From Chelatococcus reniformis (lineage in GTDB: Bacteria; Pseudomonadota; Alphaproteobacteria; Rhizobiales; Beijerinckiaceae): a DNA stretch of 64,000 nt. Where the stretch lies: positions 62,001 through 126,000 of the forward strand of contig NZ_BMGG01000007.1 of NCBI RefSeq assembly GCF_014640075.1, in the 5' to 3' direction. Shown piece after piece: positions 1-64,000 of the stretch. A program made the position numbers and the translations under genes. The notes under the pieces were generated by a model, which made no database searches, was not told where the DNA came from, and worked only from the letters and a program-made list of their open reading frames with translations. Numbering within the stretch: position 1 is the first letter of the stretch; the number at the start of each line of letters is the position of its first letter.

Positions 1-498
1 CTGCAGGTGTGCGTCCGAACGGCCGTCGAATTCGAGCCTGGCCACGCACATCTTCTCGCAGAGCGGGGCATCGAAGGTCGGACTCACCTTAAGCCAACGC
101 TCGCCGGTCCAGACTTCAGCGTAGCCGTGCCATGCGAACACAAGACCGCCCATGCGCTCGAGCGTCTTCCCGGTTGCGAGATGATTGGTCACATCCGCGA
201 AGCCAAGTCGCGCCGGGACGCCCGCGGCCCGCGCCAGGGCGGCGAACGCCGCCGCCTTTGGCACACAGTATCCGCGGCCTTCGGCCAGTAGATCGCTCGC
301 CTTGAACGAGTCTAACCGATCGAACTCAGGCGCATCATACCGAATGTCGCGGACGCGATAGAAGATGCGCCTCAAGATCTCGGCGGTATCCATAGCTCCT
401 CCGGCCAGCGCGCGCGCCGTTCGAAGGACCAAAGGATGATTGCTGTCCACGTATTCGCTGGGTGCGAGATAGACGCGATTAGTGTCGGTTTCGGACAT
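1..498 (-). CDS. Transglutaminase-like domain protein, 3' part outside the window
   Basis: The first 166 codons are visible, from the ATG at 498, and the gene continues past the left edge. A cysteine-protease-like triad can be read in order: Cys78 in GRGYCVPKAAAFA, His124 in AWHGYAEVW and Asp143 in SPTFDAP. This is the usual order of the bacterial transglutaminase core fold. No signal peptide is seen, so the protein is probably cytoplasmic. Members of this family act as proteases, amidases or cross-linking enzymes, and the substrate cannot be told here. It is followed upstream by an AraC regulator in the same orientation, 66 bp away. The family call is secure; the biochemical role is open. 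Confidence 0.85.
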   Translation of the reverse strand, partial: MSETDTNRVYLAPSEYVDSNHPLVLRTARALAGGAMDTAEILRRIFYRVRDIRYDAPEFDRLDSFKASDLLAEGRGYCVPKAAAFAALARAAGVPARLGFADVTNHLATGKTLERMGGLVFAWHGYAEVWTGERWLKVSPTFDAPLCEKMCVARLEFDGRSDAHLQ

Positions 499-564
499 CG
501 GACTCTCCGGGCGACGAGGGCATTTCGCCCGCCGCGCTCGGAAGCGTATTGAACAAATCGGCGC

Positions 565-1371
565 CTAGCCCCGCCCGTACATCGCGAGGGCCACCGGAGA
601 CGTGCCAGAGATGCGCTTGCACTCGCGAGTCATATGGGCCTGATCGGCATAGCCGAGATCGACCGCAAGGTCCGCGGCGCCCGCACGCCGCTCGGCCAAC
701 TCATTCAGTCGCGCGAGCAATCTGCGGAACCGGAAGATGCGCTGCAGCGCCTTTGGTGACAGTCCAACCTCCTCTGCGAACATCCGTCGAAGGTTGCGCT
801 CGCCGACCGATAGGCTTGCCGCGATCTCCTGCACCCGTGTCGCGCCGTCCCTCAGTTGGCCCACAGCTTCGAGGACGACGTCGACTGGAGCGGCGCCGAC
901 CTCTAGCCGGTCCGCAACCAGCCACTCGAGCGCGAGTCGCTGCTCTGCGCTCGTCCGGGCCTTGCCCAGTCGGGCTTCCACAGCGCCCGCTGAAGGCAAT
1001 ATGTCGCAAAGTCGGACGGTGCGCCCTCGAAGCGATGATGCCGGAATGCCGAGAACCGCACGGGCGGCGCCGGGCTGCAGTCGGATACCGACGTTGGTCC
1101 CCTGGGCTGGCAGATGACCGGTGAACGCCACATCCGCGTGGCCGACGACGACGAGTTTTACGCTATCCCAAACAAGGTCGATGCAGCCATCCGGGAACAG
1201 CCTGAGCCGTCGCGACCACCCTGTAGCGCCCCACCACGTACAGACCGTCGCGCCCTTCGCTTCCGGCAAGTTCAAGGCGAATTCGACGTACCGCGACCGC
1301 ACGGTGAATGAGGTCCCGAGAGATCGCTTCTCAACCACGTTGTGCAACGGTATCGCCATCTTCGAACGCAA
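565..1371 (-). CDS. AraC-family transcriptional regulator
   Basis: This 268-residue protein has a C-terminal pair of helix-turn-helix motifs, roughly residues 170-262. The first lies around VQEIAASLSVGERNLRRMF; the second includes the conserved stretch AVDLGYADQAHMTREC and the terminal GTSP. The N-terminal half (residues 20-140) has the layout of the small sensor domain called DUF6597 in this subgroup, with the WWGATGWS and LFPDGCIDLVW segments. It probably controls a neighbouring gene, perhaps the transglutaminase-like gene that follows on the same strand, but no operator was identified. An upstream region of about 250 bp with no gene separates it from the amino-acid binding protein gene. 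Confidence 0.9.
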   Translation of the reverse strand: MRSKMAIPLHNVVEKRSLGTSFTVRSRYVEFALNLPEAKGATVCTWWGATGWSRRLRLFPDGCIDLVWDSVKLVVVGHADVAFTGHLPAQGTNVGIRLQPGAARAVLGIPASSLRGRTVRLCDILPSAGAVEARLGKARTSAEQRLALEWLVADRLEVGAAPVDVVLEAVGQLRDGATRVQEIAASLSVGERNLRRMFAEEVGLSPKALQRIFRFRRLLARLNELAERRAGAADLAVDLGYADQAHMTRECKRISGTSPVALAMYGRG

Positions 1372-1620
1372 TCCCAGCGAGCGGCGGCTGTCAATCAGCC
1401 GCTCGAAGGGCGATCCGTTGAAATCGCGCTCGAAGTGTAGAAAGCTCCAAAGGAGAGCAGATGATCAAGGCGCTTCCGTGCTGTGGCCGATATGCGTGCG
1501 AGCTCCCGGTGCCGTCGCAGCCCGCACACCCATCGTTCGCCAAGCCGTCATCGCACCTGCGACGACGCGACGCGGCTCGCCAACGCGAACCGCTTCGCGC
1601 TGGCCACGGCGGCCGCCGTT

Positions 1621-2649
1621 CTATCGCAGCGGCGGGGCGTAGAGAACGCCGCCCATGCTCCAGAGCTGGTTAAGTCCGCGCGGGATGCCGAGCTTGGAGC
1701 CGGTGCCAAGGGAGCGTTCATAGATCTCGGCATAGTTCCCGGTCGCCTTGACGGTACGGATCGCCCAATCCGCGTCGAGGCCGAGAGCCTTGCCGAAGCC
1801 ACCCTCCGCGCCCGTGAACCGCCGGACGTCCGGCTTCTGGGATTTCAGGGCCTCGTCGATGTTCGTGCTGGAGATGCCGAGCTCCTCGGCATTGACCAGC
1901 GCGAAGTTCACCCATTTCACGACGGTGAACCAGGGGAAGTCGTCGCCGCGCACGACCGGTCCCAGCGGCTCCTTCGAGATCACGTCCGGCAGCACGATCG
2001 TCTCGGCCGGGTTGGCGAGCCTGAGCCGCTCGCCATGCAGTGCGGCTTGGTCGCGGGTCAGCACGTCGCATTGCCCGGCCTCGAAAGCTGCCAGGGCGTC
2101 CGCCGCGTTCGGATAGACCTTCTCTTCATAGGTCATGGAGTTGAGCTTGAAGAAGTCGGCCAGGTTGAGCTGCGTCGTGGTGCCGGCCTCGACGCAGACC
2201 TTCGCCTTGTCGAGCGCCAGCGCCGTATCGGCCTTGAACGAGCGCTTCGCCAGGAAGCCCTGGCCGTCATGGTAGGTGATACCGGCAAAGGCGAGCCCGA
2301 GCTCGGCTTCGCGGCCGAGCGTCCACGACGAGTTGCGCGCCAACAGATCGACCTTGCCAGCCTTCAGCGCCTCGAAGCGCTGGCTCGCGGAGAGCGGCGT
2401 GAAGGCGACCTTACCCGCGTCGCCGAGCACGGCGGCAGCCACGGCACGGCAGAAATCGACATCGAAGCCGCGCCAGTTGCCCTGCTCGTCCTTCTCCGAG
2501 AAGCCGACCACGCCTTCGCTGACGCCGCATTGCAGCGTGCCGCGCTGCTTCACGGTGTCGAGCGTGCCGGCGCCGGCCGGAAGGGCGAAGCCGACGACGG
2601 CGGCGAGGCCGAGACCGCAGCGGCGCATAACCCAAGAGGCCTTCGACAT
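1621..2649 (-). CDS. Periplasmic general L-amino-acid binding protein (AapJ/BztA type), orphan
   Basis: A solute-binding protein of 342 residues with a signal peptide (residues 1-27, cleaved after PAGAG). The family hallmarks of the AapJ/BztA branch are present: RGTLQCGVSEGVVGFS near the start, FDVDFCRAVAAAVLGD, and LARNSSWTLGRE. These proteins deliver L-amino acids to an AapQMP-type ABC transporter. The open frame extends upstream, but the ATG at 2649 is chosen because the signal peptide follows it and AAGGAAC lies before it. No permease or ATPase gene lies nearby, so it either works with components encoded elsewhere or serves as a sensor. It follows an L,D-transpeptidase gene after 44 bp and probably belongs to the same transcript. 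Confidence 0.9.
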   Translation of the reverse strand: MSKASWVMRRCGLGLAAVVGFALPAGAGTLDTVKQRGTLQCGVSEGVVGFSEKDEQGNWRGFDVDFCRAVAAAVLGDAGKVAFTPLSASQRFEALKAGKVDLLARNSSWTLGREAELGLAFAGITYHDGQGFLAKRSFKADTALALDKAKVCVEAGTTTQLNLADFFKLNSMTYEEKVYPNAADALAAFEAGQCDVLTRDQAALHGERLRLANPAETIVLPDVISKEPLGPVVRGDDFPWFTVVKWVNFALVNAEELGISSTNIDEALKSQKPDVRRFTGAEGGFGKALGLDADWAIRTVKATGNYAEIYERSLGTGSKLGIPRGLNQLWSMGGVLYAPPLR

Positions 2650-2693
2650 GACTGACTGTTCCTTTCGCAGATCGGCGGAAGCGGCGAGGGCGG

Positions 2694-3332
2694 TCACAGC
2701 GTCGCCTTGTGGCGGATGATGACCTTGGTGCCGACCGGCACACGCTCGTAGAGGTCGACGATATCGCCGTTGGCGAGCCGGAAGCAGCCCGACGAGATCG
2801 CCTGACCGATCGTCTCCGGCTGGTTGGTGCCGTGGATGCGGAAGACGGTCGAGCCGAGATAGAGGGCGCGCGCGCCCATCGGGTTGCCGGGACCGCCGGC
2901 CATGAAGCGCGGCAGGTAGGGCTGGCGCTGCAGCATCTCCGGCGGCGGGCGCCAGTCCGGCCACTCGGCCTTGCGGCTGACCTTGACCTGGCCGGACCAG
3001 GTGAAGCCCTCGCGGCCGACGCCGATGCCGTAGCGCAGGGCGTGGCCATTGTCCTGCACCACGTAGAGGAAGCGGTCGGCCGAGTGGATGACCACCGTGC
3101 CCGGCGCCTCGTTGGAGCGGAACAGCACCATCTGACGGGCATAAGGCCCCTGGGCGATGCTGACTTCCGCGGTCGAGATGCGGCCCGGCTCGTCGCCGAT
3201 GTCCATGGTCTCGTGCATCGCCGCGGGCGGGCGCTGCTGGGCGCTCGCGGCTCCCGACCAGGCGAGGAGGGGAGCCAGGGCGAGGCCGGACAGCAGAAGG
3301 CGGCGCAGGGCGTAGCGGGGAATGTAGCTCAT
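2694..3332 (-). CDS. L,D-transpeptidase (YkuD domain), exported
   Basis: The protein has 212 residues, with a basic N-terminus and a signal peptide ending about AASAQ (residue 31). The YkuD catalytic region is clear in the C-terminal third: the conserved HGTN followed by SSGCFRLANGDI, in which Cys is the nucleophile. Such enzymes form 3-3 peptidoglycan cross-links or attach proteins to peptidoglycan in the periplasm. The start at 3332 is the one that yields the signal peptide; the longer open frame has none. The lipoprotein gene upstream ends 14 bp before it, so the two are almost certainly cotranscribed. Confidence 0.92.
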   Translation of the reverse strand: MSYIPRYALRRLLLSGLALAPLLAWSGAASAQQRPPAAMHETMDIGDEPGRISTAEVSIAQGPYARQMVLFRSNEAPGTVVIHSADRFLYVVQDNGHALRYGIGVGREGFTWSGQVKVSRKAEWPDWRPPPEMLQRQPYLPRFMAGGPGNPMGARALYLGSTVFRIHGTNQPETIGQAISSGCFRLANGDIVDLYERVPVGTKVIIRHKATL

Positions 3333-3346
3333 GTGGTCTCTCCCGG

Positions 3347-3850
3347 TCAGCCGCAGCGGATGAAGATGAAGGTGCCGTAGCGGGCATTCACGTCGGGATC
3401 GACGAAGCGCATCACGAGTTCCTTCGGCGTCGCCGACAGCACCTCGCGATCCTGCGGATCGCCGGCCGGGGCCTCGAAGCCCAGATAGGTCTTGCCCCCC
3501 GGCCCGGCCTTCAGCCGCAGCTCGTACAGCTTGGGATCGTCGGCGACGTGCATCATCACGCCATCGCCCGGGCCCTTCGCGATGGTGTAGGGCTGCTTGC
3601 ATTGCGCGCGCGCTTCCGCCTCGGTGCGCTTGCGGTCCTTCTCCGTGTGGAAGGAAGCGACGCCCCAGCGCCCGATCAGGACATCACGCGAGATCCCGGT
3701 CGGGGCCGGCGCCCTAGACCCGACACTCGTCGAGGGCAGCAGACCCTCACCACCGCCGCAGCCGGCGAGCGCCAGAGACAAGACGAGAGCGCAGGCCGGG
3801 GCCGCACGTGCCGGGCGGTGCGCGCGGCGCGATTCGATAGCGGTTCTCAT
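3347..3850 (-). CDS. Small outer-membrane-type lipoprotein, unknown function
   Basis: This 167-residue protein has an N-terminal hydrophobic segment ending in a lipobox (LSLALAGC, Cys at about residue 31), so it is predicted to be lipidated. The mature part holds a beta-rich domain with the segments LIGRWGVASFHTEKD, CKQPYTIAKGP and YGTFIFIRCG. I do not recognise a named catalytic family. It is the first gene of a run with the L,D-transpeptidase and the amino-acid binding protein. That position suggests a cell-envelope role, which is inference from context. Confidence 0.85.
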   Translation of the reverse strand: MRTAIESRRAHRPARAAPACALVLSLALAGCGGGEGLLPSTSVGSRAPAPTGISRDVLIGRWGVASFHTEKDRKRTEAEARAQCKQPYTIAKGPGDGVMMHVADDPKLYELRLKAGPGGKTYLGFEAPAGDPQDREVLSATPKELVMRFVDPDVNARYGTFIFIRCG

Positions 3851-3944
3851 CTTTCCTCCATGATCGCGTGGTGCGGAATCCTCCGGACGTTACCGATGCT
3901 TTGGCTCGGCCGCCACCCTTCGCGTCGCCGGCCATCCGCCCCGC

Positions 3945-4086
3945 GCGCCCGACTCGAAGGTGACATGCGCGCCCTGCACCCGGTTCGGAGCGACGCTGTT
4001 GGACAGGGCGTCGATGCGCACGGGCCAGTGAACCATTCGGCCGGACCCGGACGGGATGGCCTTCGCCGGGCGCGATAAATCGACAT
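3945..4086 (-). pseudogene. Decayed cupin gene fragment (mandelonitrile-lyase/YhhW-like cupin), frameshifted
   Basis: From an ATG at 4086 one frame reads PSRPGPAEWFTGP and the next frame continues VRIDALSNSVAPNRVQGA then HVTFESGAR. Together these match the opening of small single-domain cupins often paired with carboxymuconolactone-decarboxylase-like proteins (pattern PAEYFTG-VRIDPLF...VTFEPGAR). Joining the two frames needs one missing base within GGCCCGTG. After GAR the similarity stops before the cupin metal-binding histidines, so the gene is both frameshifted and truncated. It lies downstream of the decarboxylase-like gene on the same strand. Family recognition is from memory of the motif. 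Confidence 0.55.
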
Positions 4087-4442
4087 GACAACCTCCGTTG
4101 GCCCAGGACGGAGCTCCAACGCAGTGCCGATCTTGGCCGCGCATCGGCCGCGGCCTGGCTTTCAGCCGGGCCGTTGCTCGAGCGCTGGCGCCCTGCGCCA
4201 ATAGAGGGGGCCGAAATAGATCCTGACCGTCCCATGTCTCTCCGATGGGGCGCAGGGGCGAGGCGGTTCGATCAGGGTTGAGAGGAGAGACGGCCGTGAG
4301 CGAGATGGCTGCCGAGTTCGTTGAGGCGTGGCGCGCCCAAGACGCCGGCGTGCTCGGCATCCGGCTCGATGGATGTCCTGGCGCGGCGGGGCTCGGCAGG
4401 CGCTCTCTGCCAGCGCCTGCTCGGCGTCCCGCGAAGGCGCGA
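4087..4442. other. Intergenic stretch without a supported gene
   Basis: Several overlapping short open frames exist on both strands, but none has a convincing start, ribosome site or recognisable domain. It separates the carboxymuconolactone-decarboxylase-like gene from the cupin remnant and may hold further decayed sequence of the same operon. Confidence 0.5.
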
Positions 4443-4889
4443 TCAGTCCGGCGCGCGGCCTTCGGCGGGCCCTAGATCGATCCCGCGCTCCCGCAGAGTC
4501 TCCTCGGCGATGCGAAAGCCCTCGACGCCCGCCGGAAGTCCGCAATAGATGACCGCCTGCAGCAGGGCTTCTTTGACCTCGTCAACGGTCGCCCCGTTGT
4601 TGATGGCGCCGTTGACGTGCAGGCGCAGTTCGGCACCGCGATTAAGTGCGACCAGAATTGCGATGCACAGAAGGCTGCGCGTCTTGGGCTCGAGGCCGGA
4701 TCGGGCCCAGATTTCTCCGAAGCAGTATTCTTCGGAAAGACGTCGGAGGTCCGCGTTGAAGCGATTCGTACTCGCCTCGCGCTTGGCGAAGTAGGCATCC
4801 CCGATGACGCTCTTGAGGATGTCCCGGCCTTGCTCGCGACGCGAGGCCGGCCCCTTGGCTGTTGCATCGGCTGGCTCAATGACCTTCAT
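4443..4889 (-). CDS. Carboxymuconolactone-decarboxylase-like (AhpD-fold) protein
   Basis: The gene encodes 148 residues with the PcaC-type layout: FNADLRRLSEEYCFGEIW, then SGLEPKTRSLLCIAILVAL and HVNGAINNGATVDEVKEALL, and finally YCGLPAGVEGFRIAEE. The helical fold is that of 4-carboxymuconolactone decarboxylase, but many relatives act on other lactones or have unknown substrates. The start at 4889 overlaps the stop of the upstream dehydrogenase gene in an ATGA arrangement, which implies translational coupling. It is the last intact gene of the catabolic cluster; a cupin remnant follows. Confidence 0.9.
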   Translation of the reverse strand: MKVIEPADATAKGPASRREQGRDILKSVIGDAYFAKREASTNRFNADLRRLSEEYCFGEIWARSGLEPKTRSLLCIAILVALNRGAELRLHVNGAINNGATVDEVKEALLQAVIYCGLPAGVEGFRIAEETLRERGIDLGPAEGRAPD

Positions 4890-5848
4890 CGGCTGGTTCC
4901 CGGGTGGGCGCTTTCGGCGCCGACGGTCGCGCCGGCCCACCGCTCGAAGTGTTGAATGATCGTTGCGTAGTCCTTGCCGCCGTCGCCTTGGGCCACGGCA
5001 AAGGCGAGAATCTGCTTGACGGTTTGTCCGAGCCACAGGAGCGAACCTGCCTCCTCGGCCTCCTCGGTACAAAGCCGAACGTCCTTGTAGAGAAGCTCAG
5101 TGGCGAAACGCAGCGGGAAAGTCCTCGACAACACGCATTGGGGGACCTTGTCGAGAGTCGCTGAGTTGCGGCCGCTGGAGACGTTGATGACGTCGAGCAT
5201 GACCTGTGGATCGAGGCCGGCCTTGGCTCCCATGACCAGCGTTTCGAACGCAGCCAGCGCATTGGTGGCGGCGAGCATATTGTTGACCAGCTTCATCGAT
5301 TGGCCGAGGCCCGGCACGGAACCGATGTAGAATACATTGCGCCCGAGCAGCCTCAATAGGCTCTCGATGCTCTCGAACGCCTGGCGGTCCCCTGCCGCCA
5401 TGACCGAGAGCGTCCCGGCCTCCGCGCCCACTACGCCGCCGCTGACGGGCGCGTCGATGAAGGTGATACCTTTGTCGGCGAAGTGCCGGGCCAGTTCTTT
5501 GGCGACCCGCGGACCGGTCGTCGACAGATCCACGACGATCTTCGTCGCGTTCCCCTCGATCACTCCGGACGGTCCAAGGCATACCGCGCGGACCGATTGC
5601 GGCGTAGGAAGGCTCAGGAAGACGATCTCGGCCGCCGCTGACACCTCCGCGGGCTGTTCGGCGACAGCGGATCCCTCGGCAGCGAAGGCCGCGAGTATGT
5701 CGGGGACGATGTCACAAACGACCATGGGCTGCCCGGCTGCGAGCAGCCGTTGCGCCATGCGCGCACCCATGTTGCCGAGCCCGATGAAGCCGATCCGCCG
5801 CACCTTCGCCGAAGCTGCGGGCGGAACGCGGTCGATGACGGCGGCCAT
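4886..5848 (-). CDS. NAD(P)-dependent 3-hydroxyisobutyrate-dehydrogenase-like enzyme
   Basis: A protein of 320 residues. A Rossmann dinucleotide motif GFIGLGNMGARMAQRL lies near residue 20. The family substrate motif DAPVSGGVVGAEAGTLS lies in the middle, and GLGQSMKLVNNML carries the catalytic lysine. These beta-hydroxyacid dehydrogenases oxidise short hydroxy acids such as 3-hydroxyisobutyrate, tartronate semialdehyde (in reverse) or glyoxylate derivatives. The ATG at 5848 shares its first base with the stop codon of the preceding binding-protein gene (TGATG), and its own end overlaps the next gene by 4 bp, so it sits in a tightly coupled operon. The exact substrate is not determined. Confidence 0.92.
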   Translation of the reverse strand: MAAVIDRVPPAASAKVRRIGFIGLGNMGARMAQRLLAAGQPMVVCDIVPDILAAFAAEGSAVAEQPAEVSAAAEIVFLSLPTPQSVRAVCLGPSGVIEGNATKIVVDLSTTGPRVAKELARHFADKGITFIDAPVSGGVVGAEAGTLSVMAAGDRQAFESIESLLRLLGRNVFYIGSVPGLGQSMKLVNNMLAATNALAAFETLVMGAKAGLDPQVMLDVINVSSGRNSATLDKVPQCVLSRTFPLRFATELLYKDVRLCTEEAEEAGSLLWLGQTVKQILAFAVAQGDGGKDYATIIQHFERWAGATVGAESAHPGTSR

Positions 5849-7062
5849 CAGTTCTGCACCAACGGGCAGTCGCCGGCATTGAGCGGCCGGAACGCCTCGT
5901 CGCCCGGGATCGTGGCCTTGAGCTTGAGGAGATCCCACTCGCCCTTGGACTCCGCGGGGTTCTTCACCTCGAAGATGTAGATATCGCGGATGACGCGACC
6001 GTCGGGTCTGATCCTGCCGTTCTTGGTCATGACATCGTTGATCGGCATGGCACGCATCTTCGCCATGACGGCGGCTGGATCGGCCGACCCGGCATCCTCG
6101 ACGGCCTTGAGATAGTGCAGGGTTGCGCCATAGGCACCGGCCTGCAGGCTGGTTGGCGGCCGGCCGTGGATCGCCTGGAAGCGCTTGCTGAAGGCACGTG
6201 CTTCGTCGCTTTGATCCCAGTAGAAGGCATCGGCGAAGAGGGTACCCTTTGCGGTCTCCAGACCGATTGCATGAATGTTGGTGAGAAACGCGGTCAAGGC
6301 AACGACCTGTTGTCCGGCCGTCGACACTCCGAATTCCTTGGCTTGCTTGATGCCGTTGATGGTGTCGCCTCCCGAATTGGCGAGGGCGATCACATTGGCT
6401 TTGGCGTTCTGGGCCTGCAGCAGGTAGGAGGCCATGTCGGAGCTGTTGAGGGGGTGACGGACGGAGCCGATCACCTTGCCGCCGTTGGCCTTGACGACGT
6501 TGGAGGCATCGCGCTCCAAGGCGTGCCCATACGCGTAGTCGAGTGTGATGAAGAACCAGGTGTCCGCGTGGCCGGACTTCATGACCGCCTTGGCGGTCGA
6601 ATTCGCAAAGGAATAACTGTCGAAGACCCAGTGCACCGAATTGGGCGAACAGGCCTTGCCGGTCAGATCCGACGACCCGGCGGCGGTGTTGATCTGGACG
6701 CGGTTCTTCTCACGGGTCAGTTGCTGCACCGCCAGCGCGACGCCGGAATGACCGAGACCGACAATGGCCTGCACATCGTCCTTCTCGTACCACTGGCGGG
6801 CGATCAGCGAGCCGATATCGGGCTTGTTCTGATGGTCGGCCGCCAGCACTTCAATAGGACGGCCCAGTACCTTGCCGCCGAAGTCGGCAACCGCCATTTT
6901 GACGCCGACGACGTCGCCCGGCCCCTGCTGATCGGCCAGGGAACTGGTCATGTCGTCGAGGACGCCGATCCGGAATGGCTCGGCGGCCGAAACGGATGCT
7001 GCACCAGCACCCGTCAAGGCGCATACGAGCGCCCGGACGGCCCATGTCCGCAGATAGGTCAT
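5848..7062 (-). CDS. ABC-transporter substrate-binding protein (LivK/Peripla_BP_6 type)
   Basis: This 404-residue protein has a signal peptide (residues 1-27, ending SVSAA) and the branched-chain-type periplasmic binding fold. It opens FRIGVLDDMTSSLADQQG and contains VQAIVGLGHSGVALAVQQL and WFFITLDYAYGHALERDA. Relatives bind amino acids, amides or aromatic acids. GGGGAGGA lies a few bases before the ATG. No permease or ATPase is present in the cluster, so the protein depends on genes elsewhere. Its coupling to a hydroxyacid dehydrogenase and an LLM oxygenase suggests that the ligand is the substrate of that pathway (inference). Confidence 0.9.
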   Translation of the reverse strand: MTYLRTWAVRALVCALTGAGAASVSAAEPFRIGVLDDMTSSLADQQGPGDVVGVKMAVADFGGKVLGRPIEVLAADHQNKPDIGSLIARQWYEKDDVQAIVGLGHSGVALAVQQLTREKNRVQINTAAGSSDLTGKACSPNSVHWVFDSYSFANSTAKAVMKSGHADTWFFITLDYAYGHALERDASNVVKANGGKVIGSVRHPLNSSDMASYLLQAQNAKANVIALANSGGDTINGIKQAKEFGVSTAGQQVVALTAFLTNIHAIGLETAKGTLFADAFYWDQSDEARAFSKRFQAIHGRPPTSLQAGAYGATLHYLKAVEDAGSADPAAVMAKMRAMPINDVMTKNGRIRPDGRVIRDIYIFEVKNPAESKGEWDLLKLKATIPGDEAFRPLNAGDCPLVQN

Positions 7063-7150
7063 GTCATTTCCTCCCCTGTGGCACGGTTGGACGCGACGGG
7101 CCGTGCCGTGATTTTGATGTTCGCGTTGCGTCGCGCTTTGGCGCTGGCGC

Positions 7151-8227
7151 TCAGGCCGCTTTCTTCGAGCGGCCCTTGAGCTTCGGCATGACCTCCTCGG
7201 CGAACATGGTGAGGGAGGCCAACGTCTTGTCCGCCCCATAATATGGCGGATAGTGCAGCATGAGAGACGTGAAACCGGTGCGCGCGTGCAGTTGCTCGAT
7301 CTTCTCCCGGACCGTTGACGGCGAGCCGTGAATGATCGTGTGCGTCAGCAGATCATCGTATTTTGATCCCTGATCGTCGCTTCGCTTGCCCTGCGACACG
7401 ACACCGAGGTAGCCCACCGTCTGCTTGCCGTCGAAATGGCTGAAATGGCGCAGGAGGCCCGCTTCGCTGTCGGCTTTGGCCTGGGCGTCGGTCTCGGCCA
7501 CATAGACCCACCTCGCCACGTCGATTTCGCCGCGCGCCGGATTGGAGCGCAGCCGCGCCGGCGTCTCCTCGAGCGCCGCCCGGTAGGCCTTGACGTCATT
7601 GGCCAGACCATCTGTCGGCGTCAGCGACGAGAGCATCAGGCCGAAACCCATCCGCCCGGCAACGCCGATCGAGCGTTCGGTGGCCCCGGCGAGATAGAGC
7701 GGTGGATAGGGTTGCTGGATGGAATGCGGGAATATTTCATAGTCGCCGTCGATGTCTATATTGAAATACTTACCTTTATGCTTGACCTTTTTTTCGGCAA
7801 ACATCTGGTAGATCAGCGGCAGTGCTTCTTCCTGAATATCTCTGCGTTCGTCGAACGGAACGCCGAAGCCTTCAAACTCGTAGGGTCTGTAGCCGGATCC
7901 GAAACCCAGCACGAAGCGCCCGTTGGAAAGCACGTCGAGGAAAGCAGCATTTTCGACAACCCGGACCGGGTTGGCGAGCGGCAGTGCGACCACCGCGGCC
8001 CCTAGTTTGATGCGCTTGGTGAGGGCCGCGATATAGGCGGCGTACACGTAGATGTCCGGCATGATGCCGTACTTGTTGCTGAAATGATGTTCCGCAATCC
8101 AAGCATAGTCGTATCCTAGCCGATCGGCGGCCAGGATTTGTTGCGTGACCCTATGATGTACATCTCGATGCGGGTAAAGTTCGACGTCTATATTTGGATG
8201 GGACGTGAACAGAATACCAAAATCCAT
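7151..8227 (-). CDS. LLM-class flavin-dependent oxidoreductase (luciferase-like monooxygenase)
   Basis: The product has 358 residues. The bacterial-luciferase TIM-barrel signature is seen in YDYAWIAEHHFSNKYG near residue 40, in the strand-helix segment IKLGAAVVALPLANPVRV, and in FVLGFGSGYRPYEFEGFG. These enzymes use reduced flavin and O2 to oxygenate their substrate. The ATG at 8227 is preceded by GGAGGAAAG at good spacing, so this start is preferred over the longer frame. It heads the tightly packed part of the cluster and is 130 bp downstream of the LysR gene on the same strand. A degradative role toward a xenobiotic or carboxylic acid is likely but unproved. Confidence 0.92.
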   Translation of the reverse strand: MDFGILFTSHPNIDVELYPHRDVHHRVTQQILAADRLGYDYAWIAEHHFSNKYGIMPDIYVYAAYIAALTKRIKLGAAVVALPLANPVRVVENAAFLDVLSNGRFVLGFGSGYRPYEFEGFGVPFDERRDIQEEALPLIYQMFAEKKVKHKGKYFNIDIDGDYEIFPHSIQQPYPPLYLAGATERSIGVAGRMGFGLMLSSLTPTDGLANDVKAYRAALEETPARLRSNPARGEIDVARWVYVAETDAQAKADSEAGLLRHFSHFDGKQTVGYLGVVSQGKRSDDQGSKYDDLLTHTIIHGSPSTVREKIEQLHARTGFTSLMLHYPPYYGADKTLASLTMFAEEVMPKLKGRSKKAA

Positions 8228-8357
8228 AAGGCTTTCCTCCCTGTGCGACGCTCGGCCGACGCTGTTGTCGCTATTAGGGAGGAAGGTCGGTGCCAACGCC
8301 AATATAATGACGACTTAACAGAAATAGGATTTGGTTATGCCGGGGAGGAGGGCGAAC

Positions 8358-9293
8358 TTATATCGTCGAGCCGGCTGCGGCGAGCCGAGCGATCCAACGG
8401 CCGTCCTCCACGAGACGGTGGACCTCGGCGCGCACGGCGCGGTACGTCTCCTGCGCGGCTTCGCTCAGCGGCCGCAGCGACGAGTAGCAGAGCGTCACGT
8501 CCCAGCTCATGCCTTTGTCCGCCAAGGGAGTGGCGGCGATCTTCCCACGCGCGAGATGGTCGACGGCGTGGATTGGCAGCAGGGTGACGCCCTTGCCCGC
8601 GCTGGCCAGCTCCACCATGAGGGTCAGCGCATCCACCTCGATGACCGAGCTGGGCTCCATTCCACACTGGTCGACGAGATCCCGCAGGACATGCGGCCGG
8701 TGCGGCAGGATCATCGGCGTCTCGCCGATTTCCCGGAGATAGGTGCGGCCATGGGGCCTGGCGAAGGGCTCGTCCGGGGCCGACATCAGGAACAGGTCCT
8801 CAGCCAGCAACTTCTCCTGAATCAGGACCTTGCTGGGACGGACCCCGTAGAGCATGGCGAGATCCATGCTGCCGCTGAGGAGCCATTCGTGCAGCAAGGC
8901 ACTGAAGCCCTCGGCCATGCGGAGGGAAATCCCCGGGTAGGCCTCGCTGAAGCGGGCAACGAACGGATCGGCGAACATGCGGATGACCGGGACCGGCATG
9001 CCGATGCCGACGGCGCCGGTGATCTGCGACCGACCCGGCCGGTTCTGAAACAGGCTGCGCACGTCCTCGAACTGGTTGAGCAGGTGAGCGCAACGGTCGA
9101 GAAACAGGGCTCCGTTGGCGGTGAGGACGACGCCGTGGCCGTGGCGATGGAACAGCTTGGTGCCCAGTTCGGCCTCCAGGAGCTGCATCTGGCGACTGAG
9201 CGCCGGTTGCGATATGCCCAGAACGGCGGCCGCCCTGGTCATGTTGCGCAGGTCTGCGACGTGGACGAAGTACCGGACCCGCCTGAAATCCAT
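8358..9293 (-). CDS. LysR-family transcriptional regulator
   Basis: The protein has 311 residues. The winged helix-turn-helix is at residues 1-60 (MTRAAAVLGISQPALSRQM and LGTKLFHRHGHGVVLT), followed by a type-2 periplasmic-binding-like effector domain. It lies between the SMP-30-type lactonase gene (16 bp upstream) and the LLM oxygenase gene, all on the same strand. It therefore probably activates this cluster in response to a pathway intermediate. The same-strand arrangement is less usual than the divergent one. No T-N11-A operator was assigned. Confidence 0.93.
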   Translation of the reverse strand: MDFRRVRYFVHVADLRNMTRAAAVLGISQPALSRQMQLLEAELGTKLFHRHGHGVVLTANGALFLDRCAHLLNQFEDVRSLFQNRPGRSQITGAVGIGMPVPVIRMFADPFVARFSEAYPGISLRMAEGFSALLHEWLLSGSMDLAMLYGVRPSKVLIQEKLLAEDLFLMSAPDEPFARPHGRTYLREIGETPMILPHRPHVLRDLVDQCGMEPSSVIEVDALTLMVELASAGKGVTLLPIHAVDHLARGKIAATPLADKGMSWDVTLCYSSLRPLSEAAQETYRAVRAEVHRLVEDGRWIARLAAAGSTI

Positions 9294-9309
9294 GGCAACC
9301 CGCCCCGCC

Positions 9310-10236
9310 CTATCGTTGCGAATGCTGGTGCGACAGCCTCAGTCCTGGCCGCGGCCAGGCAACGGCCAGAAGCTCGCCGGTGCCGGACAACGTAAGGTAA
9401 GCGGTCGAAAGGTCCGGGCCGCCAAACGCGATGTTGGTGCAGTATGGCACCGGCGTTTCGACAAATTCGACCAGTTCGCCAGCGGGCGAGATCACGGCGA
9501 CCCCGCCGCGAACGATGGACGCGACGCAGACGTTGCCGCCCGCCTCGATCGCTAGGGAATCGAAGCGATCATAGCCGCCAGCGCCAAAGACGATTCGTCC
9601 GCCATGCGGCGAAGGCCATGGCGCCTGCGCGATCTCGCCCTCGCCGGTGATCGTGAAGGCCCAGAGCCGGCTCGTATCCGTCTCAGAAACATAAAGCGTG
9701 TGGCCGTCGGGCGACAGGCCAATGCCGTTGGGAGTGGTCATCGGGAAGATGACTTCCCTGATCAGCGAGCCGTCGGCGCGTGCATAGAACACGCTGCCGC
9801 GGTCCATGCTTCGGCCGGAGATCTTGCCCAGATCCGTGAACCAGAAGCCACCTTCGCTGTCGAAGACGATGTCGTTGGGTCCGCGCAGTGCAACGCCGTT
9901 GCAATGCGTGTAGAGGATTTCCGACCGGCCGGTGGTCAGCTCCACGCGCTCGATTCGTCCGCCGGCATAGTCGGAGGGCAAGCCGACCGGGCGCAGATAT
10001 TCGCCCGGAACGTCGTGCCAGGCGAACCCGCCATTGTTGCAGATGTAGCAAAGCCCGCCGGGACCGATGGCCGCGCCGTTGGGGCCGCCGCCCAAATGGG
10101 CGATACGCTCGATGCGCCCGTCCGAATGGACGCGGCTCAAATCGCCGCTGGCAATCTGGACCAACACAACCGACCCATCAGCCAGGGCGATCGGACCTTC
10201 AGGAAAACGAAGTCCGTCTGCCACGCGCTTGTACAT
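9310..10236 (-). CDS. SMP-30/gluconolactonase/LRE-family lactonase
   Basis: A 308-residue six-bladed beta-propeller protein. Characteristic pieces are FPEGPIALADGSVVLVQI near the start, GPNDIVFDSEGGFWFTD, and the late PNGIGLSPDGHTLYVSETD and FDSLAIEAGGNVCVAS. These match the metal-binding Glu, Asn and Asp positions of SMP-30 lactonases, which hydrolyse sugar lactones or similar esters. GGGGGAGC precedes the ATG at 10236. It is the first gene of the catabolic cluster and directly precedes the LysR regulator. Its substrate is probably a lactone made in this pathway (inference). Confidence 0.92.
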   Translation of the reverse strand: MYKRVADGLRFPEGPIALADGSVVLVQIASGDLSRVHSDGRIERIAHLGGGPNGAAIGPGGLCYICNNGGFAWHDVPGEYLRPVGLPSDYAGGRIERVELTTGRSEILYTHCNGVALRGPNDIVFDSEGGFWFTDLGKISGRSMDRGSVFYARADGSLIREVIFPMTTPNGIGLSPDGHTLYVSETDTSRLWAFTITGEGEIAQAPWPSPHGGRIVFGAGGYDRFDSLAIEAGGNVCVASIVRGGVAVISPAGELVEFVETPVPYCTNIAFGGPDLSTAYLTLSGTGELLAVAWPRPGLRLSHQHSQR

Positions 10237-10704
10237 TGAGCTCCCCCGATTGGCTCGTCCTCCAGACATGCGAGCGCGGTCCCTCGATCAACTACCATCC
10301 GTCGACGACGACCGCCTCAGCCTTTCACCGGCTCACCAGCGCTTTCCTCAATGAACGCGATGCCAGCGGCCTTAAGCGCAGCGCGGAAAGGTCAACGGCG
10401 CGAGCCTCCGCGCCCAGTGCGTCCCGCCTGATGCCGTCGATCTGTGGATCTTCGTGAAAGCGCCGCGACCCGCGACGTGGAGCTGCCGCGGATGAAGTCG
10501 GGACGGCAGCTGACGTGGGGCAGGCGGGAGCGGCCTGCGGCCGAAACGGCGGCGTGATCGAGACGGTCGTTCCAGACATTTTTCCACCTCGTCGTCCGGC
10601 TGCGTGGTCCGCCGGCTCGCGCCGGCAGGGTGGACGCCGAGGGTGCAGTGTGCGAACCTCGCTTGAGCTCGAGCTATCTATCGAGGGTTGCGGAAGGATG
10701 CTCT
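10237..10704. other. Intergenic region with a possible regulator C-terminal remnant
   Basis: No intact gene is supported. On the minus strand around 10317-10385 one frame reads FRAALKAAGIAFIEESAG and then stops. This resembles the common C-terminal tail of small XRE-type regulators (AALEAAGVEFI-ENGG), but the frame is closed by a stop just upstream. It may be a decayed fragment. Confidence 0.35.
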
Positions 10705-10899
10705 ATGGCTGATGTTGCCGAAGGTCCAACGCTTCTCGTCAAGAAGTTCGCAGGACTCGCCCTCGTTATCTTGGGGCTTTTAGGCCTTACGCTTGGTTAC
10801 GAGTATGATTCAGGCTCGCTAACGTGGCTCGGCATACTGGCGTTGGTGATTGGTGCGGGGCTGTTGGCGCTGAAGATTATTCGCCGAAATCCGAGCTGA
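10705..10899 (+). CDS. Small two-helix membrane protein, unknown function
   Basis: The gene encodes 64 residues. After a short N-terminus with a charged VKKF, there are two hydrophobic segments, LALVILGLLGLTLGY (residues 17-31) and LTWLGILALVIGAGLLALKI (38-57), and a basic tail RRNPS. It is predicted to sit in the inner membrane as a hairpin. The ATG at 10705 is chosen because GGAAGGA precedes it at normal spacing; the longer open frame has no such site. I do not recognise the family. Its downstream neighbour is convergent. Confidence 0.75.
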   Translation: MADVAEGPTLLVKKFAGLALVILGLLGLTLGYEYDSGSLTWLGILALVIGAGLLALKIIRRNPS

Positions 10900-10943
10900 A
10901 GCGCATTTTTCGTCGACGCGCGCAAACAACAGCAGCTCGACGC

Positions 10944-11666
10944 CTAGGTGCGCTGCTTCACGGTTGCCAATGCGAGATCGTGAAGGCGCCGGCTCAGGAT
11001 ATCGTAGCCTGCCGGCGAGAGGTGCAGCCGGTCGCCTTCAAAATTCGGGCACGGCTGCTGCCCTCCACATGTGATCGCATCGTCGATGTTGAGGGTCGAA
11101 GCACCTACCTGAGCGGCGTCCTTTCGTAGCTGCGCGTTTATTTGCTGCCGATCGGCATCTCTGAAGGAAAAATCTCGCCCTCGTGGGAGAAGCTCTACGA
11201 CGAAGAGGTGGCCGGCAGGCCATGTCGTTTGCGCGAGACGCAGGATCCGGCGGAGGCCAGCTGAAATAGCGCAAGCGCTGGCACCCATCGATAAATTGTT
11301 TGTACCCGCCAGAATCACAATATTCCTGGGCGAGATTTCCTTGAGCCCGTCCGCTTGCATGCGCCAGATAACGTGCTGTGTTTCGTCGCCGCCGACACCT
11401 AAATTTAACAAGTTTTGGCTGGAAAGACTGTCTGCGGCGGTTTTTGTCGGCCAGTGCTGAATCAACGAATCGCCGATCGCTACCGCATCGACTATCGAAG
11501 ATAAGTTCGAAAGCGTGCGTTGATATCTTGCCTCACGGAGGGGGTTGGGGGGAGGCGCAGGTGTCGTCGCGATCTGCACCTGTTCGGGGCTGCATTCACG
11601 AGCGGCGAGCGGCCACATCGATGTGGAGGCCCATAGGACGCACGCCAGCACGGCTCGGTTCAACAT
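10944..11666 (-). CDS. Exported SGNH/GDSL-family hydrolase
   Basis: The protein has 240 residues with an N-terminal signal segment (about residues 1-22). All four SGNH blocks are visible: VAIGDSLIQHW with the nucleophilic Ser, NLGVGGDETQHV with the Gly, ILAGTNNLSMG with the Asn, and GDRLHLSPAGYDIL with the catalytic Asp and His. The order matches the platelet-activating-factor-acetylhydrolase-like branch. It probably removes acyl or acetyl groups from lipids, glycans or esters in the periplasm. It is followed by the convergent small membrane-protein gene. Confidence 0.9.
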   Translation of the reverse strand: MLNRAVLACVLWASTSMWPLAARECSPEQVQIATTPAPPPNPLREARYQRTLSNLSSIVDAVAIGDSLIQHWPTKTAADSLSSQNLLNLGVGGDETQHVIWRMQADGLKEISPRNIVILAGTNNLSMGASACAISAGLRRILRLAQTTWPAGHLFVVELLPRGRDFSFRDADRQQINAQLRKDAAQVGASTLNIDDAITCGGQQPCPNFEGDRLHLSPAGYDILSRRLHDLALATVKQRT

Positions 11667-12086
11667 TCTTCCGCTCCTTGTCGGTGTAGCCTTTGGTTAG
11701 CGACGGCGCGTGTTTATCGCGACGACTGGCGCCGCCGCGAGCCAGGATAGCCCGCCGCGACGACACGCAGCGGCGGACGAAGCAGAGGCTCGAGCTGGTC
11801 GCGCGGTCGAACGATCCGGCGGTGCTCAACCCCGTCAGCACGTCTTTCACGTTCACGGCCACGATAAGCACGGCTCAGCGGCACCCGGCAAAGCGGCACG
11901 GTGACGGTGCCGCCCAGAAGAGAAGCCCCCGCTCCCGTCTGCCAGGGGGGCGCGTTCGAGGCGGGCCGCCGCGCATCTGTATTGAGCGGAACGACTTCTC
12001 GTCGAGTCATCATCCCGCTCTAACTCATTGTTTGAGCATGATCTTGCCCTCAAACTGATGTTCAGTTTCTCGATCACACCGCAGGC
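11667..12086. other. Intergenic stretch without a supported gene
   Basis: No open frame here has a credible ribosome site or recognisable domain. It contains the promoter region of the GDSL hydrolase and the 3' flank of the stress-protein gene. I see no repeat. Confidence 0.5.
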
Positions 12087-12683
12087 TCAGTATCTGGCGC
12101 GCTCGCGTTCCAGATCGTCGGCGGTATAGGGCCGCCCGCTGGCATCGAAGCTGTGCCATCCGGCCTGGCGATAGCTCTCGCCGCGTTGACGCGCATCGAC
12201 GACCTTATGCCGCTCAAGAATGGCGCGTGCCGCATCCACATCGCCATCGGCCACACGGGCCGACACCAGGGTGCCGCCGCGACGAACCCCTTCGGCGTAG
12301 ACGTGTGCCTGCTCCTCCGGAACGCCATTGTCGGTCATCGCGCCGACCAGACCACCGGCTGCGCCACCGACGGCGCCGCCCGTAACGGCTCCTGCCGCTG
12401 TGGCCGCGAGCCAACCGACGGCGACGACAGGCCCGACGCCGGGAATTGCCAGCATGCCCAGGCCGGCGAGCAAGCCACCGGCACCGCCGATGACCGCGCC
12501 GATCCCGGCGCCCGTGGCGGCAGCTTCGCCCGCATCGCTATCGCCATCGTCACGGATGCGTCCGTCACCGTTGTTGGCCACCAAGCTGATGTCGCTGCGC
12601 GGGACGCCTTCAGCCTCCAGCTGTTCCACCGCTGCTCTTGCAGCCTCATAGCTATCGAATAGGCCAGTGACCGTTTGAGTCAT
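12087..12683 (-). CDS. General-stress-protein-like protein with glycine-rich membrane segment
   Basis: This 198-residue protein has three parts. The N-terminal 40 residues (TVTGLFDSYEAARAAVEQLE, then DISLVAN) match the small alpha/beta domain of YflT/general stress protein 17M relatives. A long Gly/Ala-rich hydrophobic middle (about residues 55-120) could insert in a membrane or form a glycine zipper. The C-terminal part repeats an ACT-like pattern (VSARVADGDVDAARAILERH). GAGGAGATC precedes the ATG at 12683. The small PepSY-like protein gene lies 19 bp upstream on the same strand, so the two probably share a transcript, perhaps stress-induced. Confidence 0.85.
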   Translation of the reverse strand: MTQTVTGLFDSYEAARAAVEQLEAEGVPRSDISLVANNGDGRIRDDGDSDAGEAAATGAGIGAVIGGAGGLLAGLGMLAIPGVGPVVAVGWLAATAAGAVTGGAVGGAAGGLVGAMTDNGVPEEQAHVYAEGVRRGGTLVSARVADGDVDAARAILERHKVVDARQRGESYRQAGWHSFDASGRPYTADDLERERARY

Positions 12684-12702
12684 CTCGATCTCCTCGGGTT
12701 CG

Positions 12703-13020
12703 TTACTTCGTGACGACATTGCCTTGGTAGTCGACGGCCACGTCGTGGGTGCGTCCCGCCTTGGCGGCCTTGCCCCGCCAGATCCCGTCCTGATCCTTCT
12801 TCAGCGCGGTCACCTCGGAATAGCCCCTCGATTCGATCCGGCTCTTGGCCTGCGCCTCGGTAAAACTGTTGGCGCCGCCCGCGGGAGCGCCGGGATTGTT
12901 GCCGTCCTTCGTCGATACAGCTGGGTTGGCCGGTGCGCCGGGATTTGCAGCGGGCGCAGTCTGCGCCATCGCGCTCGTCGCTAGACCGAGCGCGCACGCA
13001 CTCAATATCAACAGCTTCAT
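12703..13020 (-). CDS. Small periplasmic PepSY-like protein
   Basis: The protein has 105 residues, with a signal peptide ending about TSAMA (residue 19). A low-complexity Pro/Ala/Asn linker (residues 20-50) is followed by a PepSY-type module: FTEAQAKSRIESRGYSEVTA, then DQDGIWRGKAAK and AVDYQGNVV. Such modules are thought to bind or inhibit proteins in the envelope; no enzyme function is known. It pairs with the downstream stress-protein gene. A second protein with the same C-terminal design lies at 13536, on the other strand. Confidence 0.85.
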   Translation of the reverse strand: MKLLILSACALGLATSAMAQTAPAANPGAPANPAVSTKDGNNPGAPAGGANSFTEAQAKSRIESRGYSEVTALKKDQDGIWRGKAAKAGRTHDVAVDYQGNVVTK

Positions 13021-13206
13021 GTCGTTCCCCTTGGTTTGGACAAGGAAAATGGAGAGCGCGGTTGAATGTTCCGCGGCGCGACGGCTGCGCGCGCTGCACG
13101 CGCCACCGACGGCGGCCTCGCCAACCAGGCGTCGAGTGGTCCGCGCCTTGCGACCCGGCCTGCCGCGCCCCAGCTTGGGGCCATGAGCGCGAGCGGGCCC
13201 AGAGAG

Positions 13207-13428
13207 ATGAGCGCGAGTAGGCCGAACGAGAGCAGCGTCCCTACCCTCTGCGTCGGCGGCATCGTGCTGCTGGCAGCGTTTGGCGGGGCTCTGCTCGGTG
13301 GCCTAGAAGGGGCCGGTGCCGCATCTTTCGCCGCCCTCCTCGTGGTGGGCGGGGGGTACTCGCTGCTGGCTTGGATCTTTCGCTGGCCGGGATTGCAGTG
13401 GCACCATCTCGAGTTCCTGATCCCGTAA
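13207..13428 (+). CDS. Possible small membrane protein
   Basis: From the ATG at 13207 the frame gives 73 residues with two hydrophobic segments (LCVGGIVLLAAFGGALLGGL and FAALLVVGGGYSLLAWIF) and a short polar tail. AGAGAG lies directly before the start, closer than ideal. An open frame on the opposite strand (13017-13262) competes for this stretch, but its predicted protein is mostly Arg/Ala-rich and less convincing. I rate this as plausible only. Confidence 0.45.
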   Translation: MSASRPNESSVPTLCVGGIVLLAAFGGALLGGLEGAGAASFAALLVVGGGYSLLAWIFRWPGLQWHHLEFLIP

Positions 13429-13535
13429 GGCCGCCGCTCCGGCTCGCGCCGGCGCGATATGCAGCTATCGGTCTTTCGGGAACCCGGGCCTTGCCGATCG
13501 GGTTTCCTCCCGCGGATGTGTACAGGAGCGAGGCC

Positions 13536-13796
13536 ATGAGAATTCTGTTGGCGTCAGTGGTGGCAATGTTCGTCGGAACCGCCGGGGCGGCGTGGGCCGA
13601 TGTTCCCGGGGCGGATTGGATGCCGGCCGAGCAGGTGAAGCAGAAGCTCGCCGCAGCAGGCTACTCCGATATCTACGAACTGGAGGCGGATGACGGCCGG
13701 TGGGAGGGCGAAGGGCTGAAGGCAGGTCAGCGCCTGGAATTCCACGCGGATGCGCGCACGGGCGCGATCCTCTCCGAGAAGCCCGACAGGGATTAG
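13536..13796 (+). CDS. Small periplasmic PepSY-domain protein
   Basis: The gene encodes 86 residues: a signal peptide ending about AAWA (residue 21), then a PepSY-like module with WMPAEQVKQKLAAAGYSDIY, then LEADDGRWEGEGLKAGQRLE and DARTGAILSEKPD. ACAGGAG precedes the ATG at 13536 at good spacing. It is a paralogue in design of the protein encoded at 12703-13020. A 12-bp inverted repeat lies 72 bp downstream of its stop. Confidence 0.85.
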   Translation: MRILLASVVAMFVGTAGAAWADVPGADWMPAEQVKQKLAAAGYSDIYELEADDGRWEGEGLKAGQRLEFHADARTGAILSEKPDRD

Positions 13797-13868
13797 GGCC
13801 TGGCCGATCGTTTCGAGCGCGTCGCTAGCGTAGAGAAGCCTGATATTCAAATGCTCTGAGCTCGCATT

Positions 13869-13924
13869 GGATCAGCCTGGTCGAGGAACGCTCTGAGAAG
13901 CGCACCGATGGCCCAGGCTGATCC
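13869..13924. repeat. Perfect 12-bp inverted repeat
   Basis: GGATCAGCCTGG at 13869-13880 is exactly complementary to CCAGGCTGATCC at 13913-13924, with a 32-nt loop that itself contains CGCTCTGAGAAGCG. There is no T-run on either side, so it is not a classical terminator. It could be a structured RNA end or a small repeat unit. Confidence 0.6.
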
Positions 13925-14126
13925 GCCTATGTCACGGTGTGGCGCTTCGATTCCACGAACGGCTATCGGCCGCGACCGGAGCACGCGGGATCGCGCGGCA
14001 TGAATTTCCATCGACTCTGCCCTGTGACTCGCTGGATTGGCTTTAGAGCGCGCAAACTAAAGCGCCGGGCCCCCGCGTTTCCGGGCCTAGCTTCGGGACG
14101 CGCGGGCAACCTCCCCAGGCTCGCTG

Positions 14127-14210
14127 TCAGCCGTGAACGAACACCAGCCAGCAGGTGCTCAGCAGCGGAGCGACGATACCGAGTAGGATGGGAAGCAGAT
14201 TGCGAGCCAT
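14127..14210 (-). CDS. Possible 27-residue hydrophobic microprotein
   Basis: A minus-strand frame from ATG at 14210 encodes MARNLLPILLGIVAPLLS followed by TCWLVFVHG, a single membrane-spanning helix with a basic start. The reading frame is short, and the ribosome site is weak (a purine-poor TTACTTCACTTC leader). It lies divergently next to a pair of small genes on the other strand. The sense is protein-like, but nothing confirms expression. Confidence 0.3.
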   Translation of the reverse strand: MARNLLPILLGIVAPLLSTCWLVFVHG

Positions 14211-14224
14211 GAAGTGAAGTAATC

Positions 14225-14368
14225 ATGCCGAATACATCTCAGGATGGAAGGGTTAACGTCGGGATCGAACATTGGTTCGAAAATAAGTTCCTGGTCGTCG
14301 ACGCTCGCGGAAACCAGAGCCCCTCTCAGCCGTTGTCGCAGCAGCAGGATTACCAGGAGAGCCTCTGA
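14225..14368 (+). CDS. Small soluble protein, first gene of a coupled pair
   Basis: This short gene encodes 47 residues (MPNTSQDGRVNVGIEHWFEN ... QQQDYQESL) with no membrane segment. Its TGA stop at 14366-14368 shares a base with the ATG of the next small gene (TGATG), which supports translation of both. GAAGTGAAG upstream may act as a weak ribosome site. I do not recognise the family. Confidence 0.5.
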   Translation: MPNTSQDGRVNVGIEHWFENKFLVVDARGNQSPSQPLSQQQDYQESL

Positions 14369-14535
14369 TGGCAAGCCACAAGTCGAAGGTCGGCGAGTAC
14401 GAAGTGGATAGCTTTGCCCGAAGGCATCGCCTGACGCGGCAGCAGGTCCTTAAGCTCATCCGGGATCGTGGCAACGACCGAATGGAGCTCGAAGCGGCCG
14501 CGGCCGAGCTCATTCGGCCCGTCTGCGTTCCGTAG
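14368..14535 (+). CDS. DUF3606-like 55-residue protein
   Basis: The protein has 55 residues. The core GEYEVDSFARRHRLTRQQVL followed by KLIRDRGNDRMELEAAAAEL has the helix-turn pattern of DUF3606 and related small rhizobial proteins, with a helix, a short turn after RRHRLT and a second helix. CAGGAGA precedes the start and the ATG overlaps the stop of the upstream small gene by one base. The function of this family is unknown; a regulatory or stress-related role is sometimes suggested from expression data. Confidence 0.7.
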   Translation: MASHKSKVGEYEVDSFARRHRLTRQQVLKLIRDRGNDRMELEAAAAELIRPVCVP

Positions 14536-14611
14536 GCCGGGACCCCTGCCGGAGCGTAAACCGACACCGGTCCGGTCGACCGTCACCGTTCATTCGCTCC
14601 TGTTGCATCGA

Positions 14612-15262
14612 TCGTGTCCCCAGGCGTGGTGTAGCTGATTGCGGCTACGACGCTGTTCGGCTTGGCCGGGTATCAGGCTGCCGTAAGGGCAAGTTGACGA
14701 TGGATCATCGCTCAAGGCGGTGGAAACGCCGGAGCCGCCCATGGCCTTCACCAGATCGTCCACCACGCGGGTCGAGACGCCCTGGATGTAGGCCTCCTGG
14801 ACCACCGCGGTGAGCGCCTTCTCGGCCAGCCGGCGCGGCTCCAGGAAGCCGGGAAAGTAAGAGCCCTTGCGCAGCTTTGGAATCCGCAACTCGACCGTGC
14901 CGGCCCGGGTCTTCCAATCCCGCACGCGGTAGCCATTGCGCTGTGCCAGCCGCTCCACGCTCCTCTCGCCATCGCCCGCACCAGTCAGGCCGCCGACCTC
15001 CAGTTCCATCAGCCGCTGCGCGGCAAAGCCGATCATCTCCCGCAGCAGATCGGCATCAGGGGGTCTTCTCCAGCAGCTCTTTCAGGCTCATCATCTCGTC
15101 GGTCATCGGTGGTCCTCGGTTCAGGTTGGCTGTCGCAACCCGACCTTATCGGCGAACCGCCGATGACCGCCGCGCCGGCGATCGCCCGCTACAGCCCTTC
15201 TCAACGAGAGCGCGGGCGACCGCCTCCGCTACCGCGGAGCTACACCAATCAACGGGACACGA
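14612..15262. mobile_element. Internally deleted IS256-family element
   Basis: The two subterminal blocks face outward. On the minus strand 14635 to 14612 reads AGCTACACCA, six bases, GGGACACGA. On the plus strand 15238 to 15262 reads AGCTACACCA, six other bases, GGGACACGA. Between them is a transposase remnant reading leftward. The distance of about 650 bp is roughly half of a complete IS256-type element, so the middle of the transposase is missing. The exact outer termini and target duplication were not identified. Confidence 0.65.
14660..15106 (-). pseudogene. IS256-family transposase, frameshifted and internally deleted
   Basis: The start codon at 15106 opens [16 protein letters not shown] and then meets a stop. 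One extra C in the ACCCCCTGATG stretch explains it, because the next frame resumes with [20 protein letters not shown]. The sequence continues with the usual IS256 N-terminal domain: [48 protein letters not shown]-type [13 protein letters not shown]. It then jumps directly to LSDDPSS, a motif found at the C-terminal end of these transposases. The catalytic DDE domain is therefore gone. It could still be moved only by a related active transposase. Confidence 0.75.
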
Positions 15263-15275
15263 CCTGTTGCGGCTG

Positions 15276-15624
15276 GGCTCCCTGCGGTCAAAGCAAGTGC
15301 GAGTTGTAGCCCGTGGCGTGGCCAGTCCTCGCGTCCGACTACCACTTTCTAGGTATGTCGATATCGCTTGCTGGGTACGGCCGACCTATCACGTATTAGG
15401 CATGCGCAAGTTTTGCTGAATTGTGCATAATGCGCGGGTAGTAAAGATTCGTCGGCCTTTTTACAGTCGATGAACAAGACGCTGATAAAAGAGCGCGCTC
15501 GTACTGATTCAAAGGGAGATTTTGCTTCTACGGCCGGCGCGTTATCGCGTGCGGCGGATTTCGGCTGCGCGTTACGCAAGTAATACGCAAAATCATCATA
15601 CACATCTGATGGCAGGCTGGACCA
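15276..15624. other. Intergenic region upstream of the Hint-domain gene
   Basis: No gene is supported. The sequence is noticeably less GC-rich than its surroundings from about 15380 to 15610 and probably holds the promoter of the Hint-domain gene. The ribosome site before 15625 is weak (GCAGGCTGG). Confidence 0.5.
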
Positions 15625-16803
15625 ATGGTTGACTTGAATGTCGCGAGTGGAGCGACAACGTCGCTGGGCACGAGCACATCCTACCAAAGCATTTTTTTCG
15701 GAACGGGGTCGACACTCGTTGTCGATGGCGCCTCCGTGTCGACGGCATATCTCGATACCGGAACCAATTCCGTGATCAAGGTCGCCAACGGGGGCACCTT
15801 GGTCAATACGGGGTGGACCGGAGGATCGGGCGCGACCTATGAGGTCGAGGGCGCATCGACGCTGGATTTCTCGGGCGCGACTGCCGGCGGCGGCGGGATC
15901 GTCGGCGAGACGGTCATCTTCAGCGGGGTTGGCCACGGGACCGTGAAACTTCCGGGCGGTGTGCTCGACTACGCGAATCCCAATCAATCCGGCCTCACCG
16001 TCCAAGGTTTCGGCTCGGGCGATCTGTTGCTGTTCGGCGACGCCCACATCACCGAGTTCAGGACCATTGGCAACGGCGACGGCACGATGACCATTCAGGC
16101 GGTGGACGTCCAGAGCGTTTGGTACACGCACATCCTGTCCTCGGTCACGCTGTCGGGCAATTTTGACCCCACCCATTTCGTCTTCGATCCGGCCCTTGGC
16201 ACAGTCAGCTATGCCTGCTTCCTCGCCGGCACCATGATCGCGACGCCCGACGGCGAAGTGGCGGTCGAGGAACTCCGCATCGGCGATCTGGTGCTCGGCG
16301 CCGATGGCCGCTCGCGCCCGGTGCGCTGGATCGGCCGTCGGCAGGTCGTCGCCATGTTCGCCGATCCGGTGCAGGCCTACCCGGTGCGGATCGTTGCCGG
16401 CGCACTCGGCGGCGGGCTGCCGGTCCGCGATCTCTTGCTATCGCCGGACCATGCGCTGCTCGTCGACGGGGTGCTGGTGCAGGCCGGAGCGCTGGTGAAC
16501 GGCAGCAGCATCGCTCGAGTCGAGCGGCCGGACGCTCGCTTCACCTACTTCCACATCGAGCTCGATGATCACGCGCTGATTCTCGCCGAGGGCGCGCCGG
16601 CAGAGACCTTCGTCGACAACGTTACCCGTCGGCGCTTCGACAACTACTCGGAATACGAGGCCCTGTTCGGCGACGGTGAGGCTTGCATCCCTGAACTCGA
16701 ACTGCCGCGCATCAAGTCGGCCCGTCAGATGCCGCGGGCCATGTGCGAGCGTTTGAGTGCCGAGGCCGCGGCACTTGGCTTCTTGAGCCAAGCCGCCGCA
16801 TAG
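15625..16803 (+). CDS. Hint-domain (Hint_2) protein with N-terminal beta-repeat region
   Basis: This 392-residue protein has two parts. Residues 1-195 are rich in Gly, Thr, Ser and Val with repeated short beta-strand units (SGATTSLGTSTS, GTNSVIKVANGGTLVNTG). Residues 198-335 are a Hint (hedgehog/intein) autoprocessing domain. It begins at Cys198 in CFLAGTMIATPDGEVAVEEL, continues with GDLVLGADG and includes LLSPDHALLVDGVLV with His276. The C-terminal tail carries the conserved DNYSEYEALFG. In this alphaproteobacterial family the Cys is expected to drive self-cleavage of a secreted adhesin-like passenger. No type I secretion genes are nearby. A terminator follows at once. Confidence 0.88.
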   Translation: MVDLNVASGATTSLGTSTSYQSIFFGTGSTLVVDGASVSTAYLDTGTNSVIKVANGGTLVNTGWTGGSGATYEVEGASTLDFSGATAGGGGIVGETVIFSGVGHGTVKLPGGVLDYANPNQSGLTVQGFGSGDLLLFGDAHITEFRTIGNGDGTMTIQAVDVQSVWYTHILSSVTLSGNFDPTHFVFDPALGTVSYACFLAGTMIATPDGEVAVEELRIGDLVLGADGRSRPVRWIGRRQVVAMFADPVQAYPVRIVAGALGGGLPVRDLLLSPDHALLVDGVLVQAGALVNGSSIARVERPDARFTYFHIELDDHALILAEGAPAETFVDNVTRRRFDNYSEYEALFGDGEACIPELELPRIKSARQMPRAMCERLSAEAAALGFLSQAAA

Positions 16804-16815
16804 CGTTGGCGCGAT

Positions 16816-16847
16816 GACCCCGTCCGCTTTTGCGAACGGGGTCTTTC
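16816..16847 (+). terminator. Rho-independent terminator of the Hint-domain gene
   Basis: The stem GACCCCGTCCGC (16816-16827) pairs with GCGAACGGGGTC (16832-16843) with one mismatch around a TTTT loop, and TTTCCGTT follows. It starts 13 bp after the stop codon at 16803. On the other strand it lies beyond the Hint remnant, so it may serve both directions. Confidence 0.8.
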
Positions 16848-16891
16848 CGTTAAGGCGAAGAGATTAAGCGGCCTGTTTGGCGACCGATGCG

Positions 16892-17050
16892 TCAGCCCTC
16901 TCGATGCGAGCCCGGACCCGCGAGCGGCAACTGCCGGAAGCTCTTCACACGGGGCAGATCCAACTCGCCGGTGTGAGCGGTGTCGGGGCCATACAAGGCC
17001 TCATACTCAGCATAACTATCGAAGCGACTGCGGAAGGCATTACCTTTCAA
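16892..17050 (-). pseudogene. C-terminal remnant of a second Hint-domain gene, convergent
   Basis: The minus strand reads FRSRFDSYAEYEALYGPDT, ELDLPRVKSFRQLPLAGPG and then stops. This aligns with the C-terminal tail of the intact Hint protein, which reads RRRFDNYSEYEALFGDGE, ELELPRIKSARQMPRA. The shared order and spacing leave little doubt about homology. Upstream of about 17050 the similarity ends and no Hint core, signal or start is found, so only the last 50 codons survive. It points toward the intact gene, with the terminator between them. Confidence 0.75.
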
Positions 17051-17455
17051 CTGCTGAAGGACGAAGCGCGGCGGGACCTGGCCATCTATCTCCTGGCTGA
17101 TCGTCGGAACTCGACGAGGGGGTTGCTGCCGTGCCGGATTTGCCGAGCACAGCAGCCTTCATCGAGCTTTCCGCCGATGGACCGGTGTGTCCACAAGCGG
17201 GGGCTAAAGCGCTTCCCCCCGAGCGGGTGGCCACACGTTCAGTGAAAAGCGTCCTCAGATTCAAACACGTGGAGCGTTTTCGAACCGATCAAGTGTGATC
17301 GCGACATGCTCGCGGCGTCTGCCACCGCAGGCACGGAACGGTCATTCGCAATGTAGATCGGCGCTCAGCTTTCTGCGCCGCACGGTCCATCGGCAGGAAC
17401 GCTTTGGGGTCGCCGCCGTTATTGGATGATCATCCAACGATGGGAGCGCCGACCG
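17051..17455. other. Intergenic region with a palindromic site before the oxidase-subunit gene
   Basis: No gene is supported. A perfect 16-bp palindrome, TTGGATGATCATCCAA, occupies 17422-17437, 18 bp before the chosen start of the next gene. It looks like an operator, though its binding protein is unknown. Confidence 0.5.
17422..17437. promoter_or_regulatory. Palindromic operator-like site TTGGATGATCATCCAA
   Basis: A perfect 16-bp palindrome lies 18 bp before the chosen start of the oxidase subunit IV-like gene. Its size and symmetry fit a dimeric repressor site. No regulator is known for it. Confidence 0.45.
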
Positions 17456-17635
17456 ATGGCTGCCATCACCGAACACTCCTACGGCTCGAGCCCGTCCGCC
17501 ACGTCAGCGAGCGCAGTGGCGGACGGGGACTATGCCGCCCACGAACAGGCGTATCGCGGCTTCCTGCGGCTTCTGAGAACCGTCATCGCGCTGCACGCAC
17601 TGGCGCTGGTGCTGCTGGCCATCTTCCTGCTGTAG
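17456..17635 (+). CDS. aa3-type cytochrome c oxidase subunit IV-like protein
   Basis: The protein has 59 residues. The C-terminal two-thirds match the small bacterial aa3 oxidase subunit IV: DYAAHEQAYRGFLRLLR, then one membrane helix TVIALHALALVLLAIFLL. In alphaproteobacteria this single-helix subunit is part of the aa3 oxidase or is found alone. Here no other oxidase gene is near. An in-frame ATG at 17426 lies inside the 16-bp palindrome, so the ATG at 17456, preceded by GGGAG, is preferred. Confidence 0.8.
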   Translation: MAAITEHSYGSSPSATSASAVADGDYAAHEQAYRGFLRLLRTVIALHALALVLLAIFLL

Positions 17636-17730
17636 CGGGACAGGACGCTGCCGCGGCTGCCTGGCCATGGCAGCTGCCGGTGCCGGCTAGCGGATGCGGC
17701 TCGCCGTCGGTCGCCACGTCCCCGAATCAC

Positions 17731-18759
17731 TCAAGCCGGGTCTGCCCGACCGGAGAGGAGATCCGCGGCCCAGCGGCTCGACGGGATCTGCTCGCAGACC
17801 GTGAGCAGGGCGATGGTCACCGGAATGCCGATGAAGGCGCCGGGGATGCCCCACATGAAGCTCCAGAAGAACACCGCCAAGAGGACGATAAAGGGCGAGA
17901 TGGCGAGCGCGTTGCCGGCGACTCGCGGCTCGATGTAGCTGCCGCTGAAGAACTGGATGACGTTCATGCCCACGAATACGGTGGTCGCCAGTTGCCACGA
18001 GCCGAATTGGGCGAGGGCGAAGACGGTGGGCAGCAGGGTCGCCGCCAGCGGGCCGACGAAGGGGATGTAGTTCAGCGCAAACGCCATCACGCCCCAGGCG
18101 AGTGCCAGTTCGAGCCCCAGGATCGCGGTCAGCCCCCAGACGGCGAGGCCCGTCAGCACGCTCATGACGGTGCGCACCACCATGTAGGTGCGCAGCTTGC
18201 GGGCGATGCTGGTGCTGGCCGCAAGCAGGCGCTCGCCGGCCGTTCCGGGCGCGGCGCGGGTCAGCTTGCGCTGCAGGATGTCGACCTCCAGCAGGCCGAG
18301 CATGACGAAGATCAGGGTCAGCACGGCAAAGGCGACGATGCCGTTCAGCCGGGTCGCCACACCCTGGAAGATGCGCAGCAGCCAGCTGACGTTGAAGCTT
18401 TCGGCCAGCGTGCCTGCGGCATAGAGGCCATGGCCTTCAAGCCAGGCGGCCGCCTCGCTGTAGAGCGCCTGGAAGCGCCCGCCGTTGGCGACCAGCCAGT
18501 GGCCGGCCTGGCTGAACCCCCAGAGGATCAGGTAGCCGAGGGCGCCGACCGTGGCGATCGTCACCACGAGTGTGATCACCATGGCCGGCAGCTTGGCCAC
18601 GCGTGCCTGGAGCAGCGCCTGCAAGGGCCAGACCAGCGCGATGACGAACAGGGCGAAGGTCACCGGGATTGTGACCGAGCGCGCCAGATGCAGCGCCGCG
18701 GCGGCCAGGATGGCCGTGCATATCCCGAGCAAGATGCGGATCTCGCGCCCGTCCATCAC
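17731..18759 (-). CDS. AI-2E-family transporter (PerM/YhhT-type membrane protein)
   Basis: The product has 342 residues and about eight membrane segments in the arrangement typical of the AI-2E exporter family. There are two N-terminal helices, a cytoplasmic or periplasmic helical stretch (residues 95-135), and a C-terminal block with ALNYIPFVGPLAATLLPTVF, IEPRVAGNALAISPFIVLL and WGIPGAFIGIPVTIALL. Family members export autoinducer-2, ions or other small solutes, and many have no known substrate. Two ATG codons stand side by side at the start. There is no cotranscribed partner. Confidence 0.9.
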   Translation of the reverse strand: MMDGREIRILLGICTAILAAAALHLARSVTIPVTFALFVIALVWPLQALLQARVAKLPAMVITLVVTIATVGALGYLILWGFSQAGHWLVANGGRFQALYSEAAAWLEGHGLYAAGTLAESFNVSWLLRIFQGVATRLNGIVAFAVLTLIFVMLGLLEVDILQRKLTRAAPGTAGERLLAASTSIARKLRTYMVVRTVMSVLTGLAVWGLTAILGLELALAWGVMAFALNYIPFVGPLAATLLPTVFALAQFGSWQLATTVFVGMNVIQFFSGSYIEPRVAGNALAISPFIVLLAVFFWSFMWGIPGAFIGIPVTIALLTVCEQIPSSRWAADLLSGRADPA

Positions 18760-18922
18760 GCCTCGCTGTTACCGGCCCGAAGCCGTGCGCGAGCGGGTGG
18801 GGGTCTCGCCGCCGGCACTAGATCAGCGGCGCGGCGGTGCCGTCAAGCCACGCCGACAGGGCCCCGCCGTGCGAGGCCCGCTCGTCATGCCGCGCAGCCG
18901 GCCGTCGGCCGGTGCTCGAAGG

Positions 18923-19141
18923 TCAGGCCCGAAAGCCCTTCCGCCGCATGCAGGCGGTATAGACGTGGGCCCGGTTGCGGCTCGCGCCGTAGGCGTGGGC
19001 GCGCGGATACGCATGCGTCGCACGGGCGTTGCAGGCTTTCATCGCGCTGCTGCGCGAGGCGGCCTCGGCGCTGTCGATCGGCACGGCCAGGGCGGCGATT
19101 CCCAAGCCAAGGCTCAAGGTCAAAATACGTGCGACTCTCAT
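18923..19141 (-). CDS. Small secreted basic protein, unknown function
   Basis: The gene encodes 72 residues. A signal peptide ends about AEAA (residue 28). The mature part is rich in Arg, His and Ala with two cysteines (MKACNARATHAYPRAHAYG and YTACMRRKGFRA), spaced as if for a disulfide. GGGGAGGAG precedes the ATG at 19141, so this start is preferred to the longer frame. I do not recognise a named family. Confidence 0.8.
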   Translation of the reverse strand: MRVARILTLSLGLGIAALAVPIDSAEAASRSSAMKACNARATHAYPRAHAYGASRNRAHVYTACMRRKGFRA

Positions 19142-19395
19142 GGCTACACTCCTCCCCATCTGAAGGGGACGCGGACGACATGACAAGAATAAACGAAGTA
19201 CATCGCTGAACAACGACAATTGTGGCGCCCCCGCAAGAATGAGACGTTTTGAGTAGATGCGGGATTCCACGCCGATCACATTGGCCGATGCCGGTCGCGC
19301 CGGCGGGGCGCGCAACGCTCCGGGCTCCCGTGCAGGGCCGGGCACGCCCCATCGGATCGAGGTCATGTGGTCAGGCTGCGCCCGGGCGCCCCGGA

Positions 19396-19620
19396 TCAGC
19401 GGCCGCCCGGCGTCGTGGCGTTGCCGACGATCGCGCCGCCGACGCCGCCGATGGCGGCTCCCGCCAGTGCGCCGCCGGCCCGCCCGCTCGCCAGGCCGCC
19501 GATGATCGCTCCCGTGCCCGCGCCGATGGCGGCGCCGCCGACGGTACGGTCGGTGCGGTTGTAGGGGTCGCAGGCCGCCAACGCGGCGGTCAGCAGCCCG
19601 AGCGCCAGGACACGCTTCAT
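19396..19620 (-). CDS. Small glycine-zipper lipoprotein
   Basis: The protein has 74 residues with a lipobox (LTAALAAC, Cys17), followed by DPYNRTDRTVGGAAIGAGTG and a glycine-zipper region (GAIIGGLASGRAGGALAG, AIGGVGGAIVGN). Lipoproteins of this type resemble osmotically inducible OsmB/YMGG proteins and anchor in the outer membrane. GGAGGATC precedes the ATG at 19620. Confidence 0.85.
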   Translation of the reverse strand: MKRVLALGLLTAALAACDPYNRTDRTVGGAAIGAGTGAIIGGLASGRAGGALAGAAIGGVGGAIVGNATTPGGR

Positions 19621-20188
19621 GGGAAGATCCTCCTCCGGATCGTCGCCCTGCGAGGGAGCGGGCGGGTGGCGCGCGCCGCGCCGGCGCCAGCCAGCACGCC
19701 GCTGCGACGGCGGCACGCCGCCGACCCAAAAGTTGAACGGCTCGCAGAACCAGTAAAGCGAAGTGATTCTGCGAATGCGTTCATTCTACGCAAGGTCGAC
19801 ATGCAGATCATCGGCACAACGTCCCGTCTCTGTGCAAGGTGTTCCAGGCTCATTGGCGGCCGCTGCGCCCTCGACTCCGATGCGGTGACACACAGGGGCG
19901 CCTGTCCAAGGGAGGAGTCTGAGGACGGCAGACGACACCTCGATGTGTTGGCGATTCGTCCCGCGTTTCGTCGGAGCGTCCCGAATTCAGTTAGGCTCGG
20001 TTGTTGACGGTCGTGCGTGTGGATACGCTGGCCGTCCCAACCTCGGCGCCCCGTCGGTTCGCGTGTGACCGGAACTGCGCCACCTGGGGCAAGCCCACGC
20101 TCCGGCACGCTGCCGGCGCACGGCCGTTGCAGTGTTGGGCCATGCACGGCGGCAAGACCGGCGGGCCGGGAGGACATGGAGGATGGGC
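19621..20188. other. Intergenic region upstream of the P-type ATPase
   Basis: No gene is supported. Short open frames overlap on both strands without ribosome sites. Divergent promoters of the lipoprotein gene and the ATPase gene should lie here; I could not assign convincing -35/-10 boxes. Confidence 0.5.
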
Positions 20189-22960
20189 ATGGGCGCGGGA
20201 GCAGAGGCGGCCGTGGTGCGCGATGCCTGGCATGCGATGTTGCCGGATGAGGCGCTCGCGCGTCTCGCCACCAACCGGGAGACGGGTCTGGGCGCCACCG
20301 AGGCGCAGGCCCGGCTCGAGACCTACGGGCCGAACCGGCTGCCCGAAAGCCGCAAGCGCGGGCCGCTGGCGCGCTTCCTGACCCAGTTCAATAACGTGCT
20401 GGTGCTCGTGCTGCTCGGCGCCGGCTTCGTCAAGCTGATGTTGGGCCTGTGGGTGGATGCGGCCATCATCCTGGCCGTCGTCGTTCTCAACGCGCTGCTC
20501 GGCTTCGTCCAGGAGGGTAGGGCCGAGAAGGCGCTGGATTCGATCCGCAACATGCTCTCCGCCGAGGCGCGGGCCGTCCGTGGCGGCGAGACGCGCATGC
20601 TCGCCGCCGACACGCTGGTGCCCGGGGACATCGTGCAACTGGAGTCCGGCGACAAGATCCCCGCCGACCTGCGGCTGGTCGAGGCGAAGAACCTGCGCAC
20701 CGAGGAGGCTGCGCTCACCGGCGAATCCATACCGGCGGAGAAATCCGTCGACCCGGTCGCTGCGGGCGCGACCGTAGGCGATCGCCACGGCATGGCCTTC
20801 TCCGGCACCATGGTGGTGTCGGGCCGCGCGACTGGGGCGGTCGTCGCGACCGGAAGCGACACCGAGCTCGGCCGCATCAACCAGCTGCTCGCGGGCGTGA
20901 GTGCGCTGGAGACGCCCCTGCTGCGCCAGATCAAGCGCTTCGGTTACGCCATCACCGCGGTCATCGGCGTGCTCAGCGTGCTCATCTTCGCCTTTGGCCG
21001 GTGGGTGAAGGGCATGGAGTTCGTCGAGCTGTTCCAGGCGGTCACCGGCATCGCCGTCTCGCTGATTCCGGAAGGCCTGCCGGCGCTCATCACCATCACC
21101 CTGGCCATCGGCGTGCAGCGCATGGCCCAGCGCAACGCCATCATCCGCCGCCTGCCGGCGGTCGAGACCTTGGGCTCGGTGTCGCGCATCTGCTCGGACA
21201 AGACGGGCACGCTGACCCTCATGGAGATGATGGTGGTCTCCGCGGTCACCGCGGAGGACGCCTATCAGGTCTCCGGCGACGGCTACGCGCCGGAAGGCGA
21301 GGTCACCCGGAACGGGGCGCCCGTTGGCGCGGCGCCGGTACTGGCGCTCATGGGGCGCATCTCGCTGCTCTGCAACGACGCGGAGCTGTTTCAGAAGGAC
21401 GGGGCGTGGCGGGTGGAGGGTGACCCGACCGAGGGCGCGCTCTATCCCTTCGCCGCCAAGCTCGGCATGGAGCGCGGTGCCGAGCAGGCGGCAGCGCCAC
21501 GCATCGACGCCATCCCCTTCGAATCCGAGCACAAGTTCATGGCCACCCTGCAGCGCTCGGCGGACGGCGGCACCATGCTGCTGGTCAAGGGTGCGCCGGA
21601 GGTGATCCTCGATCACTGCGACCGTCAGCAGTCCGCGGACGGCGCGGTCGCGCCGCTGGATCGCGAGCACTTCATGCGGGCCTCCGACCAACTCGCGGCC
21701 CAGGGCGAGCGGGTGCTCGGCCTCGCCTGGCTCGCAAACCCGCGGGTGCCGGCGGGCGGCCTCAGCCCGGCCGACCTGCCCAGGACCCTCGTCCTGGTGG
21801 GCCTGATCGGCCTGCTCGATCCGCCACGCAAGGAGGCGATCGAGGCCGTCAGGGAATGCCACGCCGGCGGCATCCGCGTCACCATGATCACCGGTGACCA
21901 CAAGATCACCGCGGCGGCCATCGCCAAGATGCTGAGCATCGGGGACGGCCGGACGGCGCTGACGGGGGCCGAGATCGAGACGTTGGACACGGCCGCGCTC
22001 CAGGAGCGCGTGCGCAGCGTCGACGTGTTCGCCAGGGCCAGCCCCGAGCACAAGCTCCGCCTGGTCAAGGCGATCCAGGCCAATGGGCAGGTGGTGGCGA
22101 TGACCGGCGACGGCGTCAACGACGCGCCTTCGCTCAAGAAGGCCGACATCGGCGTCGCAATGGGCATCAAGGGCACGGAGGTCACCAAGGAGGCGGCGGG
22201 TATGATCCTGGCCGACGACAACTTCGCCTCCATCACCGCGGCGGTGAGGGAAGGGCGCACGGTCTACAACAATATCGAGAAGGCCATGCTGTTCCTGCTG
22301 CCGACCAATGTGGCCCAGGCGCTGGTCATCGCGGTCGCCATCTTTCTGGGCTTCACCATGCCGCTCACGGCGCCGCAGGTGCTCTGGGTCAACATGGTGA
22401 CCTCCGTGGCGCTGGGCCTGGTGATCTCCTTCGAGCCGCATGAGATCGACGTGATGAGCCGGCCGCCGCGCGCCGTAGACCGGGCGATCGTAACCGGCTT
22501 CGGCATCTGGCGCATTGTCCTCGTCGGGCTGACGCTGCTTGCCTACACCCTCGTGGCCTTCTTCTGGATGAAGTCCAACGGCGCGTCGGACGGGCTGGCG
22601 CGCACGGTGGCGGTCAACGCCATCACCATCGGCCAGGTCTTCTACCTCCTGAACAGCCGCTATCTCATCGACTCCTCGCTCTCCCCCGCGGCGCATCTGG
22701 GCAACAAATACCTGCCGCTCGGCATCGCCGCCGTGGTCGTCCTCCAGCTCGCCTTCACCTACGCGCCGCCGCTCCAGGCCGTGTTCGGCAACGAGGCGGT
22801 TCCGCTCTGGGTGTGGCCCTGGCTGCTCGCCGGTGGGCTGGTGTTCTTCCTCGTCGTCGAGGCGGAAAAGCTCGTCATCCGCTCGTCCCCGGCGCTACGC
22901 CAGGCCGTGACTGCGGTCGAGGCCGGCGTCCGAGGGCCGGCGCATGGCCCAGTGGGATGA
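20189..22960 (+). CDS. P2-type cation-translocating ATPase
   Basis: The protein has 923 residues. It contains the N-terminal cation-ATPase domain (residues 15-65), the actuator motif TGES at about 178-181, PEGL in the fourth membrane helix (294-297), the phosphorylated Asp in CSDKTGTLT (about 337), the nucleotide-binding domain, and GDGVNDAPSLKKADIGVAMG in the P domain. The order and the C-terminal six-helix block match the Ca2+/Na+/K+ type II group. The ion cannot be decided from sequence alone. Two in-frame ATGs are possible; 20189 has GGAGG six bases upstream, and 20183 has GGGAGGA eight bases upstream. A partial symporter copy abuts its 3' end. Confidence 0.93.
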   Translation: MGAGAEAAVVRDAWHAMLPDEALARLATNRETGLGATEAQARLETYGPNRLPESRKRGPLARFLTQFNNVLVLVLLGAGFVKLMLGLWVDAAIILAVVVLNALLGFVQEGRAEKALDSIRNMLSAEARAVRGGETRMLAADTLVPGDIVQLESGDKIPADLRLVEAKNLRTEEAALTGESIPAEKSVDPVAAGATVGDRHGMAFSGTMVVSGRATGAVVATGSDTELGRINQLLAGVSALETPLLRQIKRFGYAITAVIGVLSVLIFAFGRWVKGMEFVELFQAVTGIAVSLIPEGLPALITITLAIGVQRMAQRNAIIRRLPAVETLGSVSRICSDKTGTLTLMEMMVVSAVTAEDAYQVSGDGYAPEGEVTRNGAPVGAAPVLALMGRISLLCNDAELFQKDGAWRVEGDPTEGALYPFAAKLGMERGAEQAAAPRIDAIPFESEHKFMATLQRSADGGTMLLVKGAPEVILDHCDRQQSADGAVAPLDREHFMRASDQLAAQGERVLGLAWLANPRVPAGGLSPADLPRTLVLVGLIGLLDPPRKEAIEAVRECHAGGIRVTMITGDHKITAAAIAKMLSIGDGRTALTGAEIETLDTAALQERVRSVDVFARASPEHKLRLVKAIQANGQVVAMTGDGVNDAPSLKKADIGVAMGIKGTEVTKEAAGMILADDNFASITAAVREGRTVYNNIEKAMLFLLPTNVAQALVIAVAIFLGFTMPLTAPQVLWVNMVTSVALGLVISFEPHEIDVMSRPPRAVDRAIVTGFGIWRIVLVGLTLLAYTLVAFFWMKSNGASDGLARTVAVNAITIGQVFYLLNSRYLIDSSLSPAAHLGNKYLPLGIAAVVVLQLAFTYAPPLQAVFGNEAVPLWVWPWLLAGGLVFFLVVEAEKLVIRSSPALRQAVTAVEAGVRGPAHGPVG

Positions 22961-22961
22961 C

Positions 22962-23296
22962 GGCCGTCCGGCCGGGCGAGATGCTCAAGCCCCAGGTCGC
23001 CGGCCGGCCGACCGGTGAGATGCGCCGCCGCGCGCCAGGCACGATGGGCCGGCGCCTCCGGGCGCCGCACGGCACGGACGTCGGTGATCGCTTCGCCGGC
23101 CGTCGTTGAGCCCTGCGCCACCGATCTCAGCGTCCGTCTCCCGGTGGATCCGCCGCAGCTCGACGAGCGCTTCCGCCGCGCCCGCCATCCGGGTCAGCGC
23201 CTCCGCGCCGTCTGCGGTGGCCGGCGGGGCTGCCTCACCGGGCACCGCGGCACCGTCGGGCGCTGCGGCGGGCAGCGCGCCGTCGACCGACCGGCA
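22962..23296 (-). pseudogene. Broken partial duplicate of the Na/phosphate symporter C-terminus
   Basis: The minus strand encodes CRSVDGALPAAA, then AAVPGEA, then AEALVELRRIHRET, then, in the next frame, AQGSTTAGEAITDV and RAWRAAAHLTGRPA. The intact symporter (25315-27033) reads CRAVDGALAAAG, AAVPGEAVAVAA, AALRELRRTHRETT, VAQGATTAGEAITDV and HAWRSAGHLTDQPA. The copy therefore lacks about 100 residues between VDGAL and AVPGEA and carries one extra G in the ACGGACGCTG stretch, which shifts the frame. No transporter core is present. It starts 2 bp from the ATPase stop, in the opposite direction. Confidence 0.8.
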
Positions 23297-23339
23297 GGAT
23301 GAGCTCAGCGGCTCAACTGGGCTTCACCCGGCCAGTCTT

Positions 23340-23433
23340 GAGCATTTCCGCGTTTCTTCGAATCGCCGAAATACTTTATCTGTTTGATTTGTCGCGGTTT
23401 CTTCACGCGAACCGGCGCTCGAAAACGCTCTAG
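23340..23433 (+). repeat. Dispersed palindromic repeat A, copy 1 (9-bp deletion)
   Basis: This copy shares the block CGTTTCTTCGAATCGCCG, the middle TCTGTTTGATTTG, the block TTCTTCACGCGAACCGGCG and the end CTCGAAAACGCTCTAG with copies at 39968-40073 and 58187-58293. It lacks the TCCACTTCG unit before the last block. Confidence 0.85.
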
Positions 23434-23508
23434 ACCATGCTCAGGTAAGACCAAGCATTGGATGAATATTGAAGGGAACCCATCAGCTCTAGTCGGAAGC
23501 GTCGCAAT

Positions 23509-25065
23509 TCACGGCAGATACGGCATCGATGGAGTGCCGATCTGTGTCGCAACGATGCGCTGCGCATCCTCGACGAACTCGCACAGCAACGCTCTCGTCT
23601 GCCGCGGATCGACGATGTCCTGTCCGGTGACTTCAGCGGTCCTGAACGGCGAGGCGATGGCGTTCAGGCGAGCCTCGATCTCCAGGCGCTTGGCCTGCGG
23701 GTCCGGCGCGGACTCGATCTCGCGGCGGTAGGCGGCGGACGCACCGCCGGCGATATGCATCGATCCCCAGCTCGCCGAAGGCCAGCAGAACCGGCGAAAC
23801 ATGCCGGATGGCCTGTGCTGACATTGCCCGGCGACACCGAACAGCCTGCCGACGACCACCGTGCACCATGGCATTTCGCTCAGGCAGACCGTCGACACGA
23901 GGCGCGCGCCCGCGCGCTCGATGCCCTGCTTCTCCGACTCCAGGCCAACTTGAAAGCCTGGTTCGTCGGCCAGGGAGATCAACGGAACATGAAACGTATT
24001 GCAAAGCTGTATGAGGCGCATGGCCTTGGCGCCCGCCGCCACGTCCGTCGCACCACCGCCGACCATCGGGTTGTTGGCCATGATGCCGACGGGGTAGCCG
24101 TTGAACCGCGCCAGTCCCGTGACTCGGGACCGGCCGTACCGCGGTCCGATCTCGAAGAACGAGCCATTGTCGACGACGAGCTGGATCAGCTTGCGCCCGT
24201 CGAACGGCCGGCGCCTGTTTCTGGGCACAAACTCCAGCAGCACCTCGTCCGCCCGGTCGACCGGGTCCTCGGTCGCCCCGCGCGGCGCCATCTCGTGGAC
24301 GCTGGACGGCAGATAGCTGAGGAACTTGCCGATCTGCGAGAAGGCGTCCTCTTCGGTTTCCGCGAGGTTGTCGATGCAGCCGCTGACGTTCACGTGGATG
24401 GCGTCGCCGCCAAGCTCTTCCTTGGTGATGTCGTAGCCGAGGGCCGCCTTCACGACGGGCGGCCCGCCGGGGAAGATCTGGCTGATACCTTTGACCATCA
24501 CGCTAAAGTGCGACAGCGGTCCCAGCACCGCGGGGAGGCCGGCGACGGAGCCGAGCACCGCGGAGACAACCGGCACCAGCGAAAGCAGGCGGACGTCGGG
24601 CGCCGTGAAGGAATTGCCGTCGGGCAGATAAGTGCGCCCCAGTTCCTCAAAGCCGCGAACGCTGCCGCCCGCCGCGTCAAGCAGACGAACCATGGGCAAG
24701 CGCCATTCCACGGCGCGCTCACTGGCCGAGAGCTCTTGCCCGAGCAGCCCGGTAACGGAACCGCCGGCGCCCCCCTTCACCGTGAAGTCACTGACCTTCA
24801 AGACGACCTTGCGCCCGTCGACTTTGATCGTACCTTCCACTTGGGGCTTCGGGGTGAAACTGGCGACCTTGTCGCCCTCGTACTGCGCCGAGCCGACCAG
24901 CCCCATGAACTCCCGGAACGTGTCCTTGTCGCCGAAGGCGTCGATCCGCTCCCGCGCCGTGAGCTTTCCACGCGCGCGCTGCCTGGCGATGCCCTCCTCG
25001 CCACCCATTCGCCTGGCCAGCTCTCTGCGGCTGTTCAGTTCGGCGACCTCTTGCTCCCAAGACAT
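23509..25065 (-). CDS. Acyl-CoA carboxylase, carboxyltransferase subunit
   Basis: The product has 518 residues and carries both halves of the crotonase-like carboxyltransferase fold. In the N half, GGAGGSVTGLLGQE and GGPPVVKAALGYDI form the acyl-CoA/biotin region. In the C half, GYPVGIMANNPMVGGGATDV, FHVPLISLADEPGF and WGSMHIAGGASAAYRREI are typical. Such subunits transfer CO2 from biotin to acetyl-, propionyl- or other acyl-CoA. No biotin carboxylase or biotin carrier gene lies near, so partners are encoded elsewhere. The exact acyl-CoA cannot be named. The start at 25065 has a long open frame upstream only in other frames. Confidence 0.9.
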   Translation of the reverse strand: MSWEQEVAELNSRRELARRMGGEEGIARQRARGKLTARERIDAFGDKDTFREFMGLVGSAQYEGDKVASFTPKPQVEGTIKVDGRKVVLKVSDFTVKGGAGGSVTGLLGQELSASERAVEWRLPMVRLLDAAGGSVRGFEELGRTYLPDGNSFTAPDVRLLSLVPVVSAVLGSVAGLPAVLGPLSHFSVMVKGISQIFPGGPPVVKAALGYDITKEELGGDAIHVNVSGCIDNLAETEEDAFSQIGKFLSYLPSSVHEMAPRGATEDPVDRADEVLLEFVPRNRRRPFDGRKLIQLVVDNGSFFEIGPRYGRSRVTGLARFNGYPVGIMANNPMVGGGATDVAAGAKAMRLIQLCNTFHVPLISLADEPGFQVGLESEKQGIERAGARLVSTVCLSEMPWCTVVVGRLFGVAGQCQHRPSGMFRRFCWPSASWGSMHIAGGASAAYRREIESAPDPQAKRLEIEARLNAIASPFRTAEVTGQDIVDPRQTRALLCEFVEDAQRIVATQIGTPSMPYLP

Positions 25066-25314
25066 GGCGACTCCAGATGCTATCGGTCAGCGGTCGGCCG
25101 GCTGGTGCAGGTGACACGCAGCCGGTGACCTGACGTCACTCCCAAGGGCCCAAGGCTCTTCCGCTTGGCACCGTAACGCGTATGGACAACGCGTCGGGCC
25201 GTGACAACCCCCCGGCCGATCGAGCCGGTGACCGCGTCTGCCGGGATGCACCTACGAGCCTGCCCCAATGCAGGGTCCGGCGTCCAGCCACCCATGCGGG
25301 CTGTGGTGGTGGGC

Positions 25315-27033
25315 TCAGCCCAGCCGCCTGTCCGCTTCGATGGAAACCCGGTCGGAAGGCTCGGCCCCATCATCCCGTCGCAGTCGTGCCGCAGCCGGCT
25401 GATCGGTCAGGTGGCCGGCGGAACGCCAGGCGTGATGGGCGAGCGCCTCCAGGCGCCGGACCGCGTCGACATCGGTGATGGCTTCGCCCGCGGTGGTGGC
25501 GCCCTGGGCGACGGAGCGCAGCGTCGTCTCGCGGTGGGTCCGTCGCAATTCGCGCAGTGCGGCCGCGGCCGCGGTCAACTCGGCCAGTGGCCCCGGTCCG
25601 TGGGCGGCGACCGCGACCGCTTCACCCGGCACCGCGGCGACGTCGTCGGCGAGCGCGGCCGCCGCCCGCATCGCTTCGGCGGCAAGCTGCATCGCGCGTT
25701 CCTCGTCCAGCCCGGGCGCCGGGCCAAGGGTGACGCCTTCGGCCGCGATCTCGGTCAGCCGCGACGCGTGGTCGAGCGCATGCAACGTACTGGTCAGCCG
25801 GTGCTGCTCGCCCTTCGATCCTGGCGGCCCCTTGACTTCGGACATGAACGCCTGCGCCTGGCGCAGGGCATCCCCGGCCGCGGCCCAAGATGCTGCCGAG
25901 GCGGCGGGAACGCCGCTGCCAGCGCCGGCGGCGGCCAGCGCCCCGTCGACCGCACGGCAGGTGGCGGCCAGGGCCCGCGCCACCGTCCGCCGCACCGCCT
26001 CGACTGCGGCGACCGGCGTCTCCAGCGCCGCCGGATCGAGGCAACGCGTCAGCGGCGAGGCGCGCTCGGGCAGCAGCCGCTCGACGAAGGCCGTGAAGCG
26101 GTTGATCAGCGGCAGCAGCACCAGGACGCCGACGACGTTGTAGGCAGTGTGATAGGCGGCGAGCAGGGTCACCCCATCGATGCTGCTGGCGGCGCGTGCG
26201 AGCAGGGGGATGGTGAGTGGAAACAGCACGAGCGCGATCACCGCGGCGATGAGCTTGAACAGGATGTAGGCCAGCGCCAGCCGCTTGGCGGTGCTGCTGG
26301 CGCCGATGGCGGCCAGGGCGGAACTGGTGGCGGTGCCGATGTTCTGCCCGATGATCAGCGCGCAGGCCTGGTCGAGGCCGATGGCGCCGGCATAGTGCGC
26401 CGACAAGGTGACCGCGATGGCCGCTGTCGACGATTGCATGACCGCGGTCATCACCAGCCCCACGACGACCAGCGTCAGCAGGCCGATCAGGCCCGCCCAC
26501 CAACTGACCCCCTCGGCTCCGAGGACAGCGGGCAGATCGGCGGGCTGCAGCTGCTCGGCCAACCCGCCCATGCCCTGTTGCAGCGTCGTCAGCCCGTAGA
26601 GCACGAGGGCGAACCCCGCCAGCGCGCCGCCCGCCGCCGCGACGCGGCCACGACCCAGGAGCTTGATCAGCGCGCCGACGAAGATCATCGGCAGCGCGGC
26701 GGCCGTGAGCGAGACGCGTACGCCGATGAGCGCCACCAGCCAGCCGGTTCCGGTGGTGCCGATATTGGCGCCGAAGACCAGTCCAAGGCCCTGGGGGAAG
26801 GTGAGCAGGCCGGCGCTGACCAGGCCGATCGTCGTCATCGTGGTGGCGCTCGACGACTGCACGATGAGCGTGACGACGGCACCCCAGAACGCCCCGGACA
26901 CGGGGTTCGCCGCCGCCTTGCCGAGTACGGCGCGCAGGGACGAGCCGGCCAGCGCCTTGAGCCCGCTGGTCATGACCGTCATGCCGAGCAGGAACAGGCC
27001 GACGCCGCCGAGAACCGAGATCGCCGTATCCAT
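25315..27033 (-). CDS. Na/phosphate cotransporter family protein with PhoU-like C-terminus
   Basis: The protein has 572 residues. The N-terminal half carries two inverted membrane repeats with the signature QSSSATTMTTIG near residue 60 and QSSTAAIAVTLSA near 215; these QSSS/QSST motifs mark the SLC34/NptA-type symporters. Flanking GANIGTTGTGW and GQNIGTATSSALAAIG fit this. The C-terminal 220 residues are helical and Ala-rich, like the PhoU-like regulatory domain of longer homologues. GGGAGAGC precedes the ATG at 27033. It imports phosphate with Na+. The next gene upstream encodes a polyphosphate kinase. Confidence 0.92.
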   Translation of the reverse strand: MDTAISVLGGVGLFLLGMTVMTSGLKALAGSSLRAVLGKAAANPVSGAFWGAVVTLIVQSSSATTMTTIGLVSAGLLTFPQGLGLVFGANIGTTGTGWLVALIGVRVSLTAAALPMIFVGALIKLLGRGRVAAAGGALAGFALVLYGLTTLQQGMGGLAEQLQPADLPAVLGAEGVSWWAGLIGLLTLVVVGLVMTAVMQSSTAAIAVTLSAHYAGAIGLDQACALIIGQNIGTATSSALAAIGASSTAKRLALAYILFKLIAAVIALVLFPLTIPLLARAASSIDGVTLLAAYHTAYNVVGVLVLLPLINRFTAFVERLLPERASPLTRCLDPAALETPVAAVEAVRRTVARALAATCRAVDGALAAAGAGSGVPAASAASWAAAGDALRQAQAFMSEVKGPPGSKGEQHRLTSTLHALDHASRLTEIAAEGVTLGPAPGLDEERAMQLAAEAMRAAAALADDVAAVPGEAVAVAAHGPGPLAELTAAAAALRELRRTHRETTLRSVAQGATTAGEAITDVDAVRRLEALAHHAWRSAGHLTDQPAAARLRRDDGAEPSDRVSIEADRRLG

Positions 27034-27231
27034 CAATGCTCTCCCGGGCGTCGGCCGTGGCTCCGGCGCGTCGAGCCCGGATCGCTTCTCAGCCACCGTG
27101 CGCTGCGTGCGACGGCGATGTCCTGGCGCGCTTCGCGACGGGGTGGACTCATCCGATGCGCGCGACGTGCTTCAGGTGAAGGGAGCCGGGGCGCGGTTCC
27201 GCAATCGGATGCTCGCACCCCATGCGACAGG

Positions 27232-28134
27232 CTATTTTTCACCGACGAGATCGGCACGGATGGCCGCGAACTCTTTCTTCTTGGCGGCGTCGACTTTCGG
27301 GTAGGTGAGATCGAGCTGCTCGACGGCCTCCACGATGGCGGCGGCCACCACCAGCCTGGTGAACCACTTGTGGTCGGCCGGCACGACGTACCAGGGCGCG
27401 TGCTTGGTTGCCGTGGCGCGAATGACCTCCTGGAAGGCATGCTGGTAGTTCGGCCAGAATTGCCGCTCTTTCACATCAGATGCTGAGAATTTCCAGTTCT
27501 TCTCGGGCCGGTCGAGGCGCTTCAGGAAGCGCTTCTTCTGCTCGTCCGGCGACAGGTTCAGAAAGAACTTGAGGATGACGACGCCCTGCCGGGTCAGGTA
27601 GTCCTCGAAATGGGCGATGTCGTCCAGGCGCTCGTCCCAGATGCGCTTGCCGACGAGCTGCGGCGGCAGGTTCTGCGCCTTCAGGATCTCCTCGTGCACG
27701 CGCACCACGAGGACCTCCTCGTAGTAGGAGCGGTTGAAGATGCCGATCCGCCCGCGCTCGGGCAGGCACTTGACGTAGCGCCAGAGGAAGTCGTGATCGA
27801 GGTCTTCGCGCGAGGGCTGCTTGAACGAAAAGACCTGGCAGCCCTGCGGATTGATGCCGGACATCACGTGCTTGATGGTGCCGTCCTTGCCGGCCGCGTC
27901 CATGGCCTGGAAGACGAGCAGCAGCGACCAGCGATCCTGGGCGTAGAGCATCTCCTGCTCCTCGGCCAGCCATTCCGTGCCGCGCTGCAAAAGTTCGGCC
28001 GCGTCGCCCTTGTCCATCTTGAGGCCGCAGGTGTCGCCTGGATCGAAGGCATCGAGCCGGAAGTCGCGGCCATCGGCAACGCGAAACGGCTGCGTATATT
28101 TCTGAATGCGGTCGAGGATCTCCTGCCTGGCCAT
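27232..28134 (-). CDS. ppk2: Polyphosphate kinase 2 family protein
   Basis: The protein has 300 residues. The P-loop sequence AMDAAGKDGTIKHVMSG (about residues 78-94) and the following NPQGCQVFSFKQPS, LPERGRIGIFNRSYYEEVL and DDIAHFEDYLTRQGVVILKF are those of PPK2 enzymes. These transfer phosphate between polyphosphate and nucleoside mono- or diphosphates. AGGAGG lies just before the ATG at 28134. The gene precedes the Na/phosphate symporter on the same strand, which links phosphate uptake and polyphosphate storage (inference). Class assignment within PPK2 (class I-III) was not attempted. Confidence 0.92.
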   Translation of the reverse strand: MARQEILDRIQKYTQPFRVADGRDFRLDAFDPGDTCGLKMDKGDAAELLQRGTEWLAEEQEMLYAQDRWSLLLVFQAMDAAGKDGTIKHVMSGINPQGCQVFSFKQPSREDLDHDFLWRYVKCLPERGRIGIFNRSYYEEVLVVRVHEEILKAQNLPPQLVGKRIWDERLDDIAHFEDYLTRQGVVILKFFLNLSPDEQKKRFLKRLDRPEKNWKFSASDVKERQFWPNYQHAFQEVIRATATKHAPWYVVPADHKWFTRLVVAAAIVEAVEQLDLTYPKVDAAKKKEFAAIRADLVGEK

Positions 28135-28922
28135 GGCGCAACCTCCTGTCTGCCGCTTTCGCACGGTTCGATGCCTGGCCCCATCAGGACGGCACCCGGA
28201 CCACAGCAGCTTTACATCGCCGCGCCCATGGGGGAATTGTCAAGGAGTCCCAAGTCTATGCGCCGCGCCTCAAACTTACGGAGACTTGGCGAGGCGCCGT
28301 TTACTGTTGTTTGCCAGTTGAAAATCCGTGATAGCGATCGCGCCCATTTGCCCCGGTCGCCGATTTCGCGCTTGCCCGGTTTGGCCCGGGTGGATCGCTG
28401 TCCTCCCTGCTTCGCCCCTCATCGCCGCGGCGCGTCTATGGCGACCCTGATCTTGACAATTCGCGACCGGCGCGGCCCGGTGGCCGGGACCACCGCTTTG
28501 GATGCCGACGTCAGCTTCAAGGCCGCGGCGGCCGGGATCGACCCGAACGTCGACATCATCGGGGACATGAAGCCCCAATTCAGCGAGCATGCTGCGACGT
28601 GCCACGGGAAGCTGGAGCACAGGGTGGTCGAGTCGAATCGTCGCTCCTCGCCTAAAAGCCCCTGGCCAAGCTCGCGCACGGGTGCAGCGCACAATCTGGG
28701 ATGCTGCGAACAGGCGCGGGACAATCGGCGCTTTTTCTCCAGCCCGACCCTGCTATGCTCTAGGTGAGACGGGACGGCCTCGGCCATCTCGGCCGGATGA
28801 GGACGCCGGCAAGGGGGTAGCCCGCCGGGCTGAGCCCTACACGGGGGCGTCACGGGCGAGAGCCTCTTCGGGGCATAGACCCAGCCGACGCGCCATGGCC
28901 GCGACAGCAGAGGGATCCGCCA
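28135..28922. other. 788-bp intergenic region between ppk2 and the RND operon
   Basis: It separates two divergent transcripts. An open frame from about 28438 has no recognisable domain or ribosome site, and I reject it. The part at 28770-28890 has GC-rich segments that could fold (GGCCTCGGCCATCTCGGCC). I cannot assign it to a known riboswitch class. Confidence 0.45.
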
Positions 28923-30068
28923 TTGCCCGCTCCCCAAGATCTATCCTCTGATCGTCCCCATGGGATCACATTGCGGCCCGCGGGGAAGCCGCGGCGCCTC
29001 CTGGCGGTGGTTCTGCCGGCCGCCGTGTCGTTTGCCCTCGCGAGCTGCAACGCCGAGCCCGAGGCCGTGAAGGCCGAGAGCCGGCCGGTGCGCGCGGTGA
29101 CGACCGAAAACCGCATCGCCGGCGACGACATCGTCCTCACCGGCCATGTCGAGGCCCAGAATGAGGCTTCCTATGGCTTCCGGATTGGCGGCCGCATCGT
29201 CGAACGACTGGTCAACGTGGGCGACCGAGTGCGCCAGGGCCAGGTCCTGGCCCGCCTCGATCCACAGAACGAGCAGAACGCGCTACGCTCCGCCCAGGCT
29301 GCCCTCGCGGCGGCGCGCGCCCAGCTCAACCAGGCGAGCAATGCCTACGACCGCCAGCGCCAGCTCCTCTCCCGCGGCTTCACCACGCGCGCACAGTACG
29401 AGCAGGCCGAGCAGGCCAACCTGACCGCCCGCTCCCAGGTGGAGGACGCCGAGGCGCAGGTGCGCATTGCGCAGGATCGCCTCGGCTTCACCGAGCTCAA
29501 GGCCGATGCGGCCGGCACGGTGACGCAGCGCCGGGCCGAGCCTGGCGAGGTCGTGCAGCCCGGCCAGCCGATCGTCATCGTCGCGCGGCAGAATGGCCGC
29601 GACGCCGTCTTCGACGTCCCCGCCCAGATGCTGCAGACGGCGCCGGGGGACCCGGAGATCCGCATCAGCCTGACCAACGATCCGTCGGTTACGGCCATCG
29701 GACGGGTGCGGGAGATCGCGCCGCAGGCCGATGCCGTGACCCGCACCTTCGCGGTGCGTGTCGGTATCGACAACCCGCCCGAGGCGATGCGCCTCGGCTC
29801 TACCGTCGTCGGTCGGGTCATGGTCGAAACCGGCCCGGTCATCGAGATCCCGGCGAGCGCCCTGACCCGAATCGACGGCCAGCCGGCGGTGTGGGTCGTC
29901 GATCCCGACAAGAACACGGTGGCGCTGCGGCAGGTGACGGTGGACCGCTTCACGCCCGCCGCTGTGGCCGTGTCCAGCGGCCTCAAGCCGGCGGAAATCG
30001 TGGTGACCGCCGGCGTCCAGGCACTTCACCCCGGCCAGCAGGTCCGCCTCCTGGGGGCCCAGCCGTGA
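28923..30068 (+). CDS. RND efflux periplasmic adaptor lipoprotein (HlyD/MFP family)
   Basis: The protein has 381 residues. The frame opens with TTG at 28923, preceded by AGAGGGA at good spacing; no ATG in frame lies nearby. A hydrophobic segment ends in the lipobox SFALASC (Cys42). The adaptor domains follow: barrel-sandwich (GRIVERLVNVGDRVRQGQVL), an alpha-hairpin rich in Ala and Gln (residues 120-190), then the lipoyl half (ELKADAAGTVTQRRAEPGEV) and beta-barrel. It ends with GTGA overlapping the pump gene by 4 bp. It connects the inner-membrane pump to an outer-membrane channel that is not encoded here. Confidence 0.92.
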   Translation: MPAPQDLSSDRPHGITLRPAGKPRRLLAVVLPAAVSFALASCNAEPEAVKAESRPVRAVTTENRIAGDDIVLTGHVEAQNEASYGFRIGGRIVERLVNVGDRVRQGQVLARLDPQNEQNALRSAQAALAAARAQLNQASNAYDRQRQLLSRGFTTRAQYEQAEQANLTARSQVEDAEAQVRIAQDRLGFTELKADAAGTVTQRRAEPGEVVQPGQPIVIVARQNGRDAVFDVPAQMLQTAPGDPEIRISLTNDPSVTAIGRVREIAPQADAVTRTFAVRVGIDNPPEAMRLGSTVVGRVMVETGPVIEIPASALTRIDGQPAVWVVDPDKNTVALRQVTVDRFTPAAVAVSSGLKPAEIVVTAGVQALHPGQQVRLLGAQP

Positions 30069-33000
30069 GCGGCTTCAACCTGTCGGAATGGGCGCTGAAG
30101 CACCGCTCCGTCATCATCTATCTCATGGCGGTGGCGGTGGCCGCCGGGGTCTTCGCCTTCCAGCGGCTGGGCCGCGCCGAGGACCCCGTTTTCGTCATCA
30201 AGACCATGGTGGTGCAGGCGGCCTGGCCAGGCGCCACCGTCGAGGACACGTTCAAGCAGGTCACGGAGCGGCTCGAGCGCACGCTCCAGGAAACGCCGCA
30301 GCTCGATCGCCTGGAGAGCTACACCAAGGCGGGGGTCGCGACGATCTTCGTCCACCTCCAGGGCAGCGCCACCGCCCGGGAGGTGCCGGACATCTGGTAT
30401 CACGTCCGCAAGAGTGTCGGCGACATGCGCCACACCCTGCCCCAGGGCGTGGTCGGTCCCGGCTTCAACGACGAATTCGGCGACACCTTCGGCATCATCT
30501 ACGGCTTCACCGCCGACGGCTTCACGCACCGGGAACTGCGCGACGAGGTCGAGGCGGTCCGCTCCAAGCTGCTCGGCGTGAAGGACGTCTCGAAGATCGA
30601 GATCCTCGGCGCCCAGGACGAGCGCATCTTTCTCGAATTCTCGATGCAGGAGCTGGCCCGTCTCGGCATCGACCGCGCCGCCGTGCTCACCGCGCTGCAA
30701 AGCCAGAACATCGTGCGCCCGGCGGGCGAGATCCAGACGGCGGACGAGAACCTGTCCGTGCGCGTTTCCGGCTCCTTCGGCTCCGAGCAGGACATCGCCA
30801 ACATCAACTTCGTGGTCGACGGCCGTTTGCTGCGCCTGGCCGACATCGCCACCGTGCGCCGCGGCCTGGCCGATCCGCCGCAGCCGATGTTCCGCGTCAA
30901 CGGCCAGCCCGCCATCGGCCTTGCCATCGCCATGCGCGACGGCGGCGACATCCTCGCCATGGGGGCCGCGATCAAGCGCGTCATGGCGCAGATCACGGCT
31001 TCGCTGCCGATCGGCATCGAGCCTCACCTCGTCGCCGACCAGGCCGTGACGGTGGACAACGCCATCGCCGAATTCATGGAATCCCTGTGGCAGGCGGTCG
31101 GCATCATCCTGGTGGTGTCGTTCATCAGCCTGGGCATGCGGGCCGGCGCCATCGTCGCGCTCGCCATCCCGCTGACGCTCGCCGTGGTGTTCGCGATCAT
31201 GCAGCTGCTGCACATCGACATGCAGCGCATCTCGCTCGGCGCGCTCATCATCGCCCTGGCGCTCATGGTGGACGACGCCATGACCACCACCGACGCGACG
31301 CTCAACCGCCTGGCCGCCGGCGACGACAAGGCGACGGCCGCGGCTTACGCCTTCAAGGCCTACGCGCCGGCGATGCTGGCCGGCACGTTGGTGACGGTGG
31401 CCGGCTTCGTGCCCGTCGGCTTCGCCGCCAGCGGCGCCGGCGAATACACCTTCACCCTGTTCGCGGTGGTGTCGATCGCCCTCATCGTGTCCTGGTTCAT
31501 AGCCGTGCTGTTCGCGCCGCTGCTTCAGGTGCTCATCCTAAAGGCGCCGCAGCGCAAGGAGGGGGTCGATCCCGACCGGCCGGGCGGCGTGCTTGGCCTC
31601 TACCGCCGGTTCCTGGTCCTCGCCCTGAAGCTGCGCTGGGTCACGCTCGCCGCGACGCTCGCCCTGTTCGTCCTGTCGGTGCTGGCGCTGCCGCTCATCC
31701 CCTCGCAGTTCTTCCCATCGTCGGATCGGCCCGAGCTGATGGTGGATCTCGCCTCGCCGCAGAACGCGTCGATCTATGCCAGCGCGACCGTAGCCGAACA
31801 ATTCGACGCGGCGCTCAAGGGCGATCCGGACGTTGCGCGCTGGAGCACCTATGTCGGACGGGGCGCCATTCGCTTCTACCTGCCCCTCAACGTGCAGCTC
31901 CCGAACGATTTCTTCGCCCAGGCGGTGATCGTCGCCAAGGATGTGCCGGCGCGCGAACGGCTGCGGGCAAAGCTCGAAACGCTGTTGGCGAACCACTTCC
32001 CCCAGCTGATCTCGCGCGTCTATCCGCTGGAGCTCGGGCCTCCCGTCGGCTGGCCGATCCAGTACCGGGTCTCCGGGCCGGACATCGAGAAGGTGCGGGC
32101 CATCGCGCTGGATCTCGCCGCCGTCGTCGCCAGCAGCCCGCTGGCGGAGAAGGTGAACTACGACTGGATCGAGCCGACCCGCCAGGTGCGCATCAAAGTC
32201 GACCAGGACCAGGCACGCCTGCTCGGGCTGTCGACCCAGACGCTCGCGGGCGTCCTCAACACCGTGCTGTCCGGAACACCCGTTACCCAGGTGCGCGACG
32301 ACATCTATCTGGTCGACGTGGTGGCCCGCGCAACCGACGAGGAGCGCGTCTCGCTGCGCACCCTGCCGACGTTGCAGGTGCCGCTGCCGGGCGGGCGCAC
32401 CGTGCCGCTCAGCCAGTTCGCCACCTTCGGGCCCGGCCAGGACTATCCGGTGGTCTGGCGGCGCGATCGCATCCCCACGCTCACGGTGCAGGCCGACGTG
32501 GCCGGCACCGCGTTGCCTGAGAGCGTGGTGAGCAGCCTTGCCCCCAAGATCGAGGCGTTCCGCAAGACGCTGCCGGGCGGCTACCAGGTTGCCGTGGGCG
32601 GTACCGTCGAGGAGAGCGCCAGCTCCCAGGCATCGGTCATCGCCGTGGTGCCGGTGATGCTGCTGATCATGCTCACGGTCTTGATGTTCGAGCTGAAAAG
32701 CTTCCAGCGGCTCGTGATCGTGCTGTCGGTGGCGCCGCTCGGCCTGATCGGCGTGGTGGGTGCCCTGCTGCTGTCGGGCCGGCCCCTCGGCTTCGTCGCC
32801 ATCCTCGGCGTGCTCGCGCTCATCGGCATGATCACCAAGAACGCGGTGATCCTGATCAGCCAGATCGAGGCGGACCGGTCGGCGGGCAAGACGGTGATGG
32901 ATGCCGTCATCGCGGCATCCTCCGGCCGCTTCCGGCCGATCATGCTGACCGCCGTCTCCACGGTGCTCGGCATGATCCCGATCGCGCCGACGGTGTTCTG

Positions 33001-33178
33001 GGGCCCGATGGCCTTCGCCATCATGGGCGGCCTCCTGGTCGGAACGCTGCTGACGCTGATCTTCCTGCCGGCCCTCTACGTCACCTGGTTCGGGCCCGAT
33101 GCGCCGCCCGAAGGCGCGCACGGTCCCTCGGCGGTCGAGCCCGACCCCGATGTGACCGCGAAGGCCGGGACGGCCTAG
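30065..33178 (+). CDS. RND-family efflux pump, inner-membrane permease
   Basis: The protein has 1037 residues. The start is the GTG at 30065, which overlaps the adaptor stop by 4 bp and gives the usual RND N-terminus (LSEWALKHRSVIIYLMAVAV). The two-fold repeat of six membrane helices and a large periplasmic loop is clear. The proton-relay aspartates are in IALALMVDDAMTTTDA (helix 4), with Lys in GMITKNAVILISQIEAD (helix 10). It probably exports drugs or other amphiphiles; its position next to HlyD fits the MexAB/AcrAB type of the smaller alphaproteobacterial subgroup. The outer-membrane factor must be elsewhere. Confidence 0.93.
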   Translation: MSGFNLSEWALKHRSVIIYLMAVAVAAGVFAFQRLGRAEDPVFVIKTMVVQAAWPGATVEDTFKQVTERLERTLQETPQLDRLESYTKAGVATIFVHLQGSATAREVPDIWYHVRKSVGDMRHTLPQGVVGPGFNDEFGDTFGIIYGFTADGFTHRELRDEVEAVRSKLLGVKDVSKIEILGAQDERIFLEFSMQELARLGIDRAAVLTALQSQNIVRPAGEIQTADENLSVRVSGSFGSEQDIANINFVVDGRLLRLADIATVRRGLADPPQPMFRVNGQPAIGLAIAMRDGGDILAMGAAIKRVMAQITASLPIGIEPHLVADQAVTVDNAIAEFMESLWQAVGIILVVSFISLGMRAGAIVALAIPLTLAVVFAIMQLLHIDMQRISLGALIIALALMVDDAMTTTDATLNRLAAGDDKATAAAYAFKAYAPAMLAGTLVTVAGFVPVGFAASGAGEYTFTLFAVVSIALIVSWFIAVLFAPLLQVLILKAPQRKEGVDPDRPGGVLGLYRRFLVLALKLRWVTLAATLALFVLSVLALPLIPSQFFPSSDRPELMVDLASPQNASIYASATVAEQFDAALKGDPDVARWSTYVGRGAIRFYLPLNVQLPNDFFAQAVIVAKDVPARERLRAKLETLLANHFPQLISRVYPLELGPPVGWPIQYRVSGPDIEKVRAIALDLAAVVASSPLAEKVNYDWIEPTRQVRIKVDQDQARLLGLSTQTLAGVLNTVLSGTPVTQVRDDIYLVDVVARATDEERVSLRTLPTLQVPLPGGRTVPLSQFATFGPGQDYPVVWRRDRIPTLTVQADVAGTALPESVVSSLAPKIEAFRKTLPGGYQVAVGGTVEESASSQASVIAVVPVMLLIMLTVLMFELKSFQRLVIVLSVAPLGLIGVVGALLLSGRPLGFVAILGVLALIGMITKNAVILISQIEADRSAGKTVMDAVIAASSGRFRPIMLTAVSTVLGMIPIAPTVFWGPMAFAIMGGLLVGTLLTLIFLPALYVTWFGPDAPPEGAHGPSAVEPDPDVTAKAGTA

Positions 33179-33179
33179 A

Positions 33180-33222
33180 TCTAGAGCGCTTCCCCATCGG
33201 GTGCCCCCGATCGGAGAGACGT
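33180..33222 (+). repeat. Partial copy of repeat B after the efflux pump gene
   Basis: TCTAGAGCGCTTCCCCATCG followed by GGTGCCCCCGATCGGAGAG matches the opening half of the repeat-B copy at 42967 (TAGAGCGCTTCGCGATTGGG, then ATCACCCGATCGCGAAG) with several changes. The pump's stop TAG lies just before it. Confidence 0.4.
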
Positions 33223-33264
33223 CCCAGGTCACGGCGATGAAACGAACGTGCAGAGGACGATGAC

Positions 33265-34305
33265 ATGCCGGCCGGAGCTCCCGCGCGCGATCGCGCGCCC
33301 CTTCTCGTGGACTTTGCCTTACAGGGCGGCGGCGCGCATGGCGCCTTCACCTGGGGGGTGCTCGACCGGCTGCTGGAGGAGCCCTGGCTCCAGATCGACG
33401 GCATTTCCGGCACCTCGGCCGGCGCCATGAATGCCGCCGTCCTCATCGACGGCTTCGAGGCGGGCGGCCGCGATGGCGCCCGGGCGGCGCTCGAGCGCTT
33501 CTGGAGCGCCGTTTCGAAGGCGGCCCTCCTGAGCCCCTTCCAGCGCGGCCCGCTCGACATTCTGTTCGGACGCTGGAGCCTGGACTACTCGCCCGCCTTC
33601 GTGACCATGGATCTGATGGCGCGCATCTTCTCGCCCTACGACGTCAATCCGCACGGCGGCAATCCGCTGGCCAAGATCCTCGACGAGACGATCGACTTCG
33701 AGCGCCTGTCGAAGAGCCGCATCAAGCTGTTCGTCAGCGCGACGAACGTGCTGAGCGGCCGCGTCCGCGTCTTCCGCAACGCCGAGATCGCCCCCGACGT
33801 GCTGCTCGCCAGCGCCTGCCTGCCCTTCCTGTTCCAGGCCGTGGAGATCGACGGGCAGGCCTACTGGGATGGCGGCTACATGGGCAACCCCACGATCACA
33901 CCGCTCGTGCGGGAGTGCCAGTCGGACGACACTATCCTGGTGCAGATCAATCCCGTCGCGCGCGACAAGGCACCCCGCTCGGCGCGCGACATTCTCGACC
34001 GGCTGAACGAGATCTCGTTCAATTCCGCCACACTGAAGGAGCTGCGCATGTGCGCCCTGCTCAAGCAGGTGGCCGATCCGGGCCATGCGGAAGGCGCCCA
34101 TTGGGCCCGGATGCGGATGCATCGCATCAAGAGCGATCTCATGCTCGAGCTCGGCTATTCCTCCAAGCTGAACGCCGAGTGGGCCTTCCTCACCATGCTC
34201 CGCGACGAGGGGCGCCGCGCCGCCGATGCCTTCCTGGCGACGGAGGGGCGCGAGCTGGGCGTCCGTTCGACGCTCGACATCAGCGTCCTGCTCGAGGACG
34301 TGTGA
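33265..34305 (+). CDS. Patatin-like phospholipase
   Basis: The protein has 346 residues. The oxyanion motif GGGAHGAFTWGVL (residues 21-33), the nucleophile in GISGTSAGAMN (Ser51) and the catalytic Asp in AYWDGGYMGNP (Asp202) are all present. These enzymes hydrolyse acyl esters of phospholipids or storage lipids. The next gene, a GntP permease, starts 3 bp after its stop, so they share a transcript. In related bacteria this pair often sits near 3-hydroxybutyrate metabolism genes, but none is present here. Confidence 0.92.
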   Translation: MPAGAPARDRAPLLVDFALQGGGAHGAFTWGVLDRLLEEPWLQIDGISGTSAGAMNAAVLIDGFEAGGRDGARAALERFWSAVSKAALLSPFQRGPLDILFGRWSLDYSPAFVTMDLMARIFSPYDVNPHGGNPLAKILDETIDFERLSKSRIKLFVSATNVLSGRVRVFRNAEIAPDVLLASACLPFLFQAVEIDGQAYWDGGYMGNPTITPLVRECQSDDTILVQINPVARDKAPRSARDILDRLNEISFNSATLKELRMCALLKQVADPGHAEGAHWARMRMHRIKSDLMLELGYSSKLNAEWAFLTMLRDEGRRAADAFLATEGRELGVRSTLDISVLLEDV

Positions 34306-34308
34306 GTC

Positions 34309-35763
34309 ATGGGCTTTCTCGGCATCCTCGTTGCACTCGGGCTGCTTCTCTTCCTCGCCTACCGCGGCTGGAGCATCCTGCTGCTGGCGCCCGCCGCGGC
34401 CCTTGTCGCCGCCGCCTTCGCCAGCGAGCCGCTGCTGGCCCACTGGACGCAGACCTTCATGCCCAATGCGGCGACCTTCGTCGCCCAGTTTTTTCCCCTG
34501 TTCCTGCTCGGGGCGCTGTTCGGCAAACTGATGGACGACAGCGGCTCGGTGACGGTGATCGCTGACGAGATGACACGCCGGCTGGGCGAGCGGCGCGCCA
34601 TCCTCGCGGTGGTGCTGGCCGGTGCCATCGTCACCTACGGCGGCGTCAGCCTGTTCGTCGCCTTCTTCGTGCTCGCGCCGATGGCAACGGCGCTGTTCCG
34701 CTCAGCCGGCGTGCCGCGCCGGCTGATGCCGGCGGCGATCGCGCTGGGCACCTCGACCTTCACCATGTCGGCGATGCCGGGCACGCCGGCGATCCAGAAC
34801 GCCATTCCCATGCCGTTCTTCGGCACCACGCCGTTCGCCGCGCCGGGACTCGGCATCATCGCCTCCGCCATCATGCTCGGCTTCGGCCTGTGGTGGCTGG
34901 CGCGCGCTGAAGCCGGCGCGCGCGCGGCGGGCGAGGGCTTCGGCGCCGGCGACACGCCGCCGATCCAGGTGGTAGCAGACGATCAGTTCATCCGTGAGCG
35001 CGCCGTCTCCTCCCATGAATTCGACACGGCGGAGCTCATCCACGGCGGCCACAGCACGGACCGGCCGCAGCTCTGGGTCGCCGCGCTGCCGCTCGTCGTC
35101 GTCGTGCTGGTCAATCTCCTCATGTCCGCCCTGGTGCTGCCGCGCATCGACGCGAGCTTCCTGGCCGAGGCCCGCTGGGGCTCGACGAGCCTCGCCGCGG
35201 TCGGCGGCGTGTGGGCGGTGGCGACGGCGCTGGCGGCTGCCATCGTCGTCCTCATCGCGCTCAACGCCCGGCGGCTGCCGGCCCTGAAGGCCACCATGGA
35301 CGCCGGCGCCAACGCGGCCGTCCTGCCCGCCATGAGCGTCGCCAGCCTCGTCGGCTTCGGCGCGGTGGTGGCTGCCCTGCCGGCGTTCGAGGCGGTCCGC
35401 GAGTGGGTGCTGGGTCTCGGCGGCGGCCCGCTGGTGTCGCTCGCCGTCGCCACCAACATTCTCGCGGCACTCACCGGGTCCGCCTCGGGCGGTCTCACCA
35501 TCGCCCTCGACGCGCTCGGGCCCGCCTATATGAAGCTCGCGGCCGAGACCGGGCTCGACCCCGGCCTGATGCACCGCGTGGCAGTGATCGGCGCGGGCAC
35601 GCTCGACAGCCTGCCCCACAACGGAGCGGTGGTGACCCTGCTCGCGGTGTGCGGCTCGACGCACGCGAAAAGCTACCTCGACATCGTCATGGTCGCGGTG
35701 GTCGGCGCACTCGTCGCGCTCGTCGCGGTCATCGCTATCGGCAGCAGCGTCGGTTCGTTCTGA
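34309..35763 (+). CDS. GntP-family permease
   Basis: The protein has 484 residues and about 12 membrane helices. Helical segments such as LGILVALGLLLFLAYRGWSI, the conserved GGVSLFVAFFVLAPMATALF, ALGTSTFTMSAMPGTPAIQN and the late GAGTLDSLPHNGAVVTLLAV resemble GntP/CitMHS-type carriers. The LPHNGA motif in the C-terminal half is typical of this group. It probably imports an organic acid such as gluconate or a hydroxy acid together with H+. The patatin-like gene precedes it by 3 bp. It ends convergently, 9 bp from an amidohydrolase gene. Confidence 0.9.
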   Translation: MGFLGILVALGLLLFLAYRGWSILLLAPAAALVAAAFASEPLLAHWTQTFMPNAATFVAQFFPLFLLGALFGKLMDDSGSVTVIADEMTRRLGERRAILAVVLAGAIVTYGGVSLFVAFFVLAPMATALFRSAGVPRRLMPAAIALGTSTFTMSAMPGTPAIQNAIPMPFFGTTPFAAPGLGIIASAIMLGFGLWWLARAEAGARAAGEGFGAGDTPPIQVVADDQFIRERAVSSHEFDTAELIHGGHSTDRPQLWVAALPLVVVVLVNLLMSALVLPRIDASFLAEARWGSTSLAAVGGVWAVATALAAAIVVLIALNARRLPALKATMDAGANAAVLPAMSVASLVGFGAVVAALPAFEAVREWVLGLGGGPLVSLAVATNILAALTGSASGGLTIALDALGPAYMKLAAETGLDPGLMHRVAVIGAGTLDSLPHNGAVVTLLAVCGSTHAKSYLDIVMVAVVGALVALVAVIAIGSSVGSF

Positions 35764-35772
35764 CGGCGGCGG

Positions 35773-37218
35773 TCAGGTGAGTGTGTTCTTGTAGATCTTC
35801 CCGTCCTTCATGATGACGAGGAAATTCTTGTCGGGGTTGGCGATGAGGCTGGCGTCGTCCAGCGGATTGCCGTCGACCAGCAGCAGATCCGCCAGCGCTC
35901 CCGCCTCGAGCACGCCAAGCTTACCGGGATAGGGATTGCGCCGCGTGGAGAGCGCCATCAGCTCGCCGTTGGTCGCCGTCGCCATCTTCAGTAGCTGCGC
36001 CGGCGTGTACCAGCGGGTGAGATGGGTCAGCATCGTGCCCTGGCGCCGGGTCAGCGCCGGGGAGAACAGCATGTCCGAGCCGAAGGCGGTCTTGATGCCG
36101 TGTGTCTTGGCCAGGTTGTAGGCCTTGTCCGTTCCGGCGATGACCTGTTGCAGCTTGAAGAAGCCCGGGCCGGTCAAAGGGACAGAATCCTCGGCGCCGA
36201 GGAACGGCTGAATGCTGAGCCAGACGCCCTTGTCGGCGATCATGCGCGCGGTCGTCTCGTCCATCAGGTGGCCATGCTCGATGCAGGCGACGCCTGCGGC
36301 AAGGGCGCGCTGGACGGTCTCCGGAGCATAGGCGTGCGCTGTGGCGTAGGTGCCCCAATCCGCGGCAGCTTCCACGGCGGCGCGCATCTCAGCTTCCGAG
36401 AAGGTCGTCGCGTCGAGCGGGCTGCGTGGCGATGAGACGCCCCCGCCTGCCACGATCTTGAGCTGCGAGGCTCCCTGCATCAGCTGCTCGCGTACGCGCA
36501 TGCGCACCTCGGCAGGGCTGTTGGCCGTGATGGCGCCGCCCGTCTGCTCCGACGCACGCGGCTGGCCGGCGCCGGCCGGCAGATCGGACACGGGGCGCAG
36601 ATCGCCATGGCCGCCGGCGGCGGTGATCATGGCCCCTGACGGAAAGATGCGCGGGCCCGGCAGCAGTCCCTCGTCGATGGACTGCTTCAGCGCGAACGCC
36701 GGACCCCCGAGATCGCGGACCGTGGTGAAGCCGCGCATCAACGTGCGCTCGGCTTCCGCCGCCGCAGCCAGGTGAATGTAGCCCACATCGGCCGCCATCA
36801 GAACGGGGATCGGGAGTGCGGCGAAGATCGCGTGCCAGTGCGCGTCGATGAGGCCTGGCATCAGCACGCGGCCACCGCAATCGATCACCTGCGCCCCCTC
36901 CGGCGTCGCCGGAGTACCGGCTGCGAGGGCCTTGATGGTGCTGCCCTCGACGAGCAGATGGACGCCGTCCCGCAGTATCGGGGAGCCGTCGAATAACCGC
37001 GCGTTGATGAAGAGGACGGCCCGCGGCGGCTGCATGCCCTGCGCGCGGGCGCCCTTGGCCAAGCCCAGCGCGCCGATGGTGGCAGCCGCGCCGGCGACGA
37101 AGCTGCGCCGCGATGGACCGGCGCCGATGCGGCGGGTCAGGGCGTGGATCTCGGGTCTGTGGCAGAGGCAGCCGCCGCTCGCCGTTTCCGTTGGGTCACC
37201 GGCAGTGCAGGAAAACAT
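35773..37218 (-). CDS. Tat-exported amidohydrolase-family protein
   Basis: The protein has 481 residues. A twin-arginine signal (PSRRSFVAGAAATIGALGLA, residues 35-54) follows a Cys-rich leader with HxH-like spacing in GGCLCHRPEIHALTR. The amidohydrolase core has MPGLIDAHWHA (metal-binding His pair), QLKIVAGGGVSS (Lys), ATAHAYAPETVQRAL and ACIEHGHLMDE (further metal His), and TAFGSDMLF (Asp). Such enzymes hydrolyse cyclic or linear amides such as Xaa-Pro dipeptides or imidazolonepropionate-like compounds. The substrate cannot be told. Its 3' end faces the GntP gene. Confidence 0.92.
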   Translation of the reverse strand: MFSCTAGDPTETASGGCLCHRPEIHALTRRIGAGPSRRSFVAGAAATIGALGLAKGARAQGMQPPRAVLFINARLFDGSPILRDGVHLLVEGSTIKALAAGTPATPEGAQVIDCGGRVLMPGLIDAHWHAIFAALPIPVLMAADVGYIHLAAAAEAERTLMRGFTTVRDLGGPAFALKQSIDEGLLPGPRIFPSGAMITAAGGHGDLRPVSDLPAGAGQPRASEQTGGAITANSPAEVRMRVREQLMQGASQLKIVAGGGVSSPRSPLDATTFSEAEMRAAVEAAADWGTYATAHAYAPETVQRALAAGVACIEHGHLMDETTARMIADKGVWLSIQPFLGAEDSVPLTGPGFFKLQQVIAGTDKAYNLAKTHGIKTAFGSDMLFSPALTRRQGTMLTHLTRWYTPAQLLKMATATNGELMALSTRRNPYPGKLGVLEAGALADLLLVDGNPLDDASLIANPDKNFLVIMKDGKIYKNTLT

Positions 37219-37417
37219 GGCCGCTCCCTTGGGCAGATCCGAACCGATAGATGAGCCGACGGTATCACGTCCGTTGGCGTGGCGAAGTCTTGTGCGGCTG
37301 GCCCGCAGCCGAACCTCGCCCCCCTCAGAGATCCTCCTCCGATCGAATGGAAGGTCTACAAGTCTTTGAATCTCAGAGCGTTTAGCATCGAGCGGGGGAA
37401 ACTCCTTCGGCGCGCGC

Positions 37418-37795
37418 CTAGACCAGCTTGGCCCGCAGGCGCTGAAATTCGTCGGCGGAGATCGAGCCTTGGGACTTCAGCGTCTCGAGCTTGCCAATCT
37501 CATCGGCCACGCTGAAGCCGACGATCTGGCGCAGTTCGTCCCGCGCGTGCTGCGCGCGCGCTTCAGCCCGCTCCGCCATGCTGCGCCCTTGCAGCAGCAG
37601 GTAGGCGAAGATGCCGATGTAGGGGAGCAGGATCAGGACGACGATCCAGACGATCTTCCCGAGCCCCGACACGTCGCTGCGCCGGAACAGGTCGCCGATG
37701 ACCGTCATCAGCAGCCAGAACCACATGATGAAGACAAAGATGGCCAAGACGTCGACCAGGAAATTGGTGAATGTGAAGCCGCCCTCGAACAGCAC
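37418..37795 (-). CDS. Membrane protein with PLDc_N and SHOCT domains
   Basis: The product has 125 residues. The start is GTG at 37795 because AAGGAG lies at ideal spacing. The first half has two membrane helices (FLVDVLAIFVFIMWFWLLMT and KIVWIVVLILLPYIGIFAYL), the phospholipase-D-N-terminal-like membrane module. The C-terminal segment IGKLETLKSQGSISADEFQR is a SHOCT motif, a short oligomerisation element. Proteins of this type are small membrane-anchored oligomers of unknown role. Two palindromes lie upstream. Confidence 0.85.
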   Translation of the reverse strand: MLFEGGFTFTNFLVDVLAIFVFIMWFWLLMTVIGDLFRRSDVSGLGKIVWIVVLILLPYIGIFAYLLLQGRSMAERAEARAQHARDELRQIVGFSVADEIGKLETLKSQGSISADEFQRLRAKLV

Positions 37796-37819
37796 GTCGT
37801 TCTCCTTGCCTTCAACAGC

Positions 37820-37852
37820 ATGGCCCCGCCCGCCTGGGGCGGGCGGGGCCAT
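37820..37852. repeat. Perfect 15-bp GC-rich hairpin
   Basis: ATGGCCCCGCCCGCC (37820-37834) and GGCGGGCGGGGCCAT (37838-37852) pair perfectly with a TGG loop. It lies 25 bp upstream of the GTG start of the SHOCT gene, within its leader RNA. There is no T-run on either strand. It may be an attenuator, a REP-type element or a binding site. Confidence 0.7.
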
Positions 37853-37867
37853 CAGTCCTGGGTCGCA

Positions 37868-37897
37868 CTCCGATCGGATGGAATCATCCGATCGGAG
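37868..37897. repeat. 13-bp-arm palindrome related to repeat B
   Basis: CTCCGATCGGATG (37868-37880), loop GAAT, CATCCGATCGGAG (37885-37897) pair perfectly. The loop and arm pattern (GGATGGAATCATCC) matches the central palindrome of repeat B copies (GGTGGAAATCACC, GGTGGAATCACA). Confidence 0.65.
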
Positions 37898-37982
37898 AAA
37901 ACTTATACATATTCAATAACTTAGATGACTTCTCTCCGGCCAGATGAGCCCACCTGCCCGGGGCATGCTCTTGAGCATTCGC

Positions 37983-38083
37983 CCACCGGATGGGTCATCC
38001 AATGGCGCAGAGATGCTCATACCTTTTGAATCTGGAGCGCTCCGAGCGATCGTGTGATTCCACCCGATCGCGAGGCGTTCTAG
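37983..38083 (-). repeat. Dispersed repeat B, inverted copy
   Basis: Read on the minus strand it begins CTAGAACGCCTCGCGATCGG and ends near GCCATTGGATGACCCATCC. It matches the copy at 42967-43070 along its length, including GGAGCGCTCCAGATTCAAAA and TATGAGCATCTCT. The terminal TAG at 38080-38082 is the stop codon of the neighbouring gene. Confidence 0.8.
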
Positions 38084-38319
38084 CGCCGGCAGACCTGAAC
38101 GCGGCGGCTCACCCAGCGGCCGCGATGGCGAAAGCGCCGCGTCTCCCACCAGCAGCGGCGGTGCCACCGCGCGAATTGGATGGCTTCGCCCGGCGCCGTG
38201 AGGCCGGCGCCCGGGGCGGTAAAGCCGGTGGGCGCGATCGGCGCCGCCGCGGCTGTGCCTGCCCACAGAGCGCCGCCAATCAGGGCGAGCGCGAGTGTCG
38301 TTCCACGCAAAAAGGCCAT
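38080..38319 (-). CDS. Small secreted basic protein, unknown function
   Basis: The gene encodes 79 residues. A signal peptide ends about TAAAA (residue 25). The mature part is short, Gly/Pro-rich, then very basic with aromatic residues (FARWHRRCWWETRRFRHRGR) and two cysteines. Similar small proteins with a WxxWxW-rich tail are common in rhizobia, but I cannot assign a role. Its TAG stop coincides with the end of a repeat-B copy. Confidence 0.75.
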   Translation of the reverse strand: MAFLRGTTLALALIGGALWAGTAAAAPIAPTGFTAPGAGLTAPGEAIQFARWHRRCWWETRRFRHRGRWVSRRVQVCRR

Positions 38320-38389
38320 TTCAATCCTCCTTGGGTCCAGCCCAGGCCATTAGACCCCACGGTCGGGGCGTTGTCGTGACCAATGAGCG

Positions 38390-38983
38390 TCAGAAGCGGC
38401 GCGGCGTCAGGAGGATCTGCGTCGCCTCGGCGAAGACGACGTTGATCATATCGCCCTGACGAAGGCCCCGCAGCATGTTGACGACCGCGGGGTCGGTCGC
38501 GCGGATGGTGCGGGGGCCGTCCGGCCCGACGAAGCTCGCGATGCCGCGCGCCGCATTGAAGCTGGTGAAGCGGGCCGTGATGGTGACGCTGCGCGTCACC
38601 CAGCGCGCGGGCAGATTGTTGAAGGTGCCGTCATCCCGCGTCTCGGCGAATGAGATATCCGGCCGCGCGTTGGCCCGGGCGGGCGCGACCGAGATGAGAG
38701 CCCCCTCCACGCGGCTGATCTCCAGCCGGTCGCGCCGGCGCACGGCGGCAAGGCTGCCGAAGGCCGCCGGCACGGTGATCCGCCACTGCCGGCCGCCTCT
38801 CTCGACCACGACATTGCGCGTGGCTCGGTCCACCGAGACGATCCGGACGCGATCCGTCTGCACGACGGCCGGCCCGAGGCCGCGTATCGAGATGCCCTGC
38901 GCCATGGCGGACTGGGCCGGGGCGGCGAGCGGCAGGGCAAAGGCCGCCACCGCGGCAAGGGCGAGTTTGCGCCAGAACGACAT
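38390..38983 (-). CDS. Exported protein of unknown function with repeated beta-barrel modules
   Basis: The protein has 197 residues with a signal peptide ending about SAMAQ (residue 29). The mature part holds two similar beta modules. The first is VRIVSVDRATRNVVVERGG followed by WRITVPAAFGSLAAVRRRDR. The second is TITARFTSFNAARGIASFVG followed by RTIRATDPAVVNMLRGLRQG. Each ends with a short strand (ISRVEGALISV, INVVFAEATQILL). This two-repeat layout suggests a periplasmic ligand-binding or scaffold protein. I do not recognise a named family. Confidence 0.75.
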   Translation of the reverse strand: MSFWRKLALAAVAAFALPLAAPAQSAMAQGISIRGLGPAVVQTDRVRIVSVDRATRNVVVERGGRQWRITVPAAFGSLAAVRRRDRLEISRVEGALISVAPARANARPDISFAETRDDGTFNNLPARWVTRSVTITARFTSFNAARGIASFVGPDGPRTIRATDPAVVNMLRGLRQGDMINVVFAEATQILLTPRRF

Positions 38984-39417
38984 TGTGCGGTCCTCGGTCA
39001 GAATGTGGCGGGCGACGAAGGCAAGCGCATGAGGCAGGGCTGGTCCGCGGCTTGGACGAAGCCAGCCGCCGCCCCAGTCCTGTGATCCGCACTCCAAATG
39101 TCCCGGGCGGTGAGGCGAGGTGCCGTCGGCCGATGGCATTGTGCCTTGCCGGCGGACGGCAAACCTACCGTGCGGGACGCCGCTTGAGATGAGCTGAAAG
39201 TCCCGGCACTGTGCAGTCGGTCCCAAAACGCCGGAGGCGGACGCGCCGTCACGCCGGCCCAAGCAGGCCGGTGCGGAACGCTGGAGCCGTCCGCTGGGCT
39301 CGATTTGGGCCGCTCGGCACAGGCTTGGAACGCTGTGCTGATCACGGTCCATGGCTGCGCGCGTAATGTCCCTGACGTTCGTGTCCTGTTGAATAGCCCG
39401 GCGGAGGGGCGGCACTG

Positions 39418-39768
39418 ATGTATTCCCGGCGTTCCCTGTTGAATGGACTGTTGGCGATTGCGACGGCAGCCCCGCTCGCGGTGCTCATGGGGCGCGACGC
39501 CGAGGCGCGCACCCCGCGTCATCCCGGCCTGGTCCCACCGGGCCGGCCGAACCTCAAGCCGCCGCCACCGAAGGCGGAGGTGCGGCCGCCGGCCAGGCGC
39601 TGGCACGTCTGGGTTGCCGGGCACTGGGTCTGGAGCTCGCGCCAGCATAGGCATATATGGATGGCGGGGCGCTGGGTCCCCGCCCGGCGCGGCTTCCGCT
39701 ACCGGCAGCCGCGCTGGATCGAGCGTGACGGACAATGGCTGTTCGTCCCCGGCGGCTGGATCCGTTAA
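39418..39768 (+). CDS. WxxGxW-repeat exported protein
   Basis: The protein has 116 residues. An N-terminal twin-arginine-like start (MYSRRSLLNGLLAIATAAPL) is followed by a Pro-rich linker (PPGRPNLKPPPPKAEVRPPA). Three WxxGxW-type repeats follow: WVAGHWVW, WMAGRWVP and LFVPGGWIR. Proteins with these repeats are exported and thought to bind surfaces or glycans. The function is unknown. The small membrane-protein gene 33 bp downstream may be cotranscribed. Confidence 0.8.
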   Translation: MYSRRSLLNGLLAIATAAPLAVLMGRDAEARTPRHPGLVPPGRPNLKPPPPKAEVRPPARRWHVWVAGHWVWSSRQHRHIWMAGRWVPARRGFRYRQPRWIERDGQWLFVPGGWIR

Positions 39769-39801
39769 GCGGCGACGCACGCCGACCTGCTGGAGCGGCC
39801 C

Positions 39802-39933
39802 ATGAAGGTCTTCGACGATTACGAGAGACCGGGGCGGTCGTGGATGGCGGTGACCGGCAAGCTGATGTTCGCGCTCATCGCGATGGCAGTGTTGCTCGCC
39901 ATCGTCGGCGTCTGCGTCTACGAGCTGCTGTAG
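39802..39933 (+). CDS. Small single-helix membrane protein
   Basis: The gene encodes 43 residues: a charged N-terminus (MKVFDDYERPGRSW) and one membrane helix (LMFALIAMAVLLAIVGVCVY). CTGGAG precedes the ATG at 39802. It probably forms a transcript with the WxxGxW gene. Too little is visible to assign a role. Confidence 0.6.
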   Translation: MKVFDDYERPGRSWMAVTGKLMFALIAMAVLLAIVGVCVYELL

Positions 39934-39967
39934 CATCGCGCCGGAGGCCATGTTCCCTGATCGGTGC

Positions 39968-40073
39968 CTAGAGCATTTCGGCGTTTCTTCGAATCGCCGA
40001 AATGCTCTATCTGTTTGATTTGCCGCGTTTTCTTCACGCGAACCGGCGTCCACTTCGCTCGAAAACGCTCTAG
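39968..40073 (+). repeat. Dispersed palindromic repeat A, copy 2 (full length)
   Basis: This 106-bp element begins CTAGAGC and ends GCTCTAG, an inverted pair. Inside the left end TAGAGCATTTCGGCG (39969-39983) and CGCCGAAATGCTCTA (39995-40009) form a 15-bp stem with an 11-nt loop. The rest is TCTGTTTGATTTGCCGCG, TTCTTCACGCGAACCGGCG, TCCACTTCG, CTCGAAAACGCTCTAG. Confidence 0.9.
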
Positions 40074-40112
40074 GCGGGGAGCGTGCGCGTCTGTCCCTCT
40101 GGGATGGCGTCT

Positions 40113-41594
40113 TCAGCGCGCCGCGGCCGGCCCCGCCGGCGTGATCGGCTCGGCGATGCCGGCCCTGATGCGGTCGACCATCTCCGTGAAGAACGGGTTC
40201 GACGACATTCGCACCAGCGCGTCGAGGCCGATGATCAAGGCGCCGCGCTCGCCGCGGATAGCCACGGCGCCCAGCTGCAGCCCGAAATCCTCGTTTGGAT
40301 CCGGGTCGGAGCCGTAAAGGCCGTCGCTCGGCGGAAACGGCAGGGCGACGTGCGACAGCGAATAGACATCCCTCGGGAAGGCGACGCCCAATGGCCGCAC
40401 TTGCTCGGCGGTGTCCCCCGGCGCGACGCTGCGCTCGGCAGCCTCGTCGCTGCCGATACGCTCGTTGGTGACGACAGCGGTGCGGTACCGCCGCGGGGCC
40501 GGCGGCAGCACGCGCTCCACGGCCGAGAGCGAGGTCCGCCGCAGCAGCGGCCCGAGCTTGGTGTTGTGGTTGATGTCGAACAGCACGAGCTCGCTGCCGT
40601 TGGCGGGGAGCAGGTCGTAAAAGGCGGTGATCACCGCGCGCGTCGAAACGGTGAAATCCATCACCGACTGAAACGTCAGGGTGGGCGGCAGCCGGCCGAG
40701 CGTGCCTGCCTGCGCATGGCGGGTGAGGCTCTGCTGGAGCGACCGCGTCAGCCGGTGTGACTGGACCGCGCCGTTCACCGGAAAGGAATTATATTTGAAC
40801 GGGTTGAACTCCGGCAGCACGCTGAGCCAGGCGGCCTTGGCGAAGGCCGGGAGGACGGCGGGCAGGGATGCCAGCCCGGCGAAGCGGGCAAACTGCGTGA
40901 TGCCGATCATCGGCGAGATCAAGACCAGCCGATCGGCCCCCGGCAGCTTGGGGTCGTCCAGCGCGTCGAGCGCGTATTTGAGGGCGAGCGCGCCGCCGTT
41001 CGAGAAGCCGACGATGTGCAGCGGCTTGTCGGCGGCCCGCAGGCGTGCCTCCCGCACCGCAAGGCGCGTCGCCGCCATCCAGTCGTCCCACTCGACTTCG
41101 GTGAGCCCGGCCGGCACCGTCCCGTGGCCGGGCAGCCGTATGGCCACGACGACATACCCGGCGTCCGCGTAGAGGCGGCCGACATGGCGGAGGCTGTAGG
41201 GGGAATCGGTCAGGCCATGCAGCAGGACGACGGCGCCGGCCGGCGCTCCGGCCGGCAGCAGCTCGTAGGAGCGATTCCAGTCCTGGCTCAGGGACGGGGG
41301 ATAGACGATGCTGCCGGAGAAATAGCGGTTGGAGGGGACGCGCTCCTCCTCGTCGAGCGTCTGCACCACCTCGCGGCGGACGTCGGCGACGAGGCGCGCC
41401 TCCGCGGCGAGGTATTGCGCCCAGTCGGCTCGGTCCAGCGCGTCGACATCGAGCTCGGTCGGAACGTAGGTATGCCAAGGCTCCAGCGGCGCGCCGCTCT
41501 GCGAGAAATAGACGCGGACGCCGACGAGCACGACCAGTGCCAAAGTGGCGACCACGGCCGCATACTTCACAAGCTTCAGACCACGGGTGAGCAT
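40113..41594 (-). CDS. Membrane-anchored alpha/beta hydrolase (carboxylesterase/lipase type)
   Basis: The protein has 493 residues. One N-terminal membrane helix (residues 9-30) is followed by an alpha/beta-hydrolase core. VVLLHGLTDSPYSLRHVG is the oxyanion loop; the nucleophile lies in HIVGFSNGGALALKYAL. The candidate acid and His residues lie in the second half. The order resembles Est30-type carboxylesterases. GGGAAGGAG precedes the ATG at 41594. It may hydrolyse monoacyl esters at the inner-membrane surface. Its promoter region faces an AraC gene on the other strand. Confidence 0.88.
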   Translation of the reverse strand: MLTRGLKLVKYAAVVATLALVVLVGVRVYFSQSGAPLEPWHTYVPTELDVDALDRADWAQYLAAEARLVADVRREVVQTLDEEERVPSNRYFSGSIVYPPSLSQDWNRSYELLPAGAPAGAVVLLHGLTDSPYSLRHVGRLYADAGYVVVAIRLPGHGTVPAGLTEVEWDDWMAATRLAVREARLRAADKPLHIVGFSNGGALALKYALDALDDPKLPGADRLVLISPMIGITQFARFAGLASLPAVLPAFAKAAWLSVLPEFNPFKYNSFPVNGAVQSHRLTRSLQQSLTRHAQAGTLGRLPPTLTFQSVMDFTVSTRAVITAFYDLLPANGSELVLFDINHNTKLGPLLRRTSLSAVERVLPPAPRRYRTAVVTNERIGSDEAAERSVAPGDTAEQVRPLGVAFPRDVYSLSHVALPFPPSDGLYGSDPDPNEDFGLQLGAVAIRGERGALIIGLDALVRMSSNPFFTEMVDRIRAGIAEPITPAGPAAAR

Positions 41595-41970
41595 CGCTTC
41601 TCCTTCCCACCGCCAGTAGCAGGAACGCGTTGCCAACTGAACAGCCGTGATCGCTCGGGCGGCGACACGGATCGGTGGATGCGGAGGCTTCGGCGATCGG
41701 GCATGCCGCCTGGCGGCAAAGCCTCTTCGCGCCGAACGTGGTGACCGCAGGTGAAAATCATCCACTGAGAAGATATAAATCAAGTCAATGCATGCACTTT
41801 CTCAGTCTTCAAGCCCAGGCAGAAGAGAGCGGCGGTGGATCGCCGACGGCATGGCGAGAGGCGCAAGCGTGCATGGGATGACTATTCTATATTCTTCCTT
41901 ACCGGTGGCGTAAGTGCTAGTTAGCCGGGGGCGAGCCGTGCGAGCCGGCTTTTCAGGCGTCGGGGCAGCC
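41595..41970. other. Divergent intergenic region between the hydrolase and an AraC gene
   Basis: No gene is supported. AT-rich segments at 41755-41800 and 41881-41905 may hold divergent promoters. An upstream GTG at 41914 is an alternative start for the AraC gene. Confidence 0.45.
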
Positions 41971-42969
41971 ATGCAGACGTTGTTGAATCTCGATTTCAGG
42001 ACGATCCAGAGCGAGCTCCTGAAGAGGGACTTCATCCACAGCAGCGAGCTGCTGTCCGTGGCCAGCCAGGTGTTCAGGACGAAGGAACATGGATACCGAC
42101 GTATCGACGATCATTCGTTCCTGCATGTGCTGAATTTCGAGGCGCTGCGCCCCTACAGCCTCGCGCTGGTCCGCCCCGATCTGATCTGCATCCAGATCGT
42201 GATGCGGGGATCGTATATGCGCCGGGCGGTGGACAGGATCGACGTGGTCGACTCGACGGCCGTTGAAATATCGAACCTGCCGCGCTCGACGTCCGACGCC
42301 AAGCTCGGGGCCAAGCTGCGCGGGCTCCTGATCGTCTGCGAGCGCCAGCATTTCATCGATACGTTCAAGCTCGACGTGCGCAGTCTGCCGCAGGCGTATC
42401 GGCCGATCTTCGCCTCGCAGCTGGGCTCCGTCGAGCCGATGCGGCTGCCTCTGACGCCGTCGCTGGCGACGGCCACGGACCAACTGCTCGCCTGCCCCTA
42501 TCCGGAGCCGTTGCGGACGATCCACGCGCGGGCGAAGGCCATGGAGATCATCTGCGAGCTGGCCACGCGGATCAATACGCTGGGCGCGCGGTCGACCGGC
42601 GTTCCGCCGGCCCGGCACCGGGAGCAGGCGATCGAGATCGCGGCCGCGATCTACCGGCGGGAGATCGACAAGCCCCCCTCCATCGATCAACTCGCCGGAC
42701 GGGTCGGCCTCAACCGCAACGAGCTCACCAGCGGCTTTCGAGTGTTATTCGGCAGCACGCCCCGGGCTTATGGTCATATGATCCGCATGGAGCATGCGCA
42801 GGCGCTGCTGCGCAGTGGCACCCTCTCCATCAGCGAGGTAGCGCGCCGCGTCGGCTATGAAGGTTACTCGAGCTTCTCGCGTGCCTTCCTGGCCTACTTT
42901 GACCGTCCGCCGGCGAGCAATCTGCCCAATCTGGCCCGCATGGCGCGATCAGGCGACGCCGAGCCCTAG
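41971..42969 (+). CDS. AraC-family transcriptional regulator
   Basis: The protein has 332 residues. The C-terminal AraC domain (about residues 225-320) has two helix-turn-helix motifs: PSIDQLAGRVGLNRNELTSG and ISEVARRVGYEGYSSFSRAF. The N-terminal 200 residues are a ligand-binding or dimerisation half without a clear named domain. The ATG at 41971 is preferred, but an in-frame GTG at 41914 would add 19 residues. Its TAG stop falls inside repeat B. The convergent neighbour is an MFS transporter. Confidence 0.88.
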   Translation: MQTLLNLDFRTIQSELLKRDFIHSSELLSVASQVFRTKEHGYRRIDDHSFLHVLNFEALRPYSLALVRPDLICIQIVMRGSYMRRAVDRIDVVDSTAVEISNLPRSTSDAKLGAKLRGLLIVCERQHFIDTFKLDVRSLPQAYRPIFASQLGSVEPMRLPLTPSLATATDQLLACPYPEPLRTIHARAKAMEIICELATRINTLGARSTGVPPARHREQAIEIAAAIYRREIDKPPSIDQLAGRVGLNRNELTSGFRVLFGSTPRAYGHMIRMEHAQALLRSGTLSISEVARRVGYEGYSSFSRAFLAYFDRPPASNLPNLARMARSGDAEP

Positions 42970-43070
42970 AGCGCTTCGCGATTGGGTGGAAATCACCCGA
43001 TCGCGAAGCCCTCCAGATTCAAAAGACTATGAGCATCTCTCTGCCATTGGATGCCCCCATCCAATGGCTT
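42967..43070 (+). repeat. Dispersed repeat B, copy between two convergent genes
   Basis: The element opens TAGAGCGCTTCGCGATTGGG, and the stem GCGATTGGGTG with CACCCGATCGC surrounds GAAAT. It continues CTCCAGATTCAAAA, TATGAGCATCTCT and the closing palindrome CCATTGGATG-CCCC-CATCCAATGG. Its first TAG is the stop codon of the AraC gene and its end adjoins the MFS stop at 43070-43072. It may act as a bidirectional terminator. Confidence 0.85.
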
Positions 43071-44386
43071 TAGCCTTTGCCCCAGCGCTCGACGATCGGC
43101 CGATGCGCCGTCTCGCCGATGGACAGGAGCACGGCGAGACTGACGCCGGCGGCGGCAAGGACGTAGGCCGCCGGCGCGACGGGGGTGTCGAATGCCTGCG
43201 TGAGCCAGACGGCGAAGGACGGGGCGAAGCCGCCGAAGACGGCGACGGCCAGGGCATAGGCGACGGCCGGCCAGCTCGAGCGACTCTGGGTCGGAAACAG
43301 CTCGGCGAACAGGGCGGGGCAGGGGCCCGAGTAGAGCGCGATGGCGATGCCGAAGCAGGCCTGGATGATCACGACCAGCGCAAAGCTCTTGACCGCGGCG
43401 ATCAGCCAGAAAGCCGGCAGAGTCAGTACCATGACGGCGATGCAGGAAGCGAGCAGGAAGGGTCGTCGGCCGTAGCGATCGGAAAGCCCGCCGAACAGCG
43501 GGATCAGCACGGCGATCACCAGGGACGCGACCGTGTTTGACACGGCGGCCTGGGTGGCCGTCAGCTCCGCATGGATTCGCGTGTAGGTCGGCATATAGAT
43601 CATGAAGATGTAGAAGCACACGGTCCAGTAGACGCTGAGCCCGAAGACGATCGCGCCTCGCCCGAACTTGCGGCCCCACTCCGGTTGGGGAGACTTGGCC
43701 CGGATCGGCCTTGCATCCCGGAACACCGGGGTCTCCACGAGTCCGACCCGCATCCACAGGACGATCAGCCCGAGCGCGCCGCCGACAACAAACGGGATGC
43801 GCCAGCCCCACGACGTCATCTGCTCGCGCGACAGGGTGGTGATGACGATGGTGGCGATGGCATTGGCCAGCAGGTTGCCCACCGCGACCGTCATCGACAG
43901 CAGGCTGCCCCACAGCCCGCGCCGGTCGGGCGTCGACCATTCGACGAGGAACGCATTGGCGGTTCCGAACTCGCCGCCGGCCGACAGGCCCTGCAGCAGC
44001 CGCGTCATCAGCAGCAGAATGGGGGCGGCGATGCCGATTGCGGCGTAGGGCGGGATGAAGGCGATGGCGAGCGTGGCCATCGCCATCATCGCGACCGCCG
44101 CCAGCAGCGCCGGTTTTCGTCCGCGCCGGTCGCTGTAGCCGCCGAGGATCAGGCCGCCGAAAGGGCGTGAGAGGAAGCTGACGCCGAACAGCAGGAAGGC
44201 CGCCAACAGCGCCGCGTCCGCCTCGTCCGGCGGAAAGATCGTTTCAGCGATGTAGAGGATCAGGATGCCGTAGATGGTGAAGTCGTACCACTCCAGGGTG
44301 CCTCCGAGCATAGTGCCGATGCCGGCCCGCATGCGCCCTCCGCCCTCCCGCGTGGCGGGCAGCGAGTCCTGGCCTGTCACGTCCAT
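43070..44386 (-). CDS. MHS-type MFS transporter (metabolite:H+ symporter)
   Basis: The protein has 438 residues and 12 membrane helices. The hallmark segments are GGTLEWYDFTIYGILILYIA at the start, RPFGGLILGGYSDRRGRKPAL between helices 2 and 3 (the MFS loop motif), QGLSAGGEFGTANAFLVEWS, and FGGLSDRYGRRPFLLAS after helix 8. These are typical of the sugar/organic-acid MHS family (shikimate, ketoglutarate, proline). The substrate cannot be deduced. It is transcribed toward the AraC gene, with repeat B between them. Confidence 0.93.
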   Translation of the reverse strand: MDVTGQDSLPATREGGGRMRAGIGTMLGGTLEWYDFTIYGILILYIAETIFPPDEADAALLAAFLLFGVSFLSRPFGGLILGGYSDRRGRKPALLAAVAMMAMATLAIAFIPPYAAIGIAAPILLLMTRLLQGLSAGGEFGTANAFLVEWSTPDRRGLWGSLLSMTVAVGNLLANAIATIVITTLSREQMTSWGWRIPFVVGGALGLIVLWMRVGLVETPVFRDARPIRAKSPQPEWGRKFGRGAIVFGLSVYWTVCFYIFMIYMPTYTRIHAELTATQAAVSNTVASLVIAVLIPLFGGLSDRYGRRPFLLASCIAVMVLTLPAFWLIAAVKSFALVVIIQACFGIAIALYSGPCPALFAELFPTQSRSSWPAVAYALAVAVFGGFAPSFAVWLTQAFDTPVAPAAYVLAAAGVSLAVLLSIGETAHRPIVERWGKG

Positions 44387-44781
44387 TTCGAGTCGTCCCC
44401 CAGCCCCTTATGTCCGATGCGCCCCGCAACAAGCGTACCATGCGGAGAAATCATATGGCCGTGATGAAATGCCATAACCGCGTCAGCGTGCCAGAAGACT
44501 AGAATGCAGCTGTGATCGAAGGGCCCGCGCTGATCGACCAAACGTCATATTTGAATGGAATCGATGGAAGAGTTGATAAGAATAAGATGAATACAGCGCT
44601 GCTAAGATAGCTTGGAAGCATGTCATTTATCGCAGTTTCAAGTGTGATATATTGGTTATCATAATATTATGCTGCTGATCACCGGCATGAGGGGAAATAG
44701 ACTTAGTGCTGCGGTATTCGCGTCGAGCCGGAGCGCTTACCCCCGGTTAAAGTTGCAGCGTGCAGGCGACGGATCCGGCCG
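44387..44781. other. AT-rich intergenic region between the MFS gene and an AraC gene
   Basis: The part at 44500-44715 is clearly AT-richer than the rest of the window and includes TGATATATTGGTTATCATAATATTATG. It probably contains the divergent promoters of the MFS transporter and the AraC gene. I could not pinpoint specific boxes. Confidence 0.5.
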
Positions 44782-45813
44782 ATGAATTTGCTGAAGCCCC
44801 ATCACTTCACGACCAGGGAACTGCCGGAGCACGCGCAGTTTGAGGCGTGGCGGGCGTTCATGTCGTCGTCCATCGAGCTCAGCCCGGCGGCCGGGGAGGC
44901 CTCGGCCTTTCCTGCCGATCTCTTCGCCTGGGACCTCTGCGGCCTGCTGTTCGCACGCATGGTGCTGCCGAGCCCGGACGTTCCGCGGTTCTGGCGGCAC
45001 CGCGACAGGCCCGTCATGGACCATTGGTGCCTCGAACTCACTGTGGAGGGCGGCGTGCCGGCGGCGACGGCTCCCCACGAGTGCCCCGCCCGCCGGCGGA
45101 TCGCGTTCCGCTGCCTGGGGCGCCCGTGTCAGGGCACCGCGGTCGGCTCCTACGTGCTGAGCCTGTTCATTCCACGCGACCAGTTCGCCGACGTGGCGCC
45201 GGCGCTCGACGCGGTGCCCGAGCAGATACCCGACCGCGGTCTCGGCGCCCTGCTCGCCGAATTCATGATGAGCCTCGACCGCAATCTGCCGGCCACCGAC
45301 GAGCACGATCTGCCCAAGCTGGTGGAGGCGACGCGCGCCGTGGTCTCCGCGTGCCTTGTCGCCAACCGCGGCCTTCCGGCTTTGGAACGGGTGGGCGCCG
45401 CGTCGGGCACGCTGCTCGAGCGGGCCCGCAAGATCATCCGGCACAATCTGCGCTCGCAGGAGCTCGGGCCCGACGAATTGTGCCGGCTCATGGGCGTCTC
45501 CCGCTCGCGGCTGTACCGGCTGTTCGAGCCACTCGGCGGCGTCTCGAACTATATCCGGCGGCAGCGGTTGCTCCAGGCGCACGCTGCACTGTCCGACTTC
45601 CGCAACACGCGCCACATCCGCCTGATCGCGGAGAACTGCGGCTTCGAGGACGCCTCGAGCTTCAGCCGCGCCTATTATGCCGAATTCGGTTACAGCCCGA
45701 GCGACACGCGGCGGGCGGCTCTGGGCGGGCACTCGCTCCCGGCCCGGCTCGCGCGCGAGGGCGAGCCGCTGGACGCGAGCTTCAACGACCTGATGCTGGG
45801 CCTGCATTCGTAG
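44782..45813 (+). CDS. AraC-family transcriptional regulator
   Basis: The protein has 343 residues. The N-terminal part (LPEHAQFEAWRAFMSSSIEL) begins a ligand-binding-like domain of the AraC_binding_2 type. The C-terminal domain (residues 210-330) carries GPDELCRLMGVSRSRLYRLF and IRLIAENCGFEDASSFSRAY, the two helix-turn-helix motifs. It is followed by a convergent hydrolase gene after 24 bp. It may regulate the divergent MFS transporter gene across the AT-rich region (inference). Confidence 0.9.
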   Translation: MNLLKPHHFTTRELPEHAQFEAWRAFMSSSIELSPAAGEASAFPADLFAWDLCGLLFARMVLPSPDVPRFWRHRDRPVMDHWCLELTVEGGVPAATAPHECPARRRIAFRCLGRPCQGTAVGSYVLSLFIPRDQFADVAPALDAVPEQIPDRGLGALLAEFMMSLDRNLPATDEHDLPKLVEATRAVVSACLVANRGLPALERVGAASGTLLERARKIIRHNLRSQELGPDELCRLMGVSRSRLYRLFEPLGGVSNYIRRQRLLQAHAALSDFRNTRHIRLIAENCGFEDASSFSRAYYAEFGYSPSDTRRAALGGHSLPARLAREGEPLDASFNDLMLGLHS

Positions 45814-45837
45814 GGGCGGCGGCGAGGCGTCCGCCCG

Positions 45838-46971
45838 TCAGTTCTGGCCGCCGCTGAACACCAGGATCGGAGCGGCAACCGCGCTCCCCAGGGCCGCGCC
45901 GAGAGTCTGGGCGACGTCGGCGGCGCGGTTGCTGGAATCATCGCCGGGCTGCCGCCTCAGCAGCTGCTCGCCGAGCACTTGCACCACGGCCGGGCTGGTG
46001 GCGAACTTGCTGTGATTGAGTGGATCGCCACTCGACAGGCCCGTGAGGTCGACGACGACGACGCCTGCCGCCGCGTCCAGCCGGTCGCGGTAGGCCGCGT
46101 CGGTGAGGTCGACCGCGCCGACGCGCGTCACCCGGCCGGCGATCAGGCGCGCCAAGCCAAGCGCGCGGTCGTTGCGCGAGACGAAGATGGTGATGTGCGG
46201 CCGCTTGGGGCCCATCTCCGCCACCTGCCGCTCGAACACGTCGACATCGAGATCGGGCGAGGCGAGAATCACGTCGGTGATCTTGGCGGGAATCCGTCCC
46301 CGCCGCAGCGCCTCCTGGCGCAGCGCCTCGACGGTGAGCCAGGCCCCCATCGAATGAGCCATGATCACCACCTCGTCCACCTCGGGGCTGGCGGCGACCG
46401 TGTTCATCAGCTCGACGAGGTCCGAGCGGGAGAAATTGGTGCTCTCCCGGTCGTAGACATAGTCGAGCACACGGCCGCGGGAGGGCCAGGAGAATAGGAT
46501 CGGCACCAGCCCGGCGTTGCTGTCGTGGATCAGCTGAGCGAAGCGAAACACCGCGGCGTCGAACCGCGTGTTGAAGCCGTGGACGAAGATCAGTGCGCGG
46601 CGCCGGCCGCGCGCTTCCTTCTTCAGCCAGGAGCGCACCCCGGCTCGGGGTACGTCCGAAAGGCTCGTGACGGCAAAGGTCCTCGCCGGATCGGCGGGCC
46701 CGCGACGGGGCCACTGGATCGAACCGACCTGCCGGTTGGGTGGGACCGAGACGACGATGTCGGCAAACGCCAAGCCGTCGCCGCGTTCGCCGCCGAAGAC
46801 GACGCCCGGCCGGTCGGACGGCGCCCGCGTCGTCGCGGCCAGCATCTCGACCTTGGCGCCGGCGCCCGGTGCCGCGAGCACGGGCGCGAGCGCTCCCTCG
46901 GGGCGCGCGCAACCGCCTACTCCGGCGAGCAGGCTCGCCGCCAACGCCCACTGTACGGTTCGGAGCGACAC
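45838..46971 (-). CDS. Lipoprotein alpha/beta hydrolase (DUF900 type)
   Basis: The protein has 377 residues. A lipobox (LAGVGGC) gives a lipid-modified Cys at residue 21. The DUF900-type hydrolase is shown by ALIFVHGFNTRFDAAVFRFA, the nucleophile elbow VVIMAHSMGAWLTVEAL and the following VILASPDLDVDVFERQV (acid) and later His. The members are esterase-like, and their substrate is unknown. It ends convergently with the AraC gene. Confidence 0.9.
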   Translation of the reverse strand: MSLRTVQWALAASLLAGVGGCARPEGALAPVLAAPGAGAKVEMLAATTRAPSDRPGVVFGGERGDGLAFADIVVSVPPNRQVGSIQWPRRGPADPARTFAVTSLSDVPRAGVRSWLKKEARGRRRALIFVHGFNTRFDAAVFRFAQLIHDSNAGLVPILFSWPSRGRVLDYVYDRESTNFSRSDLVELMNTVAASPEVDEVVIMAHSMGAWLTVEALRQEALRRGRIPAKITDVILASPDLDVDVFERQVAEMGPKRPHITIFVSRNDRALGLARLIAGRVTRVGAVDLTDAAYRDRLDAAAGVVVVDLTGLSSGDPLNHSKFATSPAVVQVLGEQLLRRQPGDDSSNRAADVAQTLGAALGSAVAAPILVFSGGQN

Positions 46972-47160
46972 GGTGGCCGCGCCCCCTTGTCAGGCCCAAC
47001 GGGCTTCTTCGGTCGCCCTCTTATGCCCGTTGTGCCGCGGTCGCGCCACCGCCCCGCCTGGGATCGGATGGGGCGCGGCTCAGTCTTGAGATTTCCCGCG
47101 AGGGATTCCCACGATTTCAGCGTGGCCGGGCAAACGAGGCGTTGGCCCGAGAGCAATGCT

Positions 47161-47556
47161 CTATCCGACGCTGAGGACGGTCAACTCGTGCTGGCGGCCG
47201 TCGCGCGCGATCCAGGTAATGGACTGCCCGGTCGACAGGCCGATGAGCGCCGCGCCGATCGGCGTGAGGACCGAAATCTTGTTTGCCGTGATATCGGCCT
47301 CGCCGGGGAACACCAGCGTCACCCGGCGCTGCTGCCCGGTGTCGGAGCGGAACTCGACGGCGGAGCCCATGCGCACGACGTCGGCCGGCACCGCGGCGGC
47401 GGCGACCACGCGGGCCCGCTCCATCTCGGCCAGCAGTTCCTCGGCGACGTCGCGGAACCGGTCGTGTGCCGCGGCTGCCAGATCGGTCAGGCGCCTGTAG
47501 TCGATATCGCTGACGACGATTGTCGGCTTTGTGCTGGTATTCGCAAGGTCTGTCAT
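47161..47556 (-). CDS. rnk: Rnk-type nucleoside diphosphate kinase regulator (GreA/GreB C-terminal domain)
   Basis: The protein has 131 residues. A short helical N-terminal half (YRRLTDLAAAAHDRFRDVAEE) is followed by the GreA/GreB C-terminal domain: MGSAVEFRSDTGQQRRVTLV, FPGEADITANKISVLTPIGA and ALIGLSTGQSITWI. This is the Rnk arrangement, which binds RNA polymerase near the secondary channel. GGACCGCCGG precedes the start. It stands alone. Confidence 0.88.
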   Translation of the reverse strand: MTDLANTSTKPTIVVSDIDYRRLTDLAAAAHDRFRDVAEELLAEMERARVVAAAAVPADVVRMGSAVEFRSDTGQQRRVTLVFPGEADITANKISVLTPIGAALIGLSTGQSITWIARDGRQHELTVLSVG

Positions 47557-48084
47557 GATGACCGGCGGTCCTTGGACGGCGTGCGAACGCTATCGGCGCC
47601 GATCGGCACCCTGTTCGCCTTGATGTTGTGTGGAAGCGCCTGAATGGACGGTGCTGCTGCCGACAGCCCGGCTCTGTCCCCGGAGCTCGGGGCGCATAGG
47701 CCGAGCCCGGGGCTACGTTTCCGCGATCGGATGAAGCCGGAAAACCACGGCGCAGATCTTACACATACCTTCAATCTGGCAGGTTCTCCTGCCTTGTCAA
47801 GGCAGTGCGTCGGGCGCGCGGTGGCCGCCGTGAGCGCTACGAAGCGCCCGCTCGTCTTCCGCGGCCGCCATGGCGAGCCCGACGGCAGACCTCGGTGTTT
47901 GGACGAATCCTGCGCAGGAACGGGATGATGGAGCGGTAGCTTCGCCGGAGCAGCCCGCCGGCCGCTCCGGACGCTCTTCAATCCTGGCCGCCGAAGGCAT
48001 ATTCTTGCCATGCGTCGATGTCAGGCGGCCAGAAGCCGGCCTTCAGCGAGGTCGGTGGCAGCTACGTCAACTCTTGGAGCGACC
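47557..48084. other. Intergenic region upstream of rnk and a small membrane-protein gene
   Basis: Divergent promoters must be here. No gene is supported. TTTCCGCGATCGGATGAAGC near 47720 resembles the CGATCGGATG part of repeat B, but too little is conserved to call a copy. Confidence 0.45.
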
Positions 48085-48351
48085 ATGGGGTACAGCGCGT
48101 TCGTCTCGCGGATCTTCGCCATCGCCGGCGCGGCCCTCGGCACGCTGGTGTGGTTCATATTGCTCCTGCCGGCTCGAATCCTGTTGCCGCGGGGCGCACG
48201 AAAGGGGCGCGGCAACGCCGCCCAGGTGGCGTTCTCCATCGCGCTCTATCTGCTCGTCGTCGGTCTGCTCGCCGGCGACTATCTGCGCTATGGTCCACAG
48301 GTCGCGTCCGATCCCGTCCGCGACGAGCCGGGTCATTCCGTGGTCCGGTGA
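48085..48351 (+). CDS. Small two-helix membrane protein
   Basis: The gene encodes 88 residues with two hydrophobic segments (IFAIAGAALGTLVWFILLLP and QVAFSIALYLLVVGLLAGDY) separated by a basic loop (RILLPRGARKGRGNA). TTGGAGCG precedes the ATG at 48085. I do not recognise a family. The next gene is convergent. Confidence 0.7.
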   Translation: MGYSAFVSRIFAIAGAALGTLVWFILLLPARILLPRGARKGRGNAAQVAFSIALYLLVVGLLAGDYLRYGPQVASDPVRDEPGHSVVR

Positions 48352-48367
48352 GCGCCTGCCGTGGGCG

Positions 48368-49399
48368 TCAGGCGCCTGCTTGCCGCGCCCACAGCACCGA
48401 ACCCATGAACTCGAACACGCGTTCGCCGTTCTGGTTCTCGCCGACGTTCTGGCTGAACACGAGGCCCCATTGCGGGCGCGATGCCGAGGGCCGCTTGTCG
48501 GCAAGGACCGAATAGTAGCTGATCGTGTCGCCGGCGTAGACCGGCTTCAGCCAACGCAGGTTGCGGAAGCCCGGCGACGGACCGAGCTTGGCCATGTGTT
48601 CGCCGTCCGCCGCCGCGGCCTCCATCTGGCGCTGGCGGTGGGCGATCATCAGCTTCATCCAGACCGAGGCGGTATGCCAGCCAGACGCGCAGAGGCCGCC
48701 GAAGGCGCTTTGCTTCGCCGCCTCTTCGTCCATGTGGAAGGGCTGCGGATCCCAGTCGCGGGCAAAGCGCTTGATCGCCTCGGGCGTGAAGGTGAAGGCG
48801 CCGATGCTCATCACGCGGCCGATCGCCAGCTCGTCGAGCAACGGTGCGCGCCGCCCCGGCCCGTCCCCGACGGGGCGTTCCGCCAGGCTGCCGCCGGGGG
48901 CGGCCGTCGCCGGCTTGCGCTTGCGCGGCGCCGCGGCACCGGCGCCCGGCGCGACATCGCGGCGGCCCATCATGCCCCAGCTCGTCTGCGTCATGCAGAT
49001 CTCGCCGTGCTGGTTGACCAGCTCGGAGCGCGACAGGACGAGCCCCATGTCGGGCCGCGACTTCGATTCCCGCCGCTCCAGCACGTGCTGGCGCAGCACC
49101 ATGGTGTCGCCCGGCTTCACCGGCTTCTGCCAACGCGTCTCGTCGATGCCCGGCGAGCCCATGGAGGCGGAGACGCCGATGTAGCCATCGTAGAGCATGC
49201 GCATGGATGCCGCACACAGATGCCAGCCCGACGCGATCAGCGTGCCGTAGAAGGAGCGGCCGGCGCCCGCCGCGTCCACATGCATGGGCTGCGGGTCGAA
49301 CTCGCGGGCAAACGCGATGATCTCGTCCTGGCCGAAGGTGCGCGGGCCGTAGGTCGTCGTGGTGCCGGGGGTGAAGTCTTCGAAATGGAGGCGGGGCAT
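48368..49399 (-). CDS. MaoC-family (tandem hot-dog) hydratase/dehydratase
   Basis: The protein has 343 residues and two MaoC-like hot-dog halves. Each half carries the motif around the active-site Asp/His: EFDPQPMHVDAA in the first and DWDPQPFHMDEEAA in the second. Each also has the SGWH segment (LIASGWHLCAASM, LCASGWHTASVWM). A Pro/Ala-rich linker joins them at about residues 150-190. Such proteins hydrate enoyl-CoA or related substrates. The start at 49399 is chosen because the domain begins at once, but its ribosome site is weak. The FAH-family gene lies 187 bp upstream on the same strand. Confidence 0.9.
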   Translation of the reverse strand: MPRLHFEDFTPGTTTTYGPRTFGQDEIIAFAREFDPQPMHVDAAGAGRSFYGTLIASGWHLCAASMRMLYDGYIGVSASMGSPGIDETRWQKPVKPGDTMVLRQHVLERRESKSRPDMGLVLSRSELVNQHGEICMTQTSWGMMGRRDVAPGAGAAAPRKRKPATAAPGGSLAERPVGDGPGRRAPLLDELAIGRVMSIGAFTFTPEAIKRFARDWDPQPFHMDEEAAKQSAFGGLCASGWHTASVWMKLMIAHRQRQMEAAAADGEHMAKLGPSPGFRNLRWLKPVYAGDTISYYSVLADKRPSASRPQWGLVFSQNVGENQNGERVFEFMGSVLWARQAGA

Positions 49400-49586
49400 G
49401 GCTTGGCTGAGCGTGGGCGTTAGGTCCGAGTAGCATGGGTGCCGGCCGCTGTCGCGCCGCACAGTGCATGGGGCGCGTGCTTCGACCGGGCGGCGTCGCC
49501 TCGACGGGGCTCAGGGCCCGCCCCTTCCGCCCCCCGGCGCCCGACCGTTCCGATCGGACGGACGGCGAGGGGCTATCTTTCGCCGA

Positions 49587-50432
49587 TCAGCGGTATTCCA
49601 CCACCGTCTGCCGCTGCCGGCCGAGGCCGGCGATCTCAAGCTCGACCACGTCGCCCGGCTTGAGCCAGACCGGGTCGGGCTTCTGCCCCATGCCGACGCC
49701 CGAGGGCGTGCCGGTGGCGATGACGTCACCCGGCATCAGCGTCATGTAGCGGCTGACGTAGGAGACGAGCTGACGCACCCCGAAGATCATCGTGCTCGTG
49801 TTGCCGTCCTGCATGGTCTTGCCGTTCACCGTGAGCTTCATGGCGAGCGCCTGCGGATCGGGCACCTCGTCCTTGGTCACCAGCCACGGCCCGGTCGGGC
49901 CGAAGGTGTCGCAGCCCTTGCCCTTGTCCCATTGCGAGCTCTGCATCTGGAAGGCCCGCTCGGAGACGTCGTTCACCACGCAATAGCCGGCGACGACGTC
50001 AAGGGCCCGGTCTTCCGCGACATTGCGGCCGACCGCACCGATGACGACGCCAAGCTCGACCTCCCAGTCCAGCCGGCTGGAGCCCAGCGGCACGATGGTA
50101 TCGTCGTTCGGTCCGCAGATGGCGGACGGCGCCTTGAGGAAGATGATCGGCTCGCTGGGGGCCGGCATGTTGGATTCGGCCGCATGTTCGGAATAGTTCA
50201 GCCCGATGCAGACGAGCTTGGAGATGCGGGCGACCGGCGCGCCGTAGCGGAGGGCGCCGTCGAGCAGCGGCAGGCGCGCGACATCGAGCGCGGCGAGCTC
50301 CGCCAGGCGGGCCGGCGCCAGCGTCGCCCCGTCGATGTCGGCCACCACCGACGACAGATCCCTGGGCCGGCCGTCGGAACCGACGAGGGCGGGCTTTTCC
50401 TGGCCGGAGGGGCCGACGCGGCAGAGTTTCAT
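49587..50432 (-). CDS. Fumarylacetoacetate-hydrolase-family protein
   Basis: The protein has 281 residues. The catalytic metal-binding Glu residues are in DWEVELGVVIGAVGRNVAED, following KLVCIGLNYSEHAAES; GPWLVTKDEVPDP and MTLMPGDVIATGTPSGVGMG complete the signature. Such enzymes cleave C-C bonds of acylpyruvates or hydrate 2-oxo-acids in catabolism of aromatic or sugar acids. The ATG at 50432 has no strong SD. It is probably cotranscribed with the MaoC gene downstream. Confidence 0.92.
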   Translation of the reverse strand: MKLCRVGPSGQEKPALVGSDGRPRDLSSVVADIDGATLAPARLAELAALDVARLPLLDGALRYGAPVARISKLVCIGLNYSEHAAESNMPAPSEPIIFLKAPSAICGPNDDTIVPLGSSRLDWEVELGVVIGAVGRNVAEDRALDVVAGYCVVNDVSERAFQMQSSQWDKGKGCDTFGPTGPWLVTKDEVPDPQALAMKLTVNGKTMQDGNTSTMIFGVRQLVSYVSRYMTLMPGDVIATGTPSGVGMGQKPDPVWLKPGDVVELEIAGLGRQRQTVVEYR

Positions 50433-51434
50433 GATGCGTCCTGACGTTGCTTGCTGCGGGTGAGAACCGGCTCGAGCGTCGGCCCGAGAGGGCGTCGGAG
50501 CGGCCGCTCCCGTCCTGTTTAGCACCGGACCGGCCGCCGGGTCGCGTCTGCATCCGGCCCCAGTTCGCGGGTGCATCCCCGCGCCGCCGCGCGGCGCCTG
50601 CAACGGATGCGATGGCCCCGTGTCACGCGCCGGCGCGCGGCGCGGCCCAAGCGGTAGAAGCTGGCCGAGGTCCACGCCGTCAGGCGACATATCGAGCAGA
50701 AGCTGGACGGCGGTCCCATGCTCCTTGTCAGTGGGCATGGCGGCCATCAGCATTCGAAGACCCTGAGACAACGATATGGTCCATCCTGACAACCGGCGCT
50801 GTGTGTTGGGCAGCAGTCGCTTCCCCCGGCGCTGAGTAGATGCGCGTCAAGGCCGAGCATAGCCGCGCGGGGGGCGGTTGCGACAACCCGCCAAGTCCGA
50901 CGAATTGAGCCAACACGTTGACATAACTTGCGTATGTCCTAGCCAATCGAGCGCTTGACAGGTAGGTCATAACGCGGCCAATCATTTGGCCGCGTCCATC
51001 GACTCCTGGAGGGAGCTTGGTCCCCCACGGTGCCGCTCTGCGCGCTGTCGTCAGCTTCACCGGCACTCGTAGTGCCCGCCCCGACGATCGCGTCTGCGCC
51101 TGCCAGCGCCTCCAGCAGCGCCTGGCACCGCAAGTATCACCGAACCGCTGCGATGAGCGATGGATCTCGGAGCCGGCGCCTGGGACGGAGCCGCAAGCGA
51201 ACGAACGTAACAGCGCATAGACCTCAAGAGGGGCGGCGCATGACGGAGGAAACATGGCCCCTCTAGCAGGCGCGCAGGATCTCGATCCCTTTGTCCGAGT
51301 ACTTCTCGATGATGTCGCCGCAGCTATCGCGGACGCCGCTCGGGTGATCCGTGGCCGCCCCGCCTGGCAAGAGGCCTGACCGCCGGCCGGGCCAGCTGCG
51401 GACCACCAGATCAACGAACAGGGAGGGAGACACC
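50433..51434. other. 1-kb intergenic region without an intact gene
   Basis: No credible gene was found. One minus-strand stretch open from about 51380 to a stop at 51263 encodes SGVRDSCGDIIEKYSDKG followed by IEILRAC, which has the composition of a protein C-terminus, but I cannot match it to a family. Another stretch near 51100 reads MRCQALLEALAGADAIVGA. Both may be decayed genes. The GMC gene's promoter should lie in the last 200 bp. Confidence 0.45.
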
Positions 51435-53099
51435 ATGCAGGGCGCATCCGAAGCCGACTATGTCATCGTGGGCGCCGGCTCGGCCGGCTGCGTGCTGGCC
51501 AACCGACTGTCTGCCGACGGGACGACGAAGGTGGTGCTGCTCGAAGCGGGCGGCGATGACCGTCCCACCAAGGAGCCCAGCCAGTTCTGGTCGAACCTGA
51601 TGATCCACGTGCCGGTCGGCTATGCGCAAACCCTCAAGGATCCCAAGGTGAACTGGCTCTACACCACCGAGCCCGACCCGGGCACCGGCGGACGCGCCCA
51701 CGTATGGCCGCGCGGCAAGGTGCTGGGCGGCTCCTCGTCCATCAACGGGCTCATCTACATCCGTGGCCAGCACGCCGACTACGACGGCTGGCGTCAGCTC
51801 GGCTGCACAGGCTGGGGATGGGACGACGTGCGTCCTTACTTCAGACGCGCCCAACATCAGGAGCGAGGCGCCTGCGAGCACCACGCGATCGGCGGCCCGC
51901 TCAACGTCTCGGACGCAACCACCACCCACGAGGTCTCGGACGCGGCCCTGGCCGCCTGCGAACAGGCCGGGCTCTCGCACCGGGACGTCAACGCCGGTGA
52001 GCAGGAGGGCGTCTGCTACTACCAGCTCACGGTCAAGAACGGCCGGCGGTGCTCGGCGGCGGTCGCCTACCTGCACCCGGCCATGGCTCGCCCGAATCTC
52101 CGCCTCGAGACGCGGGCGCTGGCGAGCCGGGTCGTGTTCGAAGGGCGGCGGGCGGTCGGCGTCGAGTTCGTGCAGAACGGCGCGCGGCACGTGGTGCGGG
52201 CGCGGCGCGAGGTGATCCTGTCGGGCGGCGCGGTCAACTCGCCCCAGCTGCTGCAGCTCTCGGGCATCGGCCCCGCGGCGCTCCTGCAGCAGCACGGAAT
52301 CGCGGTGATCGCCGACCGGCCGGGCGTGGGGGAGAACCTGCAGGACCACTATGTCATCCCGATGCTGTACCGGCTGAAGCCCCATGTCGTCAGCGTGAAC
52401 GAGCTGTCGCGCGGTGCGCGCCTTGTCGGCGAGACGATCAAGTATCTGGTCTACCGCAAAGGATTGCTGACGCTCTCGGCGGCCCACATCGCCGCCTTCG
52501 TCAAGTCCCGCCCGGACCTGGCCGGCCCCGACATCCAGTTTCACATTCTCCCGGCCAGCATCGATACGGACAAGCTCGCCCAGGGCAAGATGACGCTGGA
52601 GCAGAAGCCGGGATTGACGATTGCCCCATGCCAGCTCAGGCCGGAAAGCCGCGGCTGGATCCGCATCAAATCTGCCGATCCGACGGTCCATCCGTCGATC
52701 TTCGCCAACTACCTGTCCGATCCGCTCGATCAGGAGGTCGCCGTCGCATCGCTGGAGTGGGGGCGGCGCATCGCCGGCCAGGCAGCGCTTGCTCCCTACA
52801 TCGATCACGAGCTCCTCCCGGGCGAACCAGCGGCCGGGCCCGAAGCTCTGCTTGCGTTCGCCCAGGCGGCGGGCACGACGATCTACCACCCGGTGGGGAC
52901 CTGCAAGATGGGCGAGGATCCGATGGCCGTGGTGGACGCGGAGCTGCGTGTCGGAGGGGTCGAGGGCTTGCGCGTGGTCGACGCTTCGGTAATGCCGCGC
53001 CTGGTGAGCGGCAACACGAACGCGCCGACGATCATGATCGCCGAAAAGGCGGCCGACATGATCTTGGGCCGTGTGCCGGCCGCGGCGGTCGCGGCCTGA
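51435..53099 (+). CDS. GMC-family FAD-dependent oxidoreductase (choline-dehydrogenase-like)
   Basis: The protein has 554 residues. The FAD dinucleotide motif is [18 protein letters not shown] at residues 8-25. The GMC signatures follow: [19 protein letters not shown] (about 95-113), [18 protein letters not shown] (about 260-277), and near the C-terminus [13 protein letters not shown] with the catalytic His, then [20 protein letters not shown]. These oxidise primary alcohols to aldehydes. GGGAGGGAGA lies before the ATG at 51435. There is no partner gene, so the substrate is unknown. Confidence 0.93.
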
Positions 53100-53284
53100 C
53101 ACACGCAAGCCTGGGACGCCGGCACGGCGCCGGAGGCGGGGACCCTCGCCTTCGGCTGCCTCCGTCGCCCGCGACCGCCCCCGGCCATGCCGCGCCTTTG
53201 AGGGGGGACCCCGCACGATCGCCAAAAGTGCACTATCTATAGAGGCATGCCCCGGCGGCTGCACGCTTTGCCCAGGAGGTTCAC

Positions 53285-53488
53285 ATGCCCAATAGTTCCC
53301 TGACGATCGAGGAGCTCGACCAGCGCATCAGGGTCGTAAGGGAAAACCTCCGCGCACTGATCGAGCAGGCGGCGGCGTTCTCGGGCGCGGCGGACGAGGA
53401 CCTGATGTCGCGGCGCATCGCCGACCAGGAGGAGCAGCTCGAAGCGCTGACGCGGCAGCGCGACGAACTCGACGGATCGAAGACTTAA
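53285..53488 (+). CDS. Small coiled-coil protein
   Basis: The gene encodes 67 residues, nearly all helical with heptad-like spacing (IEELDQRIRVVRENLRALIE and RRIADQEEQLEALTRQRDEL). AGGAGG precedes the ATG at ideal distance. It may dimerise as a coiled coil. No family was recognised. Confidence 0.75.
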   Translation: MPNSSLTIEELDQRIRVVRENLRALIEQAAAFSGAADEDLMSRRIADQEEQLEALTRQRDELDGSKT

Positions 53489-53689
53489 GCCCGCGCCTCG
53501 GTCCGCCGCGGCAGGCCGGGAATTCGTTGCCCGGCGGGAGCCGGGTGCGAGGCCGCGGCCCAGGGATGCCGCCCGGCGGCCCGGCGCGTCTTAGACATAG
53601 GCAGCCGCCTGGCAGGCCCGGCCCACGTCGCTAGCGTTCGTCCGCGTTGGCGCGACAGGGCGGGAGAAGATCATTGCACTGCTCGGGCC

Positions 53690-53830
53690 CAAAGGCAGCC
53701 GGGCTGCTCGGCGCATCCTTGATCGGGGCCGTCTGGGTTCCTTCTATACGTTCGCGGCCCGAGTGGTTCGGCTATTCCCTTCTTCTACTGGTATCAGCTT
53801 GCCGCCCCGCCGTTCGTCCCGATAGGCGAA
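53690..53830 (+). pseudogene. Decayed DUF3311 membrane-protein gene
   Basis: One frame reads LLGASLIGAVWVPSI, RSRPEWFG, and the next reads IPFFYWYQLAAPP. Together they resemble DUF3311 proteins, whose pattern is LLWVPFYNR-EP-FGFPFFYWYQL. Getting from WFG to IPFF requires removing one T at about 53773. VPSIRSRPE is also one or two bases short. DUF3311 genes normally precede a sodium:solute symporter (MctP type); none follows here. Confidence 0.55.
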
Positions 53831-53932
53831 CACGGCGATTGTTTGTTCGTCGCGCGACGAGGACATCCGAGATCCGGGGCGGTACAGTGGGCTGCTGGCC
53901 GACAACGCTCGTGCCGCCCCGGGAGGATCCTC

Positions 53933-55327
53933 ATGGCAAGCTGGAGACCCGACCCTTCATTTTATCCTTCGCCGCGTATGGCGGCCAAGGCGAAGCCCGA
54001 GAGCCTGGCCTACGTGGCGGCCTTCGATCCCGACCGCAGCAAACCCGACGCCATCGCCGTGGTCGACGTGGATCCGGCGTCTGCCACCTACTCTCAGATC
54101 GTCGGCCAAGTCGATATGCCGAATACCGGCGACGAGCTGCATCACTTCGGCTGGAACGCCTGCTCGTCGTGCCTGTGCCCGAACGCGCCGCATCCCCATA
54201 TGGAGCGGCGCTATCTCGTCGTGCCGGGCCTGCGCTCATCGCGCCTGCACATCGTCGACACCAAGCCCGATCCCCGCAAGCCCAGCATCGTGAGGGTGAT
54301 CGAGCCGGAGGAGGTGGCCGAGAAAGCCGGCTACACGCGCCTCCACACCACCCATTGCGGCCCTGAGGGCATCTACGTCAACGCCCTCGGCAACGCCGAG
54401 GGCAAGGCGCCCGGCGGCATCTTCCTGCTCGATCCCGAGAGCTTCGACGTGCTCGGCCAGTGGGAGATGGATCGGGGCCCACAGCAGCTGGCCTATGACT
54501 TCTGGTGGCATCTGGGCCACGACACGATGATCACCAGCGAGTGGGGCACGCCCGACACCTTCGAGAACGGGCTGGTGCCGGAGGTGCTGCTCGGCAGCAA
54601 GTACGGCCGGCGCCTCCACTTCTGGGACCTGCACAAGCGCAAGCACATCCAGGAGATCGACTTCGGCGAGGAGCACCAGCTGGTGTTCGAACTGCGGCCG
54701 GCGCACGATCCCACCAAGGCCTACGGTTTCGTCGGCTGCGTCATCAGCCTGAAGGACCTGTCGGCCTCGATCTGGACCTGGTACCGGGACGGCGACAAGT
54801 GGGCCGTCAAGAAGGTGATCGAGATCCCGGCCGAGCCGGCCGATCCGAGCCTGCTGCCGCCGGTGCTGCAAGGCTTCAAGGCGGTCGCGCCGCTGGTCAC
54901 CGACATCGACCTGTCGATGGACGATCGCTTCCTCTACGTCTCCTGCTGGGGCACCGGCGACATGATCCAATACGACGTGTCGGATCCGTTCGCACCCAAG
55001 GAGACCGGGCGGGTGCGCATCGGCGGCATCGTCTCGCGGGCCGGCCATCCCGGCGCCAAGGCGGCCGCGCTCAATGGCGGCCCACAGATGGTCGAGATCA
55101 GCCGCGACGGCCGCCGGGTCTACTTCACCAACTCGCTCTACGGCGCCATCGACCCGCAATTCTACCCCGAGGGCATCGACGGCTGGATGGTCAAGCTCGA
55201 CGTGGGCGAGAACGGCGGCATCGCCTTCGACGACAAGTTCTTCGTCGACTGGCCGAAAGGCCATCGCCCGCATCAGGTGCGGCTAGAGGGAGGCGACTGC
55301 TCGTCCGATTCCTACTGCTATCCCTGA
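53933..55327 (+). CDS. SBP56-family selenium-binding protein (methanethiol oxidase type)
   Basis: The protein has 464 residues, nearly the full length of the family. The conserved HHFGWNACSSCLCPNAPHPH (from residue 70), HTTHCGPEGIYVNALGNAEG, WWHLGHDTMITSEWGTPDTF and ISRAGHPGAK-type residues are present; the conserved Cys and His residues are thought to bind copper. The bacterial homologue MtoX oxidises methanethiol to formaldehyde, H2S and H2O2. Relatives may bind selenium. GGGAGGATC precedes the ATG at 53933, which is chosen over the longer frame. The following membrane-protein gene starts 45 bp downstream. Confidence 0.9.
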   Translation: MASWRPDPSFYPSPRMAAKAKPESLAYVAAFDPDRSKPDAIAVVDVDPASATYSQIVGQVDMPNTGDELHHFGWNACSSCLCPNAPHPHMERRYLVVPGLRSSRLHIVDTKPDPRKPSIVRVIEPEEVAEKAGYTRLHTTHCGPEGIYVNALGNAEGKAPGGIFLLDPESFDVLGQWEMDRGPQQLAYDFWWHLGHDTMITSEWGTPDTFENGLVPEVLLGSKYGRRLHFWDLHKRKHIQEIDFGEEHQLVFELRPAHDPTKAYGFVGCVISLKDLSASIWTWYRDGDKWAVKKVIEIPAEPADPSLLPPVLQGFKAVAPLVTDIDLSMDDRFLYVSCWGTGDMIQYDVSDPFAPKETGRVRIGGIVSRAGHPGAKAAALNGGPQMVEISRDGRRVYFTNSLYGAIDPQFYPEGIDGWMVKLDVGENGGIAFDDKFFVDWPKGHRPHQVRLEGGDCSSDSYCYP

Positions 55328-55372
55328 TGCGCGCGCCGCCCGACCGCACGCGCCCGATCGCGGCAGCCTGAC

Positions 55373-55990
55373 ATGTCGCCCTGGCTGGTGCTCGCCGGCC
55401 TCGGCGTCTTCCACGGGCTCAACCCGGCCATGGGCTGGCTGTTCGCCGTGGCCCTCGGCCTGCACCGCGGCAGCCGGCGCGCCCTATGGCTGTCGCTGAT
55501 GCCGATCGCGCTGGGGCATGCGGCGTCCGTGGCCGTCGTCGTCGCCGCGGTGGTGGCGCTCGGCTTCGTCGTCGAGCTTCACTGGCTGAACCGGGCGGCC
55601 GGGTTGCTGCTCATCGGCTGGGCCACCTGGCAGGCGTTCGGCGGCCACCGCCACCGCGTGCGCGTGGGCATGCAGACCGGGCTCGCCGGGCTCGGCCTCT
55701 GGTCCTTCCTGATGGCGACCGGCCACGGCGCGGGCCTGATGCTGATCCCGGTGGTCATCCCCCTGTGCCTGGCCGCAGCGCCGGCGCAGGAGCTGACCGC
55801 GCAAGGCTCGCTGCCGCTGGCGCTGGCGGCCGTGGGCGTGCATACGGCGGCGATGCTGGTGACCATCGCGGTGGTGGCGACCGCCGTCTACGAGTGGATC
55901 GGGCTCGCCTTCCTGCGGCGTGGCTGGATCAATCTCGACTATCTCTGGATCACCGCCTTGGCGGCGAGCGGCCTCATCCTCATGATATGA
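55373..55990 (+). CDS. Six-helix membrane protein following SBP56, unknown function
   Basis: The protein has 205 residues and about six membrane helices: GVFHGLNPAMGWLFAVALGL at the start, SLMPIALGHAASVAVVVAAV, WSFLMATGHGAGLMLIPVVI and others. The His-containing helices (FHGLNPAMG, ALGHA, ATGHGAG) resemble transporters that handle metal ions or small neutral solutes. It sits between SBP56 and AMP nucleosidase in one direction. A link to copper supply or product export of SBP56 is inference. The next gene starts 4 bp after its stop. Confidence 0.75.
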   Translation: MSPWLVLAGLGVFHGLNPAMGWLFAVALGLHRGSRRALWLSLMPIALGHAASVAVVVAAVVALGFVVELHWLNRAAGLLLIGWATWQAFGGHRHRVRVGMQTGLAGLGLWSFLMATGHGAGLMLIPVVIPLCLAAAPAQELTAQGSLPLALAAVGVHTAAMLVTIAVVATAVYEWIGLAFLRRGWINLDYLWITALAASGLILMI

Positions 55991-55994
55991 GAGC

Positions 55995-57464
55995 ATGACA
56001 CACGACACGGACTTCGCCGCGGCGGCCACGGCACGGGAGGCGGTGGAGCGGCTGGCGGCGCTCTACACGCAGGCGACCGGCACGCTGCGCCAGGCGCTCG
56101 ATGGCTACCTCTCATCCCGCCGCCTGCCGAGCCCGCAGGAGCAGGCCCTGTTTCGCTATCCGGCGCTGCGCGTCACCTATCATCCCCAGGGGCTGATGCC
56201 GACGTCGCCGCGCTCCTACGCCAAGTTCCAGGGGCCGGGCGTCTATGTGACGACCGTCACTCACCCGCAGACCTTCCGCAACTATCTGGAGCAGCAGCTG
56301 ACCCTGCTCATGGGCGACTACGGTGCCACCGTGGAGGTCGGGCTGTCGCGGCAGGACATTCCCTATCCCTACGTGGTCGAGCGCGGCGACGAGTTCGGCG
56401 GCTCGGGGGTGACGGCGGCCGAGCTCGCCCGCTATTTCCCGACGCCGCTCCTGGCGGAGGTGGGCGATGAGATCGCCGACGGCTCCTGGGACATCATCCC
56501 CGGCCGGCCCTTGCCGCTGGCCCTGTTCGATGCCGTGCGCGTCGACTTCTCGCTCAAGCGCCTGGTCCATTACACCGGCAGCGACTGGCGCTTCGTGCAG
56601 CCGTGGATCATGCTCACCAACTACCACCGCTACGTCGACCAGTTCGTGCGCCACGGGCTGGCCGAGCTGCAAAAGGGCGGGCGGTTCACCAGCCTCGTGC
56701 TGCCCGGCAACACGGTGATCGACCGCTCCATGTCGGAGGCCGAAGGCATGCAGCGCATCGCCGGCGTCGCCTGGCACCGCTTCCAGATGCCCGCCTATCA
56801 CCTCAGGGCGGAGGACGGCCACGGCGTCACCCTGGTCAACATCGGCGTCGGCCCCGCCAACGCCAAGAACATCACCGACCACCTGGCGGTGCTGCGGCCA
56901 CACTGCTGGCTGATGATCGGCCATTGTGGGGGCCTGCGGCAGTCGCAGACCATCGGCGACTACGTGCTCGCCCACGCCTACCTCCGCCGCGACGGCGTGC
57001 TCGACAGCGCCGTGCCGACCGACATTCCCATTCCGGCCCTGGCCGAAGTGCAGGTAGCCTTGCAGGAGGCGGCGGCCGAGGTCACAGGGGAGGCCGGCGT
57101 CTCCCTGAAGCGGCGGCTGCGAACCGGCACCGTGCTCACCTACGACGACCGCAATTGGGAGCTGCGCTGGAGCCAGGAGCGGCGGCGCATCAACCTGTCG
57201 CGCGCCATCGCCGTCGACATGGAGAGCGGCACCATCGCAGCTCAAGGCTATCGGCTCCGCGTGCCTTACGGCACGCTGCTCTGCGTCTCCGACAAGCCGC
57301 TGCACGGCGAGATCAAGCTGCCCGGTGCCGCCAGCGCCTTCTACGAGCGGGCGGTGGAGGAGCACATGACCATCGGGCTCGCCGCGCTCAACCTGCTGCG
57401 CAGCCGGCTCGACCAGATGCATTCGCGCAAGCTCAGAAGCTTCGACGAGCCGCCGTTCCGGTAG
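55995..57464 (+). CDS. amn: AMP nucleosidase
   Basis: The protein has 489 residues, the usual length. The N-terminal AMP-nucleosidase-specific domain (YPALRVTYHPQGLMPTSPRS, SYAKFQGPGVYVTTVTHPQT) is followed by a purine nucleoside phosphorylase-like catalytic domain. LVNIGVGPANAKNITDHLAV, LMIGHCGGLRQSQTIGDYVL and AIAVDMESGTIAAQGY match that family. It cleaves AMP to adenine and ribose 5-phosphate. The start is ATG at 55995. It may be cotranscribed with the two genes before it. Confidence 0.94.
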   Translation: MTHDTDFAAAATAREAVERLAALYTQATGTLRQALDGYLSSRRLPSPQEQALFRYPALRVTYHPQGLMPTSPRSYAKFQGPGVYVTTVTHPQTFRNYLEQQLTLLMGDYGATVEVGLSRQDIPYPYVVERGDEFGGSGVTAAELARYFPTPLLAEVGDEIADGSWDIIPGRPLPLALFDAVRVDFSLKRLVHYTGSDWRFVQPWIMLTNYHRYVDQFVRHGLAELQKGGRFTSLVLPGNTVIDRSMSEAEGMQRIAGVAWHRFQMPAYHLRAEDGHGVTLVNIGVGPANAKNITDHLAVLRPHCWLMIGHCGGLRQSQTIGDYVLAHAYLRRDGVLDSAVPTDIPIPALAEVQVALQEAAAEVTGEAGVSLKRRLRTGTVLTYDDRNWELRWSQERRRINLSRAIAVDMESGTIAAQGYRLRVPYGTLLCVSDKPLHGEIKLPGAASAFYERAVEEHMTIGLAALNLLRSRLDQMHSRKLRSFDEPPFR

Positions 57465-57654
57465 ACGTCGGTCCGGGCGTCGCGAGGCGAGGCCGGGACG
57501 GGCCCCCGCCGGCAGATCGTCCGCGGCCGCCGGCCCCCAGCGCCGCTGTTTGCATTCGGAAATAATTCGTCATGCGTTTGCACACGAGCGCCACCCGCCG
57601 GCCCGCCCCACCAGTGACAGGAGGAAGCGAAGACAACCAGGCCGGGGATCGCGG

Positions 57655-57942
57655 ATGGCGACGACGGGGAGGGGGCTCGCTCTGGTCACCAGGCGCGCCA
57701 TCGTGATCGCGGCCGCCGTCCTCCTCTGGATCGGGCCTTTCATCTTCACGGTGGCCCGCCGCTCGTCCGGGATGCCGCAGCCGACGGGCGCCGCGCCGGC
57801 GCGCGCCCTGGCGGACGCCTTCCTATCCGACGACATCGCACGCAGCCGCGGGCAGCCGGCGCTCCTCGCGCGGCTGATCGCTGCGGGCAAGGCGGCGATC
57901 GCGTGGCGGGTGGAGCGATCGCCCCATATATCCCGGCGGTAG
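57655..57942 (+). CDS. Possible small membrane-anchored protein
   Basis: From the ATG at 57655 the frame gives 95 residues with one membrane helix near the start (AIVIAAAVLLWIGPFIFTVA) and an Ala/Arg-rich remainder. GGGGATC precedes the start. The next gene starts 11 bp after its stop, which fits cotranscription. No family was recognised, and translation is not certain. Confidence 0.5.
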   Translation: MATTGRGLALVTRRAIVIAAAVLLWIGPFIFTVARRSSGMPQPTGAAPARALADAFLSDDIARSRGQPALLARLIAAGKAAIAWRVERSPHISRR

Positions 57943-57953
57943 GGAGAACCGCC

Positions 57954-58190
57954 ATGGGCATCAAAGTCATCGCCGCCGCGGCAACGCTCGCGCTTGCGGC
58001 CCAGGTCGCCGCCGCGGAGCCGGCCCCCGGCCGTCAGCGCCAGCCCGACGCCGCCGCTGCCCACCGGCAGGCGCGAGCCGGCGGCGAGATCTGTCCGCGC
58101 ATCTGCCCGCGGGACACCACGCCGTGTGATCCGATCAGCTTCAAGATCGCGGACGGCCGCTGCAACCCGATGGCCGTCACCGGGCCGTAG
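57954..58190 (+). CDS. Small secreted Cys-containing protein
   Basis: The gene encodes 78 residues. A signal peptide ends about AAAE (residue 22). The mature part has four cysteines in ICPRICPRDTTPCDPISF and RCNPMAV, which could form two disulfides. TAGGGAGAA precedes the ATG at 57954. Its TAG stop is the first three bases of a repeat-A copy, so the original 3' end may have been changed. Confidence 0.7.
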   Translation: MGIKVIAAAATLALAAQVAAAEPAPGRQRQPDAAAAHRQARAGGEICPRICPRDTTPCDPISFKIADGRCNPMAVTGP

Positions 58191-58293
58191 TGCATTTCCG
58201 CGTTTTCTTCGAATCGCCGGAATGCTCTATCTGTTTGATTTGCCGCGTTTTCTTCACGCGAACCGGCGTCCACTTCGCTCAAAAACGCTCTAG
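58187..58293 (+). repeat. Dispersed palindromic repeat A, copy 3
   Basis: It matches the copy at 39968-40073 over its full length with a few changes (GTAGTGCATTTCCGCG opening, AATCGCCGGAATGCTCTATC, CTCAAAAACGCTCTAG end). Its TAG at 58188-58190 is the stop codon of the preceding gene. Confidence 0.88.
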
Positions 58294-58395
58294 GCGAGCC
58301 CCGATCGCCGTCGTCAGGCTCGCCTGCCAAGAGGAAAAATGGCCAAGGTCGATCGGGGCGGGGCTCTGCGCCCCGCCCCGATCGGCGCAAGGTGC

Positions 58396-59562
58396 TTACC
58401 GCAGGCGCTCGAGCACGCTCACGTAGTTGGCGACGGCGGCGCCACCCATGTTGAAGATGCCGGCCAGCTTGGCATTGGGGATCTGGATGCCGCCGGCCTC
58501 GCCCGTCAGCTGCATGGCGCTCAGCGCGTGCATGGAGACGCCGGTGGCGCCGATGGGATGGCCCTTGGCCTTGAGCCCGCCTGAGGGGTTGACCGGCAGC
58601 TTGCCGTCCTTCTGCGTCCAGCCCTCGGCGACGGCGCGGGCGCCCTGGCCCTCCGGCGTGAGGCCCATGGCCTCGTATTCGATGAGCTCGGCGATGGTGA
58701 AGCAGTCGTGCGTCTCGACGAAGGAGAGGTCGCTGAGCGCCACGCCGGCCTTGGCCAGCGCCTGCTGCCAGGCCTCGGTGCAGCCTTCGAACTTCAGGAT
58801 GTCGCGCTTCGACATGGGCAGGAAGTCCTGGGCATGGCCGGTGCCCCGGAAGACGACGGCGCGCGGCATCTTGAGCGCCGTGTCGACGTCGGCGATCACC
58901 ACCGCGGCGGCGCCGTCCGACACCAACGAGCAGTCGGTGCGCTTCAAGGGGCCGGCGACGAAGGGGTTCTTGTCGCTCTCCTGGCGGCAGAAGTCGTAGC
59001 CGAAGTCCTTGCGCATCTGCGCATAGGGGTTGTCGACGCCGTTCTTGTGGTTCTTGGCAGCGATCATCGCGAGGGCGTCGGACTGGTCGCCGTGGCGCTG
59101 GAAGTAGGCGTCGGCGATCTTGCCGAAGACGCCGGCGAAGCCGCCTTGGATCTCGCTATCCTCCTTGAGGTAGGAGGCGCGCAGCAGGTTCTGGCCGATC
59201 TGCGGGCCGGGCGTGGTGGTCATCTGCTCGACGCCGACGACGAGGACGATGCGGCCGGCCTTGGCCTCGATGGTGCGGATGGCCTGGTGCACGGCGGCGG
59301 AGCCGGTGGCGCAGGCGTTCTCGACGCGCAGCGCCGGCTTGAAGCGGAGCCGGTCATCCGCCTGCAGCACCAGCGACGCGGTGAAGTCCTGGGCCGAGAA
59401 GCCGGCGTTGAAGTGGCCGAGCACGATCTCGTCGACCTCCTTGGGGCCGATGCCGGCGTGCTCCATGGCCTCGTTCGCCACCCGCACGACCAGGCTTTCG
59501 ACGGTCTCGGTGTCGAACTTGCCGAAGGGCGTGTGGGCCCATCCTACGATCGCTGCGGTCAT
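58396..59562 (-). CDS. Thiolase-family acyltransferase (acetyl-CoA acetyltransferase type)
   Basis: The protein has 388 residues. The active-site nucleophile is Cys84 in RVENACATGSAAVHQAI. The second half has VETHDCFTIAELIEYEAMG and the GHPIGATGVSMHAL block with the conserved His. The order and spacing suit SCP2-type/acetyl-CoA acetyltransferase-like thiolases. It probably cleaves or forms 3-ketoacyl-CoA. AGCGAGGAG precedes the ATG at 59562. No partner gene (OB-fold DUF35) is nearby. Confidence 0.92.
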   Translation of the reverse strand: MTAAIVGWAHTPFGKFDTETVESLVVRVANEAMEHAGIGPKEVDEIVLGHFNAGFSAQDFTASLVLQADDRLRFKPALRVENACATGSAAVHQAIRTIEAKAGRIVLVVGVEQMTTTPGPQIGQNLLRASYLKEDSEIQGGFAGVFGKIADAYFQRHGDQSDALAMIAAKNHKNGVDNPYAQMRKDFGYDFCRQESDKNPFVAGPLKRTDCSLVSDGAAAVVIADVDTALKMPRAVVFRGTGHAQDFLPMSKRDILKFEGCTEAWQQALAKAGVALSDLSFVETHDCFTIAELIEYEAMGLTPEGQGARAVAEGWTQKDGKLPVNPSGGLKAKGHPIGATGVSMHALSAMQLTGEAGGIQIPNAKLAGIFNMGGAAVANYVSVLERLR

Positions 59563-59777
59563 GGTCTGCTCCTCGCTGCGGCCGCCGCGGCGGGCGGCCC
59601 CTGGACTCATTGTGTGGATACACGGTCGAGAGTTCAAGCGCACGATAATGCATGGGCGGCAAGGCTGGCTACCGGTTTCGCCATGGTGCGGCAAGCCACT
59701 CGGGGCACGTCCCCGCGGGGCCGAGATGGCGGGGGGAGCGCTGCGGCTTCGCCGCCGGATCCTCGCCGGGCCGGCGA

Positions 59778-60311
59778 TCACCCGTGGCCGGGCAGGGGGC
59801 CGGGCGGAGCCTGATCGAGCACGATCTGCATCAGCACCAGGTCGAGCCAGCGGCCGAACTTGGTGCCCACCTGCGGCATATAGGCGACCTGGCGGAAGCC
59901 CACGTCGGCGTGGAGCGCGATCGAGGCGGTGTTGCCGGCCTCGATGCCGGCGACCATCACATGCTTGCGGGCCTGCCGCGCACGGGCGATCAGTGAGGCC
60001 ATCAGGCCCCGGCCGATGCCGCGCCGGTGCTGGCCCGCCGCCACGTAGATGGAATCCTCGACGGTGTGGCGGTAGCCGGGCCAGACGCGGAAGTCGCCGA
60101 AGGTGGCAAAGCCCACCACCGTGTCCTCGATCTCGGCGACGAGCACCGGATAGCCGCGCCCCTGCCGCTCCCTGAGCCACGCCTCCCGTCCGGCGAGCGT
60201 GGACGGCTCCTCGGTCCACACCGCCGTCGTCTCCAGCACGCCGTAGTTGTAGATCAACAGAATGGCGCGCGCATCGGCGAGGTGCGCGTCGCGGATCAGC
60301 AGGGAGGACAT
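59778..60311 (-). CDS. GNAT-family N-acetyltransferase (phosphinothricin-acetyltransferase-like)
   Basis: The protein has 177 residues. The acetyl-CoA-binding motif A is YVAAGQHRRGIGRGLMASLI with the Q/RxxGxG/A pattern, preceded by FGDFRVWPGYRHTVEDSI and followed by EAGNTASIALHADVGFRQVA. This is the phosphinothricin/methionine-sulfoximine acetyltransferase branch. Members acetylate amino groups of small compounds such as toxins or amino-acid analogues. Its role here is unknown. Confidence 0.92.
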   Translation of the reverse strand: MSSLLIRDAHLADARAILLIYNYGVLETTAVWTEEPSTLAGREAWLRERQGRGYPVLVAEIEDTVVGFATFGDFRVWPGYRHTVEDSIYVAAGQHRRGIGRGLMASLIARARQARKHVMVAGIEAGNTASIALHADVGFRQVAYMPQVGTKFGRWLDLVLMQIVLDQAPPGPLPGHG

Positions 60312-60575
60312 GGCGAAAGAGCTCCGGCGCCGCGGGAAGCTGGTCAGGTCGCCTCCGCCTCCCTCCGCGTCGTGGGCCGGGCCACCCGGTCATCCATCTG
60401 CTGAGAAACGCGCCTCTCGGCCAGCACAGTTGATGTCACGTTGATTGCCGCGATGGCCGAACGGGTCAAGCCCGCACATCGGCTGTGGGTGGTGATGGCC
60501 TGGGCAAGCGGCCATCCCCCTTAAGATGCGTTGCGGCGGAGCCCGATCAATCCGCCGGGGGCAGGCCAATTCTCC

Positions 60576-62897
60576 CTACTTCCATTGCTTCTCGTCGTTC
60601 ACCCACAGCGCGCCGGGCAGCCGCCCCGGGGCGATGAAGGCATCCACGAGGTTGCCGAGCAGGGTGGAGATATTGTTGGCGAAGCCGTTGGCCGGCAGGG
60701 CCTGGCCGAAGGCGATCGAGCCGGTGCTGAACACCGCGCCGTCGTTGGGCGCGGTGAAATAGACCATGTCGGAGCGAATGCGGTAGTCCTGCGAGCCGGC
60801 GAGCCCGGGATAGGGGTAGAGGATCTCCTCGATGGACAGCATGTAGTTGTCGCTGTGGCCGCCGGACGAGGCGACGATGCGCGCGTGCGGCGGCGTGCCG
60901 TAGTTCAGGTCGTAGCGGTCGAGCTCCAGGCCCGCGGCGCCACCGTAGGCGAGGCCCGTTTCGCCCAGCATCTCGCCCTCGATTCCCTTCATCATCCACG
61001 ACACGGTGCGGTGGTAGCTGTCGGGCATGCGCCGGTAGGGTCGGCTGGTCTCGAAGCCCTCGGCGATGAAGCCGACGCCGACGAGCTTCTGCGGCGGCCG
61101 GCCGAGGTTCTTCCACAGGCCGCTCTTCTGCCCGGTCGTGGCGAGGTAATGCTCGCCGGGCCGGGCCGCCCAGGCGCGCATGCCGGAATCGAGCTTGCGC
61201 ACCTCCATGATCCACGGCTCGTCGTCGCGGAAGGCCACATTCCAGTAGTAGCCGTTGCCGCCCATGTAGATGTAGCGGCCGCCGCCGGCGATATAGTCTT
61301 CGGTGGCATCGAGCATCCGCTCCGAATAGTATTCGGGGTGGGTGCCGGAGAGGACGCAGGCGTAGCTCGCGATGGCGTCGAGGCCCTCCACGTGCAGGTC
61401 CTCGTCGGTGAGCACGTCGTAGGCGTAGCCCTTGTGCTCCAGCCAGGCCAGGATGGAGAGATCGGCCGCGAAGCCCCAGGTCACGCCCATGCTCGAGATG
61501 CGATATTTCGGGCGCATGTTGAGGATCGGCCGGCGGTAGGACGAGTAGCAGACGCCGTTGCCGTCGGCCCAGGCGTCATAGGTGGAGAGGCCGAACTCCC
61601 AGTTCTTGTACATCTCGATGTCGACTTCCGAGACGATCGGCGGCTGGCCGGTCATCGGCTGGATGATCTGCGCATCGAAGCTCAGGTGCTCGTTGGCGTA
61701 GGCGAGATAGCTCGCCGTCGGGAACAGCAGCGCCACCTTGCCGGCGGGGATCGTGGGCCGCACGAAGAAGACGACCCGTTCCTCGCCGAGGCCAACGCCG
61801 TCCCCGGCCCGCAGGCGAAAGGCGTAGACGCCGCTCTTCAGCGTCTCCGGCAGGCGCACAGTGCGCGTCAGCGCCCAGTTGCAGTCGATCATCGCGTCGT
61901 AGTGGAACTCGACGCCTCCGTATTCCTCGGGGGCCAGGCGGAAGCAGTCGTTGCGGCCGTTCCAGTTCCAGCCGGTCTGCGCGCGCACCGGCCGATTGTA
62001 GCCCCTGGCGTCGAGCTTGTGGGGGCCGGCGTCGATGACCACGTCGCCGATGCCGCGATCGGTGTAGCCGGCGGTGGTGTCCCAATAGGCCACCATGCCG
62101 TCGGGCGGCGGCAGCGCGCCGCCTTTGATGGCGTCGAACTCCGCCTCGCCGAGCACGCGGCCGTGCACGCCGGGCCGGTCGATCTTGCCGCAATAGGTCT
62201 GCGAGACGAAATGGCCGCGGGCCTCGTGAAAATCCCGTGTGCCGGCGATGAGGAAGGGCGTGTCGGGCAGGTGCTTGGGGCGGAAGCGGAAGGTCTCCGC
62301 CACGTGGGAGCGGAAGTCGATTGGGGCGACGCGGCCGAGCAGGCCGTTGTAGCGGTTGGCGACGCTCTCCTGGTGCACCGTGGCGCGGCCGCTCGCCGGG
62401 TCGAAGGTGGCGGCGACGAAATACCAGGTCTTGGCGATCAGCGGCACCTCGGCCTCGACGTAGTCGACCTCGTCGCCGCGGCCGACCCAGAACTCCAGAT
62501 GCCCCTTTCGGTTGATGCCGAGGGCATAGCCCATGTTCCTGTCGTTGTCCCAGCGGCCGAGAAGGCCCTGGCGCTGCCCGGCCTCCGGCAGGCCCGGATA
62601 GATGAAGGCATGGAGCGTGAGCGGCCCCTCGAGCGCCAGCACGGCCTCGGGGTCGGCGACCTCGAGGAAGGAGCCCACCTGGGTATACTGCTTGCGCACC
62701 GGCCAGGGGCCGTCGGCCTCGCAGGCGACCTCCTCCTCCAGGAAGCCGGGCCCGTCCGGATGCTCGTCGCCATGGATCAGGCGCACGAGCTTGGCCTCGG
62801 CTTCGCTGACGCCGTCAGCCGAGACGAAGACGTCGATCGACTGGCCCGGCTTCACCGAGATCTTGTCGGTGTAGCCGAAGATCTTAACCTCTGCCAT
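60576..62897 (-). CDS. N,N-dimethylformamidase-type large (beta) subunit
   Basis: The protein has 773 residues. The N-terminal part is a C2-like and LamG-type beta-sandwich region (residues 1-260). The C-terminal part carries the catalytic domain of the dimethylformamidase large subunit, including SYLAYANEHLSFD, NWEFGLSTYDAWADGNG and LSGTHPEYYSERMLDATEDY. In the Paracoccus enzyme, from memory, a mononuclear iron is held by Tyr399, Tyr440 and Glu521; Tyr400, Tyr440 and Glu522 occur here at the same places. It would hydrolyse an amide of a small amine. CCGGAGTACGC precedes the ATG at 62897. The small subunit is encoded 123 bp upstream. Confidence 0.9.
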   Translation of the reverse strand: MAEVKIFGYTDKISVKPGQSIDVFVSADGVSEAEAKLVRLIHGDEHPDGPGFLEEEVACEADGPWPVRKQYTQVGSFLEVADPEAVLALEGPLTLHAFIYPGLPEAGQRQGLLGRWDNDRNMGYALGINRKGHLEFWVGRGDEVDYVEAEVPLIAKTWYFVAATFDPASGRATVHQESVANRYNGLLGRVAPIDFRSHVAETFRFRPKHLPDTPFLIAGTRDFHEARGHFVSQTYCGKIDRPGVHGRVLGEAEFDAIKGGALPPPDGMVAYWDTTAGYTDRGIGDVVIDAGPHKLDARGYNRPVRAQTGWNWNGRNDCFRLAPEEYGGVEFHYDAMIDCNWALTRTVRLPETLKSGVYAFRLRAGDGVGLGEERVVFFVRPTIPAGKVALLFPTASYLAYANEHLSFDAQIIQPMTGQPPIVSEVDIEMYKNWEFGLSTYDAWADGNGVCYSSYRRPILNMRPKYRISSMGVTWGFAADLSILAWLEHKGYAYDVLTDEDLHVEGLDAIASYACVLSGTHPEYYSERMLDATEDYIAGGGRYIYMGGNGYYWNVAFRDDEPWIMEVRKLDSGMRAWAARPGEHYLATTGQKSGLWKNLGRPPQKLVGVGFIAEGFETSRPYRRMPDSYHRTVSWMMKGIEGEMLGETGLAYGGAAGLELDRYDLNYGTPPHARIVASSGGHSDNYMLSIEEILYPYPGLAGSQDYRIRSDMVYFTAPNDGAVFSTGSIAFGQALPANGFANNISTLLGNLVDAFIAPGRLPGALWVNDEKQWK

Positions 62898-62956
62898 TGC
62901 GTACTCCGGCGGTCCTGGCCGTTTCACCGATCCCGCAGCCGGCGACGTGCTTCGGG

Positions 62957-63016
62957 CTCTTGTGTTGACGCGTCGTCTTCACGCGGATCGGTCCACGTCC
63001 CTCGAAAGCGCCCTTA
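62957..63016 (+). repeat. Diverged half copy of repeat A
   Basis: The end of repeat A (CGCGTTTTCTTCACGCGAAC, GGCGTCCACTTCGCTCGAAA, ACGCTCTAG) can be followed through CGCGTCGTCTTCACGCGGAT, CGGTCCACGTCCCTCGAAAG, CGCCCTTA. Several substitutions and no left half remain. It lies between the two dimethylformamidase subunit genes. Confidence 0.55.
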
Positions 63017-63020
63017 GCGC

Positions 63021-63386
63021 TCATGTCTCCAACAGGTCCTGGACCCGGCGCAGGAACACCCCGTGATAGGCCTCGTCCTGGGTCGGGTAGACCTTGTCCT
63101 CGACGATGCGAGGCGCGACGCCGCGCTGGCCGGACAGGGCGACGATGCGGTAGGCCTGGAACGGCTTCACCACGGTGATGGCGTATTTGTCGGCGAGGGG
63201 GGCGCGTCGGAAGTAGAGCAGCAGGCGCTCCAGGGGCTCGCTGTGCTGGCCCAACGGGCTCTTGCGGTGCTCCTCGATGATCTCCGGCGAGATCAGGCTC
63301 TTGAGGTAATCTCGCTGCATCTTGTCGTAGCGGCGCCAGTAGATGAGATCCTTGTCCTTGGTCTCGGTGGCTTCTTCGGGCAGCAT
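63021..63386 (-). CDS. N,N-dimethylformamidase-type small (alpha) subunit, internal start in the permease frame
   Basis: From the ATG at 63386, AAAGGAGGCGAG stands just upstream, a strong Shine-Dalgarno. The product would have 121 residues, close to the about 130 of the known alpha subunit. The core ISPEIIEEHRKSPLG, LERLLLYFRRAPLADKYAIT, KPFQAYRIVALSGQRG and YHGVFLRRVQDLLE follows the pattern of that subunit (IVEEHAANPFG, YFRMQP, WDAYRIATIREFGE, MHAVFLRRIED) as I recall it. It pairs with the beta subunit downstream. It shares the frame of livM, so both a fused and a free product are possible. Confidence 0.75.
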   Translation of the reverse strand: MLPEEATETKDKDLIYWRRYDKMQRDYLKSLISPEIIEEHRKSPLGQHSEPLERLLLYFRRAPLADKYAITVVKPFQAYRIVALSGQRGVAPRIVEDKVYPTQDEAYHGVFLRRVQDLLET

Positions 63387-64000
63387 CTCGCCTCCTTTCT
63401 CGGCGCGCCTGGACCGCCGCTCGCTCTTCTTCTTGTCGCGCCAGGCGCCGAACTGCGCCTTGATGCCGAACAGGCCGCCCTTCAGGAACAGCACCACGCC
63501 GAGCATGATGAGACCGATCAGGATGAGCCGGATCGGGCCGGTGGCGATCAGCACCTTGTCGAGGAAGATGACGATGGCGGTGCCGACCACCGCGCCCTCG
63601 GCGCGGCCGATGCCGCCGATGACCAGCATGGCGAGGCCGAGCAGCACCGTGTCGAAGCTGAAGATGGAGAAGGACACGCCGCGATAGTGGGCGGTGTAGA
63701 AGCCGCCGATGAAGCCGAGCCCGATCGACGAGATGATGAACACCCAGATGCGGGCCCGGCGAAAGTTGACGCCGGTCGCCTCGGCGAAGGCCTCGCGCTT
63801 CTCCGGCGCCATCTTGAGGATGCGGCCGAGCCGGCGCCCGTCGACGAACCGGTACAGGATCAGCGCTGCGACCATCAGGGCAAAGCAGGCGTAATAGGCC
63901 AGCAACGACTGGCTTTCCTGGCTCCAGCTCTGAGGAATGTAGGTGTCGGCCCCGTAGAGGCCGCCGGTCGACGAGCCGAACTGCTTGGATTGCAGCGTGT
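63021..64000 (-). CDS. livM: LivM-type ABC permease, 5' end missing, frame continues into a dimethylformamidase small subunit
   Basis: The gene enters from the right edge, so the N-terminus is not visible. The visible part begins with TLQSKQFGSSTGGLYGADTY and has several membrane helices (YYACFALMVAALILYRFVDG, RARIWVFIISSIGLGFIGGF, VLLGLAMLVIGGIGRAEGAV, VFLKGGLFGIKAQF) of the branched-chain amino-acid/urea type permease LivM. No stop follows the permease. The frame goes on through a basic linker (WRDKKKSERRSRRAEKGGEM) into the small subunit of a dimethylformamidase-like enzyme, ending at 63021. If translated as one, the product is a membrane permease with a cytoplasmic enzyme subunit attached. 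A separate start for the latter is also possible. Confidence 0.85.
   Translation of the reverse strand, partial: TLQSKQFGSSTGGLYGADTYIPQSWSQESQSLLAYYACFALMVAALILYRFVDGRRLGRILKMAPEKREAFAEATGVNFRRARIWVFIISSIGLGFIGGFYTAHYRGVSFSIFSFDTVLLGLAMLVIGGIGRAEGAVVGTAIVIFLDKVLIATGPIRLILIGLIMLGVVLFLKGGLFGIKAQFGAWRDKKKSERRSRRAEKGGEMLPEEATETKDKDLIYWRRYDKMQRDYLKSLISPEIIEEHRKSPLGQHSEPLERLLLYFRRAPLADKYAITVVKPFQAYRIVALSGQRGVAPRIVEDKVYPTQDEAYHGVFLRRVQDLLET

Follow-up and report, generated by a model that had tools for sequence, protein, structure and literature searches.

Described Hint Domains and Their Relation to the Locus

The Hint_2 family (PF13403) of Alphaproteobacteria is listed among the functions enriched in fast-responding bacteria and is found together with RTX repeats in Rhodobacteraceae, as far as the accessible portion of one report goes (PMC12487129). 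The Hog domain of Hedgehog consists of Hint/SRR or Hint/ARR according to part of an earlier account (PMC2362128). The available sections of a third source state that Hedgehog uses only the first N–S acyl shift and that BIL domains, which are without the +1 nucleophile, give mainly cleaved products (PMC7664689).

The DNA analysed here, referred to as the window, is a stretch of 64,000 nucleotides from Chelatococcus reniformis. It contains an intact Hint_2 gene on the plus strand and, facing it on the minus strand, a short remnant resembling the C-terminal tail of such genes. The intact gene resembles the Hint_2 proteins of Alphaproteobacteria in its PF13403 score (150.2 bits vs. a cut-off of 28.4) and in its occurrence within a multi-copy set, since such sets are also found elsewhere in the class. 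It differs in its tail: a tail profile searched against 289 genomes drawn from the class found this form in the C. reniformis genome only, with up to 22 candidates scored per genome, in a draw that need not include the genomes where the tail was seen by other routes (Ancylobacter sp. Lp-2, Pseudoroseomonas deserti, Rhodoblastus sp. and G028, a member of the same family).

With the Hog domain, the intact protein shares the order passenger, Hint domain, C-terminal region, as well as a cysteine at the Hint start and the [ST]xxH motif, but the Pfam Hint model (PF01079) reaches only 13.2 bits on the gene against a cut-off of 29.7. The conserved tail can be likened to SRR or ARR by position alone, as both structural models are too poor for further comparison. 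The absence of a +1 nucleophile is shared with BIL domains, and the solved BIL chain 2lwy gives a weak sequence match (E 0.099). On the other hand, the search of solved structures, which returned 10 chains at E up to 10 with a best value of 0.023, contained no match at 0.001, and the Hint end is Asn in 16 of the 18 paralogs (His in the other two) and in 4 of 12 relatives from outside the genome. PT-HINT (PF07591) likewise sits close to the C-terminal end of proteins from a modular family, but its score on the window's protein is 15.5 bits against a cut-off of 27.7. In polymorphic toxins, the part behind the Hint domain is variable. The window's family shows the opposite arrangement, with a conserved part after the Hint domain and a variable part before it.

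The Intact Hint_2 Gene

The intact gene (15625..16803, plus strand) encodes 392 amino acids and was delimited by its PF13403 match and by alignment of its tail. It can be divided into a passenger (residues 1-197), the Hint_2 domain (residues 198-331) and a conserved C-terminal tail (residues 332-392). The PF13403 match has an E-value of 6.9e-44, spans residues 198-331 and covers profile positions 2-145 of 147, above the curated cut-off, which places the protein firmly in Hint_2. The tail behind the Hint domain (NVTRRRFDNYSEYEALFG...AAA; 16619..16800, plus strand) was located by aligning paralog tails, 15 of 18 of which give a mean column identity of 80%. The peptides FDNYSEYEALFG and ELELPRIKSARQ, quoted in the preliminary description, lie within this reading frame, where that description had placed them.

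The passenger (15625..16215, plus strand) resembles none of the genome's 17 others at a detectable level: it stands alone in its blastp group and has no Pfam match up to E 1. It is predicted to be beta-rich, with block mean pLDDT values of 63-86 for residues 1-80 of an otherwise unreliable model. The window's gene shows no sign of mosaicism, as C12_59071 is its closest paralog in the Hint part and shares first place in the C-terminal part.

The Hint_2 Family in the Genome and Its Relatives

PF13403 has 19 matches in the C. reniformis genome, corresponding to 18 long genes plus one short piece, located at C12:11784. Matches of any kind are present in 8 of 60 genomes of relatives, C. reniformis included, and both congeners examined have none. 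Among 36 genomes of the family, 5 are positive and several copies are present only in C. reniformis and in G034, which has 8. In the 289 genomes of the class, a match is found in 14 and exceeds the cut-off in 10; two genomes of another family contain at least 13 matches each, and multi-copy sets are thus not unique to C. reniformis. A scan of named relatives, with 43 candidate stretches, gave three loci. Of ten Hint_2 stretches from outside the genome, four can be aligned over the tail as far as profile position 185 or further, three end part-way (154-158) and three stop close to the end of the Hint domain (131-132). A tree of 30 rows places 13 paralogs of C. reniformis, including the window's gene, in one group (support 81/76), and the label 'own' requires at least two changes on this tree, so that more than one Hint_2 lineage is likely.

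Sorted by blastp (E up to 1e-3), the passengers of the 18 genes fall into 10 groups: six long passengers (436-488 aa), three of 257-283 aa, one pair and seven singletons, among them that of the window and a stub of 30 residues next to an assembly gap. Distant relationships between short passengers may have escaped blastp. Five passengers were scanned against Pfam and none has a match above the cut-off, the only candidate being a weak match to G8 (16.5 vs. 22.9 bits). Hint domain and tail are common to the family, and the passengers are varied. A shared module of self-processing type, varied passengers and a visible swap of 3′ ends (see below) together make this family a tractable case of the way in which bacteria may assemble repertoires of such proteins. 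In the literature searched, which leaves most subscription journals outside, no title or abstract start among the matches listed concerned exchange of Hint_2 tails.

Two further sets of Hint_2 genes have features of their own. The 8 matches of G034, a member of the same family, are spread over several contigs and include four at the very ends of contigs, and one of its Hint_2 stretches (L108) runs well past the tail region. At L077 (G000 C3:241000-250500), another convergent Hint_2 pair is 96-97% identical in Hint domain and tail; one partner has a 30-residue passenger stub at an assembly gap, and large direct repeats adjoin the pair.

A Mosaic Paralog and a Second Relic

The paralog C5_70163 has different closest relatives along its length. 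In windows of 30 codons with starts between codons 15 and 90, its DNA is 66-80% identical to C11_160796, compared with 54-74% for the next paralog; in windows starting at codons 120 to 165, the best other paralog reaches 86-89% and C11_160796 only 67-72%. A 3SEQ-like test of 2,432 triplets gave its best result for C5_70163 with C12_59071 and C11_160796, the statistic being reached in 0 of 2,000,000 permutations (p below about 0.0013 after correction for 2,432 triplets), under the assumption of exchangeable sites in a gene along which conservation varies. With C8_255401 or C10_289385 as second parent, 0 of 1,000,000 permutations each reach the statistic, and with the window's gene in this role 112 of 1,000,000 do so. 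Trees agree with this partition: C5_70163 and C11_160796 are joined with support of 100/100 by codons 1-120 and in 1% of 200 bootstrap trees of the C-terminal part. The hairpin following the stop codon is also common to C5_70163 and C8_255401 (91% identity over 35 bp, at offsets of 29 and 27), and no terminator match of C5_70163 with C11_160796 is listed. The simplest reading of these sequences is that recombination has given C5_70163 and a C8-like gene a common 3′ end that includes the terminator. Because the tail of C11_160796 lies on a long branch, the conflict may partly reflect change in C11_160796, which blurs whether C5_70163 or C11_160796 is the gene that changed.

The short PF13403 piece at C12:11784 (L082 2766-3047; G000 C12, about 11765-12047) is a relic of another kind. 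It keeps the first ~143 bases of the Hint domain, followed by ~47 unmatched bases and then by the last ~20 coding bases with a C8-type terminator, so that an internal deletion has removed about 430 bases from the middle. The preliminary description had proposed searching the genome for the missing N-terminal part of the window's remnant; this relic is what such a search finds, and it is not the lost half, since it keeps a Hint start together with its own 3′ end. The same description had suggested that Hint proteins are exchanged or expanded at the locus. On the scale of the genome, expansion and 3′-end exchange are supported by the comparison of paralogs (18 long genes and one mosaic 3′ end), but this support does not extend to the locus itself.

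The Remnant Facing the Intact Gene

The remnant lies in an ORF of 52 codons from the ORF listing (16892..17050, minus strand), in accordance with the preliminary estimate of about 50 codons, and the quoted peptides FDSYAEYEALYG and ELDLPRVKSFRQ are both located there. Within it, 41 codons (16919..17041, minus strand) are homologous to Hint_2 tails; a Hint domain is lacking and the last ~20 tail residues are gone. Homology was assessed with a profile of 195 Hint-plus-tail positions built from the 18 long paralogs of the genome. A six-frame search of 16810-17750 with this profile detects the tail in a single frame, at profile positions 135-175 of 195 with 44.6 bits, and 63.5 bits are obtained for the remnant with a tail profile from which it was left out. 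The remnant thus keeps 41 of 195 Hint-plus-tail positions. None of the six frames of 16810-17750 contains a Hint domain, and PF13403 does not match the remnant. A few residues upstream of its tail could be aligned to a Hint end; this alignment was rejected as chance, the profile having stopped short of them. By itself, the remnant matches no Pfam or NCBIfam family above the cut-off, its sole Pfam row being DUF4787 (15.6 vs. 27 bits).

The substitution pattern of the remnant is compatible with decay. Over shared codons, the fraction of differing sites at codon positions 1, 2 and 3 is 0.284, 0.303 and 0.534 between the remnant and the 18 paralogs, compared with 0.210, 0.159 and 0.436 among the paralogs themselves. 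Its GC3 is 0.74 (paralogs 0.79-0.98), and it no longer has the final stretch of the tail, whose last residues are AA in every one of the 18 long paralogs. As third codon positions are still the most changed and the frame is open over 52 codons, this decay would be recent or incomplete, and the remnant could conceivably have a weak function.

The reading frames of the intact gene and the remnant converge. Between them, a hairpin with a short T tract was found by folding at about 16816..16843 (plus strand). The preliminary description had reported a terminator at this place: the 67-nt stretch with the hairpin does fold at -29 kcal/mol, but its stem is followed by only three T and then C, and a consensus terminator scan does not include it among its calls. 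It is plausible, not proven, that the hairpin is the terminator of the intact gene.

History of the Locus

The reading that accounts best for these observations, and that we consider probable, is that the remnant is a pseudogene relic, ordinary in itself, of a second Hint_2 gene that once faced the intact one, in a family with turnover and a predicted passenger-release mechanism. The passenger and the Hint domain of this second gene would have been lost by deletion or rearrangement. On the same reading, the family would multiply, join one Hint-plus-tail unit to varied passengers and shed fragments, and 3′ ends would sometimes be exchanged by recombination. A second gene lost by deletion had already been proposed in the preliminary description; the relic is borne out by the tail homology, a single deletion as its cause is not. 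Comparison of the locus with relatives, proposed there as a check, revealed no earlier state. Four relatives (L087-L090; G007, G017, G001, G002) carry the AI-2E transporter gene of the locus with 52-56% identity; the remaining 16 of the 17 ORFs tested around it have no counterpart in them. Since these relatives show no synteny and no intact form of the locus was found, deletion in place is something that we infer, and the history of the site cannot be read from the genomes compared. The value of the remnant lies mainly in its evidence of turnover in the Hint_2 family.

An internally deleted IS256-family relic (14612..15262) is located 5′ of the intact Hint gene. Its transposase remnant on the minus strand is recognised by PF00872 (2.9e-28). 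The element has imperfect inverted repeats of 25 bp at its termini (14612-14636 and 15238-15262); the IS256 model gives 68.4 bits, under its cut-off of 150. The right end of the element (15180-15268) has three genome matches among the best 40 of 42 candidates, the window's own included. The other two lie at G000 C2:427540-427618, 1.1 kb from C2_425813, and at G000 C12:11230-11282, 0.5 kb from the C12 relic, so that all three are 0.36-1.14 kb from Hint_2 loci. Coverage arithmetic gives a chance of about 1e-4 that both others lie so near. This figure is post hoc, stems from a screen of flanks and takes no account of the tendency of insertion sequences to lie in intergenic DNA. The association of IS256 ends with Hint loci is a lead that may be due to chance, and the relic is treated here as a neighbour, its membership in the Hint finding not being shown. 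A mobile unit common to the surroundings of the Hint genes was considered and rejected, as the flanks of 17 stretches share little when genes are masked; the flank of the window's Hint gene has only the IS256-family end in common, with two stretches.

These observations bear on a different origin, in which the tail arrived as a fragment via recombination or an IS element and was never part of a full gene at this site. The movement of 3′ ends between paralogs and the nearby IS256-family relic, with all three right-end matches close to Hint_2 loci, speak for such an arrival; it is nevertheless unlikely, because neither an element boundary nor a duplicated flank was found at the remnant, the flanks of the window's gene share no DNA with those of other loci besides the IS end, and the IS association is post hoc. 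Considerably less probable is that the neighbour's own 3′ end was recently copied in inverted orientation, with no second gene involved, even though the convergent placement a few tens of bases apart would fit this. The remnant is 68% identical (E 1.5e-12) to C11:160673 on another contig and only 59% (E 8.4e-10) to the neighbouring gene, and a second ranking gives 28 of 41 residues for C11_160796 and 24 of 41 for the neighbour, which argues against a recent inverted copy. The parent of the remnant cannot be named from 41 residues.

The 52-codon ORF might also encode a small protein with a function of its own, consisting of the tail alone and acting on intact Hint proteins, as its open frame and the predominance of third-position changes would allow. 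Excess drift at first and second positions relative to the paralogs, the low GC3 and the lost tail end make this very unlikely, as does its isolation: a search of the genome with the remnant at E up to 10 returns 19 places, of which one is the remnant and the others are the 18 long Hint genes (three with weak matches, E 0.12-1.5), and it is the sole solitary tail among these 19 tail matches, with no match to the tail profile listed for any other of the 289 genomes. That the resemblance between remnant and tails across the two strands, pointed out in the preliminary description, is a product of chance can be dismissed for practical purposes: 5,000 shuffles reach 5.1 bits at most, compared with 49.6 bits for the ORF, and the E-value within the genome is 1.5e-12. 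A relic of a second, facing Hint_2 gene remains the preferred reading.

Conserved Residues and a Proposed Passenger Release

The first Hint position is Cys in all 18 paralogs, which also share the motif [ST]x[DE]H; in the relatives from outside the genome, Cys and [ST]xxH are present in 12 of 12. Directly behind the Hint end stands Val in 17 of 18 paralogs and Ile in one, unlike the Cys, Ser or Thr of splicing inteins. Judging from these conserved residues, and by analogy with Hedgehog and BIL domains, the intact protein likely undergoes Cys-dependent release of its passenger without splicing. Cys198 at the Hint start would perform an N–S acyl shift where the passenger joins the Hint domain, and cleavage before Cys198 would then free the beta-rich passenger or hand it to a nucleophile. 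No splicing is expected because Val, and not Cys, Ser or Thr, follows the Hint end. The remnant has neither the cysteine nor a Hint fold and should therefore be inert.

Two AlphaFold2 models, calculated from 4-row alignments, have mean pLDDT values of 49.7 and 40.4 and are unreliable for the Hint part. A Foldseek search with the first model found no match at E up to 0.001; the Hint start of this unreliable model aligns with intein chains over ~36 residues at probabilities near 0.97-0.99 and E about 1. Type I secretion was considered as an export route and is not supported, as none of 115 matches to TIGR01842 (PrtD-type transporter) in the genome is above the cut-off.

A more far-reaching idea, which we regard as improbable, is that the Hint-plus-tail unit is a bacterial Hog-like 3′ cassette that moves by recombination among unrelated beta-rich passengers and links each passenger, once released, to a small nucleophile, for which a membrane lipid is one possibility; the tail would serve as the adduct-recognition region. 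If this were true, solitary tails and internally deleted copies would be scars of cassette turnover, perhaps aided by the IS256-family ends beside Hint loci.

Repeats and a Small Reading Frame Beside the Locus

A dispersed palindromic repeat of ~89 bp is present at 42980-43090 of the window and has 45 matches in the genome, several of which are the two strands of one place. The stretch 17203-17291 beside the remnant is a diverged relative of this repeat, linked to it via a match common to both at C3:514009-514114. Further along, at 17426-17635, a 69-aa ORF matches PF07835 (bacterial aa3-type cytochrome c oxidase subunit IV) with 31 bits, above the cut-off of 22.
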